Shown piece by piece: positions 1 through 64,000 of a DNA stretch of 64,000 bases. The position numbers and the translations under genes were made by a program. This DNA is from Planctomycetota bacterium (GTDB lineage Bacteria; Planctomycetota; Planctomycetia; Gemmatales; Gemmataceae): positions 30,153 through 94,152 of the forward strand of contig VGXS01000013.1 in the NCBI GenBank assembly GCA_016873225.1, given 5' to 3'. The notes under the pieces were generated by a model. The model was not told the DNA's origin. It ran no database searches and saw only the letters and a program-made list of their open reading frames with translations. Numbering within the stretch: the stretch's first letter is position 1; each line of letters begins with the position of its first letter.

Positions 1-2894
1 AGCAGGTCAGGCAGCCGTTTGGCAAGGTCCGTCAATTCCTCAACGCGTGGATGGCGAGGCAAAGGGCCCTGCAGGTGCAGCAGCAGGCGATGGCGACACT
101 GTTCGCCCGCCTCGGGCTTCCGGGCTCGAGCGCGCGGGAGGCGAGGAAAATCACGGTTTTGGCGCCACGGTTCATGTGTGAACTGATCGCCGGAATGAAG
201 CTGATGAAGTTCGAGGGTGAGCAGGGAAGGCTCGACTCGGCGGTTGGTCGACTTCCCGCCGTGGTTCAGAAGCTCAGGCTCGGCATTTCCTGCGGCGCCC
301 TGACCGACCCGTGGAATGTCCTTGGTTTCCAGGGGATGTTTCCGCTGAGCCCGGCGAGGGAGGACGCGACGCGCGACACGAGGCTTGACGACCTCCTTTC
401 CATCGTCGAGAGGCTTTTCGAGTCGATGACATTGCTTTGGGCCGAATCGGCGGCGCGGGGCGACGACGAGAGGGCCGGCTTCGTCTCGGGCCGGATGAGG
501 GAGCTGGCGGACTGGTGGGACAAATTCGCCACATACCGAGTCAGTGATGTTCGCTTTGTCAGGGGATTGCGGCACCTCAAGGCGGGACGCGGGGTGGCCG
601 AGGCCCTGTCACGGTGGCGGCAGCGGGGCTCGGCTCCGGCCGACATGGTGTTCTGGCAAAAGCAGGTCAGGTCCCTGCGCACCGCCCAGACCCACGCCCT
701 GGCCGTGGAGGCCCTGCTGCGCCAGGGTGACTTGGCCGCCTCCCAGGGCCTGCTTGTGCATTGGATATCCCTGGCCGACAAGATCGGGCTCGAGGATGGG
801 CAGCACAACTTCTACCGGCTCGCGTTCCAGTGGCTTGGCAAGGCGGCGGCGATCGGGGAACCCCCGCAGGCGAGGGTGAGGCGGGTCGGATTGTTCCTCG
901 GCCAGTTGGTTGTCAACGCCGGCGAAATGCTGGAAGTGCCGCGCGCAGGTGAATTCCTCACGGCGGTTCGCGAGGACGATTTCGACCCGGATCATCGGGA
1001 GGATGACCCACCTCCGTTTGACGCGAAGCCGGAGGCCGGCGGCCTCGCCGAGGTTGGGCTTCCCGGGGACAATCCGTTCGACATGGAGGAGCAGGCCGAG
1101 CGGCTGGAAAGGCGGCTCCGTTTCCAGGCGGCCCAAGGGCGGCTGATGCAGGAAGGCGCCCGCTGGCTCGAGGGGCAGGAACTCCCAGTTCCATCGGTCG
1201 ACCAACTGTGTTCGTGGCGCGAGGAAGCGTGCCACCGTTCGACCAGGGCGCTTGAGCTGGCCCGTGAGTTGCTTGGCATCGAGGTTCCTCCGCCATCCAC
1301 GCCCGATGTCGATTCCTTTTTGCAATACGAGCGCCGTCGCAGTCTCCGCGAGACCCTCACCAACGAGGCGCTCTCCGCCAGCCTCGAGCAGAGAATGGCG
1401 GGTTTGGTGTTCGCGGTGGCCTCCGCCTCGCACAAGCGCGAGGTCGCCAAGCTCGAGGGCGATCCTTCCTACCTTGAGCCATTCATCGAGTTGGGCGGGG
1501 CGCTATTCAGGCGCGACGGGGTCAAGGTGAGGCGGGCGCTTCCGGGTTTCCGCGAATTTTTCCGCGAAGAACCATTGCTGCACACGCACCTGTTCCAAGG
1601 CGGCAGGCCGGCGAACCTGATGCGCACCCGGCTGGCGATGCAGGTTCTCCGCTCCCTGCTCGCGAACCTGCCGCGGCTGGGCCTGTTCGCCGACACGCTT
1701 GAATTGCTTCGCCTCGCGAGGCGCATGGAGGACAAGCCCGGCCCCGATGGCCCGGGCGTTACCGAATTCGTCCAGTACTACACGGCGGGGTTGCAGGCGA
1801 TCGTCGAGGCGGTCGTCCATTCCGCGACGGGATGGGAGGATTCGTCGGGCCTCGTCGGCATTCTCGACGATCTCGTGAAGCCGTTTGAGGCGCTCTGGAT
1901 CGAGCACAGCCGATCGGGCCAGTTGTCGGCGCTTGAGGGTATCGGCGGGGAAAAGGAATACCGAGCGCTGCAAAAGTTCATCAAGGACCATGGGCGTGAA
2001 CTGTTCCATGCCCGCTTCATGACGCTCGCGAACCTGCGCGGAATTTTGCACAGGGGACCGAAGGCCTATCTTGAGACGATGGTGCGAGAGTCGGATCCCC
2101 TCAAGCCGAGCCGGCTTGCCGATACCCTTGAAGCGCCCCAGGAACTCAAGGCCGCATCCCGCCGGCTCGAGGTGATCATCAAGACGGTCGTCGAAAACTA
2201 CGAGGAGTTCAAGGACTACAACACCACGACAACCCTGTCCGACTACGGCGAGAACCTGAATGTCCTCGTCGATTTCCTCGTGCTGAAGTCGGGATACGAC
2301 CGTCGGGCGTGGGAGTTGAGGCCCCGCCTTCTTGTTCACGAGGTGCTGGCCAGGCAGGAAAGGCATGAGGAGGCCCGGGCCTGGCAGTCGGCTCTCGAGG
2401 AGCGAACCAAGGCCATCGCGGAGGACCAGATCGACCGCCTTGGCCAACTTGAGCGCCTTCACGGGGTCAGGCTTTCGACCATCCGCGACCGGATCGAGGA
2501 AAGGTTTGTCCGCAACCTCGGGTTGGACCGACTTTGCGCCCTCATCCGGCCGGTGCTGGAGCAATCCCGGGCCTTGGCGGCGAGCGGCCAGCAGGGTACC
2601 GGAATCTCATCCGGCGCCGAGGAACACGCATGTCCGGCGCTTGCCTCGCTGCGCGAGGGGCTTGAGCCATTCATGGAGAAACCGGCGGGCGTCGGGCGGG
2701 ATGTCCCCGAGTGGATCAGGAAACTCGAGCTGGAATTGCAAAGGGCCAGCGTCACCACGCTTGTGGAAGCTTCCGCACCTGAAAGATTTTTCCTGATACC
2801 CGAGCCCAAGTTGGCGCGCATCGATGTGCTTGGGGAGATCAAGGCCATGACCCCGCCTGATGACTCGAAGCCCGATTCCGCGTTGGCCACCTGA
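1..2894 (+). CDS. Large protein of unknown function, 5' end outside the window
   Basis: The reading frame is open from the left edge (no stop in the bases before the first in-window ATG at 51), so the true start probably lies upstream and at least 963 residues are visible. The protein is hydrophilic and predicted to be mostly helical, rich in Leu, Arg and Glu, with no signal peptide and no membrane segment. I recognise no catalytic motif. Its helical repeat-like texture (for example EEQAERLERRLRFQAAQ) would fit a helical-repeat scaffold or a lineage-specific cytoplasmic protein, but this is only inference. It ends 92 nt before the next gene on the same strand. Long reading frames on the opposite strand here are shadows of GC-rich codon use. 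Confidence 0.75.
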   Translation, partial: QVRQPFGKVRQFLNAWMARQRALQVQQQAMATLFARLGLPGSSAREARKITVLAPRFMCELIAGMKLMKFEGEQGRLDSAVGRLPAVVQKLRLGISCGALTDPWNVLGFQGMFPLSPAREDATRDTRLDDLLSIVERLFESMTLLWAESAARGDDERAGFVSGRMRELADWWDKFATYRVSDVRFVRGLRHLKAGRGVAEALSRWRQRGSAPADMVFWQKQVRSLRTAQTHALAVEALLRQGDLAASQGLLVHWISLADKIGLEDGQHNFYRLAFQWLGKAAAIGEPPQARVRRVGLFLGQLVVNAGEMLEVPRAGEFLTAVREDDFDPDHREDDPPPFDAKPEAGGLAEVGLPGDNPFDMEEQAERLERRLRFQAAQGRLMQEGARWLEGQELPVPSVDQLCSWREEACHRSTRALELARELLGIEVPPPSTPDVDSFLQYERRRSLRETLTNEALSASLEQRMAGLVFAVASASHKREVAKLEGDPSYLEPFIELGGALFRRDGVKVRRALPGFREFFREEPLLHTHLFQGGRPANLMRTRLAMQVLRSLLANLPRLGLFADTLELLRLARRMEDKPGPDGPGVTEFVQYYTAGLQAIVEAVVHSATGWEDSSGLVGILDDLVKPFEALWIEHSRSGQLSALEGIGGEKEYRALQKFIKDHGRELFHARFMTLANLRGILHRGPKAYLETMVRESDPLKPSRLADTLEAPQELKAASRRLEVIIKTVVENYEEFKDYNTTTTLSDYGENLNVLVDFLVLKSGYDRRAWELRPRLLVHEVLARQERHEEARAWQSALEERTKAIAEDQIDRLGQLERLHGVRLSTIRDRIEERFVRNLGLDRLCALIRPVLEQSRALAASGQQGTGISSGAEEHACPALASLREGLEPFMEKPAGVGRDVPEWIRKLELELQRASVTTLVEASAPERFFLIPEPKLARIDVLGEIKAMTPPDDSKPDSALAT

Positions 2895-2986
2895 GAGCGA
2901 CCGCTCCGAATTTATCAAGTTTGACGATTGTGCCGGTCGATGGATGGGTGTCGTTGAACTCTATCGGAGTGACGGGTCAGCGTCGC

Positions 2987-3919
2987 ATGCGGCCAATTCT
3001 TGCCATCATCACGGCCACCATCCTGTCGGTTTGGGGTGTCGCGCCAATCGCATGCGGCCAGGAGGCCGCAGTAGAGGCCGGCATGGCGGAGGTTTCCGCG
3101 GCGGATCCCTCCATCCCGTTCTGGTCGCCGGCCAGGCTCAATTGGCGGATGCGCGAGGTCGAGGATCGCTCACCCAGCATTCGTGTTCCCGGTCCCGACA
3201 CGGCGAACTACCCCAATGGCTGCTTCACGCTTCCCGCCGGCAGGTCGTATGTCGAATTTCTGCCCGTGGTGTTTTCCGGACAAACGGCAGGGAGCCCATC
3301 CAACTACAGCGCCCAGGTGCTCCTGAGGCACGGCATCACCGACTGGCTTGAGTTCCGCCTTTTCCTCCCGGGAATGCCGCAAGTCCAGTTCGGGGGCGAC
3401 GGCCAATCGCAGGTGACGGGCGTGGGGCCGCTGACATTCGATACCAAAATCCACCTGTTTGATGAAAAGAAAGAATTTTTCCTTCCCGCGTTCGGCATAG
3501 AACTGGCGTTGCAGACCAACTGGGCCTCCCCGGCCTTCAACTCGGGTGTCCAGCCCTCGATCAACCTGCTGTTCGACCACTCACTGCCATTGGGCTTGGT
3601 ATTCGAGTGGAATGTGGGAGTGTTTGGTGGCAAGGACAGCAACAATATCAATTATTACCTGGCGACATGGCAATTCTCCCTGCAGAGGGAAGTGCTGCCT
3701 GGGTTCGCTGTCTTCGCTCAAGCCTTCATCAACGACGCCAACCTGACTCGGTTTGGTCCGGAAATCAGGTCGACGATACCCAATAATGCGACTGTGGTTG
3801 GAGCGGGATTCCTGTGGACGGTGAGCGACCTGTTCGCGGTCTACGCCTCGGGCGGCGCCGGTGTCACCAAGGAAGCTTCCGAAAGCGTGGCTCAGATCGG
3901 CATGGCGTTCGCCTTCTGA
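2987..3919 (+). CDS. Secreted outer-membrane transporter-like beta-barrel protein
   Basis: A 310-residue protein starting at the ATG at 2987, chosen because the next residues form a clean signal peptide (MRPILAIITATILSVWGV, cleavage near ACGQ); an upstream in-frame ATG at 2921 would add 22 residues before it. The mature part alternates polar and aromatic residues and ends in MAFAF, a terminal Phe as in outer-membrane beta-barrels. The opening block (SIRVPGPDTANYPNGCFTLPAGRSY), followed by a barrel describing a linear response series, resembles the transporter / MetA-pathway-of-phenol-degradation family common in Planctomycetes. Substrate is unknown. It converges with rho, the two stop codons being only a few bases apart. 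Confidence 0.65.
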   Translation: MRPILAIITATILSVWGVAPIACGQEAAVEAGMAEVSAADPSIPFWSPARLNWRMREVEDRSPSIRVPGPDTANYPNGCFTLPAGRSYVEFLPVVFSGQTAGSPSNYSAQVLLRHGITDWLEFRLFLPGMPQVQFGGDGQSQVTGVGPLTFDTKIHLFDEKKEFFLPAFGIELALQTNWASPAFNSGVQPSINLLFDHSLPLGLVFEWNVGVFGGKDSNNINYYLATWQFSLQREVLPGFAVFAQAFINDANLTRFGPEIRSTIPNNATVVGAGFLWTVSDLFAVYASGGAGVTKEASESVAQIGMAFAF

Positions 3920-3925
3920 ACGAAC

Positions 3926-5275
3926 TCACTTGGCCGGCGGCAGCTTGATCATTTCCAGGAATTCTGCGTTCGACTTGCAGGGCGAAAGCCTTGAAAGCAG
4001 CTTTTGCATTCCTTCGACGGGGTTCATGTCCACGAGCAGGCGGCGCATGGCGTGGATGCGGCGGAGGTCTTCGGCCGGTATGAGGCGCTCCTCCTTGCGC
4101 GTGCCCGACTGGCTGATGTCCATGGCCGGGAAGATTCGGCGGTCGGCGAGCTTGCGATCAAGGACAAGCTCCATGTTTCCCGTGCCCTTGAGTTCCTGGA
4201 AGATCACCTCGTCCATGCGCGAGCCGGTGTCGATGAGCGCGGTGCCGATGACAGTGACGCTGCCGCCTTCCTCGAAGGCCCTGGCGCAACCGAAGAGGCG
4301 CTTGGGCACCTCGAGGGCTCGGACATCCATGCCTCCCGACATGGTCCGGCCGCTGTTGCCGACATTCTTGTTGTAGGCCCGCGCCAGGCGGGTGAGGCTG
4401 TCGAGCAGCAGGAAGACCTGCTTGCCCTGCTCGGCCAGGCGCTTGGCGCGCTCGACAACCAGTTCGGCGACCCTGACATGGTTGGCCGCGTCGTGGTCGC
4501 TGCTCGAGGCGATCACCTCACCCCTCACCGTGCGACGGATTTCCGTGACTTCCTCGGGCCTTTCGTCGACGAGAAGCACCATGAGGTGCATCTCGGGATG
4601 GTTTTCGCTGACCGCCTTGGCGATGTGCTGAAGAAGGATGGTCTTTCCGGTGCGGGGAGGCGCGACGATCAGGCCGCGCTGTCCCTTGCCGATGGGAGTG
4701 AGCAGGTCCATGACCCGGGTCGTGAGAGGTTCGGCCCCGGTTTCAAGGCGGATCGGCTGGGTCGGGTCTACGGCGGTGAGCAAGTCGAAGTCGCGGTGCC
4801 TGTAGTCCGCCGGGGGGTGTCCCTCGATCGATTCGATCCTCAGCACGCGCGGACCCTGGCCCCTGTTGCCGGGAACAACCTGGCACGAAAGCTGAAGCCC
4901 CTCGCGCAGCCCGAGTCTCTGGATGGTTCCGACCGGGATGAACGGGTCATTCGGCTGGGGCAGAAAGTCCCGCTTGGCCGAGCGCAGGAAACCATGGCCC
5001 TTGTTGGAAAGCTCGAGAATTCCCTCGGCTTCCATCGCCGGCTGAGCCGGGGTGCGGTATCCCGCGGTTTCACCAGGCAAGGGGGTTTCCTCGGGCAAAG
5101 GCGCTCCGGGGAGGAGTTCCTCCGGATAGGGATTTCCCTCAGCGGGAAGCGGCGAGGGCCTGCGGAACGGACCCCTGGGCTTCAGGCCCTGGGCCCCGTG
5201 CGGGCGACCTGGATGTGACGGCCGGCGCCCGTCCTGGTTGTTGCGGCGCGGATCGGGACGATTGAACGATGCCAT
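3926..5275 (-). CDS. rho: Transcription termination factor Rho
   Basis: Hexameric RNA/DNA helicase that ends transcription at Rho-dependent sites. The start at 5275 (MASFNRPDPRR) gives 449 residues; the open frame continues upstream but would run into thyX. Residues 1-80 are an Arg/Pro-rich, probably disordered extension lacking in E. coli Rho. The RNA-binding cold-shock-like domain follows (about 85-155, with GILELSNKGHGFLR). The ATPase core has Walker A APPRTGKT at 205-212, LMVLLVDERPEEVTEI, the Walker B segment VFLLLDSLTRLARAYN, and the Q/R-loop region ending KLADRRIFPAMDI. All expected motifs are intact. It lies 10 nt downstream of thyX and may be co-transcribed with it. Confidence 0.97.
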   Translation of the reverse strand: MASFNRPDPRRNNQDGRRPSHPGRPHGAQGLKPRGPFRRPSPLPAEGNPYPEELLPGAPLPEETPLPGETAGYRTPAQPAMEAEGILELSNKGHGFLRSAKRDFLPQPNDPFIPVGTIQRLGLREGLQLSCQVVPGNRGQGPRVLRIESIEGHPPADYRHRDFDLLTAVDPTQPIRLETGAEPLTTRVMDLLTPIGKGQRGLIVAPPRTGKTILLQHIAKAVSENHPEMHLMVLLVDERPEEVTEIRRTVRGEVIASSSDHDAANHVRVAELVVERAKRLAEQGKQVFLLLDSLTRLARAYNKNVGNSGRTMSGGMDVRALEVPKRLFGCARAFEEGGSVTVIGTALIDTGSRMDEVIFQELKGTGNMELVLDRKLADRRIFPAMDISQSGTRKEERLIPAEDLRRIHAMRRLLVDMNPVEGMQKLLSRLSPCKSNAEFLEMIKLPPAK

Positions 5276-5285
5276 GGTTTCTGGT

Positions 5286-6077
5286 TCACACCTTGCGGAA
5301 AGGGGTACTGGCTTCGAAAGTTCCGTCTGGCAGGGGATCAAGGACATAGTCGCCAAACAGGTTGGGCGACTCCCTTTGAAGAATTCTGAGCATGGCGACG
5401 GCGACCTTGCGGATCTCATCCTCGGCGTGCCTGCTGCCGCGCATCTCGATGAAGTGCCTCAGGGCACGGGCGTTGGCCGTCACGAAGATCTTGGTCTCGG
5501 TGGCGTTGGGCAGAACGCTCCTGGCGGCCTGCCGGGCCTTCTTGCGCCGGAGGGTGTTGTCGGTTTCGTCGGAAAACCGCTCCGAAAGCCGTGAAACCAA
5601 TTCCTGGTATCCGGCATGGGCGGCCTCGATGGTTCTCTGCCAGATCGCGTGGCATTCCGGGTCTTGCGCGATGCAATCGGGCTCGACATATTCCGCGACC
5701 GACTCGTCGACATACCGTTGGCTTAGTTGGGAATATCCCATTCCCGCGCGATGGCGCACCAGTTCGTGAGTGAACGACCGGCTTACCCCCGTGATGACAA
5801 AATTCCACACGGCATGCTCAAGGACGGAACCATGTCCCACCTCGAGGATGTGCTTGATGTAGGCGTGGTTTCCTCCGGGCCTGGGCCTGGCAAAGCTCAT
5901 GTAGCAAACACGGCCCGCGACTTCGACGAGCGACTCGGCGGCGACATCGGTGTCGGTTTGCCAGGCGACCCCATGGTCGGCAAGGAAACGCTCGACTTCC
6001 GCCTCATGGCTTTCCTGGCGACCAACGAGGTACACCTCGGGGTCCCGGAGGATCCTCATCGGATCAACCGAATCCAT
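5286..6077 (-). CDS. thyX: Flavin-dependent thymidylate synthase ThyX
   Basis: Makes dTMP from dUMP using methylene-tetrahydrofolate, FAD and NADPH. The 263-residue protein contains the ThyX signature: R108-H-R110, then S116, S119 and R121 ([15 protein letters not shown]). [12 protein letters not shown] upstream and the C-terminal [12 protein letters not shown] block are also typical of the family. The annotated start gives MDSVDP; a second ATG seven codons in ([12 protein letters not shown]) is equally possible. Presence of ThyX suggests the genome may lack the folate-economical ThyA. Divergent from rpmE across a 262-nt gap. Confidence 0.97.
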
Positions 6078-6283
6078 TCAAACTTTCCTGGAAAAACCAC
6101 CTAACTTGGCGGCTGAAGGGTTCGACCCAGCGATTGGGAGGAATTCCCGGACAACTTATGTACCATCAGTCTTAGGTCCGGGGCCTGTCGAGTCAACGCC
6201 AAATCACGGAATGTGCCTGCGTTCGCTCTGGCCGGTGGTTTCCATGGCCGGAAAACCCGTCATTTCGATCGTTTTCGCCAGAC

Positions 6284-6312
6284 TTGTGAACCCGCCACAC
6301 TGCCGATATGAT
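6284..6312 (+). promoter_or_regulatory. Sigma-70-type promoter of rpmE
   Basis: TTGTGA at 6284-6289 and TATGAT at 6307-6312 are separated by exactly 17 nt, close to the sigma-70 consensus. Transcription would begin near 6319, about 20 nt before the rpmE ATG. Read by eye only. Confidence 0.5.
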
Positions 6313-6339
6313 CTTGTTTTGCCGAATGTGGAGGGCGTC

Positions 6340-6570
6340 ATGAAGAAGAACATCCATCCCGAATACACGGAAGCCACCGTGACCTGCGGTTGCGGCAACA
6401 AATTCACCACGCGCAGCACCAAGAAGGCGATCACGGTTGAAATTTGCTCGGCCTGCCACCCCTTCTTCACCGGAAAGATGAAATTCGTGGACACCACCGG
6501 CCGGGTCGAGCGCTTCCAGAAGAAGTACGCCTCCTTCTCCGGCAAGAAGAAGGCCGAAGTCGCGAAGTAG
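6340..6570 (+). CDS. rpmE: Ribosomal protein bL31
   Basis: A 76-residue large-subunit protein, normal for bL31. The start at 6340 is set by a strong ribosome-binding site GGAGGG at 6330-6335 and by the canonical N-terminus MKKNIHPEY. It is the zinc-binding (C+) form: C16, C18, C36 and C39 in TCGCGN and CSACHPF. The same frame stays open for more than 380 nt upstream, but that part has no family similarity and includes the promoter, so it is not coding. The rpmE-prfA-prmC order is a common arrangement in bacteria. Confidence 0.96.
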
Positions 6571-6588
6571 GGATTCCAAATCATGGCT

Positions 6589-6626
6589 GCCCGCCCGGGT
6601 TTTTCCCGGGCGGGCGCTTTGTTTTG
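6589..6626 (+). terminator. Rho-independent terminator after rpmE
   Basis: A perfect 11-bp stem, GCCCGCCCGGG (6589-6599) with CCCGGGCGGGC (6605-6615), closes a loop of five T and is followed by a T-rich tail (gctttgtttt). It lies 19 nt after the rpmE stop and 29 nt before prfA, so it could partly uncouple rpmE from prfA-prmC. Confidence 0.8.
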
Positions 6627-6654
6627 ATGGTCGGGATCACCGCGGGCGGAAACC

Positions 6655-7731
6655 ATGATCGAAGCCTTCGAAGTCATGGAAAATCGTCTCAGGGAGGTCG
6701 AGTCCCTGCTGCAAGACCCCGCCGTTGCGGGTGACAGGGCCAGGCAGTCGACACTGTTCCGCGAGCACGGGCTTCTCACGAAAAAACTCGAGCCTTACCG
6801 CCGATATCTCAAGGTCTCCTCGAGCCTTTCGGAAGCCCGGGCCTTGGCGTCGGGCGATGATGCCGAGATGGCCGCCCTCGCGGTTGAGGAGACGGCTTCG
6901 CTGGAGGCGGAGGAGTCGGCGCTCAGGCGCTCCCTTGAGGATGTGTTGATCGCGGGCGATGATGATTTCGCCAGCTGCATCGTTGAAATTCGCGCCGGAA
7001 CCGGTGGCGCCGAAGCGGCCCTATTCGCCGGTGACCTATTCCGCATGTACACGATGTTCGCCCGCGACCGCCGCTGGCAAGTTGAGGAAGTCTCGTTCCA
7101 GCCGGGCGACCAGGGCGGCTTCAAGGAAGTCGTCTTCGGCCTCAAGGGTGAGGGAGCCTGGGAGGCGATGCGCCACGAGAGCGGAGGCCATCGCGTGCAG
7201 CGGGTTCCCGAGACCGAGGCCCAAGGCAGGATCCACACCTCCGCCGCCACCGTCGCCGTGCTGCCCGAACCCGACGATGTCCAGGTGGAGATCAGGGACG
7301 AGGACATCGAATGGGAGCGGATGCGCGCCGGCGGCGCCGGCGGCCAGCATGTGAACAAGACGGAGTCGGCGGTCCGGATCCGCCACATACCGACGGGCAT
7401 CGAGGTGAAATGCCAGGACGAGCGCAGCCAGCACAAGAATTACGACCGCGCCATGCGCATCCTCAAGACCCGATTGTTTGAACTCCAGCAGGAAAAACTG
7501 CATCAGGAACGATCCCAATTGCGCCGGTCCCAGATTGGCTCGGGTGACCGCAACGAGCGGATCCGCACCTACAATTTTCCGCAGAATCGAATCACCGACC
7601 ACCGCGTCGGGCTCACGCTCCACACCCTCGATCTCGTGATGGAAGGCCAATTGTCCGAACTGTTCTCGCAACTGGCGGAGCACGACCGCAAGGAAAGGCT
7701 CGCGCGCCTTTCCGCCGGTGAATCGTCATGA
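6655..7731 (+). CDS. prfA: Peptide chain release factor 1
   Basis: Reads UAA and UAG stop codons and triggers peptide release. It is 358 residues, normal for RF1. The N-terminal helical domain (1-105) is followed by the codon-recognition domain with the PxT tripeptide as PET (185-187 in [16 protein letters not shown]), and by the catalytic GGQ at 229-231 ([12 protein letters not shown]). Class is RF1, not RF2, because RF2 carries SPF at the tripeptide and usually a programmed frameshift, neither of which is present. Its last codons overlap prmC by 4 nt (ATGA), indicating translational coupling with the methyltransferase that modifies the GGQ glutamine. Confidence 0.96.
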
Positions 7732-8594
7732 GTTCCGATCCGTCCGAATGGACGATCGGCCGCCTCCTGGAATGGACTTCCCGTAAGCTGGCCGAATCGG
7801 GTGTTTCCGAGGCCCGGCTTGAGGCCGAGATGATGCTTGCCAAGGCCATCGGCGGCCGGCGCATCGACCTCTACGCCCAGCATGGCAGGAACGCCACGGA
7901 AGAGGAGAGAACGCGCTTTCGCGACATGGTGCGCAGGAGACTCGACCACGAGCCTGTCGCCTACATCGTGGGCAAGCGGGAATTTTACGCCTTGGAGTTC
8001 AAGGTTGACTCGCGTGTTCTCGTTCCCAGGCATGAGACGGAACTGGTGGTTGACGAGGCGAGGGCCTGCCTGCGAGGTAAGGCCTCGCCGTTGGTGGTGG
8101 ATGTGGGCACCGGGTCGGGAGCGATCCTCCTCTCGGTGCTGAGCCAGATTCCCACGGCCAGGGGAATCGGAATCGACCTATCCGGCGGAGCCATTGAGGT
8201 TGCCCACGACAACGCGCGCGCGCTTGGAATGTCCGGGCGGGTCGAATGGGTGAACGGTTCGCTGCTCGAGGCGCTTCCGGGGGGAATCACGCCCCATGCC
8301 ATCACCGCCAACCTGCCCTACATTCCCGGCGGGGAGATCGACCTGTTGGCTCCGGAGGTGAGGCGCGAACCCCGCATCGCCCTGGATGGCGGGCCGGATG
8401 GCCTGAGCCTGGTGCGGGCCCTGGCCGGGCAGTCGGAGGCGGTCCTGCCGCCGGGAGGGCACCTGATCCAGGAAGTGGGGGCCGGCCAGGCGGAGGGGGT
8501 TTCCCGCTGGCTGTCGGAGCGGGGCTGGCGGGTGAAGCCGGCCATTCGCGACGGCGGCGGGCACTGGCGCGTCGTGAGCGCCTCCCGTCCCTGA
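7728..8594 (+). CDS. prmC: Release factor glutamine methyltransferase PrmC
   Basis: SAM-dependent enzyme that N5-methylates the GGQ glutamine of release factors. It has 288 residues: an N-terminal helical substrate-binding domain (1-90), then a Rossmann methyltransferase fold with the SAM motif DVGTGSG (125-131) and the catalytic tetrapeptide written NLPY (195-198, ANLPYIP) where E. coli has NPPY. The second-position Leu is unusual relative to the E. coli enzyme, but NxPY is kept and the surrounding sequence is typical. Start codon overlaps the prfA stop. Confidence 0.93.
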
Positions 8595-8601
8595 GGCCAT
8601 C

Positions 8602-9078
8602 CTAGTCCATCGTGTACACGGAATTCGGATCCAGTTCGTGGCGAATTTCATCAACGGGATCCTTCCGGCCCGCACCCTTGTAAAGTGTGTCCGGAAAGTT
8701 GTAAACGATCCCATCGACGCCGCCGATGTTCCTGTATCCGTGGATAACCCGGGGTGGCACGATCACCAGCATCGGCCTTGAGGCGCCGACCACCTCTCGC
8801 TGGATCACCCCGAAGGTGGGGGATCCGGGCCTGGAGTCCCACAGGACAAGTTCAAAGTCCGATGGGCCGATGAAGCAGAAGCAGTCCGACTGGCCGGCGT
8901 GCTCGTGCGGTCCGCGCGCGACACCGGTCGAGGTTTGCGAGACATAGCCCATGAGGGGCGAATAACCCGCCGGCAATTCGTCGGCCCGGAACATCTCGGC
9001 GAGCCATCCCCTGGAATCGCCGTGGGTTTTCAGCGGTTTCCAGAACAGGTTGGAGATGATTCCCGGTGTGAAGGCCAT
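8602..9078 (-). CDS. RmlC-like dTDP-4-dehydrorhamnose 3,5-epimerase family protein
   Basis: A 158-residue cupin starting at 9078 (MAFTPGIISNLFWKPL), 4 nt after the manA stop. It has the RmlC landmarks: DSRGWLAEMF, TSTGVARGPHEH (the RGxH block with the catalytic His) and VPPRVIHGYRN near the C-terminus. The family epimerises C3/C5 of 4-keto-6-deoxy sugar nucleotides; whether this one uses dTDP or another nucleotide sugar cannot be told. No rmlA, rmlB or rmlD is in the window, so a role on a CDP- or GDP-linked keto sugar is possible. Last gene of the minus-strand export operon. The longer upstream frame is a shadow inside manA. Confidence 0.82.
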   Translation of the reverse strand: MAFTPGIISNLFWKPLKTHGDSRGWLAEMFRADELPAGYSPLMGYVSQTSTGVARGPHEHAGQSDCFCFIGPSDFELVLWDSRPGSPTFGVIQREVVGASRPMLVIVPPRVIHGYRNIGGVDGIVYNFPDTLYKGAGRKDPVDEIRHELDPNSVYTMD

Positions 9079-9082
9079 GGAT

Positions 9083-10078
9083 TCAGGCGCCCTGCCGGCC
9101 GGGATCAACCGCGAGAACCAGGGATGACGGCCCCTCGGGTTCCCAGGTCCAGGGACCGGCGTTCCTCGGAAGAATGGCGGTGTGGCCCGCCGCGAGGATC
9201 TCGCCGCGGGTCCGGCCCCTGAGCGTTCCCCGGCCCGACACGGCGAAGACGGCGCCCAGCCTTCCCGCGACCGGCAGGTCGGCGGGCGATTTTCCAGCCA
9301 CATGATGGAGTTGGAAATAAGGGCAATCAACCATCGGCTCGATCGTGGTCGACCTGCCATCGCCCCCGTGGTTTGCCGGCATGACGGGATGGACGGGACC
9401 GCGGCGCCAATCGATGCAGGCGATCGATTCCTCAAGGTGCAACTGCCGGCCCTTTCCCGAGGCATCGACGCGGTTCCAGTCGAAGAGCCGGAAGGTGGCG
9501 TCGGAGGTCTGCTGGATCTCCGCCATGAGGACGCCGCCGCCGACGGCATGGACCGTCCCGGCGGGCAGGTAGAGGCATTCACCGGGCCTGGGCGTGAAGG
9601 AGTGGAGGCACTCGGCGATGGTGCCCTTGGCCGCGGTCGCCCGGATGTCGGCGGCGGTCACGCCGGGTAGAAGGCCTGCCCATACCTTGGCGTTCGGTCC
9701 GGCATCGATGATGAACCAAGCCTCGTTTTTCGGCCCCTCGCCGGGCCAGAGAGTCCTTGCCTTTTCAGCGTCGGGATGCACCTGCACCGATAACCAATCA
9801 TGGCAGTCCAGCCACTTGAGCAACCATGGAAACCGTTCCGCCTCCGGGGCGCCCACGATTTCATCGACGTGATTTTCCATCAAGGAACGGAGGCATTTCC
9901 CGCGGGCCGAACCGGACAGGCAAACGCTTGAGTGGCGGGGATGATCGCTCACCTCCCACGCCTCGCCATAGGACTGTCCGTCGGGAAGGGGCTTGCCGAG
10001 GCGCGATTCCAGCGCCCTTCCGCCCCAGACCATCGCGCGGGGCGAGGATTCAAAAATCAGGGGACCTGTGCTGGGCAT
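9083..10078 (-). CDS. manA: Mannose-6-phosphate isomerase class I
   Basis: Interconverts fructose-6-phosphate and mannose-6-phosphate, supplying GDP-mannose-type sugars. It is 331 residues. The zinc ligands of the class I family are present: Q99 and H101 (SVQVHPD), E119 (KNEAWF) and H177 (LPAGTVHAVGGG). GEAWEVSDHP at 38-47 is the conserved N-terminal block. It is shorter than E. coli ManA and has a compact C-terminal cupin. The gene lies 18 nt downstream of the ABC ATPase and 4 nt upstream of the RmlC-like gene, so it is part of a polysaccharide synthesis and export operon. Confidence 0.92.
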   Translation of the reverse strand: MPSTGPLIFESSPRAMVWGGRALESRLGKPLPDGQSYGEAWEVSDHPRHSSVCLSGSARGKCLRSLMENHVDEIVGAPEAERFPWLLKWLDCHDWLSVQVHPDAEKARTLWPGEGPKNEAWFIIDAGPNAKVWAGLLPGVTAADIRATAAKGTIAECLHSFTPRPGECLYLPAGTVHAVGGGVLMAEIQQTSDATFRLFDWNRVDASGKGRQLHLEESIACIDWRRGPVHPVMPANHGGDGRSTTIEPMVDCPYFQLHHVAGKSPADLPVAGRLGAVFAVSGRGTLRGRTRGEILAAGHTAILPRNAGPWTWEPEGPSSLVLAVDPGRQGA

Positions 10079-10096
10079 GGATGGATCCCGAAAAAG

Positions 10097-10888
10097 TCAG
10101 GCGGCGCTGAGGACCGTGCCGCCCGGCTTGGCCTTGCCCGTGGAAGCGGCGATTCGCGTCCATTCCTTGTACGCGGGAATGATCTCCCCGGCGGATCCAA
10201 CCTGCCGCACCTTGCCGTGCTCAAGCCAGATGATGCGGTTGCAAAGCTCGGCCGTTCTCTCAAGGTCGTGGCTCACCATGACCATGAGGTGGGCTTTCGC
10301 GATTGTGGCGCGCATCCTTTCGAATGCCTTGGCCTGAAACGCCATGTCGCCGGCGGCCAAGACCTCGTCCACCAGCAGAACCTCCGGATCAATCGCCGTC
10401 GCGATGCTGAAGGCAAGCCTCACGCGCATACCCGAGGAATAAAATCTCACGGGCATCTCAAGGAACTCGCCTAATTCGCTGAAGTCCGCGATCTCCTGGA
10501 GCTTGTTGTCCACGCTCCTGGGTGTTTCACCTTGGAGATAACAGCGGAACCGGATGTTCTCCCAGCCCGTGGCTTCCTGTTCAAATCCCAAGGCGATGTC
10601 GAAAAGGGACGAAATTCGCCCGGCAACCTTCCGGCTACCGTTGCTTGGCTGGTAAATGCCGGCGATCAACCTAAGGAGCGTGCTTTTGCCGGCGCCGTTA
10701 TGGCCGATGATGCCTAGCCGTTCCCCGTCGTTCACTTCCAGCGAAATGTCGTCGAGCGCCTGCACCTGCTTGGGCATCCTGTAGTGCTTGCGGAAAAAGC
10801 CCCCCACCAGGATGTCCTTGAGGTTGTAACCGGAGTCCTGCTTCACCATGAAGGCAAGGCTGACATTTTTAAGCGAGATGTTGGCCAT
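10097..10888 (-). CDS. Polysaccharide ABC exporter, ATP-binding subunit (Wzt/TagH-like)
   Basis: ATPase energising export of a lipid-linked glycan. Motifs in the 263-residue protein: Walker A GHNGAGKS at 62-69, the signature SSGMRVRLAF from 151, Walker B LLVDE at 171-175 and the switch His in VSHDL. The long segment before Walker A (MVKQDSGYNLKDILVGGFFRK) is typical of the O-antigen/teichoic-acid exporter subfamily. There is no C-terminal carbohydrate-binding domain as in Wzt of O8/O9a, so the exported glycan probably needs no terminal-modification recognition. Pairs with the permease 18 nt upstream. Confidence 0.93.
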   Translation of the reverse strand: MANISLKNVSLAFMVKQDSGYNLKDILVGGFFRKHYRMPKQVQALDDISLEVNDGERLGIIGHNGAGKSTLLRLIAGIYQPSNGSRKVAGRISSLFDIALGFEQEATGWENIRFRCYLQGETPRSVDNKLQEIADFSELGEFLEMPVRFYSSGMRVRLAFSIATAIDPEVLLVDEVLAAGDMAFQAKAFERMRATIAKAHLMVMVSHDLERTAELCNRIIWLEHGKVRQVGSAGEIIPAYKEWTRIAASTGKAKPGGTVLSAA

Positions 10889-10906
10889 GTTCCCCGGGGT
10901 TTCCTG

Positions 10907-11689
10907 TCACAGGAAAAAGATCAGCCTTGATTCCCGTTGCCGCAAGTTGAGCGCCGCCAGGAGGAAGAAGCCCCCGGCGATGATGGTGGCGAGGCCGTAC
11001 ATCTCAACCGATGGCACCTCATGAGTGAGCAGGGGCGTGCGAACCAGCGTGAGGAACGGGACGATCGGGTTGGCGTTGACGAGCCAACTCAGTCCCTTCT
11101 CCCTGAGTAGCTGTTCCGGGTACCAGATTGGAGTGAGATACATGAGGATTTGTAGCGCGACTTCTGTGATATGTTTTACATCACGAAAATAAACATTTAA
11201 TATACCGAGCAAGCAAGATATGGACCAGCCCATAATCATGATGAGCAGCAGGGATGGGACAAGGCTCAAAAGTGGAAGGATGCCAGGAAAACCCGTTCCC
11301 CAAATCGAAAGTGCGATGGCCAAAGACAATGCGATGAGCAGATGAAATGTATTGGCGAGCATAAGACGAATTGGATATATCGCCATGGGTGCTGGATGCT
11401 GTCGAATATAGGCCTCGGCTTGATGAAATATATAGCAGCCCATAGAGGTGCACTGGGAGAAAAAGCTCCAAAGCGTCAGGCCTGTCATCACATAGGGGGC
11501 AAATGAGGCGATTTCCTGGTGAAACAATGTAGCGGAAACCCCGCAAAAAACCGTTGTCATGGCGATGGGCTGGATCAGCGACCATCCCATGCCCAATGCC
11601 GAACCACGGTACTTGGCCCGCAAATCCATGCGCACCAAGGACATCCAGAAAAAACGCGTGCGCCAAATCTCGTTCAGGTAATCGGTCAT
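10907..11689 (-). CDS. Polysaccharide ABC exporter, permease subunit (ABC-2 type)
   Basis: Integral membrane partner of the ATPase, 260 residues from the ATG at 11689 (MTDYLNEIWRTRFFW). The family-typical start DLRAKYRGSALGMGWSLIQP is followed by about six membrane segments and the conserved NVYFRDVKHI loop and LTPIWYP block. The open frame extends further upstream into the divergent spacer; a slightly longer N-terminus (ALRRIWSAM) cannot be excluded. The middle of the gene (about 11140-11500) uses AT-rich codons such as ATA, TTA and AAT more than the neighbours, a possible sign of transfer. First gene of the minus-strand export operon. Confidence 0.9.
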   Translation of the reverse strand: MTDYLNEIWRTRFFWMSLVRMDLRAKYRGSALGMGWSLIQPIAMTTVFCGVSATLFHQEIASFAPYVMTGLTLWSFFSQCTSMGCYIFHQAEAYIRQHPAPMAIYPIRLMLANTFHLLIALSLAIALSIWGTGFPGILPLLSLVPSLLLIMIMGWSISCLLGILNVYFRDVKHITEVALQILMYLTPIWYPEQLLREKGLSWLVNANPIVPFLTLVRTPLLTHEVPSVEMYGLATIIAGGFFLLAALNLRQRESRLIFFL

Positions 11690-11946
11690 GGCACTCCATA
11701 TTCGTCGCAACGCCGTGGGAAAGGTTAATCCGGCCAATTGGGATGAATCAACTGAAGCCGCCAAAGGCAACTTGAAAGGAATAATCGTCAAATGATCGCT
11801 TGCTTGACTTGTCCGGGCTTCTGGATTCCTTGCCTTGCATCCAATTGTCAGAAACAATTCCCAAAGAAGCGCAATTTTCGTTTGCTCCGGCGTATGGATG
11901 TTGGACAAACAGCATTCCGCACCCTCCAAATGCTCGAGGTGGCACC

Positions 11947-14900
11947 ATGACAAATCGCAAATTTCTTGCCTGCACGCTTGGACTTTTCGGAGTTGGCGCC
12001 GCCTTGGTTGGCCTGAGGGTGATGGGCGACCCGACCCGCGCCGCAAAGGAACGGCGGATTTCGGTGGTTTCCCCCATTCAGGAAAAGCTCGACGAAGAAA
12101 ACGGCATTTCCAGATTCACCAACCAACCCGCCATTGGCTACACCACGGCCCAGGGCGAGGCACTGGTTGCCATTCAGATCAAGCCGGAAATTCCCTCGCA
12201 ACTGCTGCCCCGTGATGTGGTTCTTGTTGTCGACACATCAGCCAGCCAGGCGCAAGGTCCGCTGGCCAGTTCATCCAGGATCGCGCGGGCTTTTGTCAAG
12301 CATCTCCAGCCAACCGATCGCATCGGGCTGGTTACAGCCAATCTCGACCCAACCCTTCTAACGCGGGGTCTGGTGACGCCCGCCGAGGCCGCCCAGGCGC
12401 TTGACAAGCTCGACCAGGAATATGCCAGCGGCGCCACGAATGTGCCCAAGGCTGTCGAGGCTGCCGCAGGAATGCTGGAACTCAATCATGAGCGTTCCAG
12501 GTCGGTCGTTTTTCTTGGAGACGGCATCAGTTTGGCGAGCCCGCTTGACGGGTCCGACCGGGCCAAAGTGGTGGACGACCTGGTTCGTCGGCAGGTTCCC
12601 TTGATCACCATCCCGATGGGAGCCCGCATGGATCCCACCAATCTTCACGGCTTGGCGACCGGCACGGGAGGCAAGTGCGTTCGTATTCGCCAGGGAGACG
12701 CGCCCGAGGCCGTGGCGGAACGAGTCAGGCTTGCGGTGGATTCCCCGGTCCACTACCCCGTTTCCATCAAGGTTATCGATGGCGTCAAGGAACTCTATCC
12801 TTCCAAGCTGCCTCCATTGCGGGCGGATTCTCCAACGCTCGTCGTGGGCACAATCGCGCCGGGCAGCAAGCAAATTGAAATTGCGATTGGTGGAACATGC
12901 CGAGGCGCCGAGCGGGCCCTATCGGTGCGTCACGCCACCCCCCCCCATGAGGTGGAGAATTTCTTCCTCGGCAGGATGGTGGCCGAATGGCGCGACGCCA
13001 AGGATGCGCCCGCCATGGTGCAGGCCGACCGCGCCTTGGCGTTGGCGTCCGCCCAAGGCAGGCTGGACAGGGAGGAAACGCTGGCCAAGGGTAATTTCGC
13101 GCTCAGCGTCGGCCGGGTCGAAGCGGCATCGCGGTTTTTCACCGAGGCGCGGAAGATCGATCCTTCGAACCTTGAGGCGGCTCAGGGCCTCAAGCTTGCC
13201 GGCAAGGTGATGGAAGGTTCGGTTTCCCGCGACCAACTGATGAAGTCAATGACCCAGATCAACGCGCTGATTCAGGATGCGGCCAAGCCCGGTGCCAAGC
13301 CGGCCGATGGCGGCGCGCCCGGAGTCGAGGCTGATTTCCTGGAAAAGCAGAAGCAACTCGCGGAGATCACGCTCCAGAAGCGCGAGGGCGAGATCAAGGC
13401 CGCGCTCAGCGAGGCTAGCCGCGCCACCGGGACCGATGCCATCAGCCAAGCCAAGGAAAGCCTCAAGCAGCAACTGAATGGGCTGCAAAACGATCCGAAT
13501 GTCCGCGAGGACAAGCGCAGGCAGCTCAGCAACCAGATTGAGTCACGCCTCAGGGAACTTGACAAGCGGGGCCAAACGGCGGAACGCGAGGAGCGCGAGC
13601 GCCAAATTGCCCAGATCGCCCTTGAGGAGCGTCGCAAGGAGGAACGAAGCCTCGCGGCTCAGCAGGACCGCGTCAAGGAAAGGTTGAGGCAGTTCCATGC
13701 ACTCATGAACCAGGCACGCGAGGAACTGGCGCAGCAGCAGGCCCAGAAAATTCGCGAGGATCTCGTCAACCAGGGCCTCGAGGTTCCGCCCGCTGTCACG
13801 GCCGCTTATGCGATCTCACAGCGTGGATATTACCTGCGCAACTTGCAGGATCTTGTGCGCGTTCGCGAAGACAAGTGGCTGGCGGTGCTTTACGAGGTTG
13901 AGCGCAGCCATGTGCCTTTCCCCGATGAACCGCCAATCACCTTCCCCGATGCTTCCAGCCCCGTGATCAAGGGCCGCTACAAGGATTGGGCCGACTTGTC
14001 CAAGAAGCGCATCGACAAGTACGACACCCAGGGGTTCGGCTCGAACACCCCCGAAGCGACCATGAAGCTTCGCGACACAATGAGCCGTGTCATTGATTAT
14101 CCGGGGCTAGATGTGGCCACGGCCAAGGTCAGTGAGGAACTCGATCGCCTTGGCAAGGAACACAACATCAGCTTCGAGTTCAATGAGGCTGCCTTCCGCG
14201 CCGCCGGCATCGAGAAGGTTCGCGACTCTGAAATCGGCGACCCCATTCCCCGCATGCGCGCCACCTTGGGCACCATCGTTCGCAAGCTGATCGCGCGCAT
14301 CAAGAACAACTCCCCCGAGGGCGCGGCCACCTATGTGATTCGACGCGACAATGTCGAGATCACCACGAGCCAATTCCAACTGCTCGACAAGGTGGCGAGG
14401 GCCTACCCGGTTGCCGATATCGTCTACGGAGCGCCCAACTCCTTTGCCCAGAGTTCTGTCATCCAGCAGTCAACGCTCTTCGGGTTCGGTGGCAGCTACG
14501 GCTTCGCCGGGCAGTCGGCCCAGAACTCGTTCAACGGTATTGGAGCGCTCAACGGCCTCGGCCAAGTGGGCGCGGCTGGCGCCGCGATGCTGGGCGTGAT
14601 TGGTGCCGCTGGCCAGGCCGGCGCCATCGGCGGCGCCCTCGGCGGCAACCAAATCGGCGGGCAATTGGGCGTTGGCGCTGTCGGCAACGCCGGCATGCAA
14701 GGCCAAGTGGGCCAGTTCGGCCAAAATGGCGGGCTTTCATCCCTCGGCCAGTTCGGAAATGTCGGCGGCCAATTCGGACTGCAGGGCGGCAACTACGCCG
14801 ACACCCTGGTGACGACGATCCGTGAACTCGTCGGCCGCAGGTCGGATTGGGCCGCCCCGATTGTGTTGCCTGGACAGCAGGCCGCGGATCCGCTCCAGCA

Positions 14901-16398
14901 AACCGATCCCAACGCCGGCGACCAGCAGGAGCGAAACCAGATCGGCTACTTCCAGCCCGCCAACGCCCTAGTCATCAAGGGCACCTCCTACATCCACACG
15001 GAGCTGTACAGCAACTTCGTGGCCCCCGTTGGTGGGGCCGCTCCGGGTGGCATGGGTGCCTTGCCCGTGAAGCGTCCTGGCGCGCTGGCCGCCGGCAACA
15101 AGCCGGGTGAGATCAAGAAAGACATCGACCCGCGCAAGGTTTGGCAGGATGCGCTGGCCCGCGGGGTTGACGATCCCGGTCTCATCGTCGCTGTCGCCGA
15201 CTTCCTCGCCATGAACCAGATGTGGGACCACGCCACGGAATTCCTGAAGGCCAACCTTCGCAAGGGCATCGTCGTGAAGCCTTGGGTGTATGAATCCCTC
15301 GCCGTGGCCTTGCGTGAGAGCGGCGCCGCCCCGGCCGAGATCGAACGGGCCGAAATCGCCTTGGCGGACCTCGAGCCGCGGGATTCGGACGGATACCTGA
15401 AAGCGGCCCGCGGCATGGCCAACCTCAAGAGGTTCGACCGCGCCGTGGCGCTGTGCCGGCAAGCCTCGCTGGTTGATCCTTCCAACAGCCGCGCCCTTGA
15501 ACAGGGACTGAGATTCGCGGAAATCGCCAGCGACGCCGATGGCATGGCATGGGCGGCTGGCGGCCTTCTCAAGCAGGAATGGCCCGAGCGCAACAACGAT
15601 CTCCAGGGCCTTGCCAAGCGTTCGCTTGATGCCATGGCGCACCGGCTGGGCCAGCAGAACCGTGCCGACGACCGAAAGCGGTTGCTTGCCAGCGCGTCCG
15701 AACAAGGCCGTCGGGACCTCGTGGTTCACCTGAGCTGGATTGGCGACGCCGATCTGGACCTTGAGGTGAAGGAGCCCACAGGCAGCATTTGCTCAACCCT
15801 GACAAGAAGGACTCCCAATGGCGGCACCTTCGTGGGTGACATGCCTGGGGAGGGCCCGACCGAGCGATATGTTGCTGCCGAGGCGTTCTCCGGTGCCTAC
15901 GAGATTCGCGTGCGCGCCATCTGGGGCAATTCCGCAAGCGGCAAGGCCCAGGTTCGCGTGATCCGCCATCAAGGCACCGACCGGGAAACACAGGAGGTTG
16001 TGCAGGTAGATGTGGCCTCGGGCAAGCTGGTGCGCGTTGAACTGGCTGACGGCCGCAGGGCGGAACTGGCCGCCGTGCTGCCACCCCGACCTCGTGAGGA
16101 ATCCGCCTCCGCCCCCGACCGTCGCGATGACCCGTTCCACTCTCTCCGCCGCATGACCGAGCCTTACATTCCCGCCGCCTCGGGAATTCGCGGGGGTGCC
16201 GGCAACGCGGCCCAGGTGATGCCCCAGGTCGAGGCACCCGCCACCAGGAAGAACGCCGGATCCGAAAGGGTTTACCAGAACAGGGTCGCCGCCTTCATGC
16301 GCAACAGCATGGATGTCGCCTCGCAGATCGAACTTGAATCGCAAAGGCGATCGGTTCGTGCCACGGGCAGCAACCTGATCGATCGGCAAGCGAAATGA
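11947..16398 (+). CDS. Very large secreted or membrane-anchored VWA-domain protein with a coiled coil and Gly/Gln-rich region
   Basis: A 1483-residue protein from the ATG at 11947 (GAGGTGG ribosome-binding site just upstream); the frame is open further upstream but without a signal sequence. Order of parts: N-terminal hydrophobic segment (residues 6-24); a von Willebrand A domain (about 85-280) with the metal-binding DTSAS at 96-100 and a later FLGDG; TPR-like helices (about 340-420 and again 1080-1250); a charged coiled coil (about 460-605, repeated EERERQ-type heptads); a Gly/Gln/Ala-rich low-complexity stretch (about 830-955, coded near 14440-14815); and a C-terminal beta domain (about 1258-1370, VVHLSWIGDADLDLEV) resembling DUF2135. 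Such VWA-DUF2135 proteins occur in Planctomycetes; function unknown. Likely anchored in the membrane and acting outside the cytoplasm in adhesion or assembly (inference). Confidence 0.85.
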   Translation: MTNRKFLACTLGLFGVGAALVGLRVMGDPTRAAKERRISVVSPIQEKLDEENGISRFTNQPAIGYTTAQGEALVAIQIKPEIPSQLLPRDVVLVVDTSASQAQGPLASSSRIARAFVKHLQPTDRIGLVTANLDPTLLTRGLVTPAEAAQALDKLDQEYASGATNVPKAVEAAAGMLELNHERSRSVVFLGDGISLASPLDGSDRAKVVDDLVRRQVPLITIPMGARMDPTNLHGLATGTGGKCVRIRQGDAPEAVAERVRLAVDSPVHYPVSIKVIDGVKELYPSKLPPLRADSPTLVVGTIAPGSKQIEIAIGGTCRGAERALSVRHATPPHEVENFFLGRMVAEWRDAKDAPAMVQADRALALASAQGRLDREETLAKGNFALSVGRVEAASRFFTEARKIDPSNLEAAQGLKLAGKVMEGSVSRDQLMKSMTQINALIQDAAKPGAKPADGGAPGVEADFLEKQKQLAEITLQKREGEIKAALSEASRATGTDAISQAKESLKQQLNGLQNDPNVREDKRRQLSNQIESRLRELDKRGQTAEREERERQIAQIALEERRKEERSLAAQQDRVKERLRQFHALMNQAREELAQQQAQKIREDLVNQGLEVPPAVTAAYAISQRGYYLRNLQDLVRVREDKWLAVLYEVERSHVPFPDEPPITFPDASSPVIKGRYKDWADLSKKRIDKYDTQGFGSNTPEATMKLRDTMSRVIDYPGLDVATAKVSEELDRLGKEHNISFEFNEAAFRAAGIEKVRDSEIGDPIPRMRATLGTIVRKLIARIKNNSPEGAATYVIRRDNVEITTSQFQLLDKVARAYPVADIVYGAPNSFAQSSVIQQSTLFGFGGSYGFAGQSAQNSFNGIGALNGLGQVGAAGAAMLGVIGAAGQAGAIGGALGGNQIGGQLGVGAVGNAGMQGQVGQFGQNGGLSSLGQFGNVGGQFGLQGGNYADTLVTTIRELVGRRSDWAAPIVLPGQQAADPLQQTDPNAGDQQERNQIGYFQPANALVIKGTSYIHTELYSNFVAPVGGAAPGGMGALPVKRPGALAAGNKPGEIKKDIDPRKVWQDALARGVDDPGLIVAVADFLAMNQMWDHATEFLKANLRKGIVVKPWVYESLAVALRESGAAPAEIERAEIALADLEPRDSDGYLKAARGMANLKRFDRAVALCRQASLVDPSNSRALEQGLRFAEIASDADGMAWAAGGLLKQEWPERNNDLQGLAKRSLDAMAHRLGQQNRADDRKRLLASASEQGRRDLVVHLSWIGDADLDLEVKEPTGSICSTLTRRTPNGGTFVGDMPGEGPTERYVAAEAFSGAYEIRVRAIWGNSASGKAQVRVIRHQGTDRETQEVVQVDVASGKLVRVELADGRRAELAAVLPPRPREESASAPDRRDDPFHSLRRMTEPYIPAASGIRGGAGNAAQVMPQVEAPATRKNAGSERVYQNRVAAFMRNSMDVASQIELESQRRSVRATGSNLIDRQAK

Positions 16399-16421
16399 CC
16401 GACTGACCCGACAAGTCTTCT

Positions 16422-16449
16422 CGACCCGGACCGGTGATCGTCCGGGTCG
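16422..16449 (+). terminator. Strong hairpin after the VWA gene
   Basis: CGACCCGGAC (16422-16431) and GTCCGGGTCG (16440-16449) form a perfect 10-bp stem with an 8-nt loop, 23 nt past the VWA stop. The tail is tataataat rather than a T run, so termination would be weak or Rho-assisted. TATAAT at 16450-16455 also matches a -10 box, but no good -35 is visible. Confidence 0.4.
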
Positions 16450-16481
16450 TATAATAATCGGACAGCGATGCGAGGAAACGC

Positions 16482-17054
16482 ATGCCGCCTCCCCCCCCGC
16501 CCCCTGCCGCATCCGCAAGATCCGGCGAACTTGGCCACCTCGTGATGATCGCGGGTGGTCCCGCCGGTTTCCGGATACCGCTGCGGAACCCCCGTAACAT
16601 TCTTGGCCGATCTCCCGCCGCCACCATCCGCGTCCCCGACCCATCGATCAGCCGTTCCCACTGCAGCCTTGTTTTCAACGGCATCCACTGGGTAGTCGCC
16701 GATTTGGGCAGCAGCAACGGAACCTATGTCGACGAGCATGAAGTCACCCAACCGGTCCTCGCCATGCCGGGTTCCATGATCGCCTTGGGCAAGGTTCAAT
16801 TCAGGATCGAATATGCCATGGCCGGCCAGGCCGCCCAACCGGAAGCCCTTCCTGAACTCGAGGCCCAACTGGTTGAGGACGATCTTGTGCTTGAGGAGGC
16901 GGCGCTTGACTTCTCCGCGGATTCCGGCGCCACCGAGGCCGTGCTGGTCGACCCGGAAATGAGCTTGGAACTGGACCTGGATTCGCTTCCGGATGGCGGT
17001 TTGGAAGATCCGGAGGGGGATTCCAACAAAACACTCGGACCGGGTGGCCGCTGA
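16482..17054 (+). CDS. FHA-domain protein
   Basis: A 190-residue cytoplasmic protein that probably binds a phosphothreonine peptide. After a Pro-rich start (MPPPPPPPAASA) comes one forkhead-associated domain (about 20-110) with the canonical residues: LGRSPAATIRV (Gly-Arg), ISRSHCSLV (Ser, xxH), and LGSSNGTYVD (SNG). The C-terminal 80 residues are acidic (EDDLVLEEAALDF, LELDLDSLP) and low in complexity. It overlaps the start of the cyclase gene on the same strand, which suggests coupled translation. A GAGGAAA-like ribosome-binding site precedes the ATG. Confidence 0.9.
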   Translation: MPPPPPPPAASARSGELGHLVMIAGGPAGFRIPLRNPRNILGRSPAATIRVPDPSISRSHCSLVFNGIHWVVADLGSSNGTYVDEHEVTQPVLAMPGSMIALGKVQFRIEYAMAGQAAQPEALPELEAQLVEDDLVLEEAALDFSADSGATEAVLVDPEMSLELDLDSLPDGGLEDPEGDSNKTLGPGGR

Positions 17055-18825
17055 GTTGGATGCGTCCACGCTGGAAGCGGCCCTGGACAAGGCCATCGCC
17101 GACCTGATGGCCTGCAAAAGGTCCCAAGGGTATTGGGAGGGCGAGCTTTCGACATCGGCCCTATCCACCGCGGTGGCCTGTTCGGCCCTCTCGCTGTGCG
17201 GCAGGTTCGCCCTGGTTGACCGGGGAATCGACTGGCTCACGAAACACCAGAACCCCGACGGCGGTTGGGGCGACACGGTGGCCAGCAAAAGCAACCTCCC
17301 GACAACCCTGCTTTGCGTGTCGGCGTTCCATATCACCGGCAAGGCTCAGGTTTGGGCCGCGACCCTCCAAAAGGCCCGTGACTGGATCGAACAGCGCGCC
17401 GGAAAAACGCCCGCCGAATGGGCCGAGGCGGTTCGCGCTAGCTATGGAACCGATCGCACATTCTCCGTTCCCATCCTCACCACATGCGCGCTGGCGAGGC
17501 TCGTGCCCTGGCGCGAAGTCCCGCCATTGCCTTTCGAACTCTCCTGCCTCCCGCAATCGTGGTACAGGCTGGCCAGCCTGCCGGTGGTGAGCTATGCGCT
17601 TCCGGCGCTGATCGCCATCGGACAATGCGTTCATGCCCACCGGCCCACCTGGTTCCTGCCTTGGCGATGGCTCAGGAACGCTTGCCGCGGGACGAGCCTT
17701 CGCGTGCTGACATCCCTGCAGCCGTCGAACGGGGGGTTCCTGGAGGCCACGCCGCTGACCGCGTTCGTGGCCATGGCGCTGGCTTCGATCGGCAAGGCCG
17801 ACCATCCTGTGGCGCTCAAGGCATGCGACTTCCTGGAATCGTCCATCAGGCCAGATGGTTCATGGCCCATCGACACGAACCTGGCCACCTGGGTGACCAC
17901 GCTGGCCGTCAACGCGTTGGCCGCCGGTGGAAACCTGGGAGTCCTTGGAGACCCGGGCCCCGTGCGCGATTGGTTGCTGGGGCAGCAGCATCGTGTCCGG
18001 CATCCGTTCACAGGGGCGGATCCGGGGGGGTGGGCTTGGACACCTCTGCCCGGCGGGGTTCCGGATGCCGATGACACTCCCGGCGCGCTGATCGCCCTGA
18101 TGAACCTCCGTACTCCAAGGGGCGATTGGCTCAATGATGGAATCGGCTGGCTTGGCGGGTTGCAGAATCGTGATGGCGGAATGCCCACCTTTTGCCGTGG
18201 TTGGGGAAAGTTGCCGTTCGATCGCAGTGGAACCGACCTCACGGCCCACGCGTTGAGGGCGATCGCCCCTTTGAGGGAGCACGCGGAAACCGATCCTTTC
18301 CTCAAGCCGGTGGCCACCGAGGTGCGCGTGCTGTTTGAAGGCGGCCTCGAGTATCTCAGCAGGACCCAGAATCCGGATGGATCGTGGAATCCCCTTTGGT
18401 TTGGTCATGAGGATGCTCCCGGGATGGGCAACCCCGTGTTCGGCACGGCGCGGGTTTTGATGGCATATCGTGAGCTGGAACTTGGAGATGTGGCTGAGGC
18501 GAGGCGGGGAGTGGCCTACCTGGCCGGGGCTCAAAACGCCGATGGCAGCTGGAGCGGTGCCGCGGGCCTTCCCGGTCAGGTGGAGGAAACGGCCCTGGCG
18601 CTTGACGCGCTCATCGGCCTGGGTGTGCAAACGGCGCGAACCCGGGCGGGTATCCGCTGGTTGGCCGGCGCTGTTCTTGAAGGAAGGCACCTGGAACCCT
18701 CGCCCATCGGTTTTTATTTCGCGCGTCTCTGGTATTCCGAGCGCCTCTACCCCATAATCTTCAGCGTCGCGGCGCTTGGAAGGGCCAGGTTTCAAGGCGG
18801 GCTGCAATGCCTGTCGGCAACCTGA
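16993..18825 (+). CDS. Squalene-hopene cyclase-like terpene cyclase
   Basis: Class II terpene cyclase fold, 610 residues from the ATG at 16993. The acid motif DxDD is intact as D358-A-D-D361 (GVPDADDTPG), and several QW repeats are visible (QNPDGGWG, QNRDGGMPTF, QNPDGSWNPLW, QNADGSWSG), so it should protonate and cyclise a linear isoprenoid. It is a little shorter than bacterial squalene-hopene cyclases. No squalene synthase genes are nearby; instead a polyprenyl synthase fusion follows, so the substrate may be another polyprene. The start overlaps FHA by 62 nt; a GTG at 17044, overlapping by 11 nt, is an alternative. Confidence 0.88.
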   Translation: MAVWKIRRGIPTKHSDRVAAELDASTLEAALDKAIADLMACKRSQGYWEGELSTSALSTAVACSALSLCGRFALVDRGIDWLTKHQNPDGGWGDTVASKSNLPTTLLCVSAFHITGKAQVWAATLQKARDWIEQRAGKTPAEWAEAVRASYGTDRTFSVPILTTCALARLVPWREVPPLPFELSCLPQSWYRLASLPVVSYALPALIAIGQCVHAHRPTWFLPWRWLRNACRGTSLRVLTSLQPSNGGFLEATPLTAFVAMALASIGKADHPVALKACDFLESSIRPDGSWPIDTNLATWVTTLAVNALAAGGNLGVLGDPGPVRDWLLGQQHRVRHPFTGADPGGWAWTPLPGGVPDADDTPGALIALMNLRTPRGDWLNDGIGWLGGLQNRDGGMPTFCRGWGKLPFDRSGTDLTAHALRAIAPLREHAETDPFLKPVATEVRVLFEGGLEYLSRTQNPDGSWNPLWFGHEDAPGMGNPVFGTARVLMAYRELELGDVAEARRGVAYLAGAQNADGSWSGAAGLPGQVEETALALDALIGLGVQTARTRAGIRWLAGAVLEGRHLEPSPIGFYFARLWYSERLYPIIFSVAALGRARFQGGLQCLSAT

Positions 18826-18879
18826 CTTCGGCCCCCCTGCCGGGGGTGCCGGCGCGCGATCCCGCCCGAGGAAACAGCC

Positions 18880-20673
18880 GTGTCCACGATGATCGGAGAA
18901 CAACCGACGACAACCGTAGCCGAACGCAGGAAGCCGAGCACGGCGCAAATCAAGGTTGTTCCAGAAACCCGGGAAATGCGCGACAGGGTTCGCGATGCCG
19001 CGAAGGTGCTGGCCGCCAAGCTCGACCGTTCCCGCGGATTCAACCGGGACGAGTTGCGGACGCTTGCCGAGGCCCTGCTCGCCGACATGGGCTTGGGCAG
19101 CCAGTATTCCGGATTTGCCGCCGTTTGCATCGCCAACGAATTCTGGCGCGAGCAGGTTCAAGCGATTCCGTTCAACCGCCGCCTGCTGCTGTTGCCCCAC
19201 TGCCTGAAGCATGCCGAGGGGTGCCCTGCCGATTATGACGAATTCGGCCTCGATTGCCGCAAGTGCGGCGCCTGCTCGGTGGCCGACTTCAAGACCAAGG
19301 CCGAGGACCTGGGCTACAAGGTTTTGGTTTCGGAAGGAACGCCGATTGTTCTCAAGATCATCGTTTCGGGGCATGTGGACGCCATCGTTGGCGTGGCCTG
19401 CCTCAATGTGCTTGAACGGGCCTTCGACAAGATCCTGCTCGCCGGCGTCCCCTGCGTGGCCACGCCGCTGTTGTCGAGCAACTGCAAGAGCACCTCGGTG
19501 GACGAGGACTGGGTCATGGACATGATCCAGCTTGAGACGCCTCCCGCCCCCGTGAAGACCCGCAGTTTCATGCCGCTGTTGCGCGCCGCCCATGCCTTGT
19601 GCGAACAGCCCGAGCTTTCGAGGCTGGCTCCCGGTCCCCGCGCCGACCTGCCAGGCACCGATCCCCTGAGGGCGCATGAGGACATTGCCTATTCCTGGAT
19701 GGCCACGGGCGGCAAAAGGTCGAGGCCGTTCATTACTTTGGCGGCCTACGACGCGATGCTCGGGGGCGCCGGCACGCGCGGTGGTGAACTGGCGATTCCC
19801 GATTCGGTGAAGCGCGCCGCCCTGGCGATCGAGGCGTTCCACAAGGCTTCGCTCATCCATGATGACATCGAGGATGGAGACGCCTACCGCTATGGGCAGG
19901 AAACGCTGCATCGCCGACATGGCGTGGGTCCCGCGATCAACATTGGCGATTATCTTGTCGGTTGGGGCTACCGGTTGCTGGCCCGTGACAGGCAGGCCGT
20001 TGGTGCCGTCGCCTCCGCAGACCTTCTAGCCCGGTTCTCCGATGCCCATGTCAAGCTTGCCGAGGGGCAAGGTGCCGAGTTGTTGTGGCGCCAAAGCGCC
20101 GACAAGGCCCTCAAGCCGATCGACGCCCTGAGGATTTACGCCCTCAAGACGGCGCCCGCCTTTGAAGCGGCCTTGGGCGCCGGCATCCGGCTGGCGGGGG
20201 ATCATCCCGAACTCGACAAGACGGTGACGGAGTTCGGCAAGAACCTCGGCATCGCGTTCCAGATTCTCAACGACCTCAAGGATTTCGAGGCGGACTCCGA
20301 CAACAAGATCATTGCCGGGCAGGATGTTCTGGCATCGAGGCCGACCGTGCTGCTGGCCTTGGCCTTGGAGGCCCTGCCGCCGGCCCGGCGGGAGGAATTG
20401 CTGTCCTTGGTCTCGGGCACTGACGCGGTCGATTCCGAGCGTGTTTCCCGGGTCAGGTACCTCTACGAGCTTGCCGGGGTCTTTGAAAAAGCCGAGCGCT
20501 TGGTCGACAAGTTCCGCGCCAAGGCGGAAGACCTGGCCGATGCCGCGGCGCCCCCCGATCTCCGCGACCTGCTTCTTTATCTGGTCGATTCCGTCCTCGA
20601 TGGTTCCAGCCATGTGGTGCCCGAGGCGCCGGCCGAATCGTCCGGCGGACTTGTGAGCCTTCCCGTGGCGTGA
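18880..20673 (+). CDS. Fusion of a DUF116 domain with a polyprenyl diphosphate synthase
   Basis: A 597-residue protein with a GTG start at 18880, preceded by GAGGAAA at 18868-18874. Residues about 60-220 match DUF116: LLLPHCLKHAEGC, then a cysteine cluster (C108, C115, C126, C129, C132) that could hold zinc or iron-sulfur, and GVACLNVLERAF. Residues about 260-580 are a trans-prenyl synthase with the first aspartate-rich motif D328-D-I-E-D332, GGKRSRPF for diphosphate binding, and a second motif that reads N464-D-L-K-D468, with Asn where Asp is usual. The reaction would extend allylic diphosphates with IPP. It sits 54 nt after the cyclase, implying a shared pathway. The fusion junction (about 225-260) is continuous and shows no frameshift. 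Confidence 0.85.
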   Translation: MSTMIGEQPTTTVAERRKPSTAQIKVVPETREMRDRVRDAAKVLAAKLDRSRGFNRDELRTLAEALLADMGLGSQYSGFAAVCIANEFWREQVQAIPFNRRLLLLPHCLKHAEGCPADYDEFGLDCRKCGACSVADFKTKAEDLGYKVLVSEGTPIVLKIIVSGHVDAIVGVACLNVLERAFDKILLAGVPCVATPLLSSNCKSTSVDEDWVMDMIQLETPPAPVKTRSFMPLLRAAHALCEQPELSRLAPGPRADLPGTDPLRAHEDIAYSWMATGGKRSRPFITLAAYDAMLGGAGTRGGELAIPDSVKRAALAIEAFHKASLIHDDIEDGDAYRYGQETLHRRHGVGPAINIGDYLVGWGYRLLARDRQAVGAVASADLLARFSDAHVKLAEGQGAELLWRQSADKALKPIDALRIYALKTAPAFEAALGAGIRLAGDHPELDKTVTEFGKNLGIAFQILNDLKDFEADSDNKIIAGQDVLASRPTVLLALALEALPPARREELLSLVSGTDAVDSERVSRVRYLYELAGVFEKAERLVDKFRAKAEDLADAAAPPDLRDLLLYLVDSVLDGSSHVVPEAPAESSGGLVSLPVA

Positions 20674-20691
20674 GCGCGGAGTCCTGGTGCC

Positions 20692-21204
20692 ATGGGCCCG
20701 TTCCTCGAGCGGCTCCTGCGCTGTTTCCCCGATGAACCTGCCATCGAGCCCGATTACCCCAAAATCATTCCCGAGCCTTACTCAGGCTTGCTGGCCCACG
20801 ACCACCACATGACCGTGGCCTTGGAAAGGCACCATGGATATCCGGTGGAGGTGACCATTCTCCAGAGTCGTATCTCGGGCGAGGAATATCATCGGCGCAT
20901 CGTGTTGACCACCCGCGGTTCGAGCAAGGTGGTGCTTTACGGCCTGGTTCGCCTTCAACTTTCGCTCGTGCCGCGGGAAGCGCGGGAGGAGATTCTTGAG
21001 GAGAAAAAACCGCTCGGGCGAGTCTTGATCGAACGGAGCGTGCTGAGGCGCGTCGAGCACATGGCCCTCTTGCGCTTTTCCTCCCGTCCGGTTGACATGG
21101 CTAGGTTCGAACTTTCCGGGCCTTGCCAGCTTTACGGGAGGCTGGCCTACCTGCACTGCGATGACAAACCCGCGATCGAACTGCTTGAGGTGGTTCGGCC
21201 GTAA
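20692..21204 (+). CDS. Chorismate-lyase-like (DUF98-type) protein
   Basis: A 170-residue protein 18 nt after the prenyl synthase. Its layout resembles the DUF98/UbiC-like chorismate lyase family: an Arg-containing strand (YHRRIVLTTRG), REAREEILEEKKPLGRVLIE with the PLGR block, and a C-terminal strand LYGRLAYLHCDDKPAIELLEVV. Chorismate lyase makes 4-hydroxybenzoate, a quinone head group, and a polyprenyl synthase sits next door, so an aromatic-isoprenoid product is conceivable. The match is by eye and moderate; it could instead be a flavin- or lipid-binding relative without lyase activity. Confidence 0.5.
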   Translation: MGPFLERLLRCFPDEPAIEPDYPKIIPEPYSGLLAHDHHMTVALERHHGYPVEVTILQSRISGEEYHRRIVLTTRGSSKVVLYGLVRLQLSLVPREAREEILEEKKPLGRVLIERSVLRRVEHMALLRFSSRPVDMARFELSGPCQLYGRLAYLHCDDKPAIELLEVVRP

Positions 21205-21231
21205 CAACAACATCATCATCAGGGTCTGATC

Positions 21232-24200
21232 ATGCTTTCCTTCCTGCTGGCCTTGGCGCCCGCCGTCGCACCCAATCCAGCCGAAGCCGGCCGGATCCAG
21301 TTCAACCGCGACATCCGCCCGATCCTGTCCGACAAGTGTTTCTTTTGCCACGGTCCCGACAAGGCGCAGCGCAAGGCCGACCTTCGGCTTGATACCCGGG
21401 AGGGATTGCTCGGCCGTTCCGGGGAGCCCGGAACCGTTGTTTCGGAAAAGCCCGCGGAAAGCGAGCTGTTCCAACGGATCATCAGCACCGACGCCTCCAA
21501 GCGCATGCCCCCTCCCAAGGCTGGAAAGGATTTGACGGAGTCGGAAAAAGCGACCATCCGGAAATGGATCGAGCAGGGCGCCCACTATGAGGGCCATTGG
21601 TCGTTCCAGCCGGTCGCCAAGTCAGGTTCAAACGATGCCGGCGCGATTGACACCCTGATAGGGGCCGAACTGGTCCGTCGCGGCCTGGCTCCGGTGTCCG
21701 AGGCCGACCGCCGCACCCTGCTGCGCCGTCTTTCGTTCGACCTCACCGGCTTGCCTCCCACCCCTCAGGAGGTGGACGCCTTCATCAATGACAAGGACCC
21801 CGGCGCCTATGCCCGGCAGGTTGAACGCCTGCTGGCTTCCCCCCGCCACGGCGAAAGGCTGGCGATGTGGTGGCTCGATCTGGTCCGTTACGCCGACAGC
21901 GTCGGTTACCATGGCGACCAACCCGTGAGCGTTCATCCGTTCCGCCAGTATGTGGTGGAAAGTTTCAACGCCAATGTCCCGTTCGACCGATTCACCCGCG
22001 AGCAATTGGCGGGTGATCTGATTGCTGATGGCGGCGACCGTGGAAAAATCGCCTCCGGTTACAACAGGCTGGGGATGATGAGCGCCGAGGGCGGCGTGCA
22101 GCCCAAGGAATACCTGGCGAAGTACATCGCCGAGCGGGTTCGGAATGTCTCGGGCGTCTGGATGGGCGTCACCCTTGGGTGCGCCGAATGCCACGACCAC
22201 AAGTACGATCCGTTCACGGCGAAGGACTTCTACCGCATGCAGGCGTTTTTCGCCGACATCAACGAGAAAGGCCTTTACGGAGGCGGCAAGGATTGGGGCC
22301 CGAGCATCGCCGTGCCGATGGCCTCGCAGCGCGAGGAACTGGCGAAGGTTGACGCCGAAATCGCCAAGCTGCGCGCGGTCTCGACCAAGGCCGACCCCAT
22401 GATGGAATCAGCCCAGTTGGCGGCCCGTGAGGCATGGCGGATCCTTGAGCCAAGGAAGGTCGCAAGCACAGGCGGCGCCAAGCTGGTGGTCAGGGGCAAC
22501 GGCCAGGTGGTGGCCTCGGGCAAAAATCCCGCGACAGACACCCATGAGATCGAGATTGTGGCGCCACCGGGCGGTCTGGCCGCGATTCGCCTTGAAGTGA
22601 TTCCCGCCGATGGGCTTCCCGCGCGCGGGCCCGGGCGTGCGGCCAATGGCAATTTCGTGCTGACGGAAATCGTGGCCCGCAAGGCCGGTGACCCGAAGGC
22701 AGAACCCTTGTCATTCTCCTCCGCCCGGGCCACTTTCGAGCAGAAGGGCGCGCTGGTGGGCAACCCGTGGGGCCTTTGGACGGCTCGCGCGGCGATCGAC
22801 AAGGATGCCAAGGGCCGCAACTGGGGCTGGGCCGTCATGGAGGAAGCTGGGCAAGCCAATGCCGCCGAGTTCACGCTGGCCTCAAGCGTTCCCGAGGGAA
22901 CGGCGCTCCGGATCAGCCTCGAGCAAAACCACCCCAACGCCGGACACACTCTGGGCTCCTACCGGTTGATGGGCTCCTCCAAGCCTGCCGACCCGCTGCT
23001 GCGGCCGCTTGCGGATGATGCCACCGCCATCCTGGCCAAGGTGCCGGCCTCCCGCACCGCCGAGGAAAAGGCCAAGCTGCTGGCCGCCATCCGCCGTGAC
23101 ATCAACGAGGGGGCCGGCACCGGGGCCGAGCTGAAAAAACTGGAAAAGCGCGGGGCCGAAATCCTGGCCGGTGCTCCCACCACGCTCGTCACGGAGCGGG
23201 TGATGCCGCGCACCGTCCGAATCCTGCACCGAGGCAACTGGATGGATGACAAGGGTGAAATCGTCACTCCCGGGATTCCAGAAGTCCTGGGTGGTTTCAA
23301 GGCCCGCGGCGCGACTCCCGACCGCCTCGACCTGGCCAACTGGCTTGTGTCGTCCGAGAATCCGCTCACCGCCCGGGTCACCGCCAACCGCATCTGGAAG
23401 ATGTTCTTCGGGGCCGGACTTTCCCGTTCACTGGACGACCTCGGTTCCCAAGGTGATTGGCCAAGCCATCCGGCGCTTCTTGATCACCTGGCCTCGCGCC
23501 TCGTCGAATCCGGCTGGGACCTGCGGGCCCTGATCCGGGGCATCGTGATGTCGGATGCCTACCGGAGGTCATCGGTGGCGCCCCGGCCGGTCCGTGAATC
23601 CGACCCTTACAACCGGTATCTCGCCCGGCAGTCCCGTTACCGTGTCGATGCCGAGATGGTGCGTGACAACGCGCTGGCCGTCTCCGGTTTGCTGGTGGAG
23701 CAGATGGGCGGTCCCAGCGTGTTCCCGTTCCAGCCGCCGGGCTATTGGGCCTACCTCAATTTCCCCACCCGGGAGTGGCGCAACGACGACGGATCCTCGA
23801 GATACCGCCGCGGCCTGTATGTGCATTGGCAACGGCAATACCTGCATCCCTCGCTTGCCGCATTCGACGCCCCGTCGCGCGAGGAATGCACGGCCGAGCG
23901 TTCACGCAGCAACACGCCTCTACAGTCGCTTGTCCTGCTCAATGATCCGATCCATGTGGAGGCCGCGCGCGAACTGGCCCGCCACGCGCTTGAGGCCAAG
24001 CCGAATGATGCCGCAAGGCTTGCGTGGATTTTCAGGCAAGCCCTGCAGAGGGTGCCTTCCCCCGACGAGGCCAAGGTGCTGGCTGCGCTGATCGACAACC
24101 AGAGGAAACATTTCAAGGGACTGCCCGCTGACGCCGCTGCCCTGGTTTCAGTCGGCGGATTCAAGCCCGTTCCCGGAGCCGAAACCATCGAACTGGCCGC

Positions 24201-24258
24201 GTGGACCGGAGTGGCGCGCGCCATGCTCAACCTCCATGAAACAATCACGCGAGACTGA
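21232..24258 (+). CDS. Planctomycete cytochrome C / DUF1549 / DUF1553 protein, copy 1
   Basis: A 1008-residue exported protein with an N-terminal signal (MLSFLLALAPAVAPN). Domains in order: PSCyt1 with heme motif C36-F-F-C39-H40 (SDKCFFCHGPDKAQRKADLR); DUF1549/PSCyt2 (about 135-345) with LLRRLSFDLTGLPPTPQEVD and a second CxxCH (GCAECHDHKYDPF); a carbohydrate-binding-like beta region (about 400-560); and DUF1553/PSD1 (about 690-990) with NPLTARVTANRIWKMFFG. The family is a Planctomycete hallmark, located outside the cytoplasm; its biochemical role is not established, though links to polysaccharide breakdown have been suggested. Paired with the DUF1501 gene 11 nt downstream. Confidence 0.93.
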   Translation: MLSFLLALAPAVAPNPAEAGRIQFNRDIRPILSDKCFFCHGPDKAQRKADLRLDTREGLLGRSGEPGTVVSEKPAESELFQRIISTDASKRMPPPKAGKDLTESEKATIRKWIEQGAHYEGHWSFQPVAKSGSNDAGAIDTLIGAELVRRGLAPVSEADRRTLLRRLSFDLTGLPPTPQEVDAFINDKDPGAYARQVERLLASPRHGERLAMWWLDLVRYADSVGYHGDQPVSVHPFRQYVVESFNANVPFDRFTREQLAGDLIADGGDRGKIASGYNRLGMMSAEGGVQPKEYLAKYIAERVRNVSGVWMGVTLGCAECHDHKYDPFTAKDFYRMQAFFADINEKGLYGGGKDWGPSIAVPMASQREELAKVDAEIAKLRAVSTKADPMMESAQLAAREAWRILEPRKVASTGGAKLVVRGNGQVVASGKNPATDTHEIEIVAPPGGLAAIRLEVIPADGLPARGPGRAANGNFVLTEIVARKAGDPKAEPLSFSSARATFEQKGALVGNPWGLWTARAAIDKDAKGRNWGWAVMEEAGQANAAEFTLASSVPEGTALRISLEQNHPNAGHTLGSYRLMGSSKPADPLLRPLADDATAILAKVPASRTAEEKAKLLAAIRRDINEGAGTGAELKKLEKRGAEILAGAPTTLVTERVMPRTVRILHRGNWMDDKGEIVTPGIPEVLGGFKARGATPDRLDLANWLVSSENPLTARVTANRIWKMFFGAGLSRSLDDLGSQGDWPSHPALLDHLASRLVESGWDLRALIRGIVMSDAYRRSSVAPRPVRESDPYNRYLARQSRYRVDAEMVRDNALAVSGLLVEQMGGPSVFPFQPPGYWAYLNFPTREWRNDDGSSRYRRGLYVHWQRQYLHPSLAAFDAPSREECTAERSRSNTPLQSLVLLNDPIHVEAARELARHALEAKPNDAARLAWIFRQALQRVPSPDEAKVLAALIDNQRKHFKGLPADAAALVSVGGFKPVPGAETIELAAWTGVARAMLNLHETITRD

Positions 24259-24269
24259 GGAGACACGAC

Positions 24270-25667
24270 ATGCTTCCTGAAACCATCGCCCGCCGCAGCT
24301 TCCTTCGCGCGGGCGGACTCAGCCTTGGATCGATGGCCTTTTCCCAGTTGCTGGCCCGCGATGGCCGGGCCGCGGCCGCCGTGCCAAGGCTGCCGTTCGC
24401 CCCCAAGGCCAAGCGCGTGATCTGGCTCTACATGGCCGGCGGCATGAGCCATATCGACACCTTCGACAACAAGCCCAAGTTGGCGCAGATGAGCGGCCAG
24501 CCGATGCCCGAGTCGGTGACGAAGGGCAAGCAGATCGCCCAGCTTCAAGGTGCCAAGCTCAACTGCCTGGGGCCGCAGCATCCCTTCAAGAAATGGGGGC
24601 AATCCGGGCAGGAGATATCAGTGATTTGGCCCAAGCTTGCCGAGGCCTGCGCCGACAGGATGTGCATCGTCAGGTCGCTTTCCACCGAGGCGATCAACCA
24701 TGACCCGGCCCACACCTTCATGAACACCGGGTCGATGATTCCCGGCCGGCCGGCCATGGGTTCGTGGCTGCTTTACGGCCTTGGAAGCGAATCGGACAAC
24801 CTGCCTGGATTCATCGTCCTGGTGTCGACGGGCAAGTTCGGCCAAAGGCAGCCGATCGCGGCGCGCCAATGGCACTCGGGCTTCCTTCCCGGACAGCATC
24901 AGGGTGTGGAACTGCGCGGCACCGGCGACCCCGTGCTTTATGTTCGCAATCCCGCGGGCGTGGACATGTCGGCCCAGCGGCAGGTGGTCGACGCGGTGGG
25001 CGACCTCAACCGGTTGCGCGACCGCGCCGTGGACGACCCGGAAATCTCGACGCGGCTGAGCCAGTACGAACTGGCGTTCCGCATGCAGACGAGCGTTCCC
25101 GGCCTCATGGATCTTTCGGATGAACCCAAGAGCATGCTCGATCTGTACGGCACGCGCGGTGGCGACGGCAGCTTCGGCTCCAACTGCCTGCTGGCCCGCC
25201 GCCTGGCCGAACGCGGCGTGCGCTTCATCCAGCTTTACCACCGCGATTGGGATCACCACGGTGCCGTGAAGGATCATGTGGCCGGCACGGCGGGCGAGGT
25301 GGACCAGGGCGCTGCCGCGCTGGTCACCGACTTGGCGCGCCGGGGAATGCTCGACGACACCCTCGTGGTGTTCGGCTCGGAGTTCGGCCGAACGCCGATG
25401 GCGCAGGGCAGCGGCCGCGACCATCACCTGGCCGGCTTCACGATGTGGTTCGCCGGCGGCGGCATGCGCCCGGGCTTCAGCTTCGGCGCCACCGATGAAT
25501 TCGGGTACAACGCCGTGGAGAACAAGGTGTCGGTTCACGATGTGCACGCGACGATGCTGCACCAGTTGGGCATCGACCACGAGCGGTTCACCTACCGCTT
25601 CCAGGGACTCGACATGCGCCTAACGGGCGTGGAGCCAAGCCGCGTGGTGAAGGAGATTCTGGCCTAG
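24270..25667 (+). CDS. DUF1501 protein with Tat signal, partner of copy 1
   Basis: A 465-residue protein with a twin-arginine signal (ARRSFLRAGGLSLGSMAFS) and a GAGGAG ribosome-binding site. The body is the DUF1501 domain, related to the alkaline phosphatase/sulfatase fold: VIWLYMAGGMSHIDTFDNKP holds the metal-binding His and Asp, VFGSEFGRTPM and the GRDHHLAGFTMW block hold the second half of the site. Export through Tat suggests folding with metal in the cytoplasm. Substrate unknown. Cotranscribed with the cytochrome-like gene before it. Confidence 0.93.
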   Translation: MLPETIARRSFLRAGGLSLGSMAFSQLLARDGRAAAAVPRLPFAPKAKRVIWLYMAGGMSHIDTFDNKPKLAQMSGQPMPESVTKGKQIAQLQGAKLNCLGPQHPFKKWGQSGQEISVIWPKLAEACADRMCIVRSLSTEAINHDPAHTFMNTGSMIPGRPAMGSWLLYGLGSESDNLPGFIVLVSTGKFGQRQPIAARQWHSGFLPGQHQGVELRGTGDPVLYVRNPAGVDMSAQRQVVDAVGDLNRLRDRAVDDPEISTRLSQYELAFRMQTSVPGLMDLSDEPKSMLDLYGTRGGDGSFGSNCLLARRLAERGVRFIQLYHRDWDHHGAVKDHVAGTAGEVDQGAAALVTDLARRGMLDDTLVVFGSEFGRTPMAQGSGRDHHLAGFTMWFAGGGMRPGFSFGATDEFGYNAVENKVSVHDVHATMLHQLGIDHERFTYRFQGLDMRLTGVEPSRVVKEILA

Positions 25668-26047
25668 CGTTTCGCCGGATTTTAAGCCGGATCAAGGCCA
25701 TTGATTTCATGGTCCGGGTGGCATGCCGTCTTTTCTCGGTATGAACCCGGAACATTCCAAGTCGTACGATCCGCAAAATATCAATTGCCTGTCGCCGCCA
25801 TGGTGAAGCCGATGGCATGCCACGAGGATGGCGATGTCGGAAGAGGGCGTGGCTGTTTCGCGCGCGGTTGAGCCATGAAGATTGATGCCAATGAAAGCGG
25901 AAGACGGAGCGCGGGACGATTCTATTCATTGGCCGCGGCCATGTTGAAGGGGATGAATCATATCACAGTTCTACCATGCGAGAGGGGGCTTTATTGGGCG
26001 CCAAAACCGGGTTAACCTGATGAGTCCCTCCCGCAGGTACCCTCCCG
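25668..26047. other. Intergenic region, 380 nt, between two DUF1501/DUF1549 operons
   Basis: I see no gene here. It is less GC-rich than the flanks and must hold the leader of the four-gene operon starting at 26048. A short GCCGG/CCGGC inverted repeat lies just after the DUF1501 stop (about 25676-25692) and could end the upstream transcript. No clear -35/-10 pair was found. Reading frames crossing the region have no family similarity. Confidence 0.5.
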
Positions 26048-28981
26048 ATGCTTGCCTCGTTGTTCCTCGTCATGCTTCAGTCACCGAGCGCGCCCGACTT
26101 TGCCCGGGAAGTCAGGCCGATCCTTGCCCGGGCCTGCTTCAAGTGCCATGGGCCCGACGAAGGCGCCCGCAAGGGCAAGCTAAGGCTTGATGAATCCGCC
26201 TTGGCGCGACTTGGCGGGCGAAGCGGAAACCCGGCCATCGTTCCAGGCAAGCCCGGCAACAGTCCGTTGGTTGCGCGGTTGGACGCCAAAGGCGCCCAGC
26301 GGATGCCGCCGCGGTCCTCGGGATTGGAGCTTTCCGCGAAGGAAAAGGCCATCCTGCGGGATTGGGTGGCTTCGGGGGCGGAGTACCAAAGGCATTGGGC
26401 CTTCGTGGCACCCGTGAAGCCCGCCCTTCCGCCGGTTCGCCAAGCCGATTGGTGCCGCAACCCGATCGACCGCTTCGTGCTGGCAAGGCTCGAGGCGGCG
26501 GGATTGAAGCCTTCCCGTGAGGCCGACCGTTACACACTGATCCGAAGGCTGTCGTTCGACCTGACGGGATTGCCTCCCACTCCCGGGGAGTCCGACGCCT
26601 TCGTGGCTGATGAACGGCCGGACGCCTTCGCGAGGCTTGTTGACCGCCTGCTGGCCCATCCTGGATATGGTGAACGATGGGCCCGCAAGTGGCTCGACCT
26701 GGCGCGCTATGCCGACACCAACGGCTATGAGAAGGACAGGCCGCGGACCATTTGGCCGTGGCGGGATTGGGTCATTGGCGCATACCGCGGCGACCTTCCT
26801 TACGACCAGTTCGGCATCCAGCAACTGGCCGGCGACATGCTTCCGGGGGCCACCCGTGAGCAGGTGGTGGCGACCGGTTTCCACCGCAACACGATGCTCA
26901 ACGAGGAGGGCGGCATCGATCCGCTTGAATTCCGCTACCACGCGGTCGCCGATCGCGTGAACACCACGGGCACGGCTTTCCTCGGACTCACCCTGGGTTG
27001 CGCCCAATGCCACACCCACAAGTACGATCCGGTTTCGCATGTGGATTATTTCAGGTTCATGGCATTCCTCGACAACGCGGAGGAACCCGAGCTTGAGCTG
27101 CCGCCGGAAGGGGCGGCCGACAAGGCGGCGGAAGCCCGCCGGAAGGTCGCGGAGTTGGAAAAGGCGTTGCCCGGGCGGTTTCCCAACAACAGTTTCGATG
27201 CCGCCTTCCAAGCCTGGCTCCAACGGGAAAGGGCCCGCGCCGCAGCCAGGGTGCCGCTTGTGCCGACCAAGCTGTCGAGCAATCTTCCCCGCTTGCGTCA
27301 TGAGGGTGACGGGGTTGTTTTCGCCGATGGCGATGCCACCAAGAATGACATCTACAACCTCGAGGGCGGCGGATCGTTTCCAGGCATGACGGAACTACGG
27401 GTTGAGGCGCTTCCCGATGACAGGCTGCCCGCCGGAGGCCCGGGCCTGAGCTACTACGAGGGGCCCAAGGGTGATTTCCTGCTGACCCGCATCAGCCTCG
27501 AGATCGATGGAAAGCCGGTCACTTTCACTCGCGCCACGCAAACCGCGGGTTCGTCGGCCATGCTGGTGCTGGATGACAACCTGCAAACCGGGTGGGGTGT
27601 TCCCGGCCAGCCCGGTCGGCGCAACGCCGCGACATTCTTCACCGACAAGCCGATGCCCGCCGGGACAACATGGAAGGTGGTGCTTGAATTCGGGAGGCAT
27701 TATGTGGCAAGCCTCGGTAAGCTGCGCCTGACGGTGGCCTCCCCGGCTCACAAGGACGCTCCCCCGCTGATGCCCGCGGAGGTGGAGAACGCCTTGGCGT
27801 CCAAGGACGCTCCCGCGGGCAAGGCGCTCGATGCGCTGAGGGCCCATTTCGCGGCATCCTGCCCGGAACTCGCCAATGCGCGCCGGGAGATCGATGCCGC
27901 GCGCGCCTCGGTTCCCAAGGGACCGTTCACCTTGGTGATGCGCGAGCGTCCCGCCGACAATCCCCGGCCCACCATGCGCCGCCACCGTGGCGAGTACCTG
28001 GAACCCCGAGAGGTGGTTTCCGCCGGAGTGCCCGGATTCCTGCCGGCCTTGCCCGCGGGTGCGGCAACCAACCGGCTTGAGTTCGCCCGCTGGCTGTTCT
28101 CCGCGGAAAACCCCCTCACGGCCCGCGTGGCCGTCAACCGCATGTGGGCCGCCCTGTTCGGCAAGGGAATCGTTTCCACACCCGCCGACTTCGGTCTGCA
28201 GGGGGCCTTTCCGTCGCATCCCGAGTTGCTTGACTGGCTGGCTGCCACCTTCCGCGAGCGGGGTTGGTCGCAGAAGGAGTTGCTGCGCGAGATCGTCACC
28301 AGCGCCACCTACCGCCAAGCCTCCGATCCCCGGGCCGACTTGTCCGCCAAGGATCCCTCGAACATCCTGCTGGGCCGGGCCGGGAGGTTCCGCTTGGATG
28401 CCGAGATGCTCCGCGACGGCGCGCTCAAGGCGGCGGGGCTGCTTTCGGAAAAGTCGGGGGGGCCCGGAGTCTTTCCTCCCCAGCCCGCGAACATCACGAC
28501 GGAGGGAACTTACGGTCCGCTGGCCTGGAAGGTGAGCGAGGGGGAGGACAGGTACCGCCGGACCATCTACACCTTCACCAAGCGTACGGCTCCTTTCGCC
28601 TTTCAGGCCACATTCGACGCTCCCAGCGGCGAGGCTTGCGTGGCGAGGCGCGAGTCTTCGAACACCGCGCTGCAGTCGCTCACGCTTCTCAATGATGCGA
28701 TGTACCTTGACGCCGCGCGGGCGTTGGGTCGCCTGGGTGCCCGCCAAGCCGATGATTCAGCGGCCATCACCCTCATGTTCCGCCGGGTCCTGACGCGGCC
28801 GCCCACGCCCGCTGATTCGGCTCTTTGCCTATCGTTCTTACAGGCGGAGCAGAAGCGCCTGGTCGCCTCCCCGGCCGATTCCAAGGCCCTGGCGGGGGGC
28901 GAGTCCGATGCCCGGAGCGCGGCGCTGGCCAGCCTGGCCCGCGTGCTTCTCAACCTCGACGAGGCGGTGACCCGACCATGA
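26048..28981 (+). CDS. Planctomycete cytochrome C / DUF1549 / DUF1553 protein, copy 2
   Basis: A 977-residue exported paralogue of copy 1 with a short hydrophobic start (MLASLFLVMLQS). It has heme motif C30-F-K-C33-H34 (RACFKCHGPDEGA), DUF1549 with LIRRLSFDLTGLPPTPGESD, a second CxxCH (GCAQCHTHKYDPV), a beta-rich middle with a sugar-binding look (LRVEALPDDRLPAGGPG), and DUF1553 with NPLTARVAVNRMWAALFG. First gene of a compact four-gene operon running to 34737; its stop overlaps the next start by 4 nt (ATGA). Confidence 0.93.
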   Translation: MLASLFLVMLQSPSAPDFAREVRPILARACFKCHGPDEGARKGKLRLDESALARLGGRSGNPAIVPGKPGNSPLVARLDAKGAQRMPPRSSGLELSAKEKAILRDWVASGAEYQRHWAFVAPVKPALPPVRQADWCRNPIDRFVLARLEAAGLKPSREADRYTLIRRLSFDLTGLPPTPGESDAFVADERPDAFARLVDRLLAHPGYGERWARKWLDLARYADTNGYEKDRPRTIWPWRDWVIGAYRGDLPYDQFGIQQLAGDMLPGATREQVVATGFHRNTMLNEEGGIDPLEFRYHAVADRVNTTGTAFLGLTLGCAQCHTHKYDPVSHVDYFRFMAFLDNAEEPELELPPEGAADKAAEARRKVAELEKALPGRFPNNSFDAAFQAWLQRERARAAARVPLVPTKLSSNLPRLRHEGDGVVFADGDATKNDIYNLEGGGSFPGMTELRVEALPDDRLPAGGPGLSYYEGPKGDFLLTRISLEIDGKPVTFTRATQTAGSSAMLVLDDNLQTGWGVPGQPGRRNAATFFTDKPMPAGTTWKVVLEFGRHYVASLGKLRLTVASPAHKDAPPLMPAEVENALASKDAPAGKALDALRAHFAASCPELANARREIDAARASVPKGPFTLVMRERPADNPRPTMRRHRGEYLEPREVVSAGVPGFLPALPAGAATNRLEFARWLFSAENPLTARVAVNRMWAALFGKGIVSTPADFGLQGAFPSHPELLDWLAATFRERGWSQKELLREIVTSATYRQASDPRADLSAKDPSNILLGRAGRFRLDAEMLRDGALKAAGLLSEKSGGPGVFPPQPANITTEGTYGPLAWKVSEGEDRYRRTIYTFTKRTAPFAFQATFDAPSGEACVARRESSNTALQSLTLLNDAMYLDAARALGRLGARQADDSAAITLMFRRVLTRPPTPADSALCLSFLQAEQKRLVASPADSKALAGGESDARSAALASLARVLLNLDEAVTRP

Positions 28982-30384
28982 ACCAGCCAGTTTCATCGCA
29001 CTCGGGCAGGCGCGCGTTCCTGCGGCAAGGCGTTTTCTCGCTGGCCCCCCTGGCCTTGGCCGGACTCGACTCATCAGCGGCCCGCGGCGCTCCGCTGGCT
29101 CCCAAGTCCCCGATGGGCTCATCCCGGGCCAAGGCGGTGATTCACCTGTTCATGTCCGGGGCTCCCAGCCAACTCGACCTGTTCGATCCCAAGCCCGAAC
29201 TCACCCGGCTTGAGGGCAAGCCCCTGCCGCCATCGGTGATCGGCAACCAGAGATACGCGTTCATCCGTCCCGAGGCGGGGGTTTTGGGCCCGCGGTTCAA
29301 GTTCCGCAGGCATGGTTCCAGCGGCGCTGACATTTCGGAGGTCTTTCCTTACCTGGGACGCATCGCCGACAGGCTTTGCTTCATCCGGTCGATGAAGACC
29401 GAGCAGTTCAACCATGCGCCGGCGCAAATGTTGCTGCAAACCGGTTTCTCCCAGCCGGGCAGGCCCAGTTTCGGCTCGTGGGTGGTGTACGGACTGGGAG
29501 CGGAAACCTCCGAATTGCCCGCCTACATGGTGCTGTCCACGGGAGCGGGAATCTCCGGCGGCGCGGCGCTGTGGTCGGCCGGGTTTTTGCCGGGCGAATA
29601 TGGCGGCACGCGCCTCAGGAACCAGGGTGATCCCATACTTCACCTTTCCAATCCGCCGGGAATCACCCGGGAGGCCCAGAGGGCGGCGCTCGACCTCGCG
29701 GCGGGACTCACCAAGCCGCGTCCGGCCGCCGCCGACCCCGAAACCTCAACGCGCCTCGCGGCCGCCGAGATGGCGTTCAGGCTGCAGGCTTCGGCGCCCG
29801 GGCTTTTCGACTTATCCGGCGAAAGCCGGGCAACACTTGAGCGATACGGATGCGATCCGGCCAAGCCGTCGTTCGCCCGGGCCTGCCTTCTGGCGCGCCG
29901 GATGGTGGAGCGGGGCGTGCGATTCGTCACGATCTTCCACGAGGGATGGGACGCCCACAGCGATGTCGCCGGCAACCTGCGCCGCAACGCGCAGGCCACC
30001 GACCAGGCCAGCGCCGCCTTGGTGGAAGACCTTGCCGGCCGCGGCATGCTCGACGAGACGCTCGTGGCCTGGGGTGGCGAGTTCGGGCGCACGCCGATGG
30101 TGGAGACGAATCCCACCCTCGGCCGCTCTCTCGGACGCGATCATCATCCCCAGGCGTTCACGATGTGGCTGGCCGGCGGCGGGGTGAGGCCCGGAATCAC
30201 CATCGGCCGCACCGATGAGTTGGGTTTCCATGTGGTGGAGCGCCCCGTTGAGGTGTACGACCTCCAGGCGACGATGCTGCACCTGCTCGGCCTCGACCAT
30301 ACTCGCCTCACCTTCCACCATGCCGGGCGCGATTTCCGCCTCACCGACATCCATGGCCAAGTCGTGCGCGAGGCGCTGGCATGA
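28978..30384 (+). CDS. DUF1501 protein with Tat signal, partner of copy 2
   Basis: A 468-residue protein. The start at 28978 is set by the ATGA overlap and by the Tat signal that begins there (SGRRAFLRQGVFSLAPLALAG). DUF1501 landmarks: VIHLFMSGAPSQLDLFDPKP, AWGGEFGRTPMVET and GRDHHPQAFTMWLAGGG. Compared with the first DUF1501 protein the metal-site blocks are conserved but loops differ, in keeping with a different partner or substrate. It overlaps the next gene by 4 nt (ATGA at 30381). Confidence 0.92.
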   Translation: MNQPVSSHSGRRAFLRQGVFSLAPLALAGLDSSAARGAPLAPKSPMGSSRAKAVIHLFMSGAPSQLDLFDPKPELTRLEGKPLPPSVIGNQRYAFIRPEAGVLGPRFKFRRHGSSGADISEVFPYLGRIADRLCFIRSMKTEQFNHAPAQMLLQTGFSQPGRPSFGSWVVYGLGAETSELPAYMVLSTGAGISGGAALWSAGFLPGEYGGTRLRNQGDPILHLSNPPGITREAQRAALDLAAGLTKPRPAAADPETSTRLAAAEMAFRLQASAPGLFDLSGESRATLERYGCDPAKPSFARACLLARRMVERGVRFVTIFHEGWDAHSDVAGNLRRNAQATDQASAALVEDLAGRGMLDETLVAWGGEFGRTPMVETNPTLGRSLGRDHHPQAFTMWLAGGGVRPGITIGRTDELGFHVVERPVEVYDLQATMLHLLGLDHTRLTFHHAGRDFRLTDIHGQVVREALA

Positions 30385-33323
30385 CCACGGTCTCCGCGTC
30401 GGCATGGCTGTTGATCATGCTGGTCACGGCGGCCGCCGACGATTTCCACTCCCGCGTCGAACCGGTCCTCAAGCGCCATTGCCTGGGATGCCATTCCCAT
30501 GCCGCCGGAGCCATGAAGGGCGGCCTCGCCCTCGATAGCCGCTCGGGCTGGGCCCATGGCGGCGACAGCGGCCCTGCGATCATGCCCGGCAAGCCGGTGG
30601 AAAGCCTTGTCATTCGCGCGGTGAGGAGGTCGGAGGGCGTCAAGGCGATGCCGCCCAAGGGGGCCATTCCCGAGGAAGATATCAGGATCCTCGAGGAATG
30701 GATCCGGCAAGGCGCGGCGGATCCACGCGTGCCGGCCCCTGCCAAGCCTGTCGATTGGTGGTCGCTCAGGCCATTGGCGAAGCCGGAGGTTCCTTCGGGC
30801 TTCGCGCATCCTGTCGACGCCTTCATCGCCACCCGATTGGCCCGATCGGGACTCAAGCCGTCACCCGAGGCGGATCGCGCAACCCTCATTCGCCGCCTAC
30901 ACGCCGACTTGACGGGCTTGCCACCCACCCGGGCGGAAATCGAGGCGTTTGTCGCTGACCCCGATCCCGCGGCTTATGGCAGGCTTGTCGACCGCCTGCT
31001 GGCTTCGCCCCGCCACGCCGAGCGCTGGGCGAGGCATTGGCTCGATGTCGTGCATTTCGCCGAAACCCATGGCTACGAACACGACCTGCCGCGGAACAAC
31101 GCCTGGCGGTACCGGGATCATGTGATCGAGTCGTTCCATGCCGACAAGCCGTGGGGCCGGTTCATCAGGGAGCAGTTGGCGGCGGACCATTTTTTCCCGG
31201 GTGAAATCGAGGCGAGGCGGGCCCTTGGGTTCCTCGGCGCCGGTCCGTTCGACCACAGCGCCTACACCACGGCCCGCGCCACCTTCGAATACCTCGACCG
31301 TGACGACCTTGTGAACCAGACGATGACGGCGTTCGCCAGCACCACCGCGAGTTGCGCGCGCTGCCACGCCCACAAGTTCGACCCGATTTCCCAGGACGAT
31401 TACTATTCGCTGCAGGCGGTGTTCGCCGGCGTCGTGGAGGGCGACATTCCGCTCGAGGTGAACGCCGGTGTTGCCGGTAGCCGCGCTCGCTGGACCTCCC
31501 TGGCCTCCGCTGCCAAGGCGCGCGACAAGTCCGTGCTTCTTTCACCCGTGAACGAGGCCATGGCGGAGGAGTCCCTCGGCGCGGCAAAGTCGATCCGCTG
31601 GACCGTGCTGGCGCCCGATTCGTGGAAGGGAACCGGCGGCACCACGCTGGAACGCCTTCCCGACCAATCCCTTCTGGCCAAGGGGCCAAGGCTTGAAAAG
31701 GACACCTACGAAATCAACTTCACGCTTCCCCCCGGCAAGTTCACGGCCATCAGGCTTGAGGTGCTGGCCCATGAATCGCTGCCCATGCGGGGGCCCGGCC
31801 GCTGCGACAATGGCAACCTGCACCTGAGCGAGTTCGAGGCGCGCGTTATCCACGCGGGCGAACCGGCGGGGGAACCGGTCAAGTTCTCCTCCGCGACCGC
31901 TGATTTCGATCAATCGGGATGGGACATCACCCGGGCCATCGACGGCAAGGCCCAGACCGCGTGGGGCATCCATCCCGATGTGGGCAGGCCCCATTCCGCC
32001 GTGTTCACTTTTGGCAAGCCCATGGAAGGGCGGCCGGGATCCCGCCTGGCCGTGGCGCTAAGGCAACTGCATGGCGGCGGCCACCTGATCGGCCGGCCGA
32101 GGCTGTCGCTGACAACCGATGATCCCAGGGGCGCCCTGATCCTTCCGGAGGGGGTGGAGCGGGCGCGGGCCTTGCCTCGCTCGGAGCGTACCGAGGCCCA
32201 GCGCCTTGACCTGGCCGCGTTCGCTTTGGAGATCGTCGCCCGCCGTGAACTGGCCGCGCTTCCGGAATCCGCAAAGGTCTACGCCGCCGGGGCCAAATCC
32301 GAGGTGGTTCTCGCCGTGGGATCGGGCAGCGCGCAGGAGACCCCCCGGCCTCGCCAGGTGTTCGTCCTGCGCAGGGGAGACCTCGACAAGCCCGGTGCCG
32401 AGGCCATGCCCGGGTCGCTTTCGGCGGTCGCGGCGATTCCGGCCCGGTTTGGCATTCCCAAGGAGGCCCCCGAGTCGGCCAGGAGGGCGGCGCTGGCCGA
32501 TTGGCTCGCCAGCCATGCCAATCCCCTCACATGGAGGTCCATCGCCAACCGCGTCTGGCAGCACCATTTCGGCAGGGGCATCTGCGATACCCCCGGGGAT
32601 TTCGGGCGCATGGGTGGCGAACCCAGCCATCCCGAACTGCTCGACTGGCTCGCCTGCCGCTTGCGGGACAACGGAGAGTCGCTCAGGGACCTGCACCGGG
32701 TGATCGTCATGAGCGCCACCTACCGGCAGGTTTCGGCGAATCGTGCCGAGGCCGCGGCCATTGACGGCGACAACAGGCTGTTGTGGCGGCAGAACCGGCG
32801 CCGCCTTGACGCCGACGCCTACCGGGACGGGGTGCTCTCGGTCTCGGGGTGCCTTGACCTGACGATGGGCGGGCCGGGCGCCAGGGAATTCAGCGCCGGC
32901 CCGCCGGTGCAACTGACTCCAAGGGTCGATTACGGCGCTTTCGACTGGGCCTCCAAGCCGGAGCACCGACGGGCCATTTACCGTTTCGTGTGGCGTGGCA
33001 TTCCCGATCCGTTCATGGAGGTGCTCGATTTCCCCGACCTGGGACTTTTGACGCCGGCGCGGGCGTCTTCCTCCTCCGCGCTTCAGGCCCTGGCCCTTTA
33101 CAACAACAAGTTCACCCTTCACTTCAGCGGCATGCTTGGCAAGTCGATCGACTCGTCGGCCAAGTCCGACAGCCAGCGGGCGCGGGAGGCCTGGTCGCGG
33201 GTTTTGGGCCGGCTTCCCGACGCGCGGGAAGCCGCGATGGCCGAACAGCATGTCGCGCGCCATGGCGCGGCATCGTTGTGTCGGGTGCTATTCAACTCCC
33301 ATGAGTTCCTTTTCGTGGAGTGA
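30381..33323 (+). CDS. Planctomycete cytochrome C / DUF1549 / DUF1553 protein, copy 3
   Basis: A 980-residue exported paralogue with signal MTTVSASAWLLIMLVTAAA. Heme motif C34-L-G-C37-H38 (KRHCLGCHSHAAGAMKGGLAL) lacks the GPD that follows it in copies 1 and 2; the second CxxCH reads SCARCHAHKFDPI. The DUF1549 part carries LIRRLHADLTGLPPTRAEIE and the DUF1553 part NPLTWRSIANRVWQHHFG. It is the most divergent of the three copies. It is coupled to the gene before by ATGA and followed after 4 nt by the last DUF1501 gene. Confidence 0.92.
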   Translation: MTTVSASAWLLIMLVTAAADDFHSRVEPVLKRHCLGCHSHAAGAMKGGLALDSRSGWAHGGDSGPAIMPGKPVESLVIRAVRRSEGVKAMPPKGAIPEEDIRILEEWIRQGAADPRVPAPAKPVDWWSLRPLAKPEVPSGFAHPVDAFIATRLARSGLKPSPEADRATLIRRLHADLTGLPPTRAEIEAFVADPDPAAYGRLVDRLLASPRHAERWARHWLDVVHFAETHGYEHDLPRNNAWRYRDHVIESFHADKPWGRFIREQLAADHFFPGEIEARRALGFLGAGPFDHSAYTTARATFEYLDRDDLVNQTMTAFASTTASCARCHAHKFDPISQDDYYSLQAVFAGVVEGDIPLEVNAGVAGSRARWTSLASAAKARDKSVLLSPVNEAMAEESLGAAKSIRWTVLAPDSWKGTGGTTLERLPDQSLLAKGPRLEKDTYEINFTLPPGKFTAIRLEVLAHESLPMRGPGRCDNGNLHLSEFEARVIHAGEPAGEPVKFSSATADFDQSGWDITRAIDGKAQTAWGIHPDVGRPHSAVFTFGKPMEGRPGSRLAVALRQLHGGGHLIGRPRLSLTTDDPRGALILPEGVERARALPRSERTEAQRLDLAAFALEIVARRELAALPESAKVYAAGAKSEVVLAVGSGSAQETPRPRQVFVLRRGDLDKPGAEAMPGSLSAVAAIPARFGIPKEAPESARRAALADWLASHANPLTWRSIANRVWQHHFGRGICDTPGDFGRMGGEPSHPELLDWLACRLRDNGESLRDLHRVIVMSATYRQVSANRAEAAAIDGDNRLLWRQNRRRLDADAYRDGVLSVSGCLDLTMGGPGAREFSAGPPVQLTPRVDYGAFDWASKPEHRRAIYRFVWRGIPDPFMEVLDFPDLGLLTPARASSSSALQALALYNNKFTLHFSGMLGKSIDSSAKSDSQRAREAWSRVLGRLPDAREAAMAEQHVARHGAASLCRVLFNSHEFLFVE

Positions 33324-33327
33324 GCCG

Positions 33328-34737
33328 ATGGGCCAGCCTGATCGCAGAAACCTGCTGGAGGGGATCGCCTCGGGATTCGCCAGCGTGGCCATCTCGGCGA
33401 TGCTGGCCCGTGACGGACTGGCGGGGCCTTCGCCGATTCATGGTGGATTGCATCACCGGCCGCGGGCGCGCCGGGTGATCGAATTGTTCATGAATGGCGG
33501 CGCCAGCCCGATGGACACCTTCGACCACAAGCCGGCGCTTGAAAGGCTGCATGGCCAGAACCTGGGGCCCAAGGTGAAGCCCGAGGGGTTCACCGCCATG
33601 CCCGGGGCGATCATGAAAAGCCCGTTCAGTTTCCGTAGGCACGGGCAGTCGGGCCGCTGGGTGAGCGAGGTGTTTCCCGAGCAGGCCCGCCTGGTGGACG
33701 AGATGGCGTTCCTGATGGCGATGCAGTCCAAGACGAATGTCCACGGGCAGGGCGCCTACCTGATGACGACGGGATTCACCCTTCCGGGGTTTCCCTGCAT
33801 GGGTTCGTGGATCTCCCACGCCTTGGGGAACATCGCCGACAACCTTCCGACCTTCGTGGTGCTGCCCGACGCCCGTGGCCTGCCCTATAACCAGCAGGGC
33901 TGCTTTTCCTCGGGGTTCCTGCCCGCCGCGCACCAGGGGATGGTGATCAACGCCGGCGCCGCCCGCCCCGTGCCCGACCTTTTCCCTCCGCCGTCGTTCC
34001 CGTTCGCCACCCGGGAGGCGGATGCCGACGGGCTGGACATGCTGTCGCGGCTGAACCGGGCCCATGCCGAACGGCACCCGGGAGACTCCCGGCTCGCCTC
34101 CCGTGTGGCTTCGTACGAGTTGGCGGCGCGGATGCAGGCGAGCGCTCCCGAGGCGTTCGACATTTCCCGGGAGCCGGCGATGGCTCACAAGGCTTACGGC
34201 ATCGGTGAAAAATCAACGGATGATTTCGGCAGGCGCTGCCTGCTGGCCTGCAGGCTGGTGGAGCGGGGCGTGCGTTTCGTTCAGGTGTGGAGCGGGCCGC
34301 AGGGCGCGACCAACAACTGGGACAACCACGGAAGCATCGTGCGGGAATTGCCGCCGATGGCCGCCAGCGTCGACCGGCCGATCGCCGCCTTGCTGCGCGA
34401 CCTTCGGGCCCGCGGACTCGACGAGGACACGCTGGTGGTCTGGACGACCGAGTTTGGCCGAACGCCGTTCGCCCAGGGTTCGACCGGCCGCGACCACAAC
34501 GGCGGATCGTTCGTGAGCTGGCTGTGGGGCGCCGGCGTCAAGGGCGGCGTGTCCCATGGCGAAAGTGACGAATGGGGCTATCAGGCCGCCGTGGACAAGA
34601 CCACCGGGCACGACATGCACGCGACCATCCTGCACCTGCTGGGAATCGACCACGAGAGGCTCACGGTGCGCAACAACGGCATCGACCGCCGGCTGACCGA
34701 TGTCCACGGCAAGGTGATCGAATCGGTCTTGGCCTGA
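33328..34737 (+). CDS. DUF1501 protein, partner of copy 3
   Basis: A 469-residue protein starting at 33328 (MGQPDRRNLLEGIASGFA), 4 nt after the preceding stop; an in-frame ATG at 33301 inside that gene would add nine residues. RRNLLEGIASG is a somewhat atypical twin-arginine signal. Core blocks: VIELFMNGGASPMDTFDHKP, VWTTEFGRTPFAQG and GRDHNGGSFVSWLWG, where GRDHN replaces the GRDHH of the other two paralogues. Last gene of the operon; it converges with the deacetylase gene. Confidence 0.92.
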   Translation: MGQPDRRNLLEGIASGFASVAISAMLARDGLAGPSPIHGGLHHRPRARRVIELFMNGGASPMDTFDHKPALERLHGQNLGPKVKPEGFTAMPGAIMKSPFSFRRHGQSGRWVSEVFPEQARLVDEMAFLMAMQSKTNVHGQGAYLMTTGFTLPGFPCMGSWISHALGNIADNLPTFVVLPDARGLPYNQQGCFSSGFLPAAHQGMVINAGAARPVPDLFPPPSFPFATREADADGLDMLSRLNRAHAERHPGDSRLASRVASYELAARMQASAPEAFDISREPAMAHKAYGIGEKSTDDFGRRCLLACRLVERGVRFVQVWSGPQGATNNWDNHGSIVRELPPMAASVDRPIAALLRDLRARGLDEDTLVVWTTEFGRTPFAQGSTGRDHNGGSFVSWLWGAGVKGGVSHGESDEWGYQAAVDKTTGHDMHATILHLLGIDHERLTVRNNGIDRRLTDVHGKVIESVLA

Positions 34738-34754
34738 ACCTGTCTCATCAGGCC
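34731..34754. terminator. Short inverted repeat spanning two convergent stop codons
   Basis: GGCCTGA (34731-34737) and TCAGGCC (34748-34754) form a 7-bp stem with a 10-nt loop. Each arm contains the stop codon of one convergent gene. There is no T run, so it is at most a weak bidirectional terminator. Confidence 0.35.
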
Positions 34755-35686
34755 AGGGCGGCGGCGTGATGGGCCGCGCTGGCTCCAAGGCGATCCAGGT
34801 TGTAGCCTCCTTCCAGCAGTGAAACGACCCGCCCGCCGGCGGTGTCGTTCGCCAGGTCGATGACCCGCCTCGTCAGTTCCCCGAAGATCTCGGGCTTCAG
34901 GCCGATATCCCCCACTGGATCATCCGCGCACGCATCGAACCCGGCGCTCAGCAGCACCAACTCGGGCTTGAAGCGGCGCGCGGCTTCAAGGGCCCTGTCC
35001 ATCAGGCCCAAATAGGCGGCATGGCCGATTCCCGGATGCGCCGCGAGGTTGAGCGTGGCGCCCAGTCCCTTTCCGGCTCCCGTTTCCGACGGGTTTCCCG
35101 TTCCGGGATAAAAGCCGTTTCCATAGCGGTGAATGCTTATGAAGAACACGGAGGGATCCTCGTAGAAGATGTCCTGCGTGCCGTTGCCATGGTGCACATC
35201 CCAGTCGAGGATGAGCACGCGCCCGACGCCGCCAACGGCCTGAGCGTGTCGGGCCGCCACCGCCGCGCTGTTGACGATGCAAAACCCCATCGCCTTGCCG
35301 GGAGTGGCGTGGTGTCCGGGCGGGCGGATGGCGCAGAAGGCGCGCCTCGAGGCGGCATCCGCCTTGCACACCGCTTCCACGGCGGCGCACGCGGCGCCCG
35401 CCGCCAGCAGGGCTATTTCAGGCGATGACGGACAGACCGGGGTGTCGGGGTCGAGGTGTCCCCCACCGGCCCTGGCCAGGTCCCGCGCCTTGGCGAACAT
35501 GGCCGGCGCGTGCACCCGCGAGACGGCTTCCAGGGTCGCCGGACGGTATTCCAGCGGGCGCAGCCTTTCCGCGATTTCCTTGGCCTCGAGGGCTTTCCAA
35601 ACCGCCTTCAGCCTGTCGGGCCGCTCGGGATGTCCGGCGCCGGTGACATGGTCGAGATGGCGCTTGTCGGTGAGGTACCAAATCAT
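34748..35686 (-). CDS. Histone deacetylase / AcuC-like zinc deacetylase
   Basis: A 312-residue arginase-fold deacetylase (class II HDAC-like). The active-site blocks are complete: GHPERPDRL at 18-26, RPPGHHA at 121-127 with tandem His 125-126, DWDVHHGNGT at 161-170 with zinc ligands D163 and H165, SIHRYG, and LSAGFDA with a further Asp ligand. It should remove acetyl groups from lysines or small acylated amines. The family is zinc-dependent and does not use NAD, so its place directly downstream of nadR and pnuC may reflect shared regulation rather than chemistry. The start at 35686 lies 14 nt from the nadR stop. Confidence 0.93.
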   Translation of the reverse strand: MIWYLTDKRHLDHVTGAGHPERPDRLKAVWKALEAKEIAERLRPLEYRPATLEAVSRVHAPAMFAKARDLARAGGGHLDPDTPVCPSSPEIALLAAGAACAAVEAVCKADAASRRAFCAIRPPGHHATPGKAMGFCIVNSAAVAARHAQAVGGVGRVLILDWDVHHGNGTQDIFYEDPSVFFISIHRYGNGFYPGTGNPSETGAGKGLGATLNLAAHPGIGHAAYLGLMDRALEAARRFKPELVLLSAGFDACADDPVGDIGLKPEIFGELTRRVIDLANDTAGGRVVSLLEGGYNLDRLGASAAHHAAALA

Positions 35687-35700
35687 GGAAACTCCTGATG

Positions 35701-36690
35701 TCAATTCGGATCTTTCATTGGTGGAACCATGAGCGCCCGCACGGCCTTCAGGCAGTCTTCTAGGCGCGCCTCGACTGGCCCCGAGACCTCGATGAAGCGC
35801 CTTCCCGAGCGGGCCAACTCCTGGCGGAAAACCTGGTCCATCCATTCCCGGATCATCTCCCCGTCGCGCGTGCCGTCCGCGACGAAGGGGGTGTTGACAT
35901 CGGTGAGGATGCAAAGGTCGGGGGCTTTTTCGGCGGCGGCGATCGCCTCGACCTCCGCCGACCGGCCACCCATGTAACGCCTGTGCCATATCGCCGTGGC
36001 GAAAGCGTCGGTGTCGCAGACAACGACCTTGTTGCAAATCCTGGCCGCGGCATCGGCCATGGCCGCCTGGCGCGAGGCGATCGTGACAAACTCGCTGGAA
36101 TTCCATTCCGAACCGTTGCCGGCCTTGATTTTCTCCTCGGTGTGGGCGCGGCCGAACTCAGGCACGGCGATCGTGTCCAGCGACGAGGCGAGCCTTTCCG
36201 CCAAGGTGGTTTTTCCCGTCGACTCGGCACCGAGCAGCACAACCCTGATCGCGTAATGGGCGCGCACGGGAGGCTCGAGGAATTCCCAGCTACCGAGCGG
36301 ATCGGCCCGCACCATGGTGCCCGAGACGGGAAAGGCGCTCCGGGGCTTGTCCACCTGCACATGGCGGGCGCCGAGGTATCGGCTGTAGGCGTGCCCGTAG
36401 TCCTCGGAAGTGTAGACGGCATCGGGGATGAATCCGAGCCAACGCTTGGTGAGGTTGGCCCACAATTCCGAATTATCAGGATCGTATGTATCTTCGACAA
36501 CCATCACTTTCACCGCCGGATGGATTTCGCGGATCCATCCGGCCCGCATGGTGGCGGGAGGGTCTTCGCCCTTCCTGTCGCACACGATCACATGGACCTC
36601 GTCGGAGTTCGCGGACGCCGTGTCGATGAGGTGCTTGTGGCCGCGGTGGGGCGGATAAAACTTCCCGATCACCAGGCCCCTCTCAGGCAT
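35701..36690 (-). CDS. nadR: NadR-like bifunctional NMN adenylyltransferase / nicotinamide riboside kinase
   Basis: A 329-residue enzyme that phosphorylates nicotinamide riboside and adenylates NMN to make NAD. The N-terminal nucleotidyltransferase has H15-R-G-H18 in GKFYPPHRGHKHL and the SGTMVR motif at 123-128. The C-terminal kinase has Walker A GAESTGKT at 154-161 and VCDTDAFAT. The E. coli-type DNA-binding HTH domain is absent, so it is enzyme only. The start at 36690 is chosen because MPERGLVIGKFYPPH is the family N-terminus; it overlaps the end of pnuC by 8 nt. Confidence 0.93.
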   Translation of the reverse strand: MPERGLVIGKFYPPHRGHKHLIDTASANSDEVHVIVCDRKGEDPPATMRAGWIREIHPAVKVMVVEDTYDPDNSELWANLTKRWLGFIPDAVYTSEDYGHAYSRYLGARHVQVDKPRSAFPVSGTMVRADPLGSWEFLEPPVRAHYAIRVVLLGAESTGKTTLAERLASSLDTIAVPEFGRAHTEEKIKAGNGSEWNSSEFVTIASRQAAMADAAARICNKVVVCDTDAFATAIWHRRYMGGRSAEVEAIAAAEKAPDLCILTDVNTPFVADGTRDGEMIREWMDQVFRQELARSGRRFIEVSGPVEARLEDCLKAVRALMVPPMKDPN

Positions 36691-37351
36691 CGTTTTCGCC
36701 TCCGCGCTTATCCACGCCGGCCCGCCACTGCAGCCAGCCGGCGACACACATGGCAAGGTACGACAGGTAAAGCGCCGACAGAAGATAAAGGCCGCGCCAT
36801 GCTCCCAGGGTGATCGTCAACACATCCACCACGATCCACACCGGCCAGCTTTCGATCCGCTTCCGGTTCAACAGCCACTGCGCGACCAGGCTCAGGGCGG
36901 TGATCACCGCGTCAAGCAGCGGGGCGGACCCGTCCAGCAAGGTCAGCAACCCCCAGAGGGCACCCGTCAGCGGCACCATGCCGATGGAAAGAACGACGGC
37001 CTCGGTGGTTTCGACATGCCCGATTCCCTTGGCGTCATCATTCTCCCGTGGCCGGACCGACCAGAGGATCCAGCCATGGAAGTTCATGACGATGAAAACC
37101 AGTTGGAGGGCGGCCTCGCCAAACAGGCGTTGCTGGCAGAAAAGCACGATGAAGCAGGCGCAACTGGCGATGCCGATCGGGAAATTCCAGATATGCCTGA
37201 CAACCACAAGCCAGACGCACGCGAGCCCCGTGACGAATCCCGCCAGTTCCCAAGGCGAGGCTTGGGTCACCGCCGAATGAACCAGTTCCAAGGCGGCAAC
37301 CCAGAGGGAACCGGCCGTGCCGGGCGCTTGTGATGGAACAGGAGTATCCAT
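36683..37351 (-). CDS. pnuC: Nicotinamide riboside transporter PnuC
   Basis: A 222-residue inner-membrane protein with about seven membrane segments. Family signs are VVRHIWNFPIGIASC in the first half and LNRKRIESWPVWIVVDVLTI near the end, the Trp/Asn residues lining the substrate site. It imports nicotinamide riboside, which the kinase domain of the overlapping nadR gene traps as NMN. The pnuC-nadR pair is a well-known salvage arrangement, here extended by a deacetylase gene. Confidence 0.93.
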   Translation of the reverse strand: MDTPVPSQAPGTAGSLWVAALELVHSAVTQASPWELAGFVTGLACVWLVVVRHIWNFPIGIASCACFIVLFCQQRLFGEAALQLVFIVMNFHGWILWSVRPRENDDAKGIGHVETTEAVVLSIGMVPLTGALWGLLTLLDGSAPLLDAVITALSLVAQWLLNRKRIESWPVWIVVDVLTITLGAWRGLYLLSALYLSYLAMCVAGWLQWRAGVDKRGGENDA

Positions 37352-37487
37352 GCGTTCGGCCCCGGGTCGTTGGCGCTACGCCCCATGGTAATCGCGAAGC
37401 GGGCCGGGAACCTCATTTACGGCCTTGCTTCCGCCGATAGATGGAGCAATATGAAGGCACCGCTCGCGCATTTTTAGGAAATTCCCC

Positions 37488-38876
37488 ATGCTCAGGATCA
37501 CCGGCCCATCCATTCCCCTATGTGACGGGGTCAGCCGCCGCGAATGGCTGCGCGCCGGCGGGGTGGGCCTGGGCTCACTGTCGCTTGCCGGATGGCTTCG
37601 CGCCAGGGCGGGCGGCGGCTCGGGCAAGGCCAAGTCGGCCATCGTTCTCTTCAACACCGGCGGCATCGCCCACCACGAGACCTGGGATCCCAAGCCGGAG
37701 GCTCCCGCCGAAATCCGCGGCGCCTTTGGAACCATCGCCACGCGCACCCCCGGCCTTCGCGTGGGTGAACTCATGCCGCTCACCGCCGGCATCACCGACA
37801 AGGTGGCCGTGATCCGCTCGATGGTCACCCTCGACAACGCGCATTCCACAAGCGGATACCAAATGCTCACGGGCGTTCCCCATGTGCCCCTCAACCGTGA
37901 GAATGCCAAGCCCGGCAAGCCGAACGACTGGCCGTCATTCGCGGCCTTGGTGCAGTCGATCCGTCCTGGTCGCGGCGGCCTGCCCGCCGCCATCTCGATG
38001 CCCCAGCGCATCGCCAACAACAATGGCCAGGATCCATGGCCGGGTACCGATGCCGGTTTCCTTGGCCGCAGGAACGACCCCTGGTTCCTCGATTGCGATC
38101 CATCCGACCCATATTTTTCGATGCCCGGCGGCGATGCCAAGGGCGGCTTTCATCCGGAAATGCTGGGGCTGAGGCGCTCGCTGCTTGACCAGGTCAATCG
38201 CCGGGCCGATGCGATCCTTTCTCCGGCCGCCGGTTCCACCTTCGACATGCATGCCCAACGGGCCCTCGACCTGGTTTCAGGCAGGCAGGCGCGCGTGGCG
38301 TTCGACATGGCCCGCGAATCCGACAAGGTCCGCGACCGCTACGGGCGCACCAAATACGGCCAGTGCGTGCTGCTGGCCAGGCGCCTGGTCGAGGCGGGAG
38401 TTTCGCTGGTGCAGGTTCAGTGGGCCAACCACGACAAGAACAAGCCCAACGGCGGTGGCTGGGACACCCATGAGAAGCACAACGAGTCGATCAAGGGATG
38501 GCTGATTCCACCCACCGACCAGGCCTTTTCCGCCCTTGTCACCGACCTGGACGAGCGCGGGATGCTCGACGAGACGCTCGTCTGCTGGATTTCCGAGTTC
38601 GGCCATACGCCAAGGTTCAATCCTAAGGGTGGCCGCGACCACTGGGGCAGGGTGTTTTCCATCGCCTTGGCGGGCGGAGGCATCAAGGGAGGCACGGTGC
38701 TGGGCGCCAGCGACAAGCATGCCGCCGAGGTCGCGCGCGACCCGGTTCGTCCCTGCGACTTCCTGGCGACGGTTTTCCACTGCCTCGGCCACGCGCCTGA
38801 CACGGAAGTCCGCGACCTTGAGAACCGTCCGCTGCCGATCAGCCGGGGCCGGGTGCTGGGCGAGATCCTGGCCTAG
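37488..38876 (+). CDS. Orphan DUF1501 protein with Tat signal
   Basis: A 462-residue protein with twin-arginine signal SRREWLRAGGVGLGSLSLAG and a TAGGAAA ribosome-binding site. DUF1501 blocks: IVLFNTGGIAHHETWDPKP (His and Asp/Glu positions altered from the paired paralogues), CWISEFGHTPRF and GRDHWGRVFSIALAGGG. Unlike the three paralogues earlier in the window it has no cytochrome/DUF1549 partner beside it, and its sequence is clearly of another subgroup. It converges with the DUF3472 gene. Confidence 0.9.
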   Translation: MLRITGPSIPLCDGVSRREWLRAGGVGLGSLSLAGWLRARAGGGSGKAKSAIVLFNTGGIAHHETWDPKPEAPAEIRGAFGTIATRTPGLRVGELMPLTAGITDKVAVIRSMVTLDNAHSTSGYQMLTGVPHVPLNRENAKPGKPNDWPSFAALVQSIRPGRGGLPAAISMPQRIANNNGQDPWPGTDAGFLGRRNDPWFLDCDPSDPYFSMPGGDAKGGFHPEMLGLRRSLLDQVNRRADAILSPAAGSTFDMHAQRALDLVSGRQARVAFDMARESDKVRDRYGRTKYGQCVLLARRLVEAGVSLVQVQWANHDKNKPNGGGWDTHEKHNESIKGWLIPPTDQAFSALVTDLDERGMLDETLVCWISEFGHTPRFNPKGGRDHWGRVFSIALAGGGIKGGTVLGASDKHAAEVARDPVRPCDFLATVFHCLGHAPDTEVRDLENRPLPISRGRVLGEILA

Positions 38877-38882
38877 CCGGCC

Positions 38883-39731
38883 TTACTGTTTGGCCATCGC
38901 CGGCAACACCACCTCCACCGGCTTGGCGTCGAGTTCCACCCATTCCCGCAATTTCACATGGCTGTTGGCCGTCGCGCCGCCCGTGGCCAGGAACATGCCG
39001 CGCTTGCCGGCGCCGGCGTCGATGGCCGTCGAGGGGTTCGAATCGGCCGTGAAACGGGCCTTGGTCACGGCCTGCCACTTTCCCTTGGCGTCGCGAACCT
39101 GGGTGTCGCGGTAATACGCCACCCGCTCCTGCCTGGCCGAGGCGACATCGCGTTTGAAGTCTTCCACAAATCCGTAATATCCCTTGAGCAGCCGGCCGTC
39201 GGAAAGGGTTGAAAAAGTGGCAATAGGCTGCCAAGGCGCGTCCGGCAACGCCACCCACGCCGAGTAGGCGGTGCGCTTTTCGTCGGGCAGGGCCTTGGCC
39301 CGCAGCAGGAACCGCACCTCCTGGCCTTCCTTCCAAGGCAGGTCGTCGATGAACGACTGTCCGCCGGTCCCCTCGCCGCCGAAGCGGCCGACCCTTGTCT
39401 TGGGCCCTTTCTCGAGCATCTTCACCCGCTTGGCGGGGTCAACCTTGGAAGGGTCGTCGCCGCTGGTGGGATCCCATACCGAGAAGATGGCCAGCCTCTT
39501 GCCGTTTCCAAGCTGCTGGATGCCGAGGTAACCCTGCGAGAATCCCCCGGCGCAGAAGTAGGTGCCGGGTGCCGACTTCTCCACAACAATAGTGCTGTGG
39601 AACCATTCGGCTTCGGGAGCCTGGTACTGCAGGTGCACCGACCGGCAGGCCTTGCCCGCCAGTTTCTCGTCGGCCAACACCGGGAAGGCCATCGCGGCGA
39701 CAAAAGCCGCCAACATCCATCGCGCCATCAT
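38883..39731 (-). CDS. Secreted DUF3472 protein
   Basis: A 282-residue protein with a signal peptide (MMARWMLAAFVAAMAFPVLA, cleavage before DEK). It resembles DUF3472 proteins: VHLQYQAPEAEWFHSTIVVEKSAPGT opening, AGGFSQGYLGIQQLGNGKRLAIFSVWDP, and a beta-sandwich of the carbohydrate-binding type with a domain of unknown function. Probably acts outside the cytoplasm, perhaps on glycans (inference). The start at 39731 or 39728 gives the same signal; upstream codons in frame have no signal character. Confidence 0.75.
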   Translation of the reverse strand: MMARWMLAAFVAAMAFPVLADEKLAGKACRSVHLQYQAPEAEWFHSTIVVEKSAPGTYFCAGGFSQGYLGIQQLGNGKRLAIFSVWDPTSGDDPSKVDPAKRVKMLEKGPKTRVGRFGGEGTGGQSFIDDLPWKEGQEVRFLLRAKALPDEKRTAYSAWVALPDAPWQPIATFSTLSDGRLLKGYYGFVEDFKRDVASARQERVAYYRDTQVRDAKGKWQAVTKARFTADSNPSTAIDAGAGKRGMFLATGGATANSHVKLREWVELDAKPVEVVLPAMAKQ

Positions 39732-39760
39732 GCTTGTTTCCTCCGGTGGCCAATCTACAC

Positions 39761-39792
39761 GAAAAAACACCCGGCGGCGGGCGCCGGGTGTT
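39761..39792 (-). terminator. Rho-independent terminator of the prolyl isomerase gene
   Basis: Read on the minus strand, AACACCCGGCG and CGCCGGGTGTT form an 11-bp perfect stem with a 5-nt loop, followed by a run of T (39762-39767). It lies 26 nt past the stop of the isomerase gene, so it closes the minus-strand polysaccharide cluster. Confidence 0.85.
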
Positions 39793-39818
39793 CCAGTTGC
39801 GGTCGTGGATTTCGCGCG

Positions 39819-40859
39819 TCAGCGAGCGGGGGCCTTGGCGCCCGCGGGAACAATGTCGCCGCGTGCGGGCTTGGCCGGCTTCACCTCGCCGGTTTCCTCG
39901 AGCAGTTGCTTCACCTGTTGGCCGATGTCGTCAGCGGTGGTGCCGCCCATCAGCAGTCGAGGATTGGCGCGCTTGCGCATCTCGGCGAACACGACGGGGA
40001 TCTCCGCGTTGACCTTCTTCTCGAAGACTTCCTTCGAAAGCTTTTCACGGACCGACTCGACGGAAACGGTGGTGTCGGCGGGGATGCGCTTGTCGCACTT
40101 CACGCAGACGATTCCCTCGGGAGTGCCGATGAGGGCGCTCACCTCGCCGGCCTGGAGGGCGAAGGCCGCCTTCTCAAGTTCGTCGTTGCCGGTGGTGTTG
40201 CGTCCGATCGGCCGGATGCGCCCGGCGGCGCTGGCCAGCGATGGCGACTTCTGGCCCCGCGCGGCGCGGGTGAACTCCTCGTCGGAGTCGCGGATCTTGC
40301 CATAGGCGGACATCGCCGCCTTTTCCTCGCCCTTTTGCCACATGATGAGGCGGCATTCCACCTTCTCGCCGTAGTAGGCGTCGTGGGCCTTCCTGAGGTC
40401 CTCATCGGTGACCTTCACGCGGGAGCGCACCAGCTTGGCGAGCAGGATCTGCGGCCTGAGCACATCCTCGCGCCATTCGTAGAGCGTCTTCTTGTAGCGG
40501 GCCAAAACCTGGTCGACGAAGGTCTTGCGGTCGACATTGAGGCCGGTGAGGTCGTTGTTGAGCTTCTCGTCGATTTCCGCCTGGGTGACCTCGACGCCGG
40601 CCTTGCGGCACTCGATTTCGATGATGCGCTTGTTGACGAGAAGGTCGAGGCGCTCGGTGCCGAAGCGTGCGATGAGGTATTCGCCGAGTTCCTCGCGTGT
40701 GATCGGGATGGTCTCATAGATGTAGGCCACCACGCGGCTTTGTCCGGGGTCGCTGGCCAGGGCCGTTGGCAATGGCGCCGGAGCCGCCACCTGGGCTCGC
40801 GCCGCGCCCGCCAGGGCCAGGGCCAGGGCCGCCGCCTTCCATGTGAAGCCTGCGCGCAT
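39819..40859 (-). CDS. Periplasmic peptidyl-prolyl isomerase, SurA/PpiC type
   Basis: A 346-residue exported chaperone. The start at 40859 is supported by GGGAGGAT six bases upstream and by a signal peptide (MRAGFTWKAAALALALAGAARAQ). A SurA-like helical N-terminal region (about 45-185, with LLVNKRIIEIECRKAGV) precedes a parvulin domain (about 190-290) containing GRIRPIGRNTTGNDELEKAAF and VSALIGTPEGIVCVK. It probably helps folding of outer-membrane or secreted proteins. It lies 94 nt downstream of the Wza-like gene and ends at a strong terminator. Confidence 0.85.
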   Translation of the reverse strand: MRAGFTWKAAALALALAGAARAQVAAPAPLPTALASDPGQSRVVAYIYETIPITREELGEYLIARFGTERLDLLVNKRIIEIECRKAGVEVTQAEIDEKLNNDLTGLNVDRKTFVDQVLARYKKTLYEWREDVLRPQILLAKLVRSRVKVTDEDLRKAHDAYYGEKVECRLIMWQKGEEKAAMSAYGKIRDSDEEFTRAARGQKSPSLASAAGRIRPIGRNTTGNDELEKAAFALQAGEVSALIGTPEGIVCVKCDKRIPADTTVSVESVREKLSKEVFEKKVNAEIPVVFAEMRKRANPRLLMGGTTADDIGQQVKQLLEETGEVKPAKPARGDIVPAGAKAPAR

Positions 40860-40953
40860 GCGAAATCCTCCCGCGGAATCAATCCCCAAGAATTCCTCAA
40901 GTTGGCGCATACCACGGCCGGGCGCAGCGGGACAAGCCGACCTGACCGGCCCA

Positions 40954-41685
40954 TCATGGAGCGGGAAGCGGGTCATCCGCGGGCGTGGCGGTCGGAGAGG
41001 TCTGGCCCGATTTGGGCCAGAGCCAGCCCAGGCAAGGAGGCAGGCAGCGGCGGACGATCGATTGGCGGCTGGTGCCCACCGATACCTGGTCGAACGGCAT
41101 GAGCCGGATCTGCCTGGCGGCCTCGGGATGTTTCTCGAATTCCGTGAGGTCGGTCTTGAGGGTCTCCGGGGCCCTGCCTTCCGCGGCGTTGCTGCGGCGG
41201 ACTTCCACCTGCTCCGGAGCCGCCGAGTCGGTGAGGCCGCCGGCGCGCTTGAGGAAGCTTGGAAGGGTCTCGGGGCCGATGTAAGGCACGGCCCGGGCCT
41301 GCCCCTCCACCTCGCCCTCCACGAACACCACCTGGCTGCGGTGATCCACCACGCGCACATGCACCTGATTCGGCTTGAGGTCGAGGGTGTCGGCGATGGC
41401 CCGGGCGATTTCCGTCACGGGCATGCCATCGACGCGGATTTTTCCTGTTTCGCCCAGCGGCACGCGCCCGTCGGCGGAAACGGAGACCACGGAGTCGAGG
41501 TCGTCGCGGCCCTCGATGCTGATGGCGATGACATCGGGGGAATAGACCCTGTAGCCCCGCTCAAGTTCCCGGGCCGGCGTATCGCCGATCCTCGACAGCG
41601 TCTTGTCCTTCAGCCGAGGTGAAAGGGCGCATCCGGCGGCGAGTACCGCCAACGACATCAACGCCATTCGCGCCACTGATCGCAT
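40954..41685 (-). CDS. Polysaccharide export lipoprotein (Wza-like)
   Basis: A 243-residue protein starting at 41685 (MRSVARMALMSLAVLAAGC), a lipoprotein signal with the lipobox LAAGC, Cys 19. It has the polysaccharide export domain (about 42-120: YRVYSPDVIAISIEGRDDLDSVVSVSADGRVPLGETG) and one SLBB domain (about 120-180: VFVEGEVEGQARAVPYIGPE). It is shorter than E. coli Wza and has a proline-rich tail instead of a long C-terminal helix. It likely forms the outer-membrane exit for the glycan built by the upstream genes. Confidence 0.87.
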   Translation of the reverse strand: MRSVARMALMSLAVLAAGCALSPRLKDKTLSRIGDTPARELERGYRVYSPDVIAISIEGRDDLDSVVSVSADGRVPLGETGKIRVDGMPVTEIARAIADTLDLKPNQVHVRVVDHRSQVVFVEGEVEGQARAVPYIGPETLPSFLKRAGGLTDSAAPEQVEVRRSNAAEGRAPETLKTDLTEFEKHPEAARQIRLMPFDQVSVGTSRQSIVRRCLPPCLGWLWPKSGQTSPTATPADDPLPAP

Positions 41686-41768
41686 TCGCCGCAGGCTCCT
41701 TCCCCAACCGGCGGCGTGTACCCAACGGAACGGGGACAAGGCAAGGCGATTCCGGAAAACTGGCGCAA

Positions 41769-44060
41769 TCACCGGGCGTTGCGGGCGTTCGGCCTGCGAA
41801 CCTGCGGGTCGAAACCCTCTCCCGATTCATCCCGTTCGGGCTCGGCGGCTGGATTGTCCCAGCGGTCGACCTCGGAGGGGCGCATCCCCAATATGGGCAG
41901 GCGGGTGTTGGTTCCATGAGCGGTCACGCCCGAGCGGGTGAACGACCTCAACCCGGGGTTGCCCGTCGTGGTTTCGCCGGGCGTCACCATCGTTCGCAGC
42001 CAGGGCACTTCGCGAGGATCCAGAGGCACGCGCGCCATGCGGAGGATCCGCCCCCTCCCAAGGATGTCCACCCGCACCTGGTCGGCGCGCCTGTCGCCGA
42101 AGGCGCCATGGCCGGGCATGGTGAGCGCGAAAACGCAAGGTTCCCCCCGGGGGATCCTGTGCCAGGTCTGGAAGAGCGTGGAGGGCGACTGGTGGTACTG
42201 GACGAGCGGAACGGGGCCGTCGTGGTGGGCCTGCCGGCAGGCGAGCCTCACTCCCGATTCCTCGGCCATCACTTCCAGCAGCCAGGCCTCGGCCTTGTCC
42301 ACCTCGGATTCCCGGCGTCGAAGTTCCTTGCGGATGGGATCGCCCTTGTTGGTGATCCAATCGGCTCGCCGGGCCAAATCATCCACAATTCGGGTGGTGG
42401 ATTGCCGGGCCTTTCTCGAGGCGTTCCAGGCCAACGGAAGCGCTGCCATCCATACCAGGACGATCGCCGCGGCGAGCACGCCCGTGAAGGCGACCCAGCG
42501 TCGGGATGGCGAGGCCCATGCCGTGGCGCGGCCCTCGGCGGAAAGAAGGGCCACCGCCCGGGAGAGGCCGGCGGCGCCCAGCGCGCACATGGGCAGCACC
42601 AAGAGCCCGGCGTGCTTGAATTCGGGAAGCACCAAAAAAAGAACGGCCATGTATCCCATGGCGAACGCGGCGAGTCCCAGCGCCAGGATCCGCTCGCGAA
42701 GCCCGGGCGCCATTCCCAATCCCGCCACGAGCGCGACCCCGGCGAGGAACAGGATGGGGCCGGCCTGAGCCAGCCAGGCCATGGGGGCCAGCAGGTGCCG
42801 ACCCGCGCCGCCGATCGGTTCATCGCGCAGGGGAAACAACCGGATATGGCCGCCGATCGGCAGGTCCTCAAGCAGGGTCGCCCGCAAGGCCCTCCAGGCG
42901 AATTCCGGCGCGCGCGTGGCCCATGTCCATGAGTTGCCGGCGAATGTCCGCAGGAACATTTCCCGGGTGAGCCGGGCATGCTCGGGCCCGTAGAGCTCAT
43001 CGCACCGGCTCGCTTCCAAGGGGATCGCCTCCATGCCGTGGGCCAGACGCTCATGGGCCACCCTCTGCATCACCTGGAGATCGTCGCGGCTGATCCCCTG
43101 GCTGTTTTCAAGGCGAAAGAGCGAGCAACGGGTTTCCTCGGCGTAGTAGGCCATGTGGAATCCCACGCCCGACTGCTGGGGCTGGGCCGGGCAGGCGAGG
43201 TGGATGACCGCGATCACGGCCCGGCTTCCCGCTCCCACAAGGACCGGCGCGGCCACGGCCTTTGTCCAGCGACCTCCCGACGCCAGCACCAGCGGTACCG
43301 AGAGGGCCGAAACGGCAAGGCAGGTGATCAGCGCGTCGTGCCGGAAGCCAAGCCCAAGCCCCGCGAGCAGTCCGGTGAGCAGGCAGGAGGCGGACAGGGC
43401 GGGCCAACGATGGCTTCCCCGCACCAGGCACGCCAGGGCCGTCCACGCCGGCGCGGCAAACCAGAGCGGGCTGATGTCGCGGGGAGAAAAGGCGGTAAAA
43501 ACCATCTCCAGTGGGTTGCACGCATACAGCAGGGCCGCCAGCAATCCGGTCCAGCCGCAACCTGTCAGCGAACGGGTCAGCAGCCACAGGCAGGGCGGGC
43601 CGGTGGCGCTCACCGCCAGGTAAAACATGAACAGCGCGTCCCAGTGGATGCCGAAGACGCTCCAGATTCCGGCGGCTGCGAGCAGGTCGAACACCCGGGT
43701 GGTGTACAGCGGCCAGGTGAGGTGGTAGTCCTCGTAGGTGAGGTAGCTCTCCATCGGCCCGGAAGTGTCGTGCGGTTCCGCCTTCCACTCCCCGAACTGC
43801 CCCGCCGTCACCTCATCCGACTGCAGCGACAAAAAATCCTGCAGGGGAATGGAGGACGGGTCTCCGGAGAACGGCACCGGCCTCATGCCCAGTCCGGCCA
43901 TGAGCGCGAACGAGTAGCGGAAACTCTCGGGGAAAAACTGCCTCTTGCCCGTGGGGTACTGGCGCAGGCTTTCCAGCCGGGTGGCGACATGCGCCAGCGT
44001 GATGGCGGCCAGCAGCAGGAACTGGAGCCAACGCGCCGGCAACCGCGCGGACATCAGCAT
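41769..44060 (-). CDS. Multi-pass membrane protein, putative GT-C family glycosyltransferase
   Basis: A 763-residue protein starting at 44060 (MLMSARLPARWLQFLLLAA), overlapping the rfbH stop by 7 nt. The N-terminal two thirds have about ten membrane helices in an arrangement like PMT/ArnT-type GT-C enzymes (LLTRSLTGCGWTGLLAALLY, FSPRDISPLWFAAPAW); the last 250 residues are soluble and basic. Such proteins move sugars from polyprenyl phosphate carriers outside the membrane. The acidic catalytic residues of the first outer loop are not certain by eye, so the class call is tentative. Cotranscribed with rfbH. Confidence 0.7.
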   Translation of the reverse strand: MLMSARLPARWLQFLLLAAITLAHVATRLESLRQYPTGKRQFFPESFRYSFALMAGLGMRPVPFSGDPSSIPLQDFLSLQSDEVTAGQFGEWKAEPHDTSGPMESYLTYEDYHLTWPLYTTRVFDLLAAAGIWSVFGIHWDALFMFYLAVSATGPPCLWLLTRSLTGCGWTGLLAALLYACNPLEMVFTAFSPRDISPLWFAAPAWTALACLVRGSHRWPALSASCLLTGLLAGLGLGFRHDALITCLAVSALSVPLVLASGGRWTKAVAAPVLVGAGSRAVIAVIHLACPAQPQQSGVGFHMAYYAEETRCSLFRLENSQGISRDDLQVMQRVAHERLAHGMEAIPLEASRCDELYGPEHARLTREMFLRTFAGNSWTWATRAPEFAWRALRATLLEDLPIGGHIRLFPLRDEPIGGAGRHLLAPMAWLAQAGPILFLAGVALVAGLGMAPGLRERILALGLAAFAMGYMAVLFLVLPEFKHAGLLVLPMCALGAAGLSRAVALLSAEGRATAWASPSRRWVAFTGVLAAAIVLVWMAALPLAWNASRKARQSTTRIVDDLARRADWITNKGDPIRKELRRRESEVDKAEAWLLEVMAEESGVRLACRQAHHDGPVPLVQYHQSPSTLFQTWHRIPRGEPCVFALTMPGHGAFGDRRADQVRVDILGRGRILRMARVPLDPREVPWLRTMVTPGETTTGNPGLRSFTRSGVTAHGTNTRLPILGMRPSEVDRWDNPAAEPERDESGEGFDPQVRRPNARNAR

Positions 44061-45403
44061 GCCCGCGTGGGAACGGGAACGCGGCGGCGGGCCTTGGACG
44101 GGTCGCTGAGGAATCGGGTCAGCGAGATCGCCATGTGCTCGAGCATCGGCTGGGTCAGGCCGGGGTACACCCCGAGGAAGAAGGCGTCGTTCATCAGCTT
44201 GTCGGTCACCCGCAGGTCGCCCACCACGCGGCGCTCGATGTCCATGAAGGCCGGGTGCCGGAGCAGGTTTCCGGCGAACAGCGGGCGCGTCTGGATGCGG
44301 CAGGCCTCGAGGTGGGCCACGAGGTCGGCGCGGGTGAAGGGAGCGTGGTCGCGAACCACGATCAGGAAACCAAACCACGACGGATCGGCCCTGGGGTCGG
44401 GTTCGGGGAGGTGGATGAGGTTGTCGAACCTCTGGAGCACTTCCATCAGGAAGGCGTGGTTGGCGCGCCTGGAGGCGACGAAGTGGTCGAGCCTGCGAAG
44501 CTGGGCCCGGCCGATCGCCGCCTGCGGGTCGAGTGGCTTGAGGTTGTAGCCCAGGTGCTTGTAGACATACTTGTGGTCGTAGCCCTCGGGCAGGTCGCCC
44601 ATCTTCCAGCCGAACCTCTTGCCGCAGGTGTTGTCCTTGCCCGAGGGGCACCAGCAGTCGCGTCCCCAGTCGCGGAAGCTTTCGGCGAGGCGGCGCAGTC
44701 GCGGCTTGTCGGTGAGGACGGCGCCGCCCTCGCCCATGGTGATGTGGTGCGGCGGGTAGAAGCTTTGCGTGGCCAGGTCGCCGAACGACCCCGTGCGCTT
44801 GCCGTTCCACTCGCTGCCCAGGGCGTCGCAGTTGTCCTCGATCAGCCAAAGATCGTGCTTGTCGCAGAAGGAGCGCGCGGCATCGATGTCGAACGGATGT
44901 CCCAAGGCATGGGCCGCCATCACGGCGCGGGTGCGGGGGCCGCGCGCCGCCTCGAGCATGTCGGCCCTCAGGTTGCCCGTGCCCATGTCGACATCGATGA
45001 AGACCGGCACCAGGCGGTTCTGCACGAGCGGCGCGACCGTGGTCGGGAATCCGGCGGCGACGGTGATCACCTCGTCGCCGGGCTCGAGCCGGCCTTCCAG
45101 CCCGGGGCTTGTGAGCGCCGAGACGGCCAGCAGGTTGGCGCTGCTGCCGGAGTTGGTGAGCAGCGCCTCGCGCACGCCCACCGAGGCGGCCAGTTCGCGC
45201 TCGAAGGCCTCGCCCTGGGGCCCCAGGGTGAGCCAGAAATCGAGCACCGAATCCACGGCGGCCTCCACCTCCGTGTGGTCGAACACGCGCCCGGCGTAAG
45301 GCACCATGGTCTCCCCGGGCACGAACGGCTTGGGCGCGTGGCGGGTTTCCGCGTGCTTGCGCACCAGGTCGAGGATCTCGCGCTTGAGGGTGTCGTGGTC
45401 CAT
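44054..45403 (-). CDS. rfbH: CDP-4-keto-6-deoxyglucose 3-dehydrase (E1, RfbH/DdhC)
   Basis: A 449-residue PLP and [2Fe-2S] enzyme that dehydrates CDP-6-deoxy-4-ketoglucose at C3 on the way to 3,6-dideoxyhexoses. Two diagnostic features are visible. The PLP lysine of the aminotransferase fold is replaced by H220 (SFYPPHHITMGEGG), and the cluster cysteines C192, C250, C252 and C260 have exactly the C-X57-C-X1-C-X7-C spacing known for E1. RfbH-type N-terminal PFVPGETMVPYAGRVF is present. The reductase E3 (RfbI/DdhD), needed to finish the reaction, is not in the window. Confidence 0.95.
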   Translation of the reverse strand: MDHDTLKREILDLVRKHAETRHAPKPFVPGETMVPYAGRVFDHTEVEAAVDSVLDFWLTLGPQGEAFERELAASVGVREALLTNSGSSANLLAVSALTSPGLEGRLEPGDEVITVAAGFPTTVAPLVQNRLVPVFIDVDMGTGNLRADMLEAARGPRTRAVMAAHALGHPFDIDAARSFCDKHDLWLIEDNCDALGSEWNGKRTGSFGDLATQSFYPPHHITMGEGGAVLTDKPRLRRLAESFRDWGRDCWCPSGKDNTCGKRFGWKMGDLPEGYDHKYVYKHLGYNLKPLDPQAAIGRAQLRRLDHFVASRRANHAFLMEVLQRFDNLIHLPEPDPRADPSWFGFLIVVRDHAPFTRADLVAHLEACRIQTRPLFAGNLLRHPAFMDIERRVVGDLRVTDKLMNDAFFLGVYPGLTQPMLEHMAISLTRFLSDPSKARRRVPVPTRAC

Positions 45404-45431
45404 GGTTGCCTTCTCCGTGAGGTCGGGTTGT

Positions 45432-47147
45432 TCAGCAGCGCGTCGGTGGCGCCCATGCCGGGCGTTGCCGGCCGGGCAGGTTGATGGCGGGCGATGGATC
45501 CCGGGGAGTGTGGTAGCCGCTGAAGCGGACGGGCGCCGGGGCCGCCGTTTCCACCGTCATTCGGCCACCGGATTCACCGGCGTTGTCCCAGCGGATGGCG
45601 TGTTCGACGAGGTATTCGGGCCGCTGGCGTGATTCGCGGTAGGTGCGGCCGGCGTATTCGCCGCAGGTCCATCCGGCGGCCAGCACGGACGCGAGCGTCC
45701 ACCACTGCAGCGCCACCGGGCCGGTGATGCCAAGCGGGCCGGTTCCCGGGCCGAGGGCCCACAGGGCCGTGCATCCCGTCGCCACGAGGAAGGCCGCCAT
45801 CGCCGCCAGCCCGAGCAGGTGGACGGGCGCCAGCGAGAACGCCGTGAGGGCCCGGGCGGCCAGCGCCATCATGTAAAACGGCGGCGCCTTGCTCACCCCG
45901 GCGGTGCGCGGACGGCGATCGTACCGGAACGCGCGGGAGGGGTATCCCACCCAGTGGCTCAAGCCGCGGAAGTAACGGTTGCGTTCGCCGCACGCGGCGA
46001 CGGCCTCGCGCGCCCGCCTCGACAGCAGCCTGAAGTCGGTCGCGTCCGCCGGCAGCGGCGTCTCGCCCGCGGCGCGCATGATCCGGTAGAACAGGCGCGC
46101 TCCCAGCGCCTTCCACCAAGGCTCCCCGCCCCGGCGGTTCACCACCCCGTACACGACATCAAAGCCTTCACGCCACCTGGCCGCCATCTCGCCAATGAGT
46201 TCCGGCGGATCCTGCAAATCGCTGAACAGGACCACCGTGGCGTCGCCGCGGGCGGCCCTCAGGCCCGCCAGCATGCTGGTCTCCACCCCGAAGTCGCGGC
46301 TGAACCGCAGGTAGCGCCAGCGCGCGTCGCGGGCGCAAATGCCCTCGGCAAGCTTGCCGGTGCCGTCGGTGCTGGCGTTGTCGACCAGCAGCACCTCGTA
46401 CGGTTCGCCGAGCGCCTCCATGGCCCGGGTGAGCTCGGCGTGGGCCCGGGGCAGGTTGCCCTCCTCGTTCCTCGCCGGCATCACGATGCTGAACACCGGC
46501 CCGCGCGCCGCCGACTTCGTCAGGCGCATCGTCACGAAATGCCTTGCCACCGGCTCGCGGTAAAGCTCGGGCGCCTCTTCCCACTTCCAGCCGTCGGCGG
46601 TTTCATGGCGCACCAACGGCCGCCTCATCGTCTCGGCGAAGCCGGCGCGGGCATAAAGCTTCAGGGCGCGGTGATTGTCGGAAAACACCCGCAGGCATAT
46701 CGATTTGATGTCATCCCGCCTGAGGCACCATTGGCAGAGCGCCTCGGTGGCCAGGGTCATGATTCCCGGCGCGCCGTCAGCCTCGCCGCGCACCACATTG
46801 TCGAGCTCGATCGATCTCGTGCCCGGGTCGTGCCGGAACAGGCCGAGGTGGCCCACGCGGCGTCCGGAAGGCTCGGTCACCCAGAAGAGCACCCTGTCGG
46901 GTGTCCCGAGCACACCCCGCCTCAACCAGTTCGCCGTTCCCTCGGCCGTGACGGGTGAGCGCGCGAGGTACGCATCGGCGGCCTGATCCCTCCAGCGGGC
47001 CAGCAGGGCGATCGCGGCGGGGTCGTCGAGGTCGCCATACCCGACTGGCACGAGCATGCCGGAGTCGCCCCTGAGGGGAATGCCGCGGGCCCCCATGGCC
47101 TTGAGGCCGGCCAGCGTTTCGACGATTCCCGCTGAGGTGGCGACCAT
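45432..47147 (-). CDS. Fusion of a GNAT acetyltransferase with a GT2 glycosyltransferase
   Basis: A 571-residue protein starting at 47147 (MVATSAGIVETL). Residues about 30-210 look like a GNAT N-acetyltransferase (AYLARSPVTAEGTANWL, LRVFSDNHRALKLYARAGF, typical of RimJ/RimL relatives). Residues about 217-440 are a GT2 enzyme of the DPM1/GtrB type: FSIVMPARNEEGNL, VDNASTDGT at 255-263 and SDLQDPPE near 309-316; two membrane helices follow (about 455-530). Such GT2 enzymes charge undecaprenyl phosphate with a sugar, while the GNAT part could acetylate an amino sugar made by the aminotransferase encoded just upstream. It lies between that gene and rfbH. Confidence 0.8.
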   Translation of the reverse strand: MVATSAGIVETLAGLKAMGARGIPLRGDSGMLVPVGYGDLDDPAAIALLARWRDQAADAYLARSPVTAEGTANWLRRGVLGTPDRVLFWVTEPSGRRVGHLGLFRHDPGTRSIELDNVVRGEADGAPGIMTLATEALCQWCLRRDDIKSICLRVFSDNHRALKLYARAGFAETMRRPLVRHETADGWKWEEAPELYREPVARHFVTMRLTKSAARGPVFSIVMPARNEEGNLPRAHAELTRAMEALGEPYEVLLVDNASTDGTGKLAEGICARDARWRYLRFSRDFGVETSMLAGLRAARGDATVVLFSDLQDPPELIGEMAARWREGFDVVYGVVNRRGGEPWWKALGARLFYRIMRAAGETPLPADATDFRLLSRRAREAVAACGERNRYFRGLSHWVGYPSRAFRYDRRPRTAGVSKAPPFYMMALAARALTAFSLAPVHLLGLAAMAAFLVATGCTALWALGPGTGPLGITGPVALQWWTLASVLAAGWTCGEYAGRTYRESRQRPEYLVEHAIRWDNAGESGGRMTVETAAPAPVRFSGYHTPRDPSPAINLPGRQRPAWAPPTRC

Positions 47148-47170
47148 GGCGTGGCTTCCGGGGTGGATGG

Positions 47171-48313
47171 TCAGGCGGCGGCGCGTGCCGGCTTCAACGC
47201 CGAGCGGAACGCCGCGGCGACCCTGTCGATGTCGGCCTCGGTGAGGTTGTGCCCGCTTGGAAGGTTGATGCCGCAGGCCCCCAGGCGCGCCGCGACGGGC
47301 CCGCAACCGGCGCCCTTGGAGAACATCGGGAAGGTGGAAAGCGGCGGGAAGAACGGCCGGCTGTCAACGCCCGCGGCCTTCATCCGCCGGCACACTTCCT
47401 CCCGCGCCGGGTGCCGGTCGGGATCGAGGATCACCGAACTCATCCAGGCGATCCCCCTCGACCAGCAGTTGGCCGCGTTGAAGGCCAGGCCGGGGATTTC
47501 GCCCAGGCGCTCGCGGTACCAGCCGAGGATGGTCCGCTTCTTGCCCACGAGTTCGCCGATGCGTTCCAGTTGGGCCAGGCCAAGCGCCGCCTGGATGTTC
47601 GACATCTTGTACTTGAAGCCGACCTCGGCGATCTCGAACGCCTTGCCTCCCGGGGCGCGTCCGTGCTCGTTGTAAAACCGCATCCGCTCGAACAGCGCCT
47701 TGCTGGCGGTGACCGCCATGCCGCCCTCGCCGGTGGTCATGATCTTGGCGCCCTGGAAGCTGAAGCAGGCGATGTCGCCGAAGCCACCCACGGGCCGCCA
47801 TCCGTCGGCGGTGCGGATGGTGGCGCCCAGCGCCGGCGCCGCGTCCTCGATGATCGCCAGGCCCCTCGAACGGGCCAAGGGCACCAGCCGCAGCATGTCG
47901 GCGGGCTGGCCGTACAGGTGAACGGGAATCATCGCCCGGGTGCGGGGCGTGATGGCCCTCTCGGCCGCCTCGGGGTCCATGCACCAGGTGTCGGGCTGCA
48001 CATCGACCATGACGGGCGTGGCGCCGACATAGGTGACGGCGCTGGCGGTGGCCACCCAGGTGCAATCGGGCACGAGCACCTCGTCGCCGGGCCCGATCTC
48101 CAGCGCCTTGAGGGCCAGGTGAAGGGCGCCCGTGCATGAGCTTGTGGAGAGCGCGTGGGCCACGCCCGCGGTCTCCGCGAACAGCTCCTCGAAACGGCGC
48201 ATGTAGAGGTTCCACTCGTCGTTCCAGCCATGCTCGACCGCGTCGAGGACATAGGCGATCTCACGCCGGGTGATCGACGGCCCCGCTGTCAGGATGGTCT
48301 TGTCGCTCTTCAC
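47171..48313 (-). CDS. DegT/DnrJ/EryC1/StrS aminotransferase
   Basis: A 380-residue PLP enzyme with a GTG start at 48313. The catalytic lysine is K190 (SFQGAKIMTTGEGG), so unlike rfbH next door it is a true sugar aminotransferase. Other family blocks: STSSCTGALHLALKAL, DCTWVATASAV, PVHLYGQPADM and EDAAPALGA. It would aminate a keto sugar nucleotide, possibly the CDP-4-keto sugar from RfbF-RfbG. The neighbouring GNAT-GT2 fusion may act on its product. Exact substrate cannot be told. Confidence 0.9.
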   Translation of the reverse strand: MKSDKTILTAGPSITRREIAYVLDAVEHGWNDEWNLYMRRFEELFAETAGVAHALSTSSCTGALHLALKALEIGPGDEVLVPDCTWVATASAVTYVGATPVMVDVQPDTWCMDPEAAERAITPRTRAMIPVHLYGQPADMLRLVPLARSRGLAIIEDAAPALGATIRTADGWRPVGGFGDIACFSFQGAKIMTTGEGGMAVTASKALFERMRFYNEHGRAPGGKAFEIAEVGFKYKMSNIQAALGLAQLERIGELVGKKRTILGWYRERLGEIPGLAFNAANCWSRGIAWMSSVILDPDRHPAREEVCRRMKAAGVDSRPFFPPLSTFPMFSKGAGCGPVAARLGACGINLPSGHNLTEADIDRVAAAFRSALKPARAAA

Positions 48314-48348
48314 GGTGTCGGGCTCCGGAACTTCGGTGGTGGCGCGCC

Positions 48349-49395
48349 TCAGGCGGCGCGGAACTCAAGGGTGTTGGAGTCGGCGGCGTCGGCCTGGGCG
48401 CGGGCGAGGTGGGCCCTGTACCAGGCCATGGTTTCCAGGAGCGCCTCATCGAGGCCGTGGCGGGGCTTCCACCCGAGCACCTCGCGCGCCTTGGAACTGT
48501 CCACTTCCTGGTGGGGGATCTCGTTGGGCGCGTTGGCGAGCACGCGGGGCGCGTGCCGTCCGCCGGCCAGGCGCGAAAGCCGCTCGACCATGTCGATGGC
48601 GCTCAGGCGGAAGTTGGCGGAGAAATTGAACGCCTCGCCGTGGATGGAGCGGTCTTCCGCCATGCGCCGGGCCAGGAGCAGGTAGGCCTCGGCGCCATCC
48701 TTGGCATAGAAGTAGTCGCGCACGGGGGCGCCGGTGGAGCGCAGCACCGGGGGCCTGTCCTCGAGCAGGGCCTTGATGGTTCCGGGGACGATGCGGTTCC
48801 AGTTGAGGTCGCCGCCGCCGAAGAAGTTGCCGCAGCGGGTGACGCAGACGGGCAGGCCGTAGGTGACGGCATAGGCGCGGCCGATCATGTCGGCGCAGGC
48901 CTTGCTGACATCGTAGGGGTGCTCGGGACGGAGGGGCGTCTGCTCGTTGTAGGCGCCGCCGCGCTGGTCGCCGTAGGCCTTGTCGGAGCTGGCCAGAACC
49001 ACATCGGGGTTGAGGCCGCTGCGGCGCGCCGCCTCGAGCAGGTGGTAGGTGCCGCGGATGTTGGCCTCGAAGGTGGCCATCGGGCAACGGTTTGCCGTGC
49101 CCACGATCGTTTGGGCGGCGAGGTGGATGATGGTCTGCACCTCGTACTCGTTGACGGCGCGTTCGAGCAGCGGCAGGTCTTCCAGGCTGCCATGGACGCG
49201 GTCGATGCGGCGGAGCAGGCCCGAGCGCGCGAGGTCGCTGCCGGGAACCCGGTCGCGGACCAGGCCCACCACATGCGCCCCGCGCGCGACCAGCAGGCGG
49301 GTGGTCCAGGCGCCGACAAGACCTGTGCAGCCGGTGACCAGCACCCGCCGGCCCTGCCAGAAGGCGGACTCGCCGGCGGGGTTCATGGGAGACAT
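48349..49395 (-). CDS. rfbG: CDP-glucose 4,6-dehydratase-like short-chain dehydrogenase
   Basis: A 348-residue extended SDR. The NAD motif TGCTGLVG is at 21-28, and the active site has SSDKAYG and YDVSKACAD (Tyr-xxx-Lys). GNFFGGGDLNWNRIVPGTI fits the RfbG subgroup, and the gene sits between rfbF and rfbH, which strongly supports CDP-glucose 4,6-dehydratase over other SDR epimerases. It turns CDP-glucose into CDP-4-keto-6-deoxyglucose. The start at 49395 overlaps the rfbF stop by 13 nt; a second ATG at 49386 is an alternative. A longer upstream frame exists but lies wholly inside rfbF. Confidence 0.87.
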   Translation of the reverse strand: MSPMNPAGESAFWQGRRVLVTGCTGLVGAWTTRLLVARGAHVVGLVRDRVPGSDLARSGLLRRIDRVHGSLEDLPLLERAVNEYEVQTIIHLAAQTIVGTANRCPMATFEANIRGTYHLLEAARRSGLNPDVVLASSDKAYGDQRGGAYNEQTPLRPEHPYDVSKACADMIGRAYAVTYGLPVCVTRCGNFFGGGDLNWNRIVPGTIKALLEDRPPVLRSTGAPVRDYFYAKDGAEAYLLLARRMAEDRSIHGEAFNFSANFRLSAIDMVERLSRLAGGRHAPRVLANAPNEIPHQEVDSSKAREVLGWKPRHGLDEALLETMAWYRAHLARAQADAADSNTLEFRAA

Positions 49396-50219
49396 GCGGC
49401 CTCCTTGCCGGCGCCCCGCGCGGCGCGGGGGCGCGACGGTCGATTCCACGACATCCACGGAGCCTGTCCGGAATCCCACATCCGGTTCAGGTCGAGGTAG
49501 TCCTTGGTGGTGTCCATGGCGTGCCAGAACCCGTCGTGCCGGTAGGCCCGCAACTGGTCGTTGGCGGCGAGGGTTTCCAGGGGTTCCCGTTCCCATACCA
49601 GGGCCGGGTCGTCATCGAGGCGGTCGAGCACGCCCCTGTCGAGAATGAAGAAACCGCCGTTGATGCGGCCGGCGGCGTGTTCGGGCTTCTCGCGGAACGC
49701 GCGCACCGCGTCGCCCTTGAGTTCGAGTTCCCCGTAGCGGCCCGGCGGGGCGACCGCCGTCACCGTGGCCAGCCTGCCGTGCCCGGCGTGGAACGCCTCG
49801 AGCGCGCCGATGTCGATGTCCGACAGGCCATCGGCATAAGTGAACAGGAACCGCTCGCCGCGGATATGGTGGCCGGCGCGGTGAAGGCGGCCCCCGGTCA
49901 TCGTGTGTTCGCCTGTTTCGGCGAGCGTGATGATCCAGTCCTCCTCCTCGCCGCCGGGATGGATCTCCACCTGCTCGGGTCGTCCCAGGCGCACGGTGAG
50001 GTCGCGGTCGCGCAGGTGGTAGTCGAGGAACCAGCGCTTGACCTCGTGCGACTTGTGGCCCAGGCACAGCACGAATTCCCGGATGCCGTGGCTGGCGCAG
50101 TGCTTCATCACATGCCAGAGGATCGGCTTGCCGCCGATTGGAACCATCGGCTTGGGCAGGTGTTCGGAGGTCTCCCGTATCCGGGTGCCCTGCCCGCCGC
50201 AGAGAATGACCGCTTGCAT
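49383..50219 (-). CDS. rfbF: Glucose-1-phosphate cytidylyltransferase
   Basis: A 278-residue nucleotidyltransferase making CDP-glucose from CTP and glucose-1-phosphate. The start at 50219 gives the family N-terminus MQAVILCGGQGTRIRE with the nucleotide-binding GGxGTR; LPKPMVPIGGKPILWH, YADGLSDIDI and FWHAMDTTKD are all diagnostic of RfbF. The C-terminus is Arg/Pro-rich and reads a little past the usual end of the family. First gene of the minus-strand CDP-sugar cluster, divergent from parA. Confidence 0.94.
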   Translation of the reverse strand: MQAVILCGGQGTRIRETSEHLPKPMVPIGGKPILWHVMKHCASHGIREFVLCLGHKSHEVKRWFLDYHLRDRDLTVRLGRPEQVEIHPGGEEEDWIITLAETGEHTMTGGRLHRAGHHIRGERFLFTYADGLSDIDIGALEAFHAGHGRLATVTAVAPPGRYGELELKGDAVRAFREKPEHAAGRINGGFFILDRGVLDRLDDDPALVWEREPLETLAANDQLRAYRHDGFWHAMDTTKDYLDLNRMWDSGQAPWMSWNRPSRPRAARGAGKEAACLP

Positions 50220-50431
50220 GGCGCGGAAGCCCTTCCTTGAGCTGCGGATCATGGTGACCGGGCATCATGCCCGGGCGCCGCCGGCGCGCGACCGACGACA
50301 AACACACCTCAGTACCCGAACTGCGAAACGGGAATCAATCCGGTTTTGGAAATCCGTCCCGATTGGCATTTATTCCGGGAGCCCCCGCTGGTTATGCCAC
50401 CCCCCCGGCCCGGACCTCCGAGGAGCAGCCC

Positions 50432-51283
50432 ATGCGCAGGATCGCCGTCATCAACCAGAAGGGCGGGGTGGGCAAAACCACCACCGCCGTCAACCTCGCC
50501 GCGGCCATCGCCGGTTCCGGCAAGCGCGCCTGCCTGATCGACCTCGATCCCCAGGCCCACGCCTCCGCCCACCTCGGCGTCGCTCCCGACAGCCGCTCAG
50601 CCACCGTCTACTCCATGCTCACCCGGGGAGCCTCATGGGCCAGCGTCCGCCGTCGCGTGGAGCCCAACCTGGAGATCGCCCCCGCGGAACTCAACCTGGC
50701 GGCGGCGGAGGTGGAACTGGCCGGCATCGTGGGCCGCGAACTCATCCTCAGGGACCAGATCCACGCCGAACCCGACGCCTGCGATGTGCTGGTGATGGAC
50801 TGCGGTCCCTCCCTTGGCGTGCTCACCCTCAACGCGCTGGCCGCCGCCAACGAGGTCATCATCCCGCTGCAGCCCCATTTCCTGGCCCTGCATGGCTTGG
50901 CCAAGCTGTTCGAGACGACGGGCCTCGTCGCCCGGCGGCTCAACCCCGGCCTCAGCGTGAGCGCCGTGGTGCTCACCCTCTGCGATGCCAACACCAGGCT
51001 GGCGCAGGAAGTGATCGGCGACCTCACGGCGTTCCTCGAAAGGGCCCGGGCCACCAACACCCCCTGGAGCCGGGCGAAACTCATGGCCACGCGCGTCCGC
51101 CGCAACATCAAGCTGGCCGAGTGCCCGAGCTTTGGCCGGTCGATCTTCACCTACGCTCCCACAAGCCATGGCGCCGAGGATTACGCGCGCTTGGCGCGCG
51201 AGGTGCTCGCGCTGGCCGATGCCGAGCCCGTGGTTCGGGCCGAGGCCGAAGTTTCCCCGGTTCTCGCCGGCGCGGGAGCCTGA
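50432..51283 (+). CDS. ParA/Soj-family ATPase
   Basis: A 283-residue deviant-Walker ATPase, start 50432 with AGGAG at 50420-50424. Walker A is KGGVGKTT (10-17) in MRRIAVINQKGGVGKTT, and LIDLDPQAHASAHLG and VMDCGPSLGVLTLNAL follow. It positions DNA or protein complexes on the nucleoid or membrane. No parB is in the window, so it may be a chromosomal Soj-like orphan or handle another cargo. It is followed after 3 nt by ybeY, a pairing that makes a strictly chromosome-partition role less certain. Confidence 0.9.
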   Translation: MRRIAVINQKGGVGKTTTAVNLAAAIAGSGKRACLIDLDPQAHASAHLGVAPDSRSATVYSMLTRGASWASVRRRVEPNLEIAPAELNLAAAEVELAGIVGRELILRDQIHAEPDACDVLVMDCGPSLGVLTLNALAAANEVIIPLQPHFLALHGLAKLFETTGLVARRLNPGLSVSAVVLTLCDANTRLAQEVIGDLTAFLERARATNTPWSRAKLMATRVRRNIKLAECPSFGRSIFTYAPTSHGAEDYARLAREVLALADAEPVVRAEAEVSPVLAGAGA

Positions 51284-51286
51284 CCG

Positions 51287-51724
51287 GTGCCCAAGGTCAG
51301 CATCGCCTCGCCTCAGGAAAAGGTGGCCATCGACAGGCCGCGGATGCGCGAGATCGTGAGGCTGGTGCTGGCCGAGGAGGACATCGCCGATTACGAGATC
51401 AGTCTGGCGTTTGTCGACAATCCCACGATCCACCGCATCAACAAGCAGTTTCTCGAGCATGATGAACCCACCGATGTGATCACCTTCCCGTATTCATCGG
51501 GCAAGGTGCTCGTCGGTGAGTTGGTGATCGGCGTGGAGGTGGCGATGGACCAGGCCGCCGCGGCGGGGCATCTCGTGGAGGCGGAACTCGCCCTGTATGT
51601 GGTTCATGGCCTGCTGCACCTGGTGGGCTACGACGACAAGGACGCGCACGACCGCCGGCAGATGCGGGCGCGCGAACGGCACCACCTCGGCGGACTCGGG
51701 TTACCCGACATTTCGCCGCGATAG
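51287..51724 (+). CDS. ybeY: rRNA maturation factor YbeY
   Basis: A 145-residue endoribonuclease for 16S rRNA 3'-end maturation, with a GTG start 3 nt after parA. It carries HDEPTDVITFP and the metal motif HGLLHLVGYDD with H107 and H111, but the third ligand, His in E. coli, is D117. Asp at this place may be tolerated as a metal ligand; the remainder of the protein looks intact. Its end is followed within 16 nt by the first degenerate palindrome of the REP array. Confidence 0.9.
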   Translation: MPKVSIASPQEKVAIDRPRMREIVRLVLAEEDIADYEISLAFVDNPTIHRINKQFLEHDEPTDVITFPYSSGKVLVGELVIGVEVAMDQAAAAGHLVEAELALYVVHGLLHLVGYDDKDAHDRRQMRARERHHLGGLGLPDISPR

Positions 51725-51740
51725 CGCGATTGCGATGCAT

Positions 51741-52070
51741 CGCCGCGGCGCTCACCGAGGTGGAAGCCAATTTTGTTGGGTGAGCACCGGGCGTGAGCCC
51801 GGTGATGGAAGCTTCCGGGAATCGCCGCGCTGACGCACGGCGCTCACCGAGATTAAAGCCAATTTTGTTGGGTGAGCACCGGTGATGGGGAATTTAAGGG
51901 AATCGCCGCGCTGACGCACGGCGCTCACCGAGATTAAAGCCAATTTTGTTGGGTCAGCACCGGGCGTGAGCCCGGTGATGGGGAACTTCCGGGAATCGCC
52001 GCGCTGACGCACGGCGCTCACCGAGACGGAAGCGGAGGTTGTTGGGTGAGCACCGGGCGTGAGCCCGGTG
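51741..52070. repeat. Left REP/BIME array (four units)
   Basis: Plus-strand palindromes begin with GGTGAG and pair CACCGGGC with GCCCGGTG around a GTGA loop: 51779-51804, 51871-51884 (shortened by 12 nt), 51952-51977 (head changed to GTCAG) and 52045-52070. Between them lie palindromes of opposite orientation, read on the minus strand as GGTGAGCGCCGTGC then GTCA-type loop then GCGCGGCG: 51741-51757 (degenerate), 51823-51849, 51904-51930 and 51997-52023. Spacers in the first units carry GATTAAAGCCAATTTTGTT-like sequence; the last unit has the other spacer type (ACGGAAGCGGAGGTTGTT). Confidence 0.9.
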
Positions 52071-52084
52071 ATGGTATCATTGAC

Positions 52085-52636
52085 TCAATCCCACCCGTGG
52101 TCGGCTTGAGGATTCCAAAGAACCAGCGGATGCTCCTGCCGCATGACATAGGAAACGGCCGCCGAAACGGCATTTTCATCCGGCAGGATTCTTTTGGACC
52201 CGCCCGTTGTCCACCATGTTCCTGATTCAGGAATCCCGAATTTCCGGTTGAGCGTCCTTGAAGCGTAGCTTTTCAAGTCTCGAAGAAGATGGGCGGGATC
52301 CGGGTCGCCAGTCACTCCGACCACCACATGAACATGGTTGGCCATGACGGCCAAAGCCAGCAGGGTCCAGCCACGGAATCGGCCTGTTTCAACAAATTGT
52401 CGGGCAGCGACTTCCGCCATCGATTGGGTCAGCCAAACGGGATTTCCCCGCATGGCCCCTCGGGCCGCGTTTTCCAGTTCCCGCACGGGCGGCAGATACG
52501 GGGTTCCGTATTCGTTGGGCCGAAATCTTTCTCCGGTTTCCTCATCGCGGATCGTGGTCACTGAACCACGGCCATCGCCGGGCAGCCATGTGCCATAGGT
52601 TGTCCATGTCAGGAACCAGCAACGGTCCATGGTCAT
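52085..52636 (-). CDS. REP-associated tyrosine transposase (RAYT, Y1/HUH family)
   Basis: A 183-residue HUH endonuclease from the ATG at 52636 (TTG at 52639 would add one residue). The metal-binding His-x-His is HVH in VMANHVHVVVG (about 101-103), and the catalytic Tyr is in DLKSYASRTLNRK (about 124), the arrangement of TnpA-REP proteins. RAYTs cut and join single-stranded REP DNA. The gene is intact, and palindromes start 14 nt downstream of its stop and 13 nt upstream of its start, so they are probably its targets. Confidence 0.92.
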   Translation of the reverse strand: MTMDRCWFLTWTTYGTWLPGDGRGSVTTIRDEETGERFRPNEYGTPYLPPVRELENAARGAMRGNPVWLTQSMAEVAARQFVETGRFRGWTLLALAVMANHVHVVVGVTGDPDPAHLLRDLKSYASRTLNRKFGIPESGTWWTTGGSKRILPDENAVSAAVSYVMRQEHPLVLWNPQADHGWD

Positions 52637-52649
52637 CAATTCTCGCCAA

Positions 52650-53081
52650 GGTGAGCACCGGGCGTGAGCCCGGTGATGGGGAATTTTAGGGAATCGCCGC
52701 GCTGACGCACGGCGCTCACCGAGACGGAAGCGGAGGTTCTTGGGTGAGCACCGGTGATGGGGAATTTAAGGGAATCGCCGCGCTGACGCACGGCGCTCAC
52801 CGAGACGGAAGCGGAGGTTGTTGGGTGAGCACCGGGCGTGAGCCCGGTGATGGGGAACTTTAGGGAATCGCCGCGCTGACGCACGGCGCTCACCGAGACG
52901 GAAGCGGAGGTTGTTGGGTGAGCACCGGGCGTGAGCCCGGTGATGGGGAACTTTAGGGAATCGCCGCGCTGACGCACGGCGCTCACCGAGACGGAAGCGG
53001 AGGTTGTTGGGTGAGCACCGGGCGTGAGCCCGGTGATGGGGAACTTTAGGGAATCGCCGCGCTGACGCACGGCGCTCACCG
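52650..53081. repeat. Right REP/BIME array (five units, 93-bp period)
   Basis: Plus-oriented palindromes start at 52650, 52743 (shortened by 12 nt), 52824, 52917 and 53010; opposite palindromes lie at 52695-52721, 52776-52802, 52869-52895, 52962-52988 and 53055-53081. Full units repeat every 93 bp and are nearly identical, with the single spacer type ACGGAAGCGGAGGTTGTT. The last palindrome ends 34 nt before the stop of the WD40 gene. Confidence 0.9.
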
Positions 53082-53115
53082 AGACGGGGGGAGAAGCCCG
53101 GTGTGGCCGGTCCCA

Positions 53116-54045
53116 TCAGGGCGCCGGGGTCACATGCACTTCCTGGCGATCGTGGCCGGTGAGGATCTTCTTGCCATCGGGAGACCAGGTGACGCAGTAG
53201 GCGCCGAACTGGGGCAGCTTTTTCTGGAACACCTGCTTCTTGGCGGCGATGTCCCACACCGTGAGGTTGCCGCCGTAGCCCGATGTGGCCAGGCGCTTGC
53301 CGTCGGGCGACAGCGCGATGCCGTAGAGGTCATCCGGCGTGGGGCCCATGGAACCGGTTTCCTTGCCGTCGGCGACATTCCACAGCTTCACGGTGCGGTC
53401 GTGGCTGATCGAGGCGACCGACTTGCCGTCGGGCAGGAACACCGCGCCGGTGACGGGCGCCGTGTGGCCCTTGAGGTCGCGCAGCGCCTTTTTCTCGTTG
53501 ACATCCCAGAGTTTCACGAGGTTGTCGGCGCCGGTGGAGAGAAGCGTCTTGCCATCCTTGCTGAAGGCGACGGTGTAGGCGTTGGCGGCGTGGTCGCCGA
53601 GTTTCTTGATTTCCTTGCCGTCGGCGGGGTTCCACAGGCGCACCGACTTGTCGCTGGAGGCCGAGGCGATGATCTTGCCGTCGGGACTGTAGGCGATGCC
53701 ATCAACGATGCCGCCGTGGCCCTTGAGTTCCATGGCGGCCTTGCCGTCGGCGAGGTTCCAGACCTTGATGACGGGGTCGACGGAGCAGGTTGCCAGCTGC
53801 TTGCCATCGGGGGAAAAGGCGACGGAATACACGGGTGACGGGTGCGCGGCGATCGCCTTGGTTTCCTTGGCGTCGGGCCAACTCCACAGCTTGGCGGTGC
53901 CGTCGAACCCGGCGGAGGCGAGGGTTTTGCCGTCGGGACTGAAGGCGAGGTGATGCACCGGCGCGGTGTGGGCCTGCCAGGAGGGAGGCTGGGCGATGGC
54001 CATGGAAACACAGGCCAGAAAGAGGGTTAAGATGCGAAGCGACAT
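53116..54045 (-). CDS. Secreted WD40-repeat beta-propeller protein
   Basis: A 309-residue protein from the ATG at 54045 (MSLRILTLFLACVSMAIAQ, signal peptide ending at AQ|PP). About seven WD repeats follow, each with the FSPDGK...LAS/LAT...D.VKLWNL pattern (for example VYSVAFSPDGKQLATCS), enough for one closed propeller. It is probably a periplasmic or surface protein-interaction scaffold, common in Planctomycetes. The in-frame extension to 54123 adds residues before the signal and is not likely used. It is divergent from the surface protein at 54397. Confidence 0.9.
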   Translation of the reverse strand: MSLRILTLFLACVSMAIAQPPSWQAHTAPVHHLAFSPDGKTLASAGFDGTAKLWSWPDAKETKAIAAHPSPVYSVAFSPDGKQLATCSVDPVIKVWNLADGKAAMELKGHGGIVDGIAYSPDGKIIASASSDKSVRLWNPADGKEIKKLGDHAANAYTVAFSKDGKTLLSTGADNLVKLWDVNEKKALRDLKGHTAPVTGAVFLPDGKSVASISHDRTVKLWNVADGKETGSMGPTPDDLYGIALSPDGKRLATSGYGGNLTVWDIAAKKQVFQKKLPQFGAYCVTWSPDGKKILTGHDRQEVHVTPAP

Positions 54046-54396
54046 GACGGGGGGAGGCTCCGGACAACGGTTGAGGGATACCGGGTGGGATGCCGATCGT
54101 ACCACGAAAGCAGGGTGGCGCAACTGTCAGAATCGGAGCGGATGGAACTTTTGAATTTGACCAAAAGCCGCCAAATATCCAATTTTCACATTTTTCTTGA
54201 ATCGTTCAGGTTATACTTGGGATGTGCTTCTGAAATATGGACGGAAATCTTTGTTAGGGGGTGTGCCGTCCCATTGGTAACAGCTTGAGGGGGATGATGG
54301 TGCGAAACCGAAGTTTTGCACCAAATCATCACTGGTGGTATAGTAAGGTATCGGAGTTGATAAAAGGATTAATTCTGCCAACAAAGGAGTAGCATC
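54046..54396. other. AT-richer divergent intergenic region, 351 nt
   Basis: This spacer separates the WD40 gene (minus) from the surface protein (plus). Most of it is markedly AT-rich (for example tttcacatttttcttg) compared with the genes around it. Apart from the promoter at 54316-54344 and the ribosome-binding site AAAGGAG at 54383-54389 I see no gene, RNA or repeat in it. Confidence 0.6.
54316..54344 (+). promoter_or_regulatory. Sigma-70-type promoter of the first surface protein
   Basis: TTGCAC (54316-54321) and TATAGT (54339-54344) are spaced by exactly 17 nt, giving a start near 54351, about 46 nt before the ATG. A strong AAAGGAG ribosome-binding site is 7 nt before the ATG. Confidence 0.55.
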
Positions 54397-55821
54397 ATGA
54401 AGAATCGACGCGGTCTGCTTCAACTGGAAGGACTCACTGAACGCATCGTTCCGGCGGTCAGCATCCGTTCCGTGGATGGGGATTTGGTGATCCGGGGCAC
54501 GCCGAATCTTGACAGTGGCAAGCCGACACTGACAATCAATGTGACAGCCGACAATACGGTCAGTATCACTGACGGCAAAACTTCTCGGGGCAGTTATTCT
54601 GTCACGGGTGATTTGATTTTAAATATGTCCAACAGGAATGATACCGTTGTTATAACCTTGAGCGGTGGAAGTCTCAATGGAGGAATATCGGCCAGCCTTC
54701 TCAATGGCAATGACTCCTTGACTGTTCGATCAATCGACGCCGAGAGAACCATATCCGGTGGTATTTCTGTGAATGGGGGCAACGGAAACGATTTTTTTGT
54801 GTTAGCAAGCGGTAATCCTGGGGGATTAAAAGTCGAAGGTGCAGTGTCATTCAATGGAGGTGCTGGAAAGGATATTGCTTTTATTAACCATACCACCGAT
54901 GAAGCAGGAACAACTAACGCTACCGGCCCACTGCTCATTGGAGCGGGTTTGACTCTCACTCGTGTTAATGGCGATACTACCAGGCATGTGAATATCGGAA
55001 CAAAAGCTACTGTTGAAATCAGTGGAAATCTTATAATCAACGCGTCTGCTGACAAACTTGTTACCAACAGATTTGTTATTGGTTCTGACACAAAAGCCGT
55101 TTCCATCGCCGGCACCTTGGCAATCACTGGCGGTCAAGGCGCAGACAATGTTGAAATCCAAAACACGACTATTGTTGATGTTATACCCGCTGAAGACGAG
55201 GTTCTTGAGATCACAATCAATCTTGACCGTGGTGTCAACAATACAAAGCTCACAGCGATTGATTTTGGAACTAGTGGTACTGATGCTGATTTTGCCTACA
55301 CCGGTGGTACGGGCGAAGACATTATTGAATTTGAAGGAACAAACACTGTGTCCGGTGATGCCATATTCAACTTTGGAAATGGACAAAATATCTTGGAGTT
55401 AAGTTCAAGTACTACATTCGACGCGGATGTTACTGTTACCGGTGGAAAAAACAACGACACGGTAGTTATCCAAGATGCCACCATTAGTGGTTTGCTTACT
55501 TTGACTATGGGTAACGGAGTCAATAATTTCACAACCACTGATAAAGCAGGCATAGCTGGCGGCCTTACCTATACGGGGGGCAGCGAAGCCGACACAGTCA
55601 GATTGGAAAACGGTGATGGCTTGGCAGGCGATGTTTCCATTTCTGTTGGCGCTGGCGGGGATACAATCGAAATTACGGGTACGACAACTGTTGGAGTCAC
55701 ATCGCTTACAGTTGACTTGGGCATCGATAGTGCAGTTGACTCATTTAAATACAATTTAATTCTGGAATCACTTATCACAATCCTGAATCAAGGTTCAGAA
55801 GATACTGTTACCTCCGAATAG
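54397..55821 (+). CDS. Secreted beta-helix-like surface protein with N-terminal LEGLTERIVPAVS motif, copy 1
   Basis: A 474-residue protein. The N-terminus MKNRRGLLQLEGLTERIVPAVS has the Planctomycete LE-x-L-x-R-x-x-PA-type motif found at the start of many of their large extracellular proteins. The rest is a long series of short strands rich in Gly, Asn, Asp, Thr (GNDSLTVR, GADTIEIT-like turns), as expected for a right-handed beta-helix or calcium-binding-type repeat fold. No cysteines or catalytic motif. Codon use is much AT-richer than everything around it, suggesting later acquisition. It ends before a strong terminator and is followed by its paralogue. Confidence 0.75.
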   Translation: MKNRRGLLQLEGLTERIVPAVSIRSVDGDLVIRGTPNLDSGKPTLTINVTADNTVSITDGKTSRGSYSVTGDLILNMSNRNDTVVITLSGGSLNGGISASLLNGNDSLTVRSIDAERTISGGISVNGGNGNDFFVLASGNPGGLKVEGAVSFNGGAGKDIAFINHTTDEAGTTNATGPLLIGAGLTLTRVNGDTTRHVNIGTKATVEISGNLIINASADKLVTNRFVIGSDTKAVSIAGTLAITGGQGADNVEIQNTTIVDVIPAEDEVLEITINLDRGVNNTKLTAIDFGTSGTDADFAYTGGTGEDIIEFEGTNTVSGDAIFNFGNGQNILELSSSTTFDADVTVTGGKNNDTVVIQDATISGLLTLTMGNGVNNFTTTDKAGIAGGLTYTGGSEADTVRLENGDGLAGDVSISVGAGGDTIEITGTTTVGVTSLTVDLGIDSAVDSFKYNLILESLITILNQGSEDTVTSE

Positions 55822-55850
55822 TTTCTATATTCAAATTTTGTTATTGTACG

Positions 55851-55878
55851 GCGCCCCCCGTTCCGGGGGGCGCTTTTC
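55851..55878 (+). terminator. Rho-independent terminator after surface protein copy 1
   Basis: GCGCCCCCCG (55851-55860) and CGGGGGGCGC (55864-55873) form a 10-bp stem with a 3-nt loop (or 9 bp with a 5-nt loop), followed by TTTTC. It separates the two paralogous surface genes into different transcripts. Confidence 0.8.
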
Positions 55879-56012
55879 ATTGGTGGGGTTGTGACGGTTG
55901 TATCGGCGTTGGTTCCCTACCCCGGTTCTTTCTCCTTTTTGACTTCCTCCCGATCCGGTGCAACGCTTCATGCGTCAAATGGATGTTGGCACCACCGCGG
56001 AGGATCTGCACC

Positions 56013-57416
56013 ATGGCCCGTTTGCGCCCGTCGCTGGAAGGTCTCACCGAGCGAATCGTCCCCGCCGTTTCGGTCAAGTTCCTTGGCGGCAGCCTCACCA
56101 TCACCGCCAACCCGGCCAATATGTCCAACAAACTCATCATCACCCAGCAGGCCACCGACGGCAAGTTCGTCATCAGCGACAACAGCGTGAGCGTCGGCCC
56201 TTACAGGGTGACCGGCAACATCACCATCACCTCGAGCAACGCGTCCGACACCATTCAGGTGAACCTGAATCGGGGCGCCGCCCGCACCTTCCAGCTTCCC
56301 GGATTCCTGAGCATCAATTCCCGCAATGGCGCCGACACCATCACCATCAATTCCGATGCCACCAACGGTGGTCGCATCGGCGGCAACCTGATCCTCGCCA
56401 CCGGGTTTTCCAACGACACCGTGAACATCGGCACCGCCGGCGGAGCGCTCTCGATTGGCGGCGCCGTTTCCGCCAACATGGACTCCGGCGCGGACACCTT
56501 CAACCTTGGCACCACTGGCACCGACGCGAACACATTCGTCATCGGCAGGGGCGTTACCCTGCTGCGCGCCAACACCGTGAACATGGGAACCAAAACGGAT
56601 CCCCTCACGGTCAACGGCACCGTAGCCATCGACAACACGCTCGACTACGGCATCACGAACACCATCCGGTTCGGCATCACCAGCGATGTTCTTCAGGCGC
56701 GCTCCGCGGGCAACTTCTGTTACAACGGCGGCACCCTGATCGACGACATCGGCTTGTACGGCACCATTCAGGGCGCCCCCGGCAAGAATTCCGTCATCAA
56801 CATGGGCCAGGGCGCGAACATCCTCGACATCAACGCCGTGATCGGCCTTGGAACCTCCTCCGACCTGATCGTGACCGGCGGAGCGGGCATTGACGACATA
56901 TCGTTGGGTGATGACACGGACATTGCCAACGATGCGATCTTCAGCCTGGGAGCAGGCGATAACCTTTATGACCTCAACAACACTTTCGCCGTTGGTGGAA
57001 ACATGAGCATCACCGCCGGCAATGGCGTTGATATTGTCGGCATCTTTGCCGGGCAGATTGGCGGCGACCTGACCCTGAGCCTTGGCAACGGTTCCAACAG
57101 CCTCACCTTCGCGGGCGCCACGACCGGTGCCGCCCAGTCGGCCAGTTGCCACGACTTCACCTACAACGGCGGGGATGGCGACGACGAGATCACCTTCGAT
57201 GCCGACAATGGCGCCGTGGAAAACAGCCTGACGGTGAACCTGGGCTCGGGTTCCGACATCTTTAACGCCACCGACAGCGGCGACTCGTCGTACCTGACCG
57301 GGTTCATCGACCTCGGCCTTGATCTTGATCCGGATCAAGTGACTTACCGTTCGGCCTTGGCCGCGGTAACCGAGATCGTGAATATCTTCCCGAACGACAC
57401 CGTCACGGCGGTGTGA
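56013..57416 (+). CDS. Secreted beta-helix-like surface protein with N-terminal LEGLTERIVPAVS motif, copy 2
   Basis: A 467-residue paralogue of copy 1 starting at 56013, set by GGAGG about 9 nt upstream; a frame start at 55983 would precede the motif. The N-terminal LEGLTERIVPAVS is identical to copy 1, the body has the same Gly/Asn/Asp/Thr-rich beta repeats (GADTITINSD, GSNSLTFAGA), and the C-termini agree (NDTVTAV against EDTVTSE). Base composition is GC-rich and like the genome, in contrast to copy 1. Secretion route and function are unknown; a cell-surface structural role is likely. Confidence 0.75.
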   Translation: MARLRPSLEGLTERIVPAVSVKFLGGSLTITANPANMSNKLIITQQATDGKFVISDNSVSVGPYRVTGNITITSSNASDTIQVNLNRGAARTFQLPGFLSINSRNGADTITINSDATNGGRIGGNLILATGFSNDTVNIGTAGGALSIGGAVSANMDSGADTFNLGTTGTDANTFVIGRGVTLLRANTVNMGTKTDPLTVNGTVAIDNTLDYGITNTIRFGITSDVLQARSAGNFCYNGGTLIDDIGLYGTIQGAPGKNSVINMGQGANILDINAVIGLGTSSDLIVTGGAGIDDISLGDDTDIANDAIFSLGAGDNLYDLNNTFAVGGNMSITAGNGVDIVGIFAGQIGGDLTLSLGNGSNSLTFAGATTGAAQSASCHDFTYNGGDGDDEITFDADNGAVENSLTVNLGSGSDIFNATDSGDSSYLTGFIDLGLDLDPDQVTYRSALAAVTEIVNIFPNDTVTAV

Positions 57417-57443
57417 TGATTGGGGCATGAGCCCCATGAAGAT

Positions 57444-57507
57444 CCGGCGCCTGACGGCACTCGGCTCACACTCTAGTATTGTGGAGCCGAGCGCCTTCAG
57501 GCGCCGG
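57444..57507. repeat. Nested palindrome between convergent genes
   Basis: Outer arms CCGGCGCCTGA (57444-57454) and TCAGGCGCCGG (57497-57507) match perfectly, and inside them CTCGGCTC (57460-57467) pairs with GAGCCGAG (57484-57491). The element can fold as one long stem of two parts with a bulge. There is no T run, so it may be a bidirectional Rho-related terminator or a single palindromic repeat of its own type. Confidence 0.6.
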
Positions 57508-57530
57508 GTCGATCCGTCGCTTGGTTTTCG

Positions 57531-58664
57531 TCACGCCGCGGCGCGGAGCGACACCTCCACCTTGGGCATTTGCGGGAACGGGATCGTGGCGGGCTGGGAG
57601 AAGTGGGCCTGTCCCTTGGGCGTGGCGAGCTTTTCCCACTGGGAACCCGGCAGGCCCATCGCCAGCTTGAGCGCGCCGATGGCGCCGGCGTACACCGGAT
57701 CGGGTACCCTCTTCACCTTCGCCTGGCCGTATTCGCGCAGTCCTTCCTCGAGGGCCCGGTCGAGGCCCTTGATCTGGCTGCCGCCTCCACCCAGAAGGAT
57801 GTTCGAGAGCAGCCGGGGCTGGAACTCGGGGTCGTGCCGGGCGATGAGGTCGCGGATGCCCTCGATGATGGGGTTGACGATGCGTCGGCAGGCCTCGCGA
57901 ACCACGCCGGTGACATCAAGCTGGGTGGGCTTGCCCCGGCACGGCAGCGTGACGATGGCCCGTTCGTTGTTGTCGATGACGCCACCATGGCGTTCCTTGA
58001 TTTCCCTGAGCATGGCGCGGGAGAACTGGGCCTCGGGGTGCGCCTGGCGGAGCAGGGCGTCGAGGTGCTCATCGACGAAGTCGCCGCCCAGGGGGATGGT
58101 GACCTGCTCATCGTCGGTTGGCAGGGTGCCGCGCAGCGGGCAGAGGTCGATGGTGCCGGCGCCGATGTCCACCACGAGGGCGTCGGACAGCTTGTTGCAT
58201 CCATAGGCGATGCTGAAAGGCTCGGAAACGATCAGCGCGGCGTCGAAGGTGGTGGACGCGGCCTCGAGGATGACCGCCTTGCTTTGCACGCTGGCCCTGC
58301 TGGGGGCGCCGATGACGCCGAAGACGGGCAAGCCCTTGGGAGGGCGGGTGATGGCCACGGCATGCTCGACCACCTGGCGGGCGGCCTCCTTGTGCGCGGC
58401 GACGCGCGCGGCGTCGAGTTTCACATCCTTGCCGTCGAGGTATTTCAGGGCGCCCTTCTCGAACGGGCGGATGATGTCGAGCGCCAGTCGGTGCTCGGTG
58501 AGGTCGTTGGCGAAGACGGTGTCGCGGCCCAGCAGGGTGCGGGCCACATGGTCCTTGGGCTTGCCCACGGCGGTGGGGATCACCTCGCGTACGCCGTGCG
58601 CGGTGGCCACGGCGGTCTTGAAGGTTCCCAGGTCCATTCCCACGAACACGGCTCGGTGATCCAT
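57531..58664 (-). CDS. MamK-like bacterial actin
   Basis: A 377-residue ATPase of the actin/Hsp70 superfamily, start 58664 with AAGGAG about 10 nt upstream. Phosphate 1 is DLGTFKTAV (11-19), phosphate 2 DIGAGTIDL (166-174), and the adenosine motif GGGGSQIKG (292-300). Other blocks (GKPKDHVARTLLGR, VIGAPSRASVQSKAV, IVSEPFSIAYG, LRGTLPTDDEQVTIPLGGDFVDE, PDPVYAGAIGALKLA) match MamK, the filament that aligns magnetosomes, better than MreB, ParM or FtsA as I recall them. It is predicted to form cytoplasmic filaments. It follows a membrane protein gene by 45 nt in the same operon. No other magnetosome gene is in the window. Confidence 0.88.
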   Translation of the reverse strand: MDHRAVFVGMDLGTFKTAVATAHGVREVIPTAVGKPKDHVARTLLGRDTVFANDLTEHRLALDIIRPFEKGALKYLDGKDVKLDAARVAAHKEAARQVVEHAVAITRPPKGLPVFGVIGAPSRASVQSKAVILEAASTTFDAALIVSEPFSIAYGCNKLSDALVVDIGAGTIDLCPLRGTLPTDDEQVTIPLGGDFVDEHLDALLRQAHPEAQFSRAMLREIKERHGGVIDNNERAIVTLPCRGKPTQLDVTGVVREACRRIVNPIIEGIRDLIARHDPEFQPRLLSNILLGGGGSQIKGLDRALEEGLREYGQAKVKRVPDPVYAGAIGALKLAMGLPGSQWEKLATPKGQAHFSQPATIPFPQMPKVEVSLRAAA

Positions 58665-58709
58665 GACTTCGGTCTCCTTAATCGGTTGGTTTGAAGAACA
58701 ATCGAACTC

Positions 58710-59564
58710 TCAAGCGCTGGTTGATGTCCCGGGGGCTTGCGACTCCCGGCCCGTGGCGCTGATGGCGTCGCGCAGCGACAGGTTGGCATCGACCAGGCCG
58801 GCCAGCAGGGCCTCCTCGGCCTGCGACGCCCGCGCTTCCATCTCCGCCCTTTCCTCCTCGAAGGTCGGGCCGAGGGTGAAGTTGGGTTCCCGCGGGCCCT
58901 CGTCGATCGGATCGGCGGGCGCGTGGCCGTCTTTGCGGGACTTGCGTCGGCGCCTGTGTTCGGGTGCGGGCGGCGCCCAGGCAAACACGGGGGCCTGCGA
59001 CTGCGGCATGGTGACATTGACGACGGGCGCCGCGGCGGGCGTGCGCGGGCGCATGATGGCGACCAGGGCCAGCATGGTGGCGGCGGAACCGAGGCCCAGC
59101 GACACCGACTGCATGTCACGGCCGGTCACCACGATCCATTCCCAGATGTCCTTGGGATCATCAAACGCCGGGCGCGGATTGGCAAACGGCTTGGGAGCGG
59201 TGGCGACCGTTGGTTGTTCAGCCGGTTTCGCCGCCGGCTCGTCAGCCTTGGCCGGAACCGGCAGGTCCAAGGATTCCTGTGGCGGCGCCGGCCTGAAAAC
59301 CGGCAAGGTGAGCGGTTCGGATGGCTCACGGAAATCGACCCGCCTCAGGGGCGTGGCCACGGCGATCACGGGCTGGCCTTCCTCGGATTTGGCTTGAGCG
59401 GAGGCCTCGGGCTTGGATGTCGCTGGTTCCGGCTTCGGCTCAGCGGCGGTTTTTTTGGCCGCTTCCACGCGACGGATGCCGACAAACTGCTCGATTTCCT
59501 GGGCGCCGACACTGGCGCAGGCCCAGGCGAGGCAGGCGGAGGCGATGACGGAGGCGCGTCCCAT
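58710..59564 (-). CDS. Single-pass membrane protein with Pro-rich exterior and basic cytoplasmic tail
   Basis: A 284-residue protein with a signal peptide (MGRASVIASACLAWACASVGA, residues 1-21), a Pro/Ala/Lys-rich low-complexity segment (about 35-135), one membrane helix (about 153-172, SVSLGLGSAATMLALVAIM), a basic stretch HRRRRKSRK (203-211) placing the tail in the cytoplasm, and a C-terminal helical, coiled-coil-prone part (236-270). No known domain. As it is encoded just upstream of the actin-like gene on the same strand, it is a candidate membrane anchor for the filament (inference). Confidence 0.7.
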   Translation of the reverse strand: MGRASVIASACLAWACASVGAQEIEQFVGIRRVEAAKKTAAEPKPEPATSKPEASAQAKSEEGQPVIAVATPLRRVDFREPSEPLTLPVFRPAPPQESLDLPVPAKADEPAAKPAEQPTVATAPKPFANPRPAFDDPKDIWEWIVVTGRDMQSVSLGLGSAATMLALVAIMRPRTPAAAPVVNVTMPQSQAPVFAWAPPAPEHRRRRKSRKDGHAPADPIDEGPREPNFTLGPTFEEERAEMEARASQAEEALLAGLVDANLSLRDAISATGRESQAPGTSTSA

Positions 59565-59648
59565 GGCGGTTTTCCTGATGGAAAGGATCCTTCTGGATGT
59601 ATCGGTTGTTCCGTCTCGGCGGGATCAATCAAACATGAGATCCGGCCG

Positions 59649-59686
59649 GAAAAAGGAAAGGCCGCCGGAACCGGGGTTCCCGCGGC
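59649..59686 (-). terminator. Probable terminator of the aminotransferase-acetyltransferase operon
   Basis: GCCGCCGGAACC (59661-59672) and GGTTCCCGCGGC (59675-59686) pair with a single mismatch; on the minus strand the stem is followed by a T-rich run (cctttcctttttcc). It lies about 30 nt beyond the aminotransferase stop and upstream of the membrane-protein gene. Confidence 0.55.
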
Positions 59687-59718
59687 GCGGTGGCTTGGTG
59701 TCGGGGGTTGGGCGCGAT

Positions 59719-60849
59719 TCAGGCGGCCTTGGCGCGCGGCACCGCCGTGGCGGACATCGCCGAGCGCAACGATTCCGCCACGCGGGCGACATCAGCCCTG
59801 GCGAGTCCCTCGTGCGTGGGCAGGTTGATGCCCCGGCAAGCCCAGGCATCGGCCACCGGGAAGCGCGATTTTTCCGCGTAGGGCGGCAACACATGCATCG
59901 GGTAGAACACGGGCCGGGTCTCGATGCCCGCGGCGTCCATGTGCCTCATGATGGCATCGCGGCGGACCTCGTCGGCGTCCTTGATAAAGATATTGTACAT
60001 CCAGTATGAGTGACGGGTTTGGGCCGTCTCAAACGGCAGGTCGAGCGAGGCGGCGAAGGGGGCCAGCGACTCCTCGTACCAGCGGGCGATTTCGCGCCTT
60101 TTTGATAGCTTGTGGTCCACCTGCTCCATTTGGCCCAGGCCGATGGCGGCTTGGATGTTGGTCATCCGGTAGTTGTAACCCACCACCGGGAACCAGTACC
60201 TCCGATTGGGATCCATGCCCTGGCCGCGGAGCAGGCGCATGCGGGCGGCGAGATCATCGTCGTCGGTGGTGAGCATGCCGCCCTCGCCCGTGGTGACGAT
60301 CTTGTTTCCAAAGAAACTGAAGGAGGCGGCGGTGCCGATGCTGCCGACGCGCCTGCCGGCGATGGTGGCGCCGTGGGCCTCGGCGGCGTCCTCCAAAACA
60401 AACAAGCCGTGCCGGCGCGCGATGGCGTTGATGGCGTCCATGTCGGCTGGGTAGCCGTACAGGTGAACGGGCATGATGCCCCGGGTTTTCGGGGTGATGG
60501 CCTTCTCGATGGCTGCCGGGTCGATATTGAGCGTGCCGGGTTCCACATCCACCAGCACGGGGGTGGCGTGGCAGTAGCGAACGCAGTTGGCCGTGGCGAT
60601 GTAGGTGACGGTGGGGATGATGACCTCGTCGCCGGGTTCAAGGCCTATGGCCACCAAGGCGAGGTGAAGGGAAGTGGTTCCGTTGTTGCAGGCGATGGCG
60701 TGCCTGGATCCGCAAAACTCCGCGAAGGCGGCTTCGAGCTTGCCGATGTACTTGCCGTTGGAGGAGATCCAGTTGGTGTCGAGGCAATCGAGGACATATT
60801 TCCGTTCGTTGCCGCCGAGGGTGGGTTCCGCCACCATGATCCTGTTCAT
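59719..60849 (-). CDS. DegT/DnrJ/EryC1/StrS aminotransferase, perosamine-synthase-like
   Basis: A 376-residue PLP enzyme with catalytic K183 (SFFGNKIVTTGEGG). The start MNRIMVAEPTLGGNERKYVLDCLDTNWISSNG, with its Trp-Ile-Ser-Ser, is typical of the GDP-perosamine synthase (Per/RfbE) and related 4-aminotransferases. A sugar N-acyltransferase overlaps its start by 4 nt, the pairing seen for GDP-perosamine and bacillosamine pathways. No GDP-mannose dehydratase is nearby. It differs from the DegT enzyme at 47171, so the cell probably makes two distinct amino sugars. Confidence 0.9.
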   Translation of the reverse strand: MNRIMVAEPTLGGNERKYVLDCLDTNWISSNGKYIGKLEAAFAEFCGSRHAIACNNGTTSLHLALVAIGLEPGDEVIIPTVTYIATANCVRYCHATPVLVDVEPGTLNIDPAAIEKAITPKTRGIMPVHLYGYPADMDAINAIARRHGLFVLEDAAEAHGATIAGRRVGSIGTAASFSFFGNKIVTTGEGGMLTTDDDDLAARMRLLRGQGMDPNRRYWFPVVGYNYRMTNIQAAIGLGQMEQVDHKLSKRREIARWYEESLAPFAASLDLPFETAQTRHSYWMYNIFIKDADEVRRDAIMRHMDAAGIETRPVFYPMHVLPPYAEKSRFPVADAWACRGINLPTHEGLARADVARVAESLRSAMSATAVPRAKAA

Positions 60850-61511
60850 CTGGTCCTGCCCCCATCCCTGACCCGCGCTGGCACACCCATCACGAGTGCC
60901 GCGTCGTTGACATTCCGCACCACCACCGAACCGGCACCGACGGTGGCGTCGGCTCCAATCGTGATTCCGGGAATCACCTTGGCGCCCACTCCCAGCATCG
61001 CCCTGTCTCCCACGCTAACGCACCCGGCCAAGGCGCACTGGGGAGCCACATGAACGCAACGGCCGATCACGCAATCGTGGTCCACCGTGGCGCCCGTGTT
61101 GATGATCGCGAGGTCGCCGATGACGGCGGAGGCGTTGACCACCGAGCCGGCCATGATGACGACGCCGCGACCGATGCGGACGCTGGGAGATACACATGCC
61201 CGAGGATGGATGATGGAAACAAGCTCAAAACCCAGCGATTCGAGCTTGGCTCCAAGCTTTTCCCGGAGCCTGTTGGAACCGATGGCGACAAAGGCGCGCG
61301 ACAGGCCCGAGGCCCTCAGCGCGGGCAGTTCGGCCTCGTCGGGAATCACCGGAACATCAAGCAGTGACTGGGGATCGGAAGGGCCGCCCACGCAGGAAGC
61401 CACGGTTTCGCCGGCGGCGCGGAACGCCTCGATAACCACCTTGGCGTGTCCGCCGGCACCCAGAAGGACGATGCCTGGGTTATCCACTCGAGGTGCTCCA
61501 GCGGCGGACAA
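60846..61511 (-). CDS. NeuD/PglD-family sugar N-acyltransferase
   Basis: A 221-residue left-handed beta-helix acyltransferase. The N-terminal Rossmann part has LLGAGGHAKVV (17-26), followed by hexapeptide repeats (INTGATVDHDCVIGRCVHVAPQ, LGVGAKVIPGITIGADATVGAGSVVV) containing the catalytic His in VDHD. It would N-acetylate the amino sugar made by the overlapping aminotransferase (PerB/PglD-like). The start codon is TTG at 61511; a GTG at 61487 is a plausible alternative eight codons in. Stop overlaps the aminotransferase start (ATGA). Confidence 0.9.
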   Translation of the reverse strand: MSAAGAPRVDNPGIVLLGAGGHAKVVIEAFRAAGETVASCVGGPSDPQSLLDVPVIPDEAELPALRASGLSRAFVAIGSNRLREKLGAKLESLGFELVSIIHPRACVSPSVRIGRGVVIMAGSVVNASAVIGDLAIINTGATVDHDCVIGRCVHVAPQCALAGCVSVGDRAMLGVGAKVIPGITIGADATVGAGSVVVRNVNDAALVMGVPARVRDGGRTR

Positions 61512-61580
61512 ACATCAGGGCATATGAAACTAGCCGGGCCGGGAATTGGAAAACAACCCTGGTTGGGTTGGCTGCGCGGG

Positions 61581-62480
61581 TCAGGCCGCCTTGCGGACAG
61601 GGGCGGTGCCGGCAACGGGCAGGCTGATTGTCGGCTCGTCATCAAGGCGTTCGCGGACCAAGGCTTGGTTGAACAAGTCCTTGCCCACGCGGTATATCTC
61701 GCGGTCGAGTTCGGTGAGCTTGTCGATGGCGCGGATGGTTTCGGCGGACAGGTCTCTTACCTTGGTCTTGTTCGAAGATTCGTTGTAGTGCGGCACTTGT
61801 CCGAACGGGGGCCAATCCTCCATGCGCGCGACGAGGTTGATGGACGATTGCAGGTTTTCGGCAAGCGCTACGACATGAAACTCACCGAGGCGCCTCAAGG
61901 CCGTGTCGAGAACGGTGAAGTCGTGCACATCGCTTGGGGGGACGCTGGCGAGTAGCAATTTGGTTTTTTCAAGGGGCAGGGCGAGGGCTTTCCTGATGAA
62001 TTCTGGCGCAAACTTCCGCTCGGATATGCCCAGAAACCTGGCCATGGGATTGGCCACATAAGGGGCCATGACAGGATCCCTGAAAAACTGGTCCGGAGTC
62101 GGGCAGTTGGCCTTGATGTACTGGTGGACCGGGTCCTGGTCGAATTGGATTCCGTGCTTGAACATGGAAAGAAGCAGCGCCCTGGGTTCCCTAAGGAGCA
62201 CGACAGACCGTACCGGCCGGGAAACCAGTTCGGGAATGTGTTTTCCGAAGAAAAGGTGCCCGCTGATGAAATCGTAGTTCTCGAGGCTGTATTCGGGATT
62301 GGTGAAGTAGGCCTGGTTGTCCAAGATGGGGGCGGCCAGTTCACGGGTGAAGCGGGAGCGGATCATCCGGTCGAAGGTGGTGCCGCAGGTTTTGGGGATA
62401 TGGCAGAAATACAGGACATGGGTTTTCCGAAACATGCGGCGTTTCTGATGTTTTAGCCATGTCATGATGCCAAGGCCCAT
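61581..62480 (-). CDS. Sulfotransferase-family protein
   Basis: A 299-residue protein starting at 62480 (MGLGIMTWLKHQKRRMF); an upstream ATG at 62516 would add 12 residues. The PAPS 5'-phosphate loop is HIPKTCGTTF (27-36), and a 3'-phosphate-like RSVVLLREPRALLLSMF follows, as in carbohydrate sulfotransferases (Sulfotransfer family 2 / Stf0 relatives). It probably sulfates a surface glycan or small molecule in the cytoplasm. It stands alone between the acyltransferase and the glycosyltransferase on the same strand. Confidence 0.8.
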   Translation of the reverse strand: MGLGIMTWLKHQKRRMFRKTHVLYFCHIPKTCGTTFDRMIRSRFTRELAAPILDNQAYFTNPEYSLENYDFISGHLFFGKHIPELVSRPVRSVVLLREPRALLLSMFKHGIQFDQDPVHQYIKANCPTPDQFFRDPVMAPYVANPMARFLGISERKFAPEFIRKALALPLEKTKLLLASVPPSDVHDFTVLDTALRRLGEFHVVALAENLQSSINLVARMEDWPPFGQVPHYNESSNKTKVRDLSAETIRAIDKLTELDREIYRVGKDLFNQALVRERLDDEPTISLPVAGTAPVRKAA

Positions 62481-62601
62481 GATTATCTCACATTGGACTG
62501 TCGGCCATGCCGACACGCAAAACCGTTAACATTCTGTTATTCGACAAATCCGACTGGGGGCTATAATAATATTGCCGCATGAAATCCAGCCTGAATGTTG
62601 A

Positions 62602-63936
62602 TCAGGTTGAGGTTGGATCATTTGCCTTGCGGTTGAAAAGCCTGGTCATGGCGTTGCGGAACCTGTCGATCCTGTAGATGCCCTTGGGCAAAAGGGTCCG
62701 TTGGCTTGCCGCGGCACTGCAGTAGCGGCGCGCGGAGCGCCAAAAACGGGCCAGGAGCAAACTTGGAACGAAGGCCCGGGGATTCAGGAAGGGATAATTC
62801 CTGAGGTCGGCCTTGGTGGGGACGGGTGGAACGGCGGACCAGCGCTCCAGTCCGGGCCGCTGCCCCTCCATCGTGGGAGTGAAAAGGTCAAACCAGTCCG
62901 CCCAAGCTTGCCGGGCGACCTCAGGCCGCCACTGCGCGACCACGGTTTGCTGGCTGGCGCGGATCGCGTCGGCGAGATTCGTGTCCCCTTCCAGCAACCT
63001 GACAAGCTTTCCCCGGGCCTCCGCCTCATCGGCGCAGGCTCCCGCCCGGCTGCCTTGGTCGAATCGTTCCAGCAGGCCACCGCGAAGATAGACGACCGGC
63101 ATGCCGGTGGCCATCGCCTCGACGGGATGATAATGGAGGTGGCGGGGTTCCTTGCTGTGGTAGTACATGGCGCGGGCGCCATGGTAGAGCCTCGCGTAAC
63201 TGGCATCGTCGAGGAAGCCCGTCACATGGGGGTCCTTGACGGGTGAGAGTTGCTTTCCAGCGATCGCGTGGGGCAGGTCTCCGAAATGGTGCTTGAAGTC
63301 GTCGTAAATGGCCTTGCAAGCCACCGATTCATGGATGGTCGGGCAGACAAACAGGATGGTTTTTTCAGAACCTGTCCACTTGTTTGAGTTTTTCCAGGCA
63401 CCCTCAGGCAGTGGTATTGGCAGGTGGAAGGATCGCCTGCGGAAAATCTCATGCTCGTTGGGGATCACTTCCGGGTAAAAAGCGCCGACCCAGAAGCGGT
63501 GGTAGGCATTCACAAGGGCTCCATGCAGTCCAGGGCACGGGTTGTTGAAATGGACCTGGGTATAGGAGTTGGGATCCTCCATGCCAAAGGCCCTGAACAA
63601 AACCGGACCGTGGTAATGGGTGAGCACCTCGCGGGTCTTGAGGGGGGCGTTTCCGTCGATGGCCACCAAGTCGAAGAGGTCATTGAGGATCCGGGCGATT
63701 TCCGGTCCCATGGAGGTCGTGTAGAAGTCGAAGGAATTCAGCAGCTCAAGCTGGTCCGCGGGAATGGAGAGGTGTTCATCCCACCTGAAGTCCGCATGGC
63801 AACTGCGGTATCCCAACTGAGCCGGAAAACGCTTTTGGGTCCAGACCTCGCATCCCAGCGAGCGCAACACGGATACCTCAGCCGAACGGAGCGAACCGTG
63901 CGTGAGGATCCAGGCGATTCGCTTCGGACGCCACAT
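62602..63936 (-). CDS. Glycosyltransferase, GT4-like (GT-B fold)
   Basis: A 444-residue protein. The C-terminal half has the GT4-type nucleotide-sugar motif HYHPVEAMATGMPVVYLRGG (about 268-287; the E-x7-E element is modified) and IHESVACKAIYDDFK, while the N-terminal half (about 1-190) is an atypical acceptor domain starting WRPKRIAWILTHG. Donor and acceptor are unknown; the neighbours suggest assembly of a sulfated, aminosugar-containing surface glycan. Its start is 64 nt from the right edge, and the remainder of the window shows no further gene. Confidence 0.75.
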   Translation of the reverse strand: MWRPKRIAWILTHGSLRSAEVSVLRSLGCEVWTQKRFPAQLGYRSCHADFRWDEHLSIPADQLELLNSFDFYTTSMGPEIARILNDLFDLVAIDGNAPLKTREVLTHYHGPVLFRAFGMEDPNSYTQVHFNNPCPGLHGALVNAYHRFWVGAFYPEVIPNEHEIFRRRSFHLPIPLPEGAWKNSNKWTGSEKTILFVCPTIHESVACKAIYDDFKHHFGDLPHAIAGKQLSPVKDPHVTGFLDDASYARLYHGARAMYYHSKEPRHLHYHPVEAMATGMPVVYLRGGLLERFDQGSRAGACADEAEARGKLVRLLEGDTNLADAIRASQQTVVAQWRPEVARQAWADWFDLFTPTMEGQRPGLERWSAVPPVPTKADLRNYPFLNPRAFVPSLLLARFWRSARRYCSAAASQRTLLPKGIYRIDRFRNAMTRLFNRKANDPTST

Positions 63937-64000
63937 GGTGGAATTGCCGCCCCGGCAGGCTTGGAATATCGAGAAGTTTCCAAATAGGTGTGAATCATTT

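What the first reader, a model, noticed from the sequence alone, without database searches (positions are those of the whole stretch)
57531..58664. MamK-like actin in a Planctomycete with no other magnetosome genes nearby
Several blocks spread over the protein (GKPKDHVARTLLGR, VIGAPSRASVQSKAV, IVSEPFSIAYG, LRGTLPTDDEQVTIPLGGDFVDE, PVYAGAIGALKLA) fit MamK more closely than MreB, ParM or FtsA as I recall these families. MamK aligns magnetosomes in magnetotactic bacteria. Planctomycetes have complex endomembranes and lack FtsZ in many lineages, so an actin that organises another membrane compartment or cargo would be of real interest. That no mam genes surround it argues for a distinct cellular role.
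Basis: partly seen in the sequence, partly recalled or inferred. Interest (0 to 1): 0.8.

Follow-up and report, generated by a model that had tools for sequence, protein, structure and literature searches.

The report
Membrane-tethered MamK-type actin in planctomycetes
A planctomycete carries a relative of the actin that lines up magnetosomes, encoded right behind a predicted membrane protein whose conserved tail helix likely ties the filament to the cell membrane, so this actin family would be a general bacterial positioning system with exchangeable adaptors and not only a magnetosome part.

Summary
The ORF (57531-58664, minus, 377 aa) is real and MamK-like: NCBIfam MamK 372 bits (cut-off 400), BeeR 205, MreB 47; nearest solved structure is the MamK filament. 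In the tree it lies in a supported Planctomycetia branch of the MamK superfamily, far from MreB. No MamB match over cut-off in the 82%-complete genome. The actin is patchy: 14 of 95 genomes of its family, 143 of 392 of its phylum.

New here: the gene just upstream (58710-59564) encodes a predicted single-pass membrane protein whose C-terminal helix carries a motif, [LM]Lxx[IV][FL]xxN[LV]xL. A profile of Planctomycetia tails picks the ORF upstream of the actin as best segment in 36 of 67 other loci (about 2 expected). Across 95 whole genomes it finds the tail in the 14 with the actin plus one whose adaptor gene is cut at a contig end. Elsewhere the tail follows PAS or GGDEF domains, and one clear magnetosome cluster carries it before mamK; two others miss the strict pattern. 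20 of 24 Planctomycetia actins end in Ala-Ala, as do tmRNA tags of two relatives. Likely mechanism: membrane-anchored actin filament with exchangeable adaptors. Cargo unknown; filament, topology and binding untested.

The parts
57531..58664 (-). MamK-type actin, 377 aa
   Evidence: NCBIfam MamK 371.8 bits, cut-off 400; PDB 5ljw 240 bits; AlphaFold model pLDDT 88, best Foldseek match MamK filament 5ljv
58152..58169 (-). phosphate-2 motif DIGAGT (residues 166-171; D166 = MamK D161)
   Evidence: D166, G168, G170 and T171 invariant in 28 sequences; alignment with MamK
58221..58223 (-). E148, equivalent of MamK E143 (catalytic role recalled)
   Evidence: alignment
57534..57539 (-). C-terminal Ala-Ala after a disordered linker; predicted ClpXP-type degron
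   Evidence: 20 of 24 Planctomycetia actins end in AA, 2 of 67 others, 9 of 193 background genes; residues 361-377 pLDDT under 50
58674..58679 (-). AAGGAG, likely ribosome-binding site of the actin gene
   Evidence: sequence
58710..59564 (-). partner: predicted single-pass membrane protein, 284 aa, directly upstream, 45 nt gap, same strand
   Evidence: no Pfam or NCBIfam match at E up to 1
59502..59564 (-). predicted signal peptide of the partner (residues 1-21)
   Evidence: judged by eye, no predictor run
59052..59108 (-). predicted transmembrane helix (residues 153-171)
   Evidence: hydropathy peak 1.85; model helix 152-171
58740..58862 (-). predicted cytoplasmic C-terminal helix (residues 235-275), proposed actin-docking tail
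   Evidence: the longest ordered part of the model, mean pLDDT 92-93 in the blocks 241-270
58773..58808 (-). core tail motif LLAGLVDANLSL (residues 253-264)
   Evidence: the Asn is invariant in 18 aligned tails

Best explanation
This is a two-gene module: a MamK-type actin and, directly upstream, a predicted single-pass inner-membrane protein whose conserved C-terminal helix likely docks the actin filament to the membrane. Shown: the pairing, the shared tail motif, the kept ATPase residues, the branch in the tree. Inferred: the actin polymerises with ATP as MamK and BeeR do; the tail helix binds the filament or its monomers; the disordered, proline-rich part of the adaptor lies in the periplasm and links the filament to an envelope structure that must be placed in the cell. 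In other lineages the same tail follows PAS or GGDEF domains, so the tail would be the constant plug and the rest the lineage-specific socket. Turnover would come from ATP hydrolysis and, in most Planctomycetia members, from proteolysis through the C-terminal Ala-Ala. The cargo is not known.
For: Upstream same-strand gene with a hydropathy-called membrane segment after the N-terminal region in 24 of the 28 Planctomycetia-type loci printed (some are duplicates); the other four are L143 and L144 (segment under the threshold), L151 (wrong gene call) and L160 (a different gene). Profile of 21 Planctomycetia tails (one, L148, entered out of register): in 67 other loci the best-scoring of all stop-to-stop segments is the ORF upstream of the actin in 36, 2.07 expected. 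Strict pattern (written after seeing the tails): upstream ORF in 55 of 80 loci and 17 of 21 regions, background 11 of 19,965 segments (the two sets share at least six loci). By profile or pattern, 19 of the 21 regions. Whole genomes: tail in 15 of 95 family genomes = the 14 with the actin plus G393, whose partner gene is cut at a contig end; none in the other 80. 8 of the 14 lent a row to that profile; the weakest hit, G401, has E 0.007. Model: ordered membrane helix and C-terminal helix, nearly all the rest of low confidence. mg-1g50, immediately upstream of mamK-II in MV-1 as mamJ is upstream of mamK in magnetospirilla, acts like MamJ (PMC10653835, section 7 read). McaA, a membrane protein with a periplasmic and a cytoplasmic part, changes MamK dynamics together with McaB (PMC12642318, title and passages).
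Against: No binding, polymerisation or localisation data. Topology rests on hydropathy and reading by eye; L154's upstream protein shows no signal-like start. In 31 of the 67 held-out loci the upstream ORF was not the top segment. The upstream ORF lacks the strict motif in 25 of 80 loci; eight of these have an upstream gene ending near [DN]PDDxxW instead. L158 and L160 gave no upstream tail by profile or pattern. Orphan adaptor paralogues exist without an actin beside them (G000 contig 22, G393 contig 2). Two of the three clear magnetosome clusters, L130 and L136, do not meet the strict motif.
Confidence: 0.62

Rival explanations
1. The tail is a regulator and not a tether: the upstream protein nucleates, severs or activates the ATPase of the actin in response to a signal, as MamJ and McaA/McaB tune MamK turnover.
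For: Upstream genes in other lineages carry GGDEF (L102, weakly L119) or PAS (L124) domains with the tail; L086 has receiver domains but no tail. McaA and McaB alter MamK dynamics (PMC12642318).
Against: The Planctomycetia upstream proteins scanned (window, L069, L079, L156, L142) matched no signalling domain and are membrane-bound by prediction.
Confidence: 0.2
2. Cell-shape or growth actin that stands in for MreB.
For: No MreB match (E under 1e-25) in the 22 of 22 genomes of this family that I searched, while 4 of 4 genomes from other classes have one.
Against: Only 14 of 95 genomes of the family have this actin; the 8 searched actin-negative, MreB-negative relatives live without either. I recognised no mreC, mreD or rodZ beside it by eye; they were not searched for.
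Confidence: 0.08
3. DNA-segregating actin of ParM/Alp type.
For: A ParA-type ATPase gene lies about 6 kb away and about 1.4 kb from the actin in the same-genus genome G392.
Against: No relative at E under 1e-5 in 72,556 plasmid or 50,697 phage records; the neighbour is a predicted membrane protein; the best families are MamK and BeeR.
Confidence: 0.04
4. Relic or unseen part of a magnetosome island.
For: Planctomycetota with magnetosome genes exist (PMC7602337, passages; L099 and L124 here by weak BLAST matches). The genome is 82% complete.
Against: No MamB match over cut-off in the 14 actin-positive genomes of the family, though MamB-like genes of real clusters here also score under it (180-252 bits); the best own match, 150.7 bits, sits beside what looks by eye like an RND adaptor gene. 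The branch is apart from magnetosome MamK.
Confidence: 0.04

Closest known systems
MamK of magnetotactic bacteria (NF040964; PDB 5ljv, 5ljw, 5jyg)
   Same: Fold and sequence (39% identity in the Foldseek alignment); residues E143 and D161; adaptor gene upstream, as mamJ before mamK
   Different: Under the curated cut-off; own Planctomycetia branch; no magnetosome genes seen; C-terminal linker with Ala-Ala; predicted membrane-anchored partner
BeeR of Verrucomicrobiota (NF053558; PDB 8r2n)
   Same: MamK-related actin in bacteria without magnetosomes, function unknown (PMC11929497, part 1 of 2 of the text read)
   Different: 205 bits against a cut-off of 530; no 30-50 residue N-terminal extension; no partner gene mentioned in the part read
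MamJ, Mg-1g50, MamY, McaA (adaptors or membrane organisers of MamK)
   Same: Position upstream (MamJ, Mg-1g50); plan with periplasmic part, membrane segment and cytoplasmic part (McaA)
   Different: Partner has no match in NCBIfam or Pfam; MamJ sequence not at hand, tail not compared
Coiled-coil-like proteins before mamK in the magnetosome cluster L078 and the probable ones L124 and L099
   Same: Same C-terminal tail motif: directly before mamK in L078 and L124, about 0.85 kb or more before it in L099
   Different: Short soluble proteins, or a PAS protein (L124), instead of membrane proteins

Membership tests
MamK (magnetosome actin) | NCBIfam NF040964 over the curated cut-off of 400 bits | tested here: not met
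   371.8 bits
MamK (magnetosome actin) | equivalents of E143 and D161 | tested here: met
   E148, D166
MamK (magnetosome actin) | lies within magnetosome MamK in the tree | tested here: not met
   separate Planctomycetia branch, SH-aLRT 96%; nine magnetosome or like rows as one clade are not rejected (p-AU 0.508)
MamK (magnetosome actin) | magnetosome genes in the genome | tested here: inconclusive
   MamB none over cut-off, genome 82% complete; the other mam genes not searched genome-wide
MamK (magnetosome actin) | double-stranded filament | not testable with these tools
   monomer model only
BeeR | NF053558 over 530 bits | tested here: not met
   205.5 bits
BeeR | disordered 30-50 aa N-terminal extension | tested here: not met
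   first strand begins at residue 6
MreB | NCBIfam MreB models over cut-off (293 or 365.75 bits) | tested here: not met
   47.1 and 42.1 bits; MreB rows far outside in the tree
MamJ-type adaptor (partner gene) | gene immediately upstream of the MamK-type actin | tested here: met
   45 nt upstream, same strand
MamJ-type adaptor (partner gene) | sequence relationship to MamJ | not tested
   no MamJ sequence obtained; NCBIfam scan of the partner empty, and whether that library holds a MamJ model was not checked
MamJ-type adaptor (partner gene) | binds the actin | not testable with these tools
   needs an experiment

The most novel reading that the evidence does not exclude
MamK is one branch of a large bacterial actin family that works with one constant docking helix and exchangeable adaptors: the same short C-terminal helix plugs membrane proteins (Planctomycetia), PAS or GGDEF proteins (other Planctomycetota) and magnetosome coiled-coil proteins onto the filament. 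Magnetosomes would share, and may have borrowed, an actin-plus-adaptor positioning module most of whose users place other, still unknown cargo.
Probability: 0.45. Interest if true: 0.87.

Novelty: new variant of a known kind. Interest (0 to 1): 0.72.

Why it matters
MamK is the textbook organelle-positioning actin of bacteria, known from magnetosomes, and its adaptors have been seen as lineage-specific. A docking helix shared by magnetosome and non-magnetosome partners would give one testable rule for how this actin family finds cargo, and would point to unknown positioned structures in planctomycetes, which lack FtsZ (PMC6952346, passages) and, in the 22 genomes of this family that I searched, MreB. 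It is directly testable in a cultured relative: Limnoglobus roseus PX52 has the pair.

Tried and rejected
Cargo guesses: bacterial microcompartments occur in 41 of 95 family genomes but in only 3 of the 14 with the actin, so they are an unlikely cargo. Gas vesicles: 0 of 95, but the control rang nowhere, so this says little. Mobile element: no relative in plasmids or phages. Magnetosome: MamB, no match over cut-off. MreB replacement: see rivals.

Tree: the quick tree drew magnetosome MamK scattered among the planctomycete actins, but one clade for nine such rows is not rejected (p-AU 0.508; 0.486 without the Magnetospirillum row), so I do not claim that magnetosome MamK is nested. Three of the nine (L080, L089, L097) show no clear mam genes here. 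For these tests I dropped four long-branch rows (BeeR, L060, L058, L158), and I put the unnamed L072 into the Planctomycetia group after seeing the first tree.

Partner by whole-sequence search: found only in the genus (3 of 31 genomes); the tail alone reveals the others. The strict pattern was written after reading the tails, so the held-out profile test is the cleaner figure. 'Planctomycetia' is my label for the class of the window's genome plus named loci with like actins and tails. Ala-Ala: Limnoglobus (ends KRK) and three others of 24 lack it. tmRNA tags: of four genomes read, two end in LAA, one gave an implausible tag, one no gene; the window's own tmRNA was not found over cut-off.

Literature: the listings showed no paper on a partner of planctomycete MamK-type actins; PMC7203096 speaks of planctobacterial MamK actin-ancestors (abstract passage).

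Full report
1. The observation. The ORF at 57531-58664 on the minus strand is 377 aa, starts with ATG behind AAGGAG and contains all the quoted blocks. NCBIfam ranks MamK first (371.8 bits, curated cut-off 400), then BeeR (205.5) and MreB (47.1). Against solved structures MamK scores 240 bits, BeeR 145, MreB 52. The AlphaFold model (28-row alignment, pLDDT 88, pTM 0.85) matches the MamK filament subunit 5ljv best (TM 0.94 by target length, 39% identity), then other MamK chains and BeeR, then MreB. The equivalents of MamK E143 and D161 are kept (E148, D166).

2. Where it occurs. A protein search found 2137 relatives among the 7997 candidates scored; the 120 listed are 60-97% identical. In whole genomes with the MamK model: one match in its own genome; at E under 1e-30, 14 of 95 genomes of its family, 24 of 297 of its class, 143 of 392 of its phylum, 90 of the 392 over the MamK cut-off. 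The 14 named control genomes gave none at that threshold. So MamK-type actins are common but patchy in Planctomycetota. The family includes a genome whose single contig has the length of the Limnoglobus roseus PX52 chromosome, so the window is most likely from Gemmataceae (the family of Limnoglobus is recalled). No MreB at E under 1e-25 in the 22 of 22 genomes of this family that I searched, against 4 of 4 from other classes that have one.

3. Tree. 74 rows, quick IQ-TREE: MreB is far outside; the window falls with the Planctomycetia rows. Without four long-branch rows, 22 rows (Planctomycetia plus the unnamed L072, added after the first tree) are one side of a branch with 96% SH-aLRT. Nine rows of magnetosome or like MamK as one clade are not rejected (p-AU 0.508). 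So the window actin is a branch beside magnetosome MamK and not a magnetosome MamK; the deeper order is open.

4. The partner. I fetched 80 loci from named genomes (the best 80 of 410 confirmed) and 20 regions around relatives. In the Planctomycetia-type loci the gene directly upstream, on the same strand, mostly encodes a protein with a signal-like start (by eye; L154 lacks it), a long stretch rich in proline, alanine or serine, one late hydrophobic segment and a short tail; a hydropathy-called segment beyond the start was present in 24 of the 28 loci printed. Overall sequence is so divergent that a whole-protein search finds it only in the genus (3 of 31 genomes). The tails align: about 37 residues ending in a helix with the pattern [LM][LMV]xx[IVL][FL]xxN[LIVM]x[LM], the Asn invariant in 18 aligned tails. 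In the window this is LLAGLVDANLSL. The model of the window partner (10-row alignment, mean pLDDT 57) is confident only in the C-terminal helix 235-275 and, less so, the membrane helix 152-171.

5. Is the tail more than chance? (a) A profile of 21 Planctomycetia tails (one, L148, out of register) was run over 23,494 stop-to-stop segments; its strong hits are almost all upstream of an actin or are adaptor paralogues. (b) Held-out loci: in 67 loci not used for the profile, the top-scoring segment of the whole locus is the upstream ORF in 36; 2.07 expected; in 31 it is not. (c) Strict pattern, written afterwards: upstream ORF in 55 of 80 loci and 17 of 21 Planctomycetia regions, against 11 of 19,965 background segments; the two sets overlap. 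(d) Whole genomes: the tail profile of 18 rows hits 15 of 95 family genomes at E up to 0.01: all 14 with the actin, and G393, where the hit is an orphan paralogue and the partner gene itself (201 of 284 residues) runs off a contig end, so the actin may be missing only from the assembly. None of the other 80 has it. Eight of the 14 lent a row to this profile; the six that did not (G476, G463, G436, G490, G423, G401) hit too, some of them close relatives of rows used, G401 only at E 0.007.

6. The rest of the adaptor varies. Of 10 upstream proteins and nine more entries (one, L102, in both), Pfam and NCBIfam find GGDEF in L102 (and weakly in L119), PAS in L124 and two receiver stretches in L086; the first three have the tail, L086 does not. 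The rest had no convincing domain. Eight loci without the strict tail have an upstream gene ending near [DN]PDDxxW. L111 and L121 have a second protein with the tail, GGDEF-like by eye, about 6.6 kb downstream.

7. Magnetosome clusters. L130 carries MamM over its cut-off and a MamB-like gene; L136 carries a MamB-like transporter, a MamE-like gene and FeoB; L078 a MamB-like transporter and FeoB. L078 has the name of a MAG listed with magnetosome genes in PMC7602337 (nS315_bin20, passages). L099 and L124 are Planctomycetota MAGs with weak BLAST matches to such genes. The ORF before mamK bears the strict tail in L078, L080, L089, L097 and L124 (clear mam genes only in L078); in L099 two tail-bearing ORFs lie about 0.85 kb or more upstream; in L130 and L136 the strict pattern is not met. 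I could not obtain MamJ to compare.

8. C-terminal Ala-Ala. 20 of 24 Planctomycetia actins end in AA, against 2 of 67 other loci (one of these, L072, is in the Planctomycetia branch) and 9 of 193 background genes in the same regions; 78 of the 120 listed homologues do. The linker before it varies in length and, in the window's model, is of low confidence. tmRNA tags read from the same-genus genome G392 and from the L. roseus genome end in LAA. [quoted passage not shown] I infer a degron; L. roseus itself lacks it.

9. Mechanism. Best reading: an ATP-driven MamK-type filament held at the inner membrane by a single-pass adaptor whose tail helix docks on the actin; the periplasmic part would connect to an envelope structure. 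Shown are the pairing, motif, co-occurrence and kept active-site residues; inferred are polymerisation, docking, topology and turnover by proteolysis; unknown is the cargo. Bacterial microcompartments are unlikely cargo (in 3 of 14 actin-positive genomes).

10. Known or new. MamK with MamJ, MamY, McaA and McaB is the known kind (PMC10653835 section 7; PMC13052382 passages; PMC12642318 passages). BeeR shows that MamK relatives exist in bacteria without magnetosomes (PMC11929497, part 1 of 2). The planctomycete branch with its membrane adaptor and the tail shared across adaptors did not appear in the papers that my searches listed. I rate it a new variant of a known kind.

Noticed in passing
window 51793-52074 and 52744-53087, with ORF 52085-52639 (minus): Tandem repeats of about 93 bases on both sides of a Y1-transposase-like gene (PF01797), resembling a REP-associated transposase with its repeats.
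   Followed up: partly
window 54397-55821 and 55983-57416 (plus): Two neighbouring ORFs of 474 and 477 aa share the N-terminal stretch LEGLTERIVPAVS and have no Pfam or NCBIfam match.
   Followed up: no
window 50372-51283 and 51287-51724 (plus): ParA-type ATPase and YbeY genes side by side about 6 kb from the actin; in the same-genus genome G392 (L141 2800-4266) they lie 1 to 1.4 kb from it, so the window may carry an insertion between.
   Followed up: partly
L161 8834-9433 (G000 contig 22) and L164 11181-11774 (G393): Orphan paralogue of the adaptor with the same tail and no actin beside it; in G392 a paralogue is directly upstream of the adaptor.
   Followed up: partly
L076, L086, L090, L091, L103, L104, L112, L126: A second type of gene upstream of MamK-type actins ends near [DN]PDDxxW instead of the tail helix; it may be another docking motif.
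   Followed up: no
L099, L124: Planctomycetota MAGs with weak matches to magnetosome genes have two tail-bearing ORFs before mamK.
   Followed up: partly
L146, L147, L150, L152, L153, gene downstream of the actin: A further protein with a signal-like start (by eye) follows the actin directly in these relatives, not in the window.
   Followed up: no
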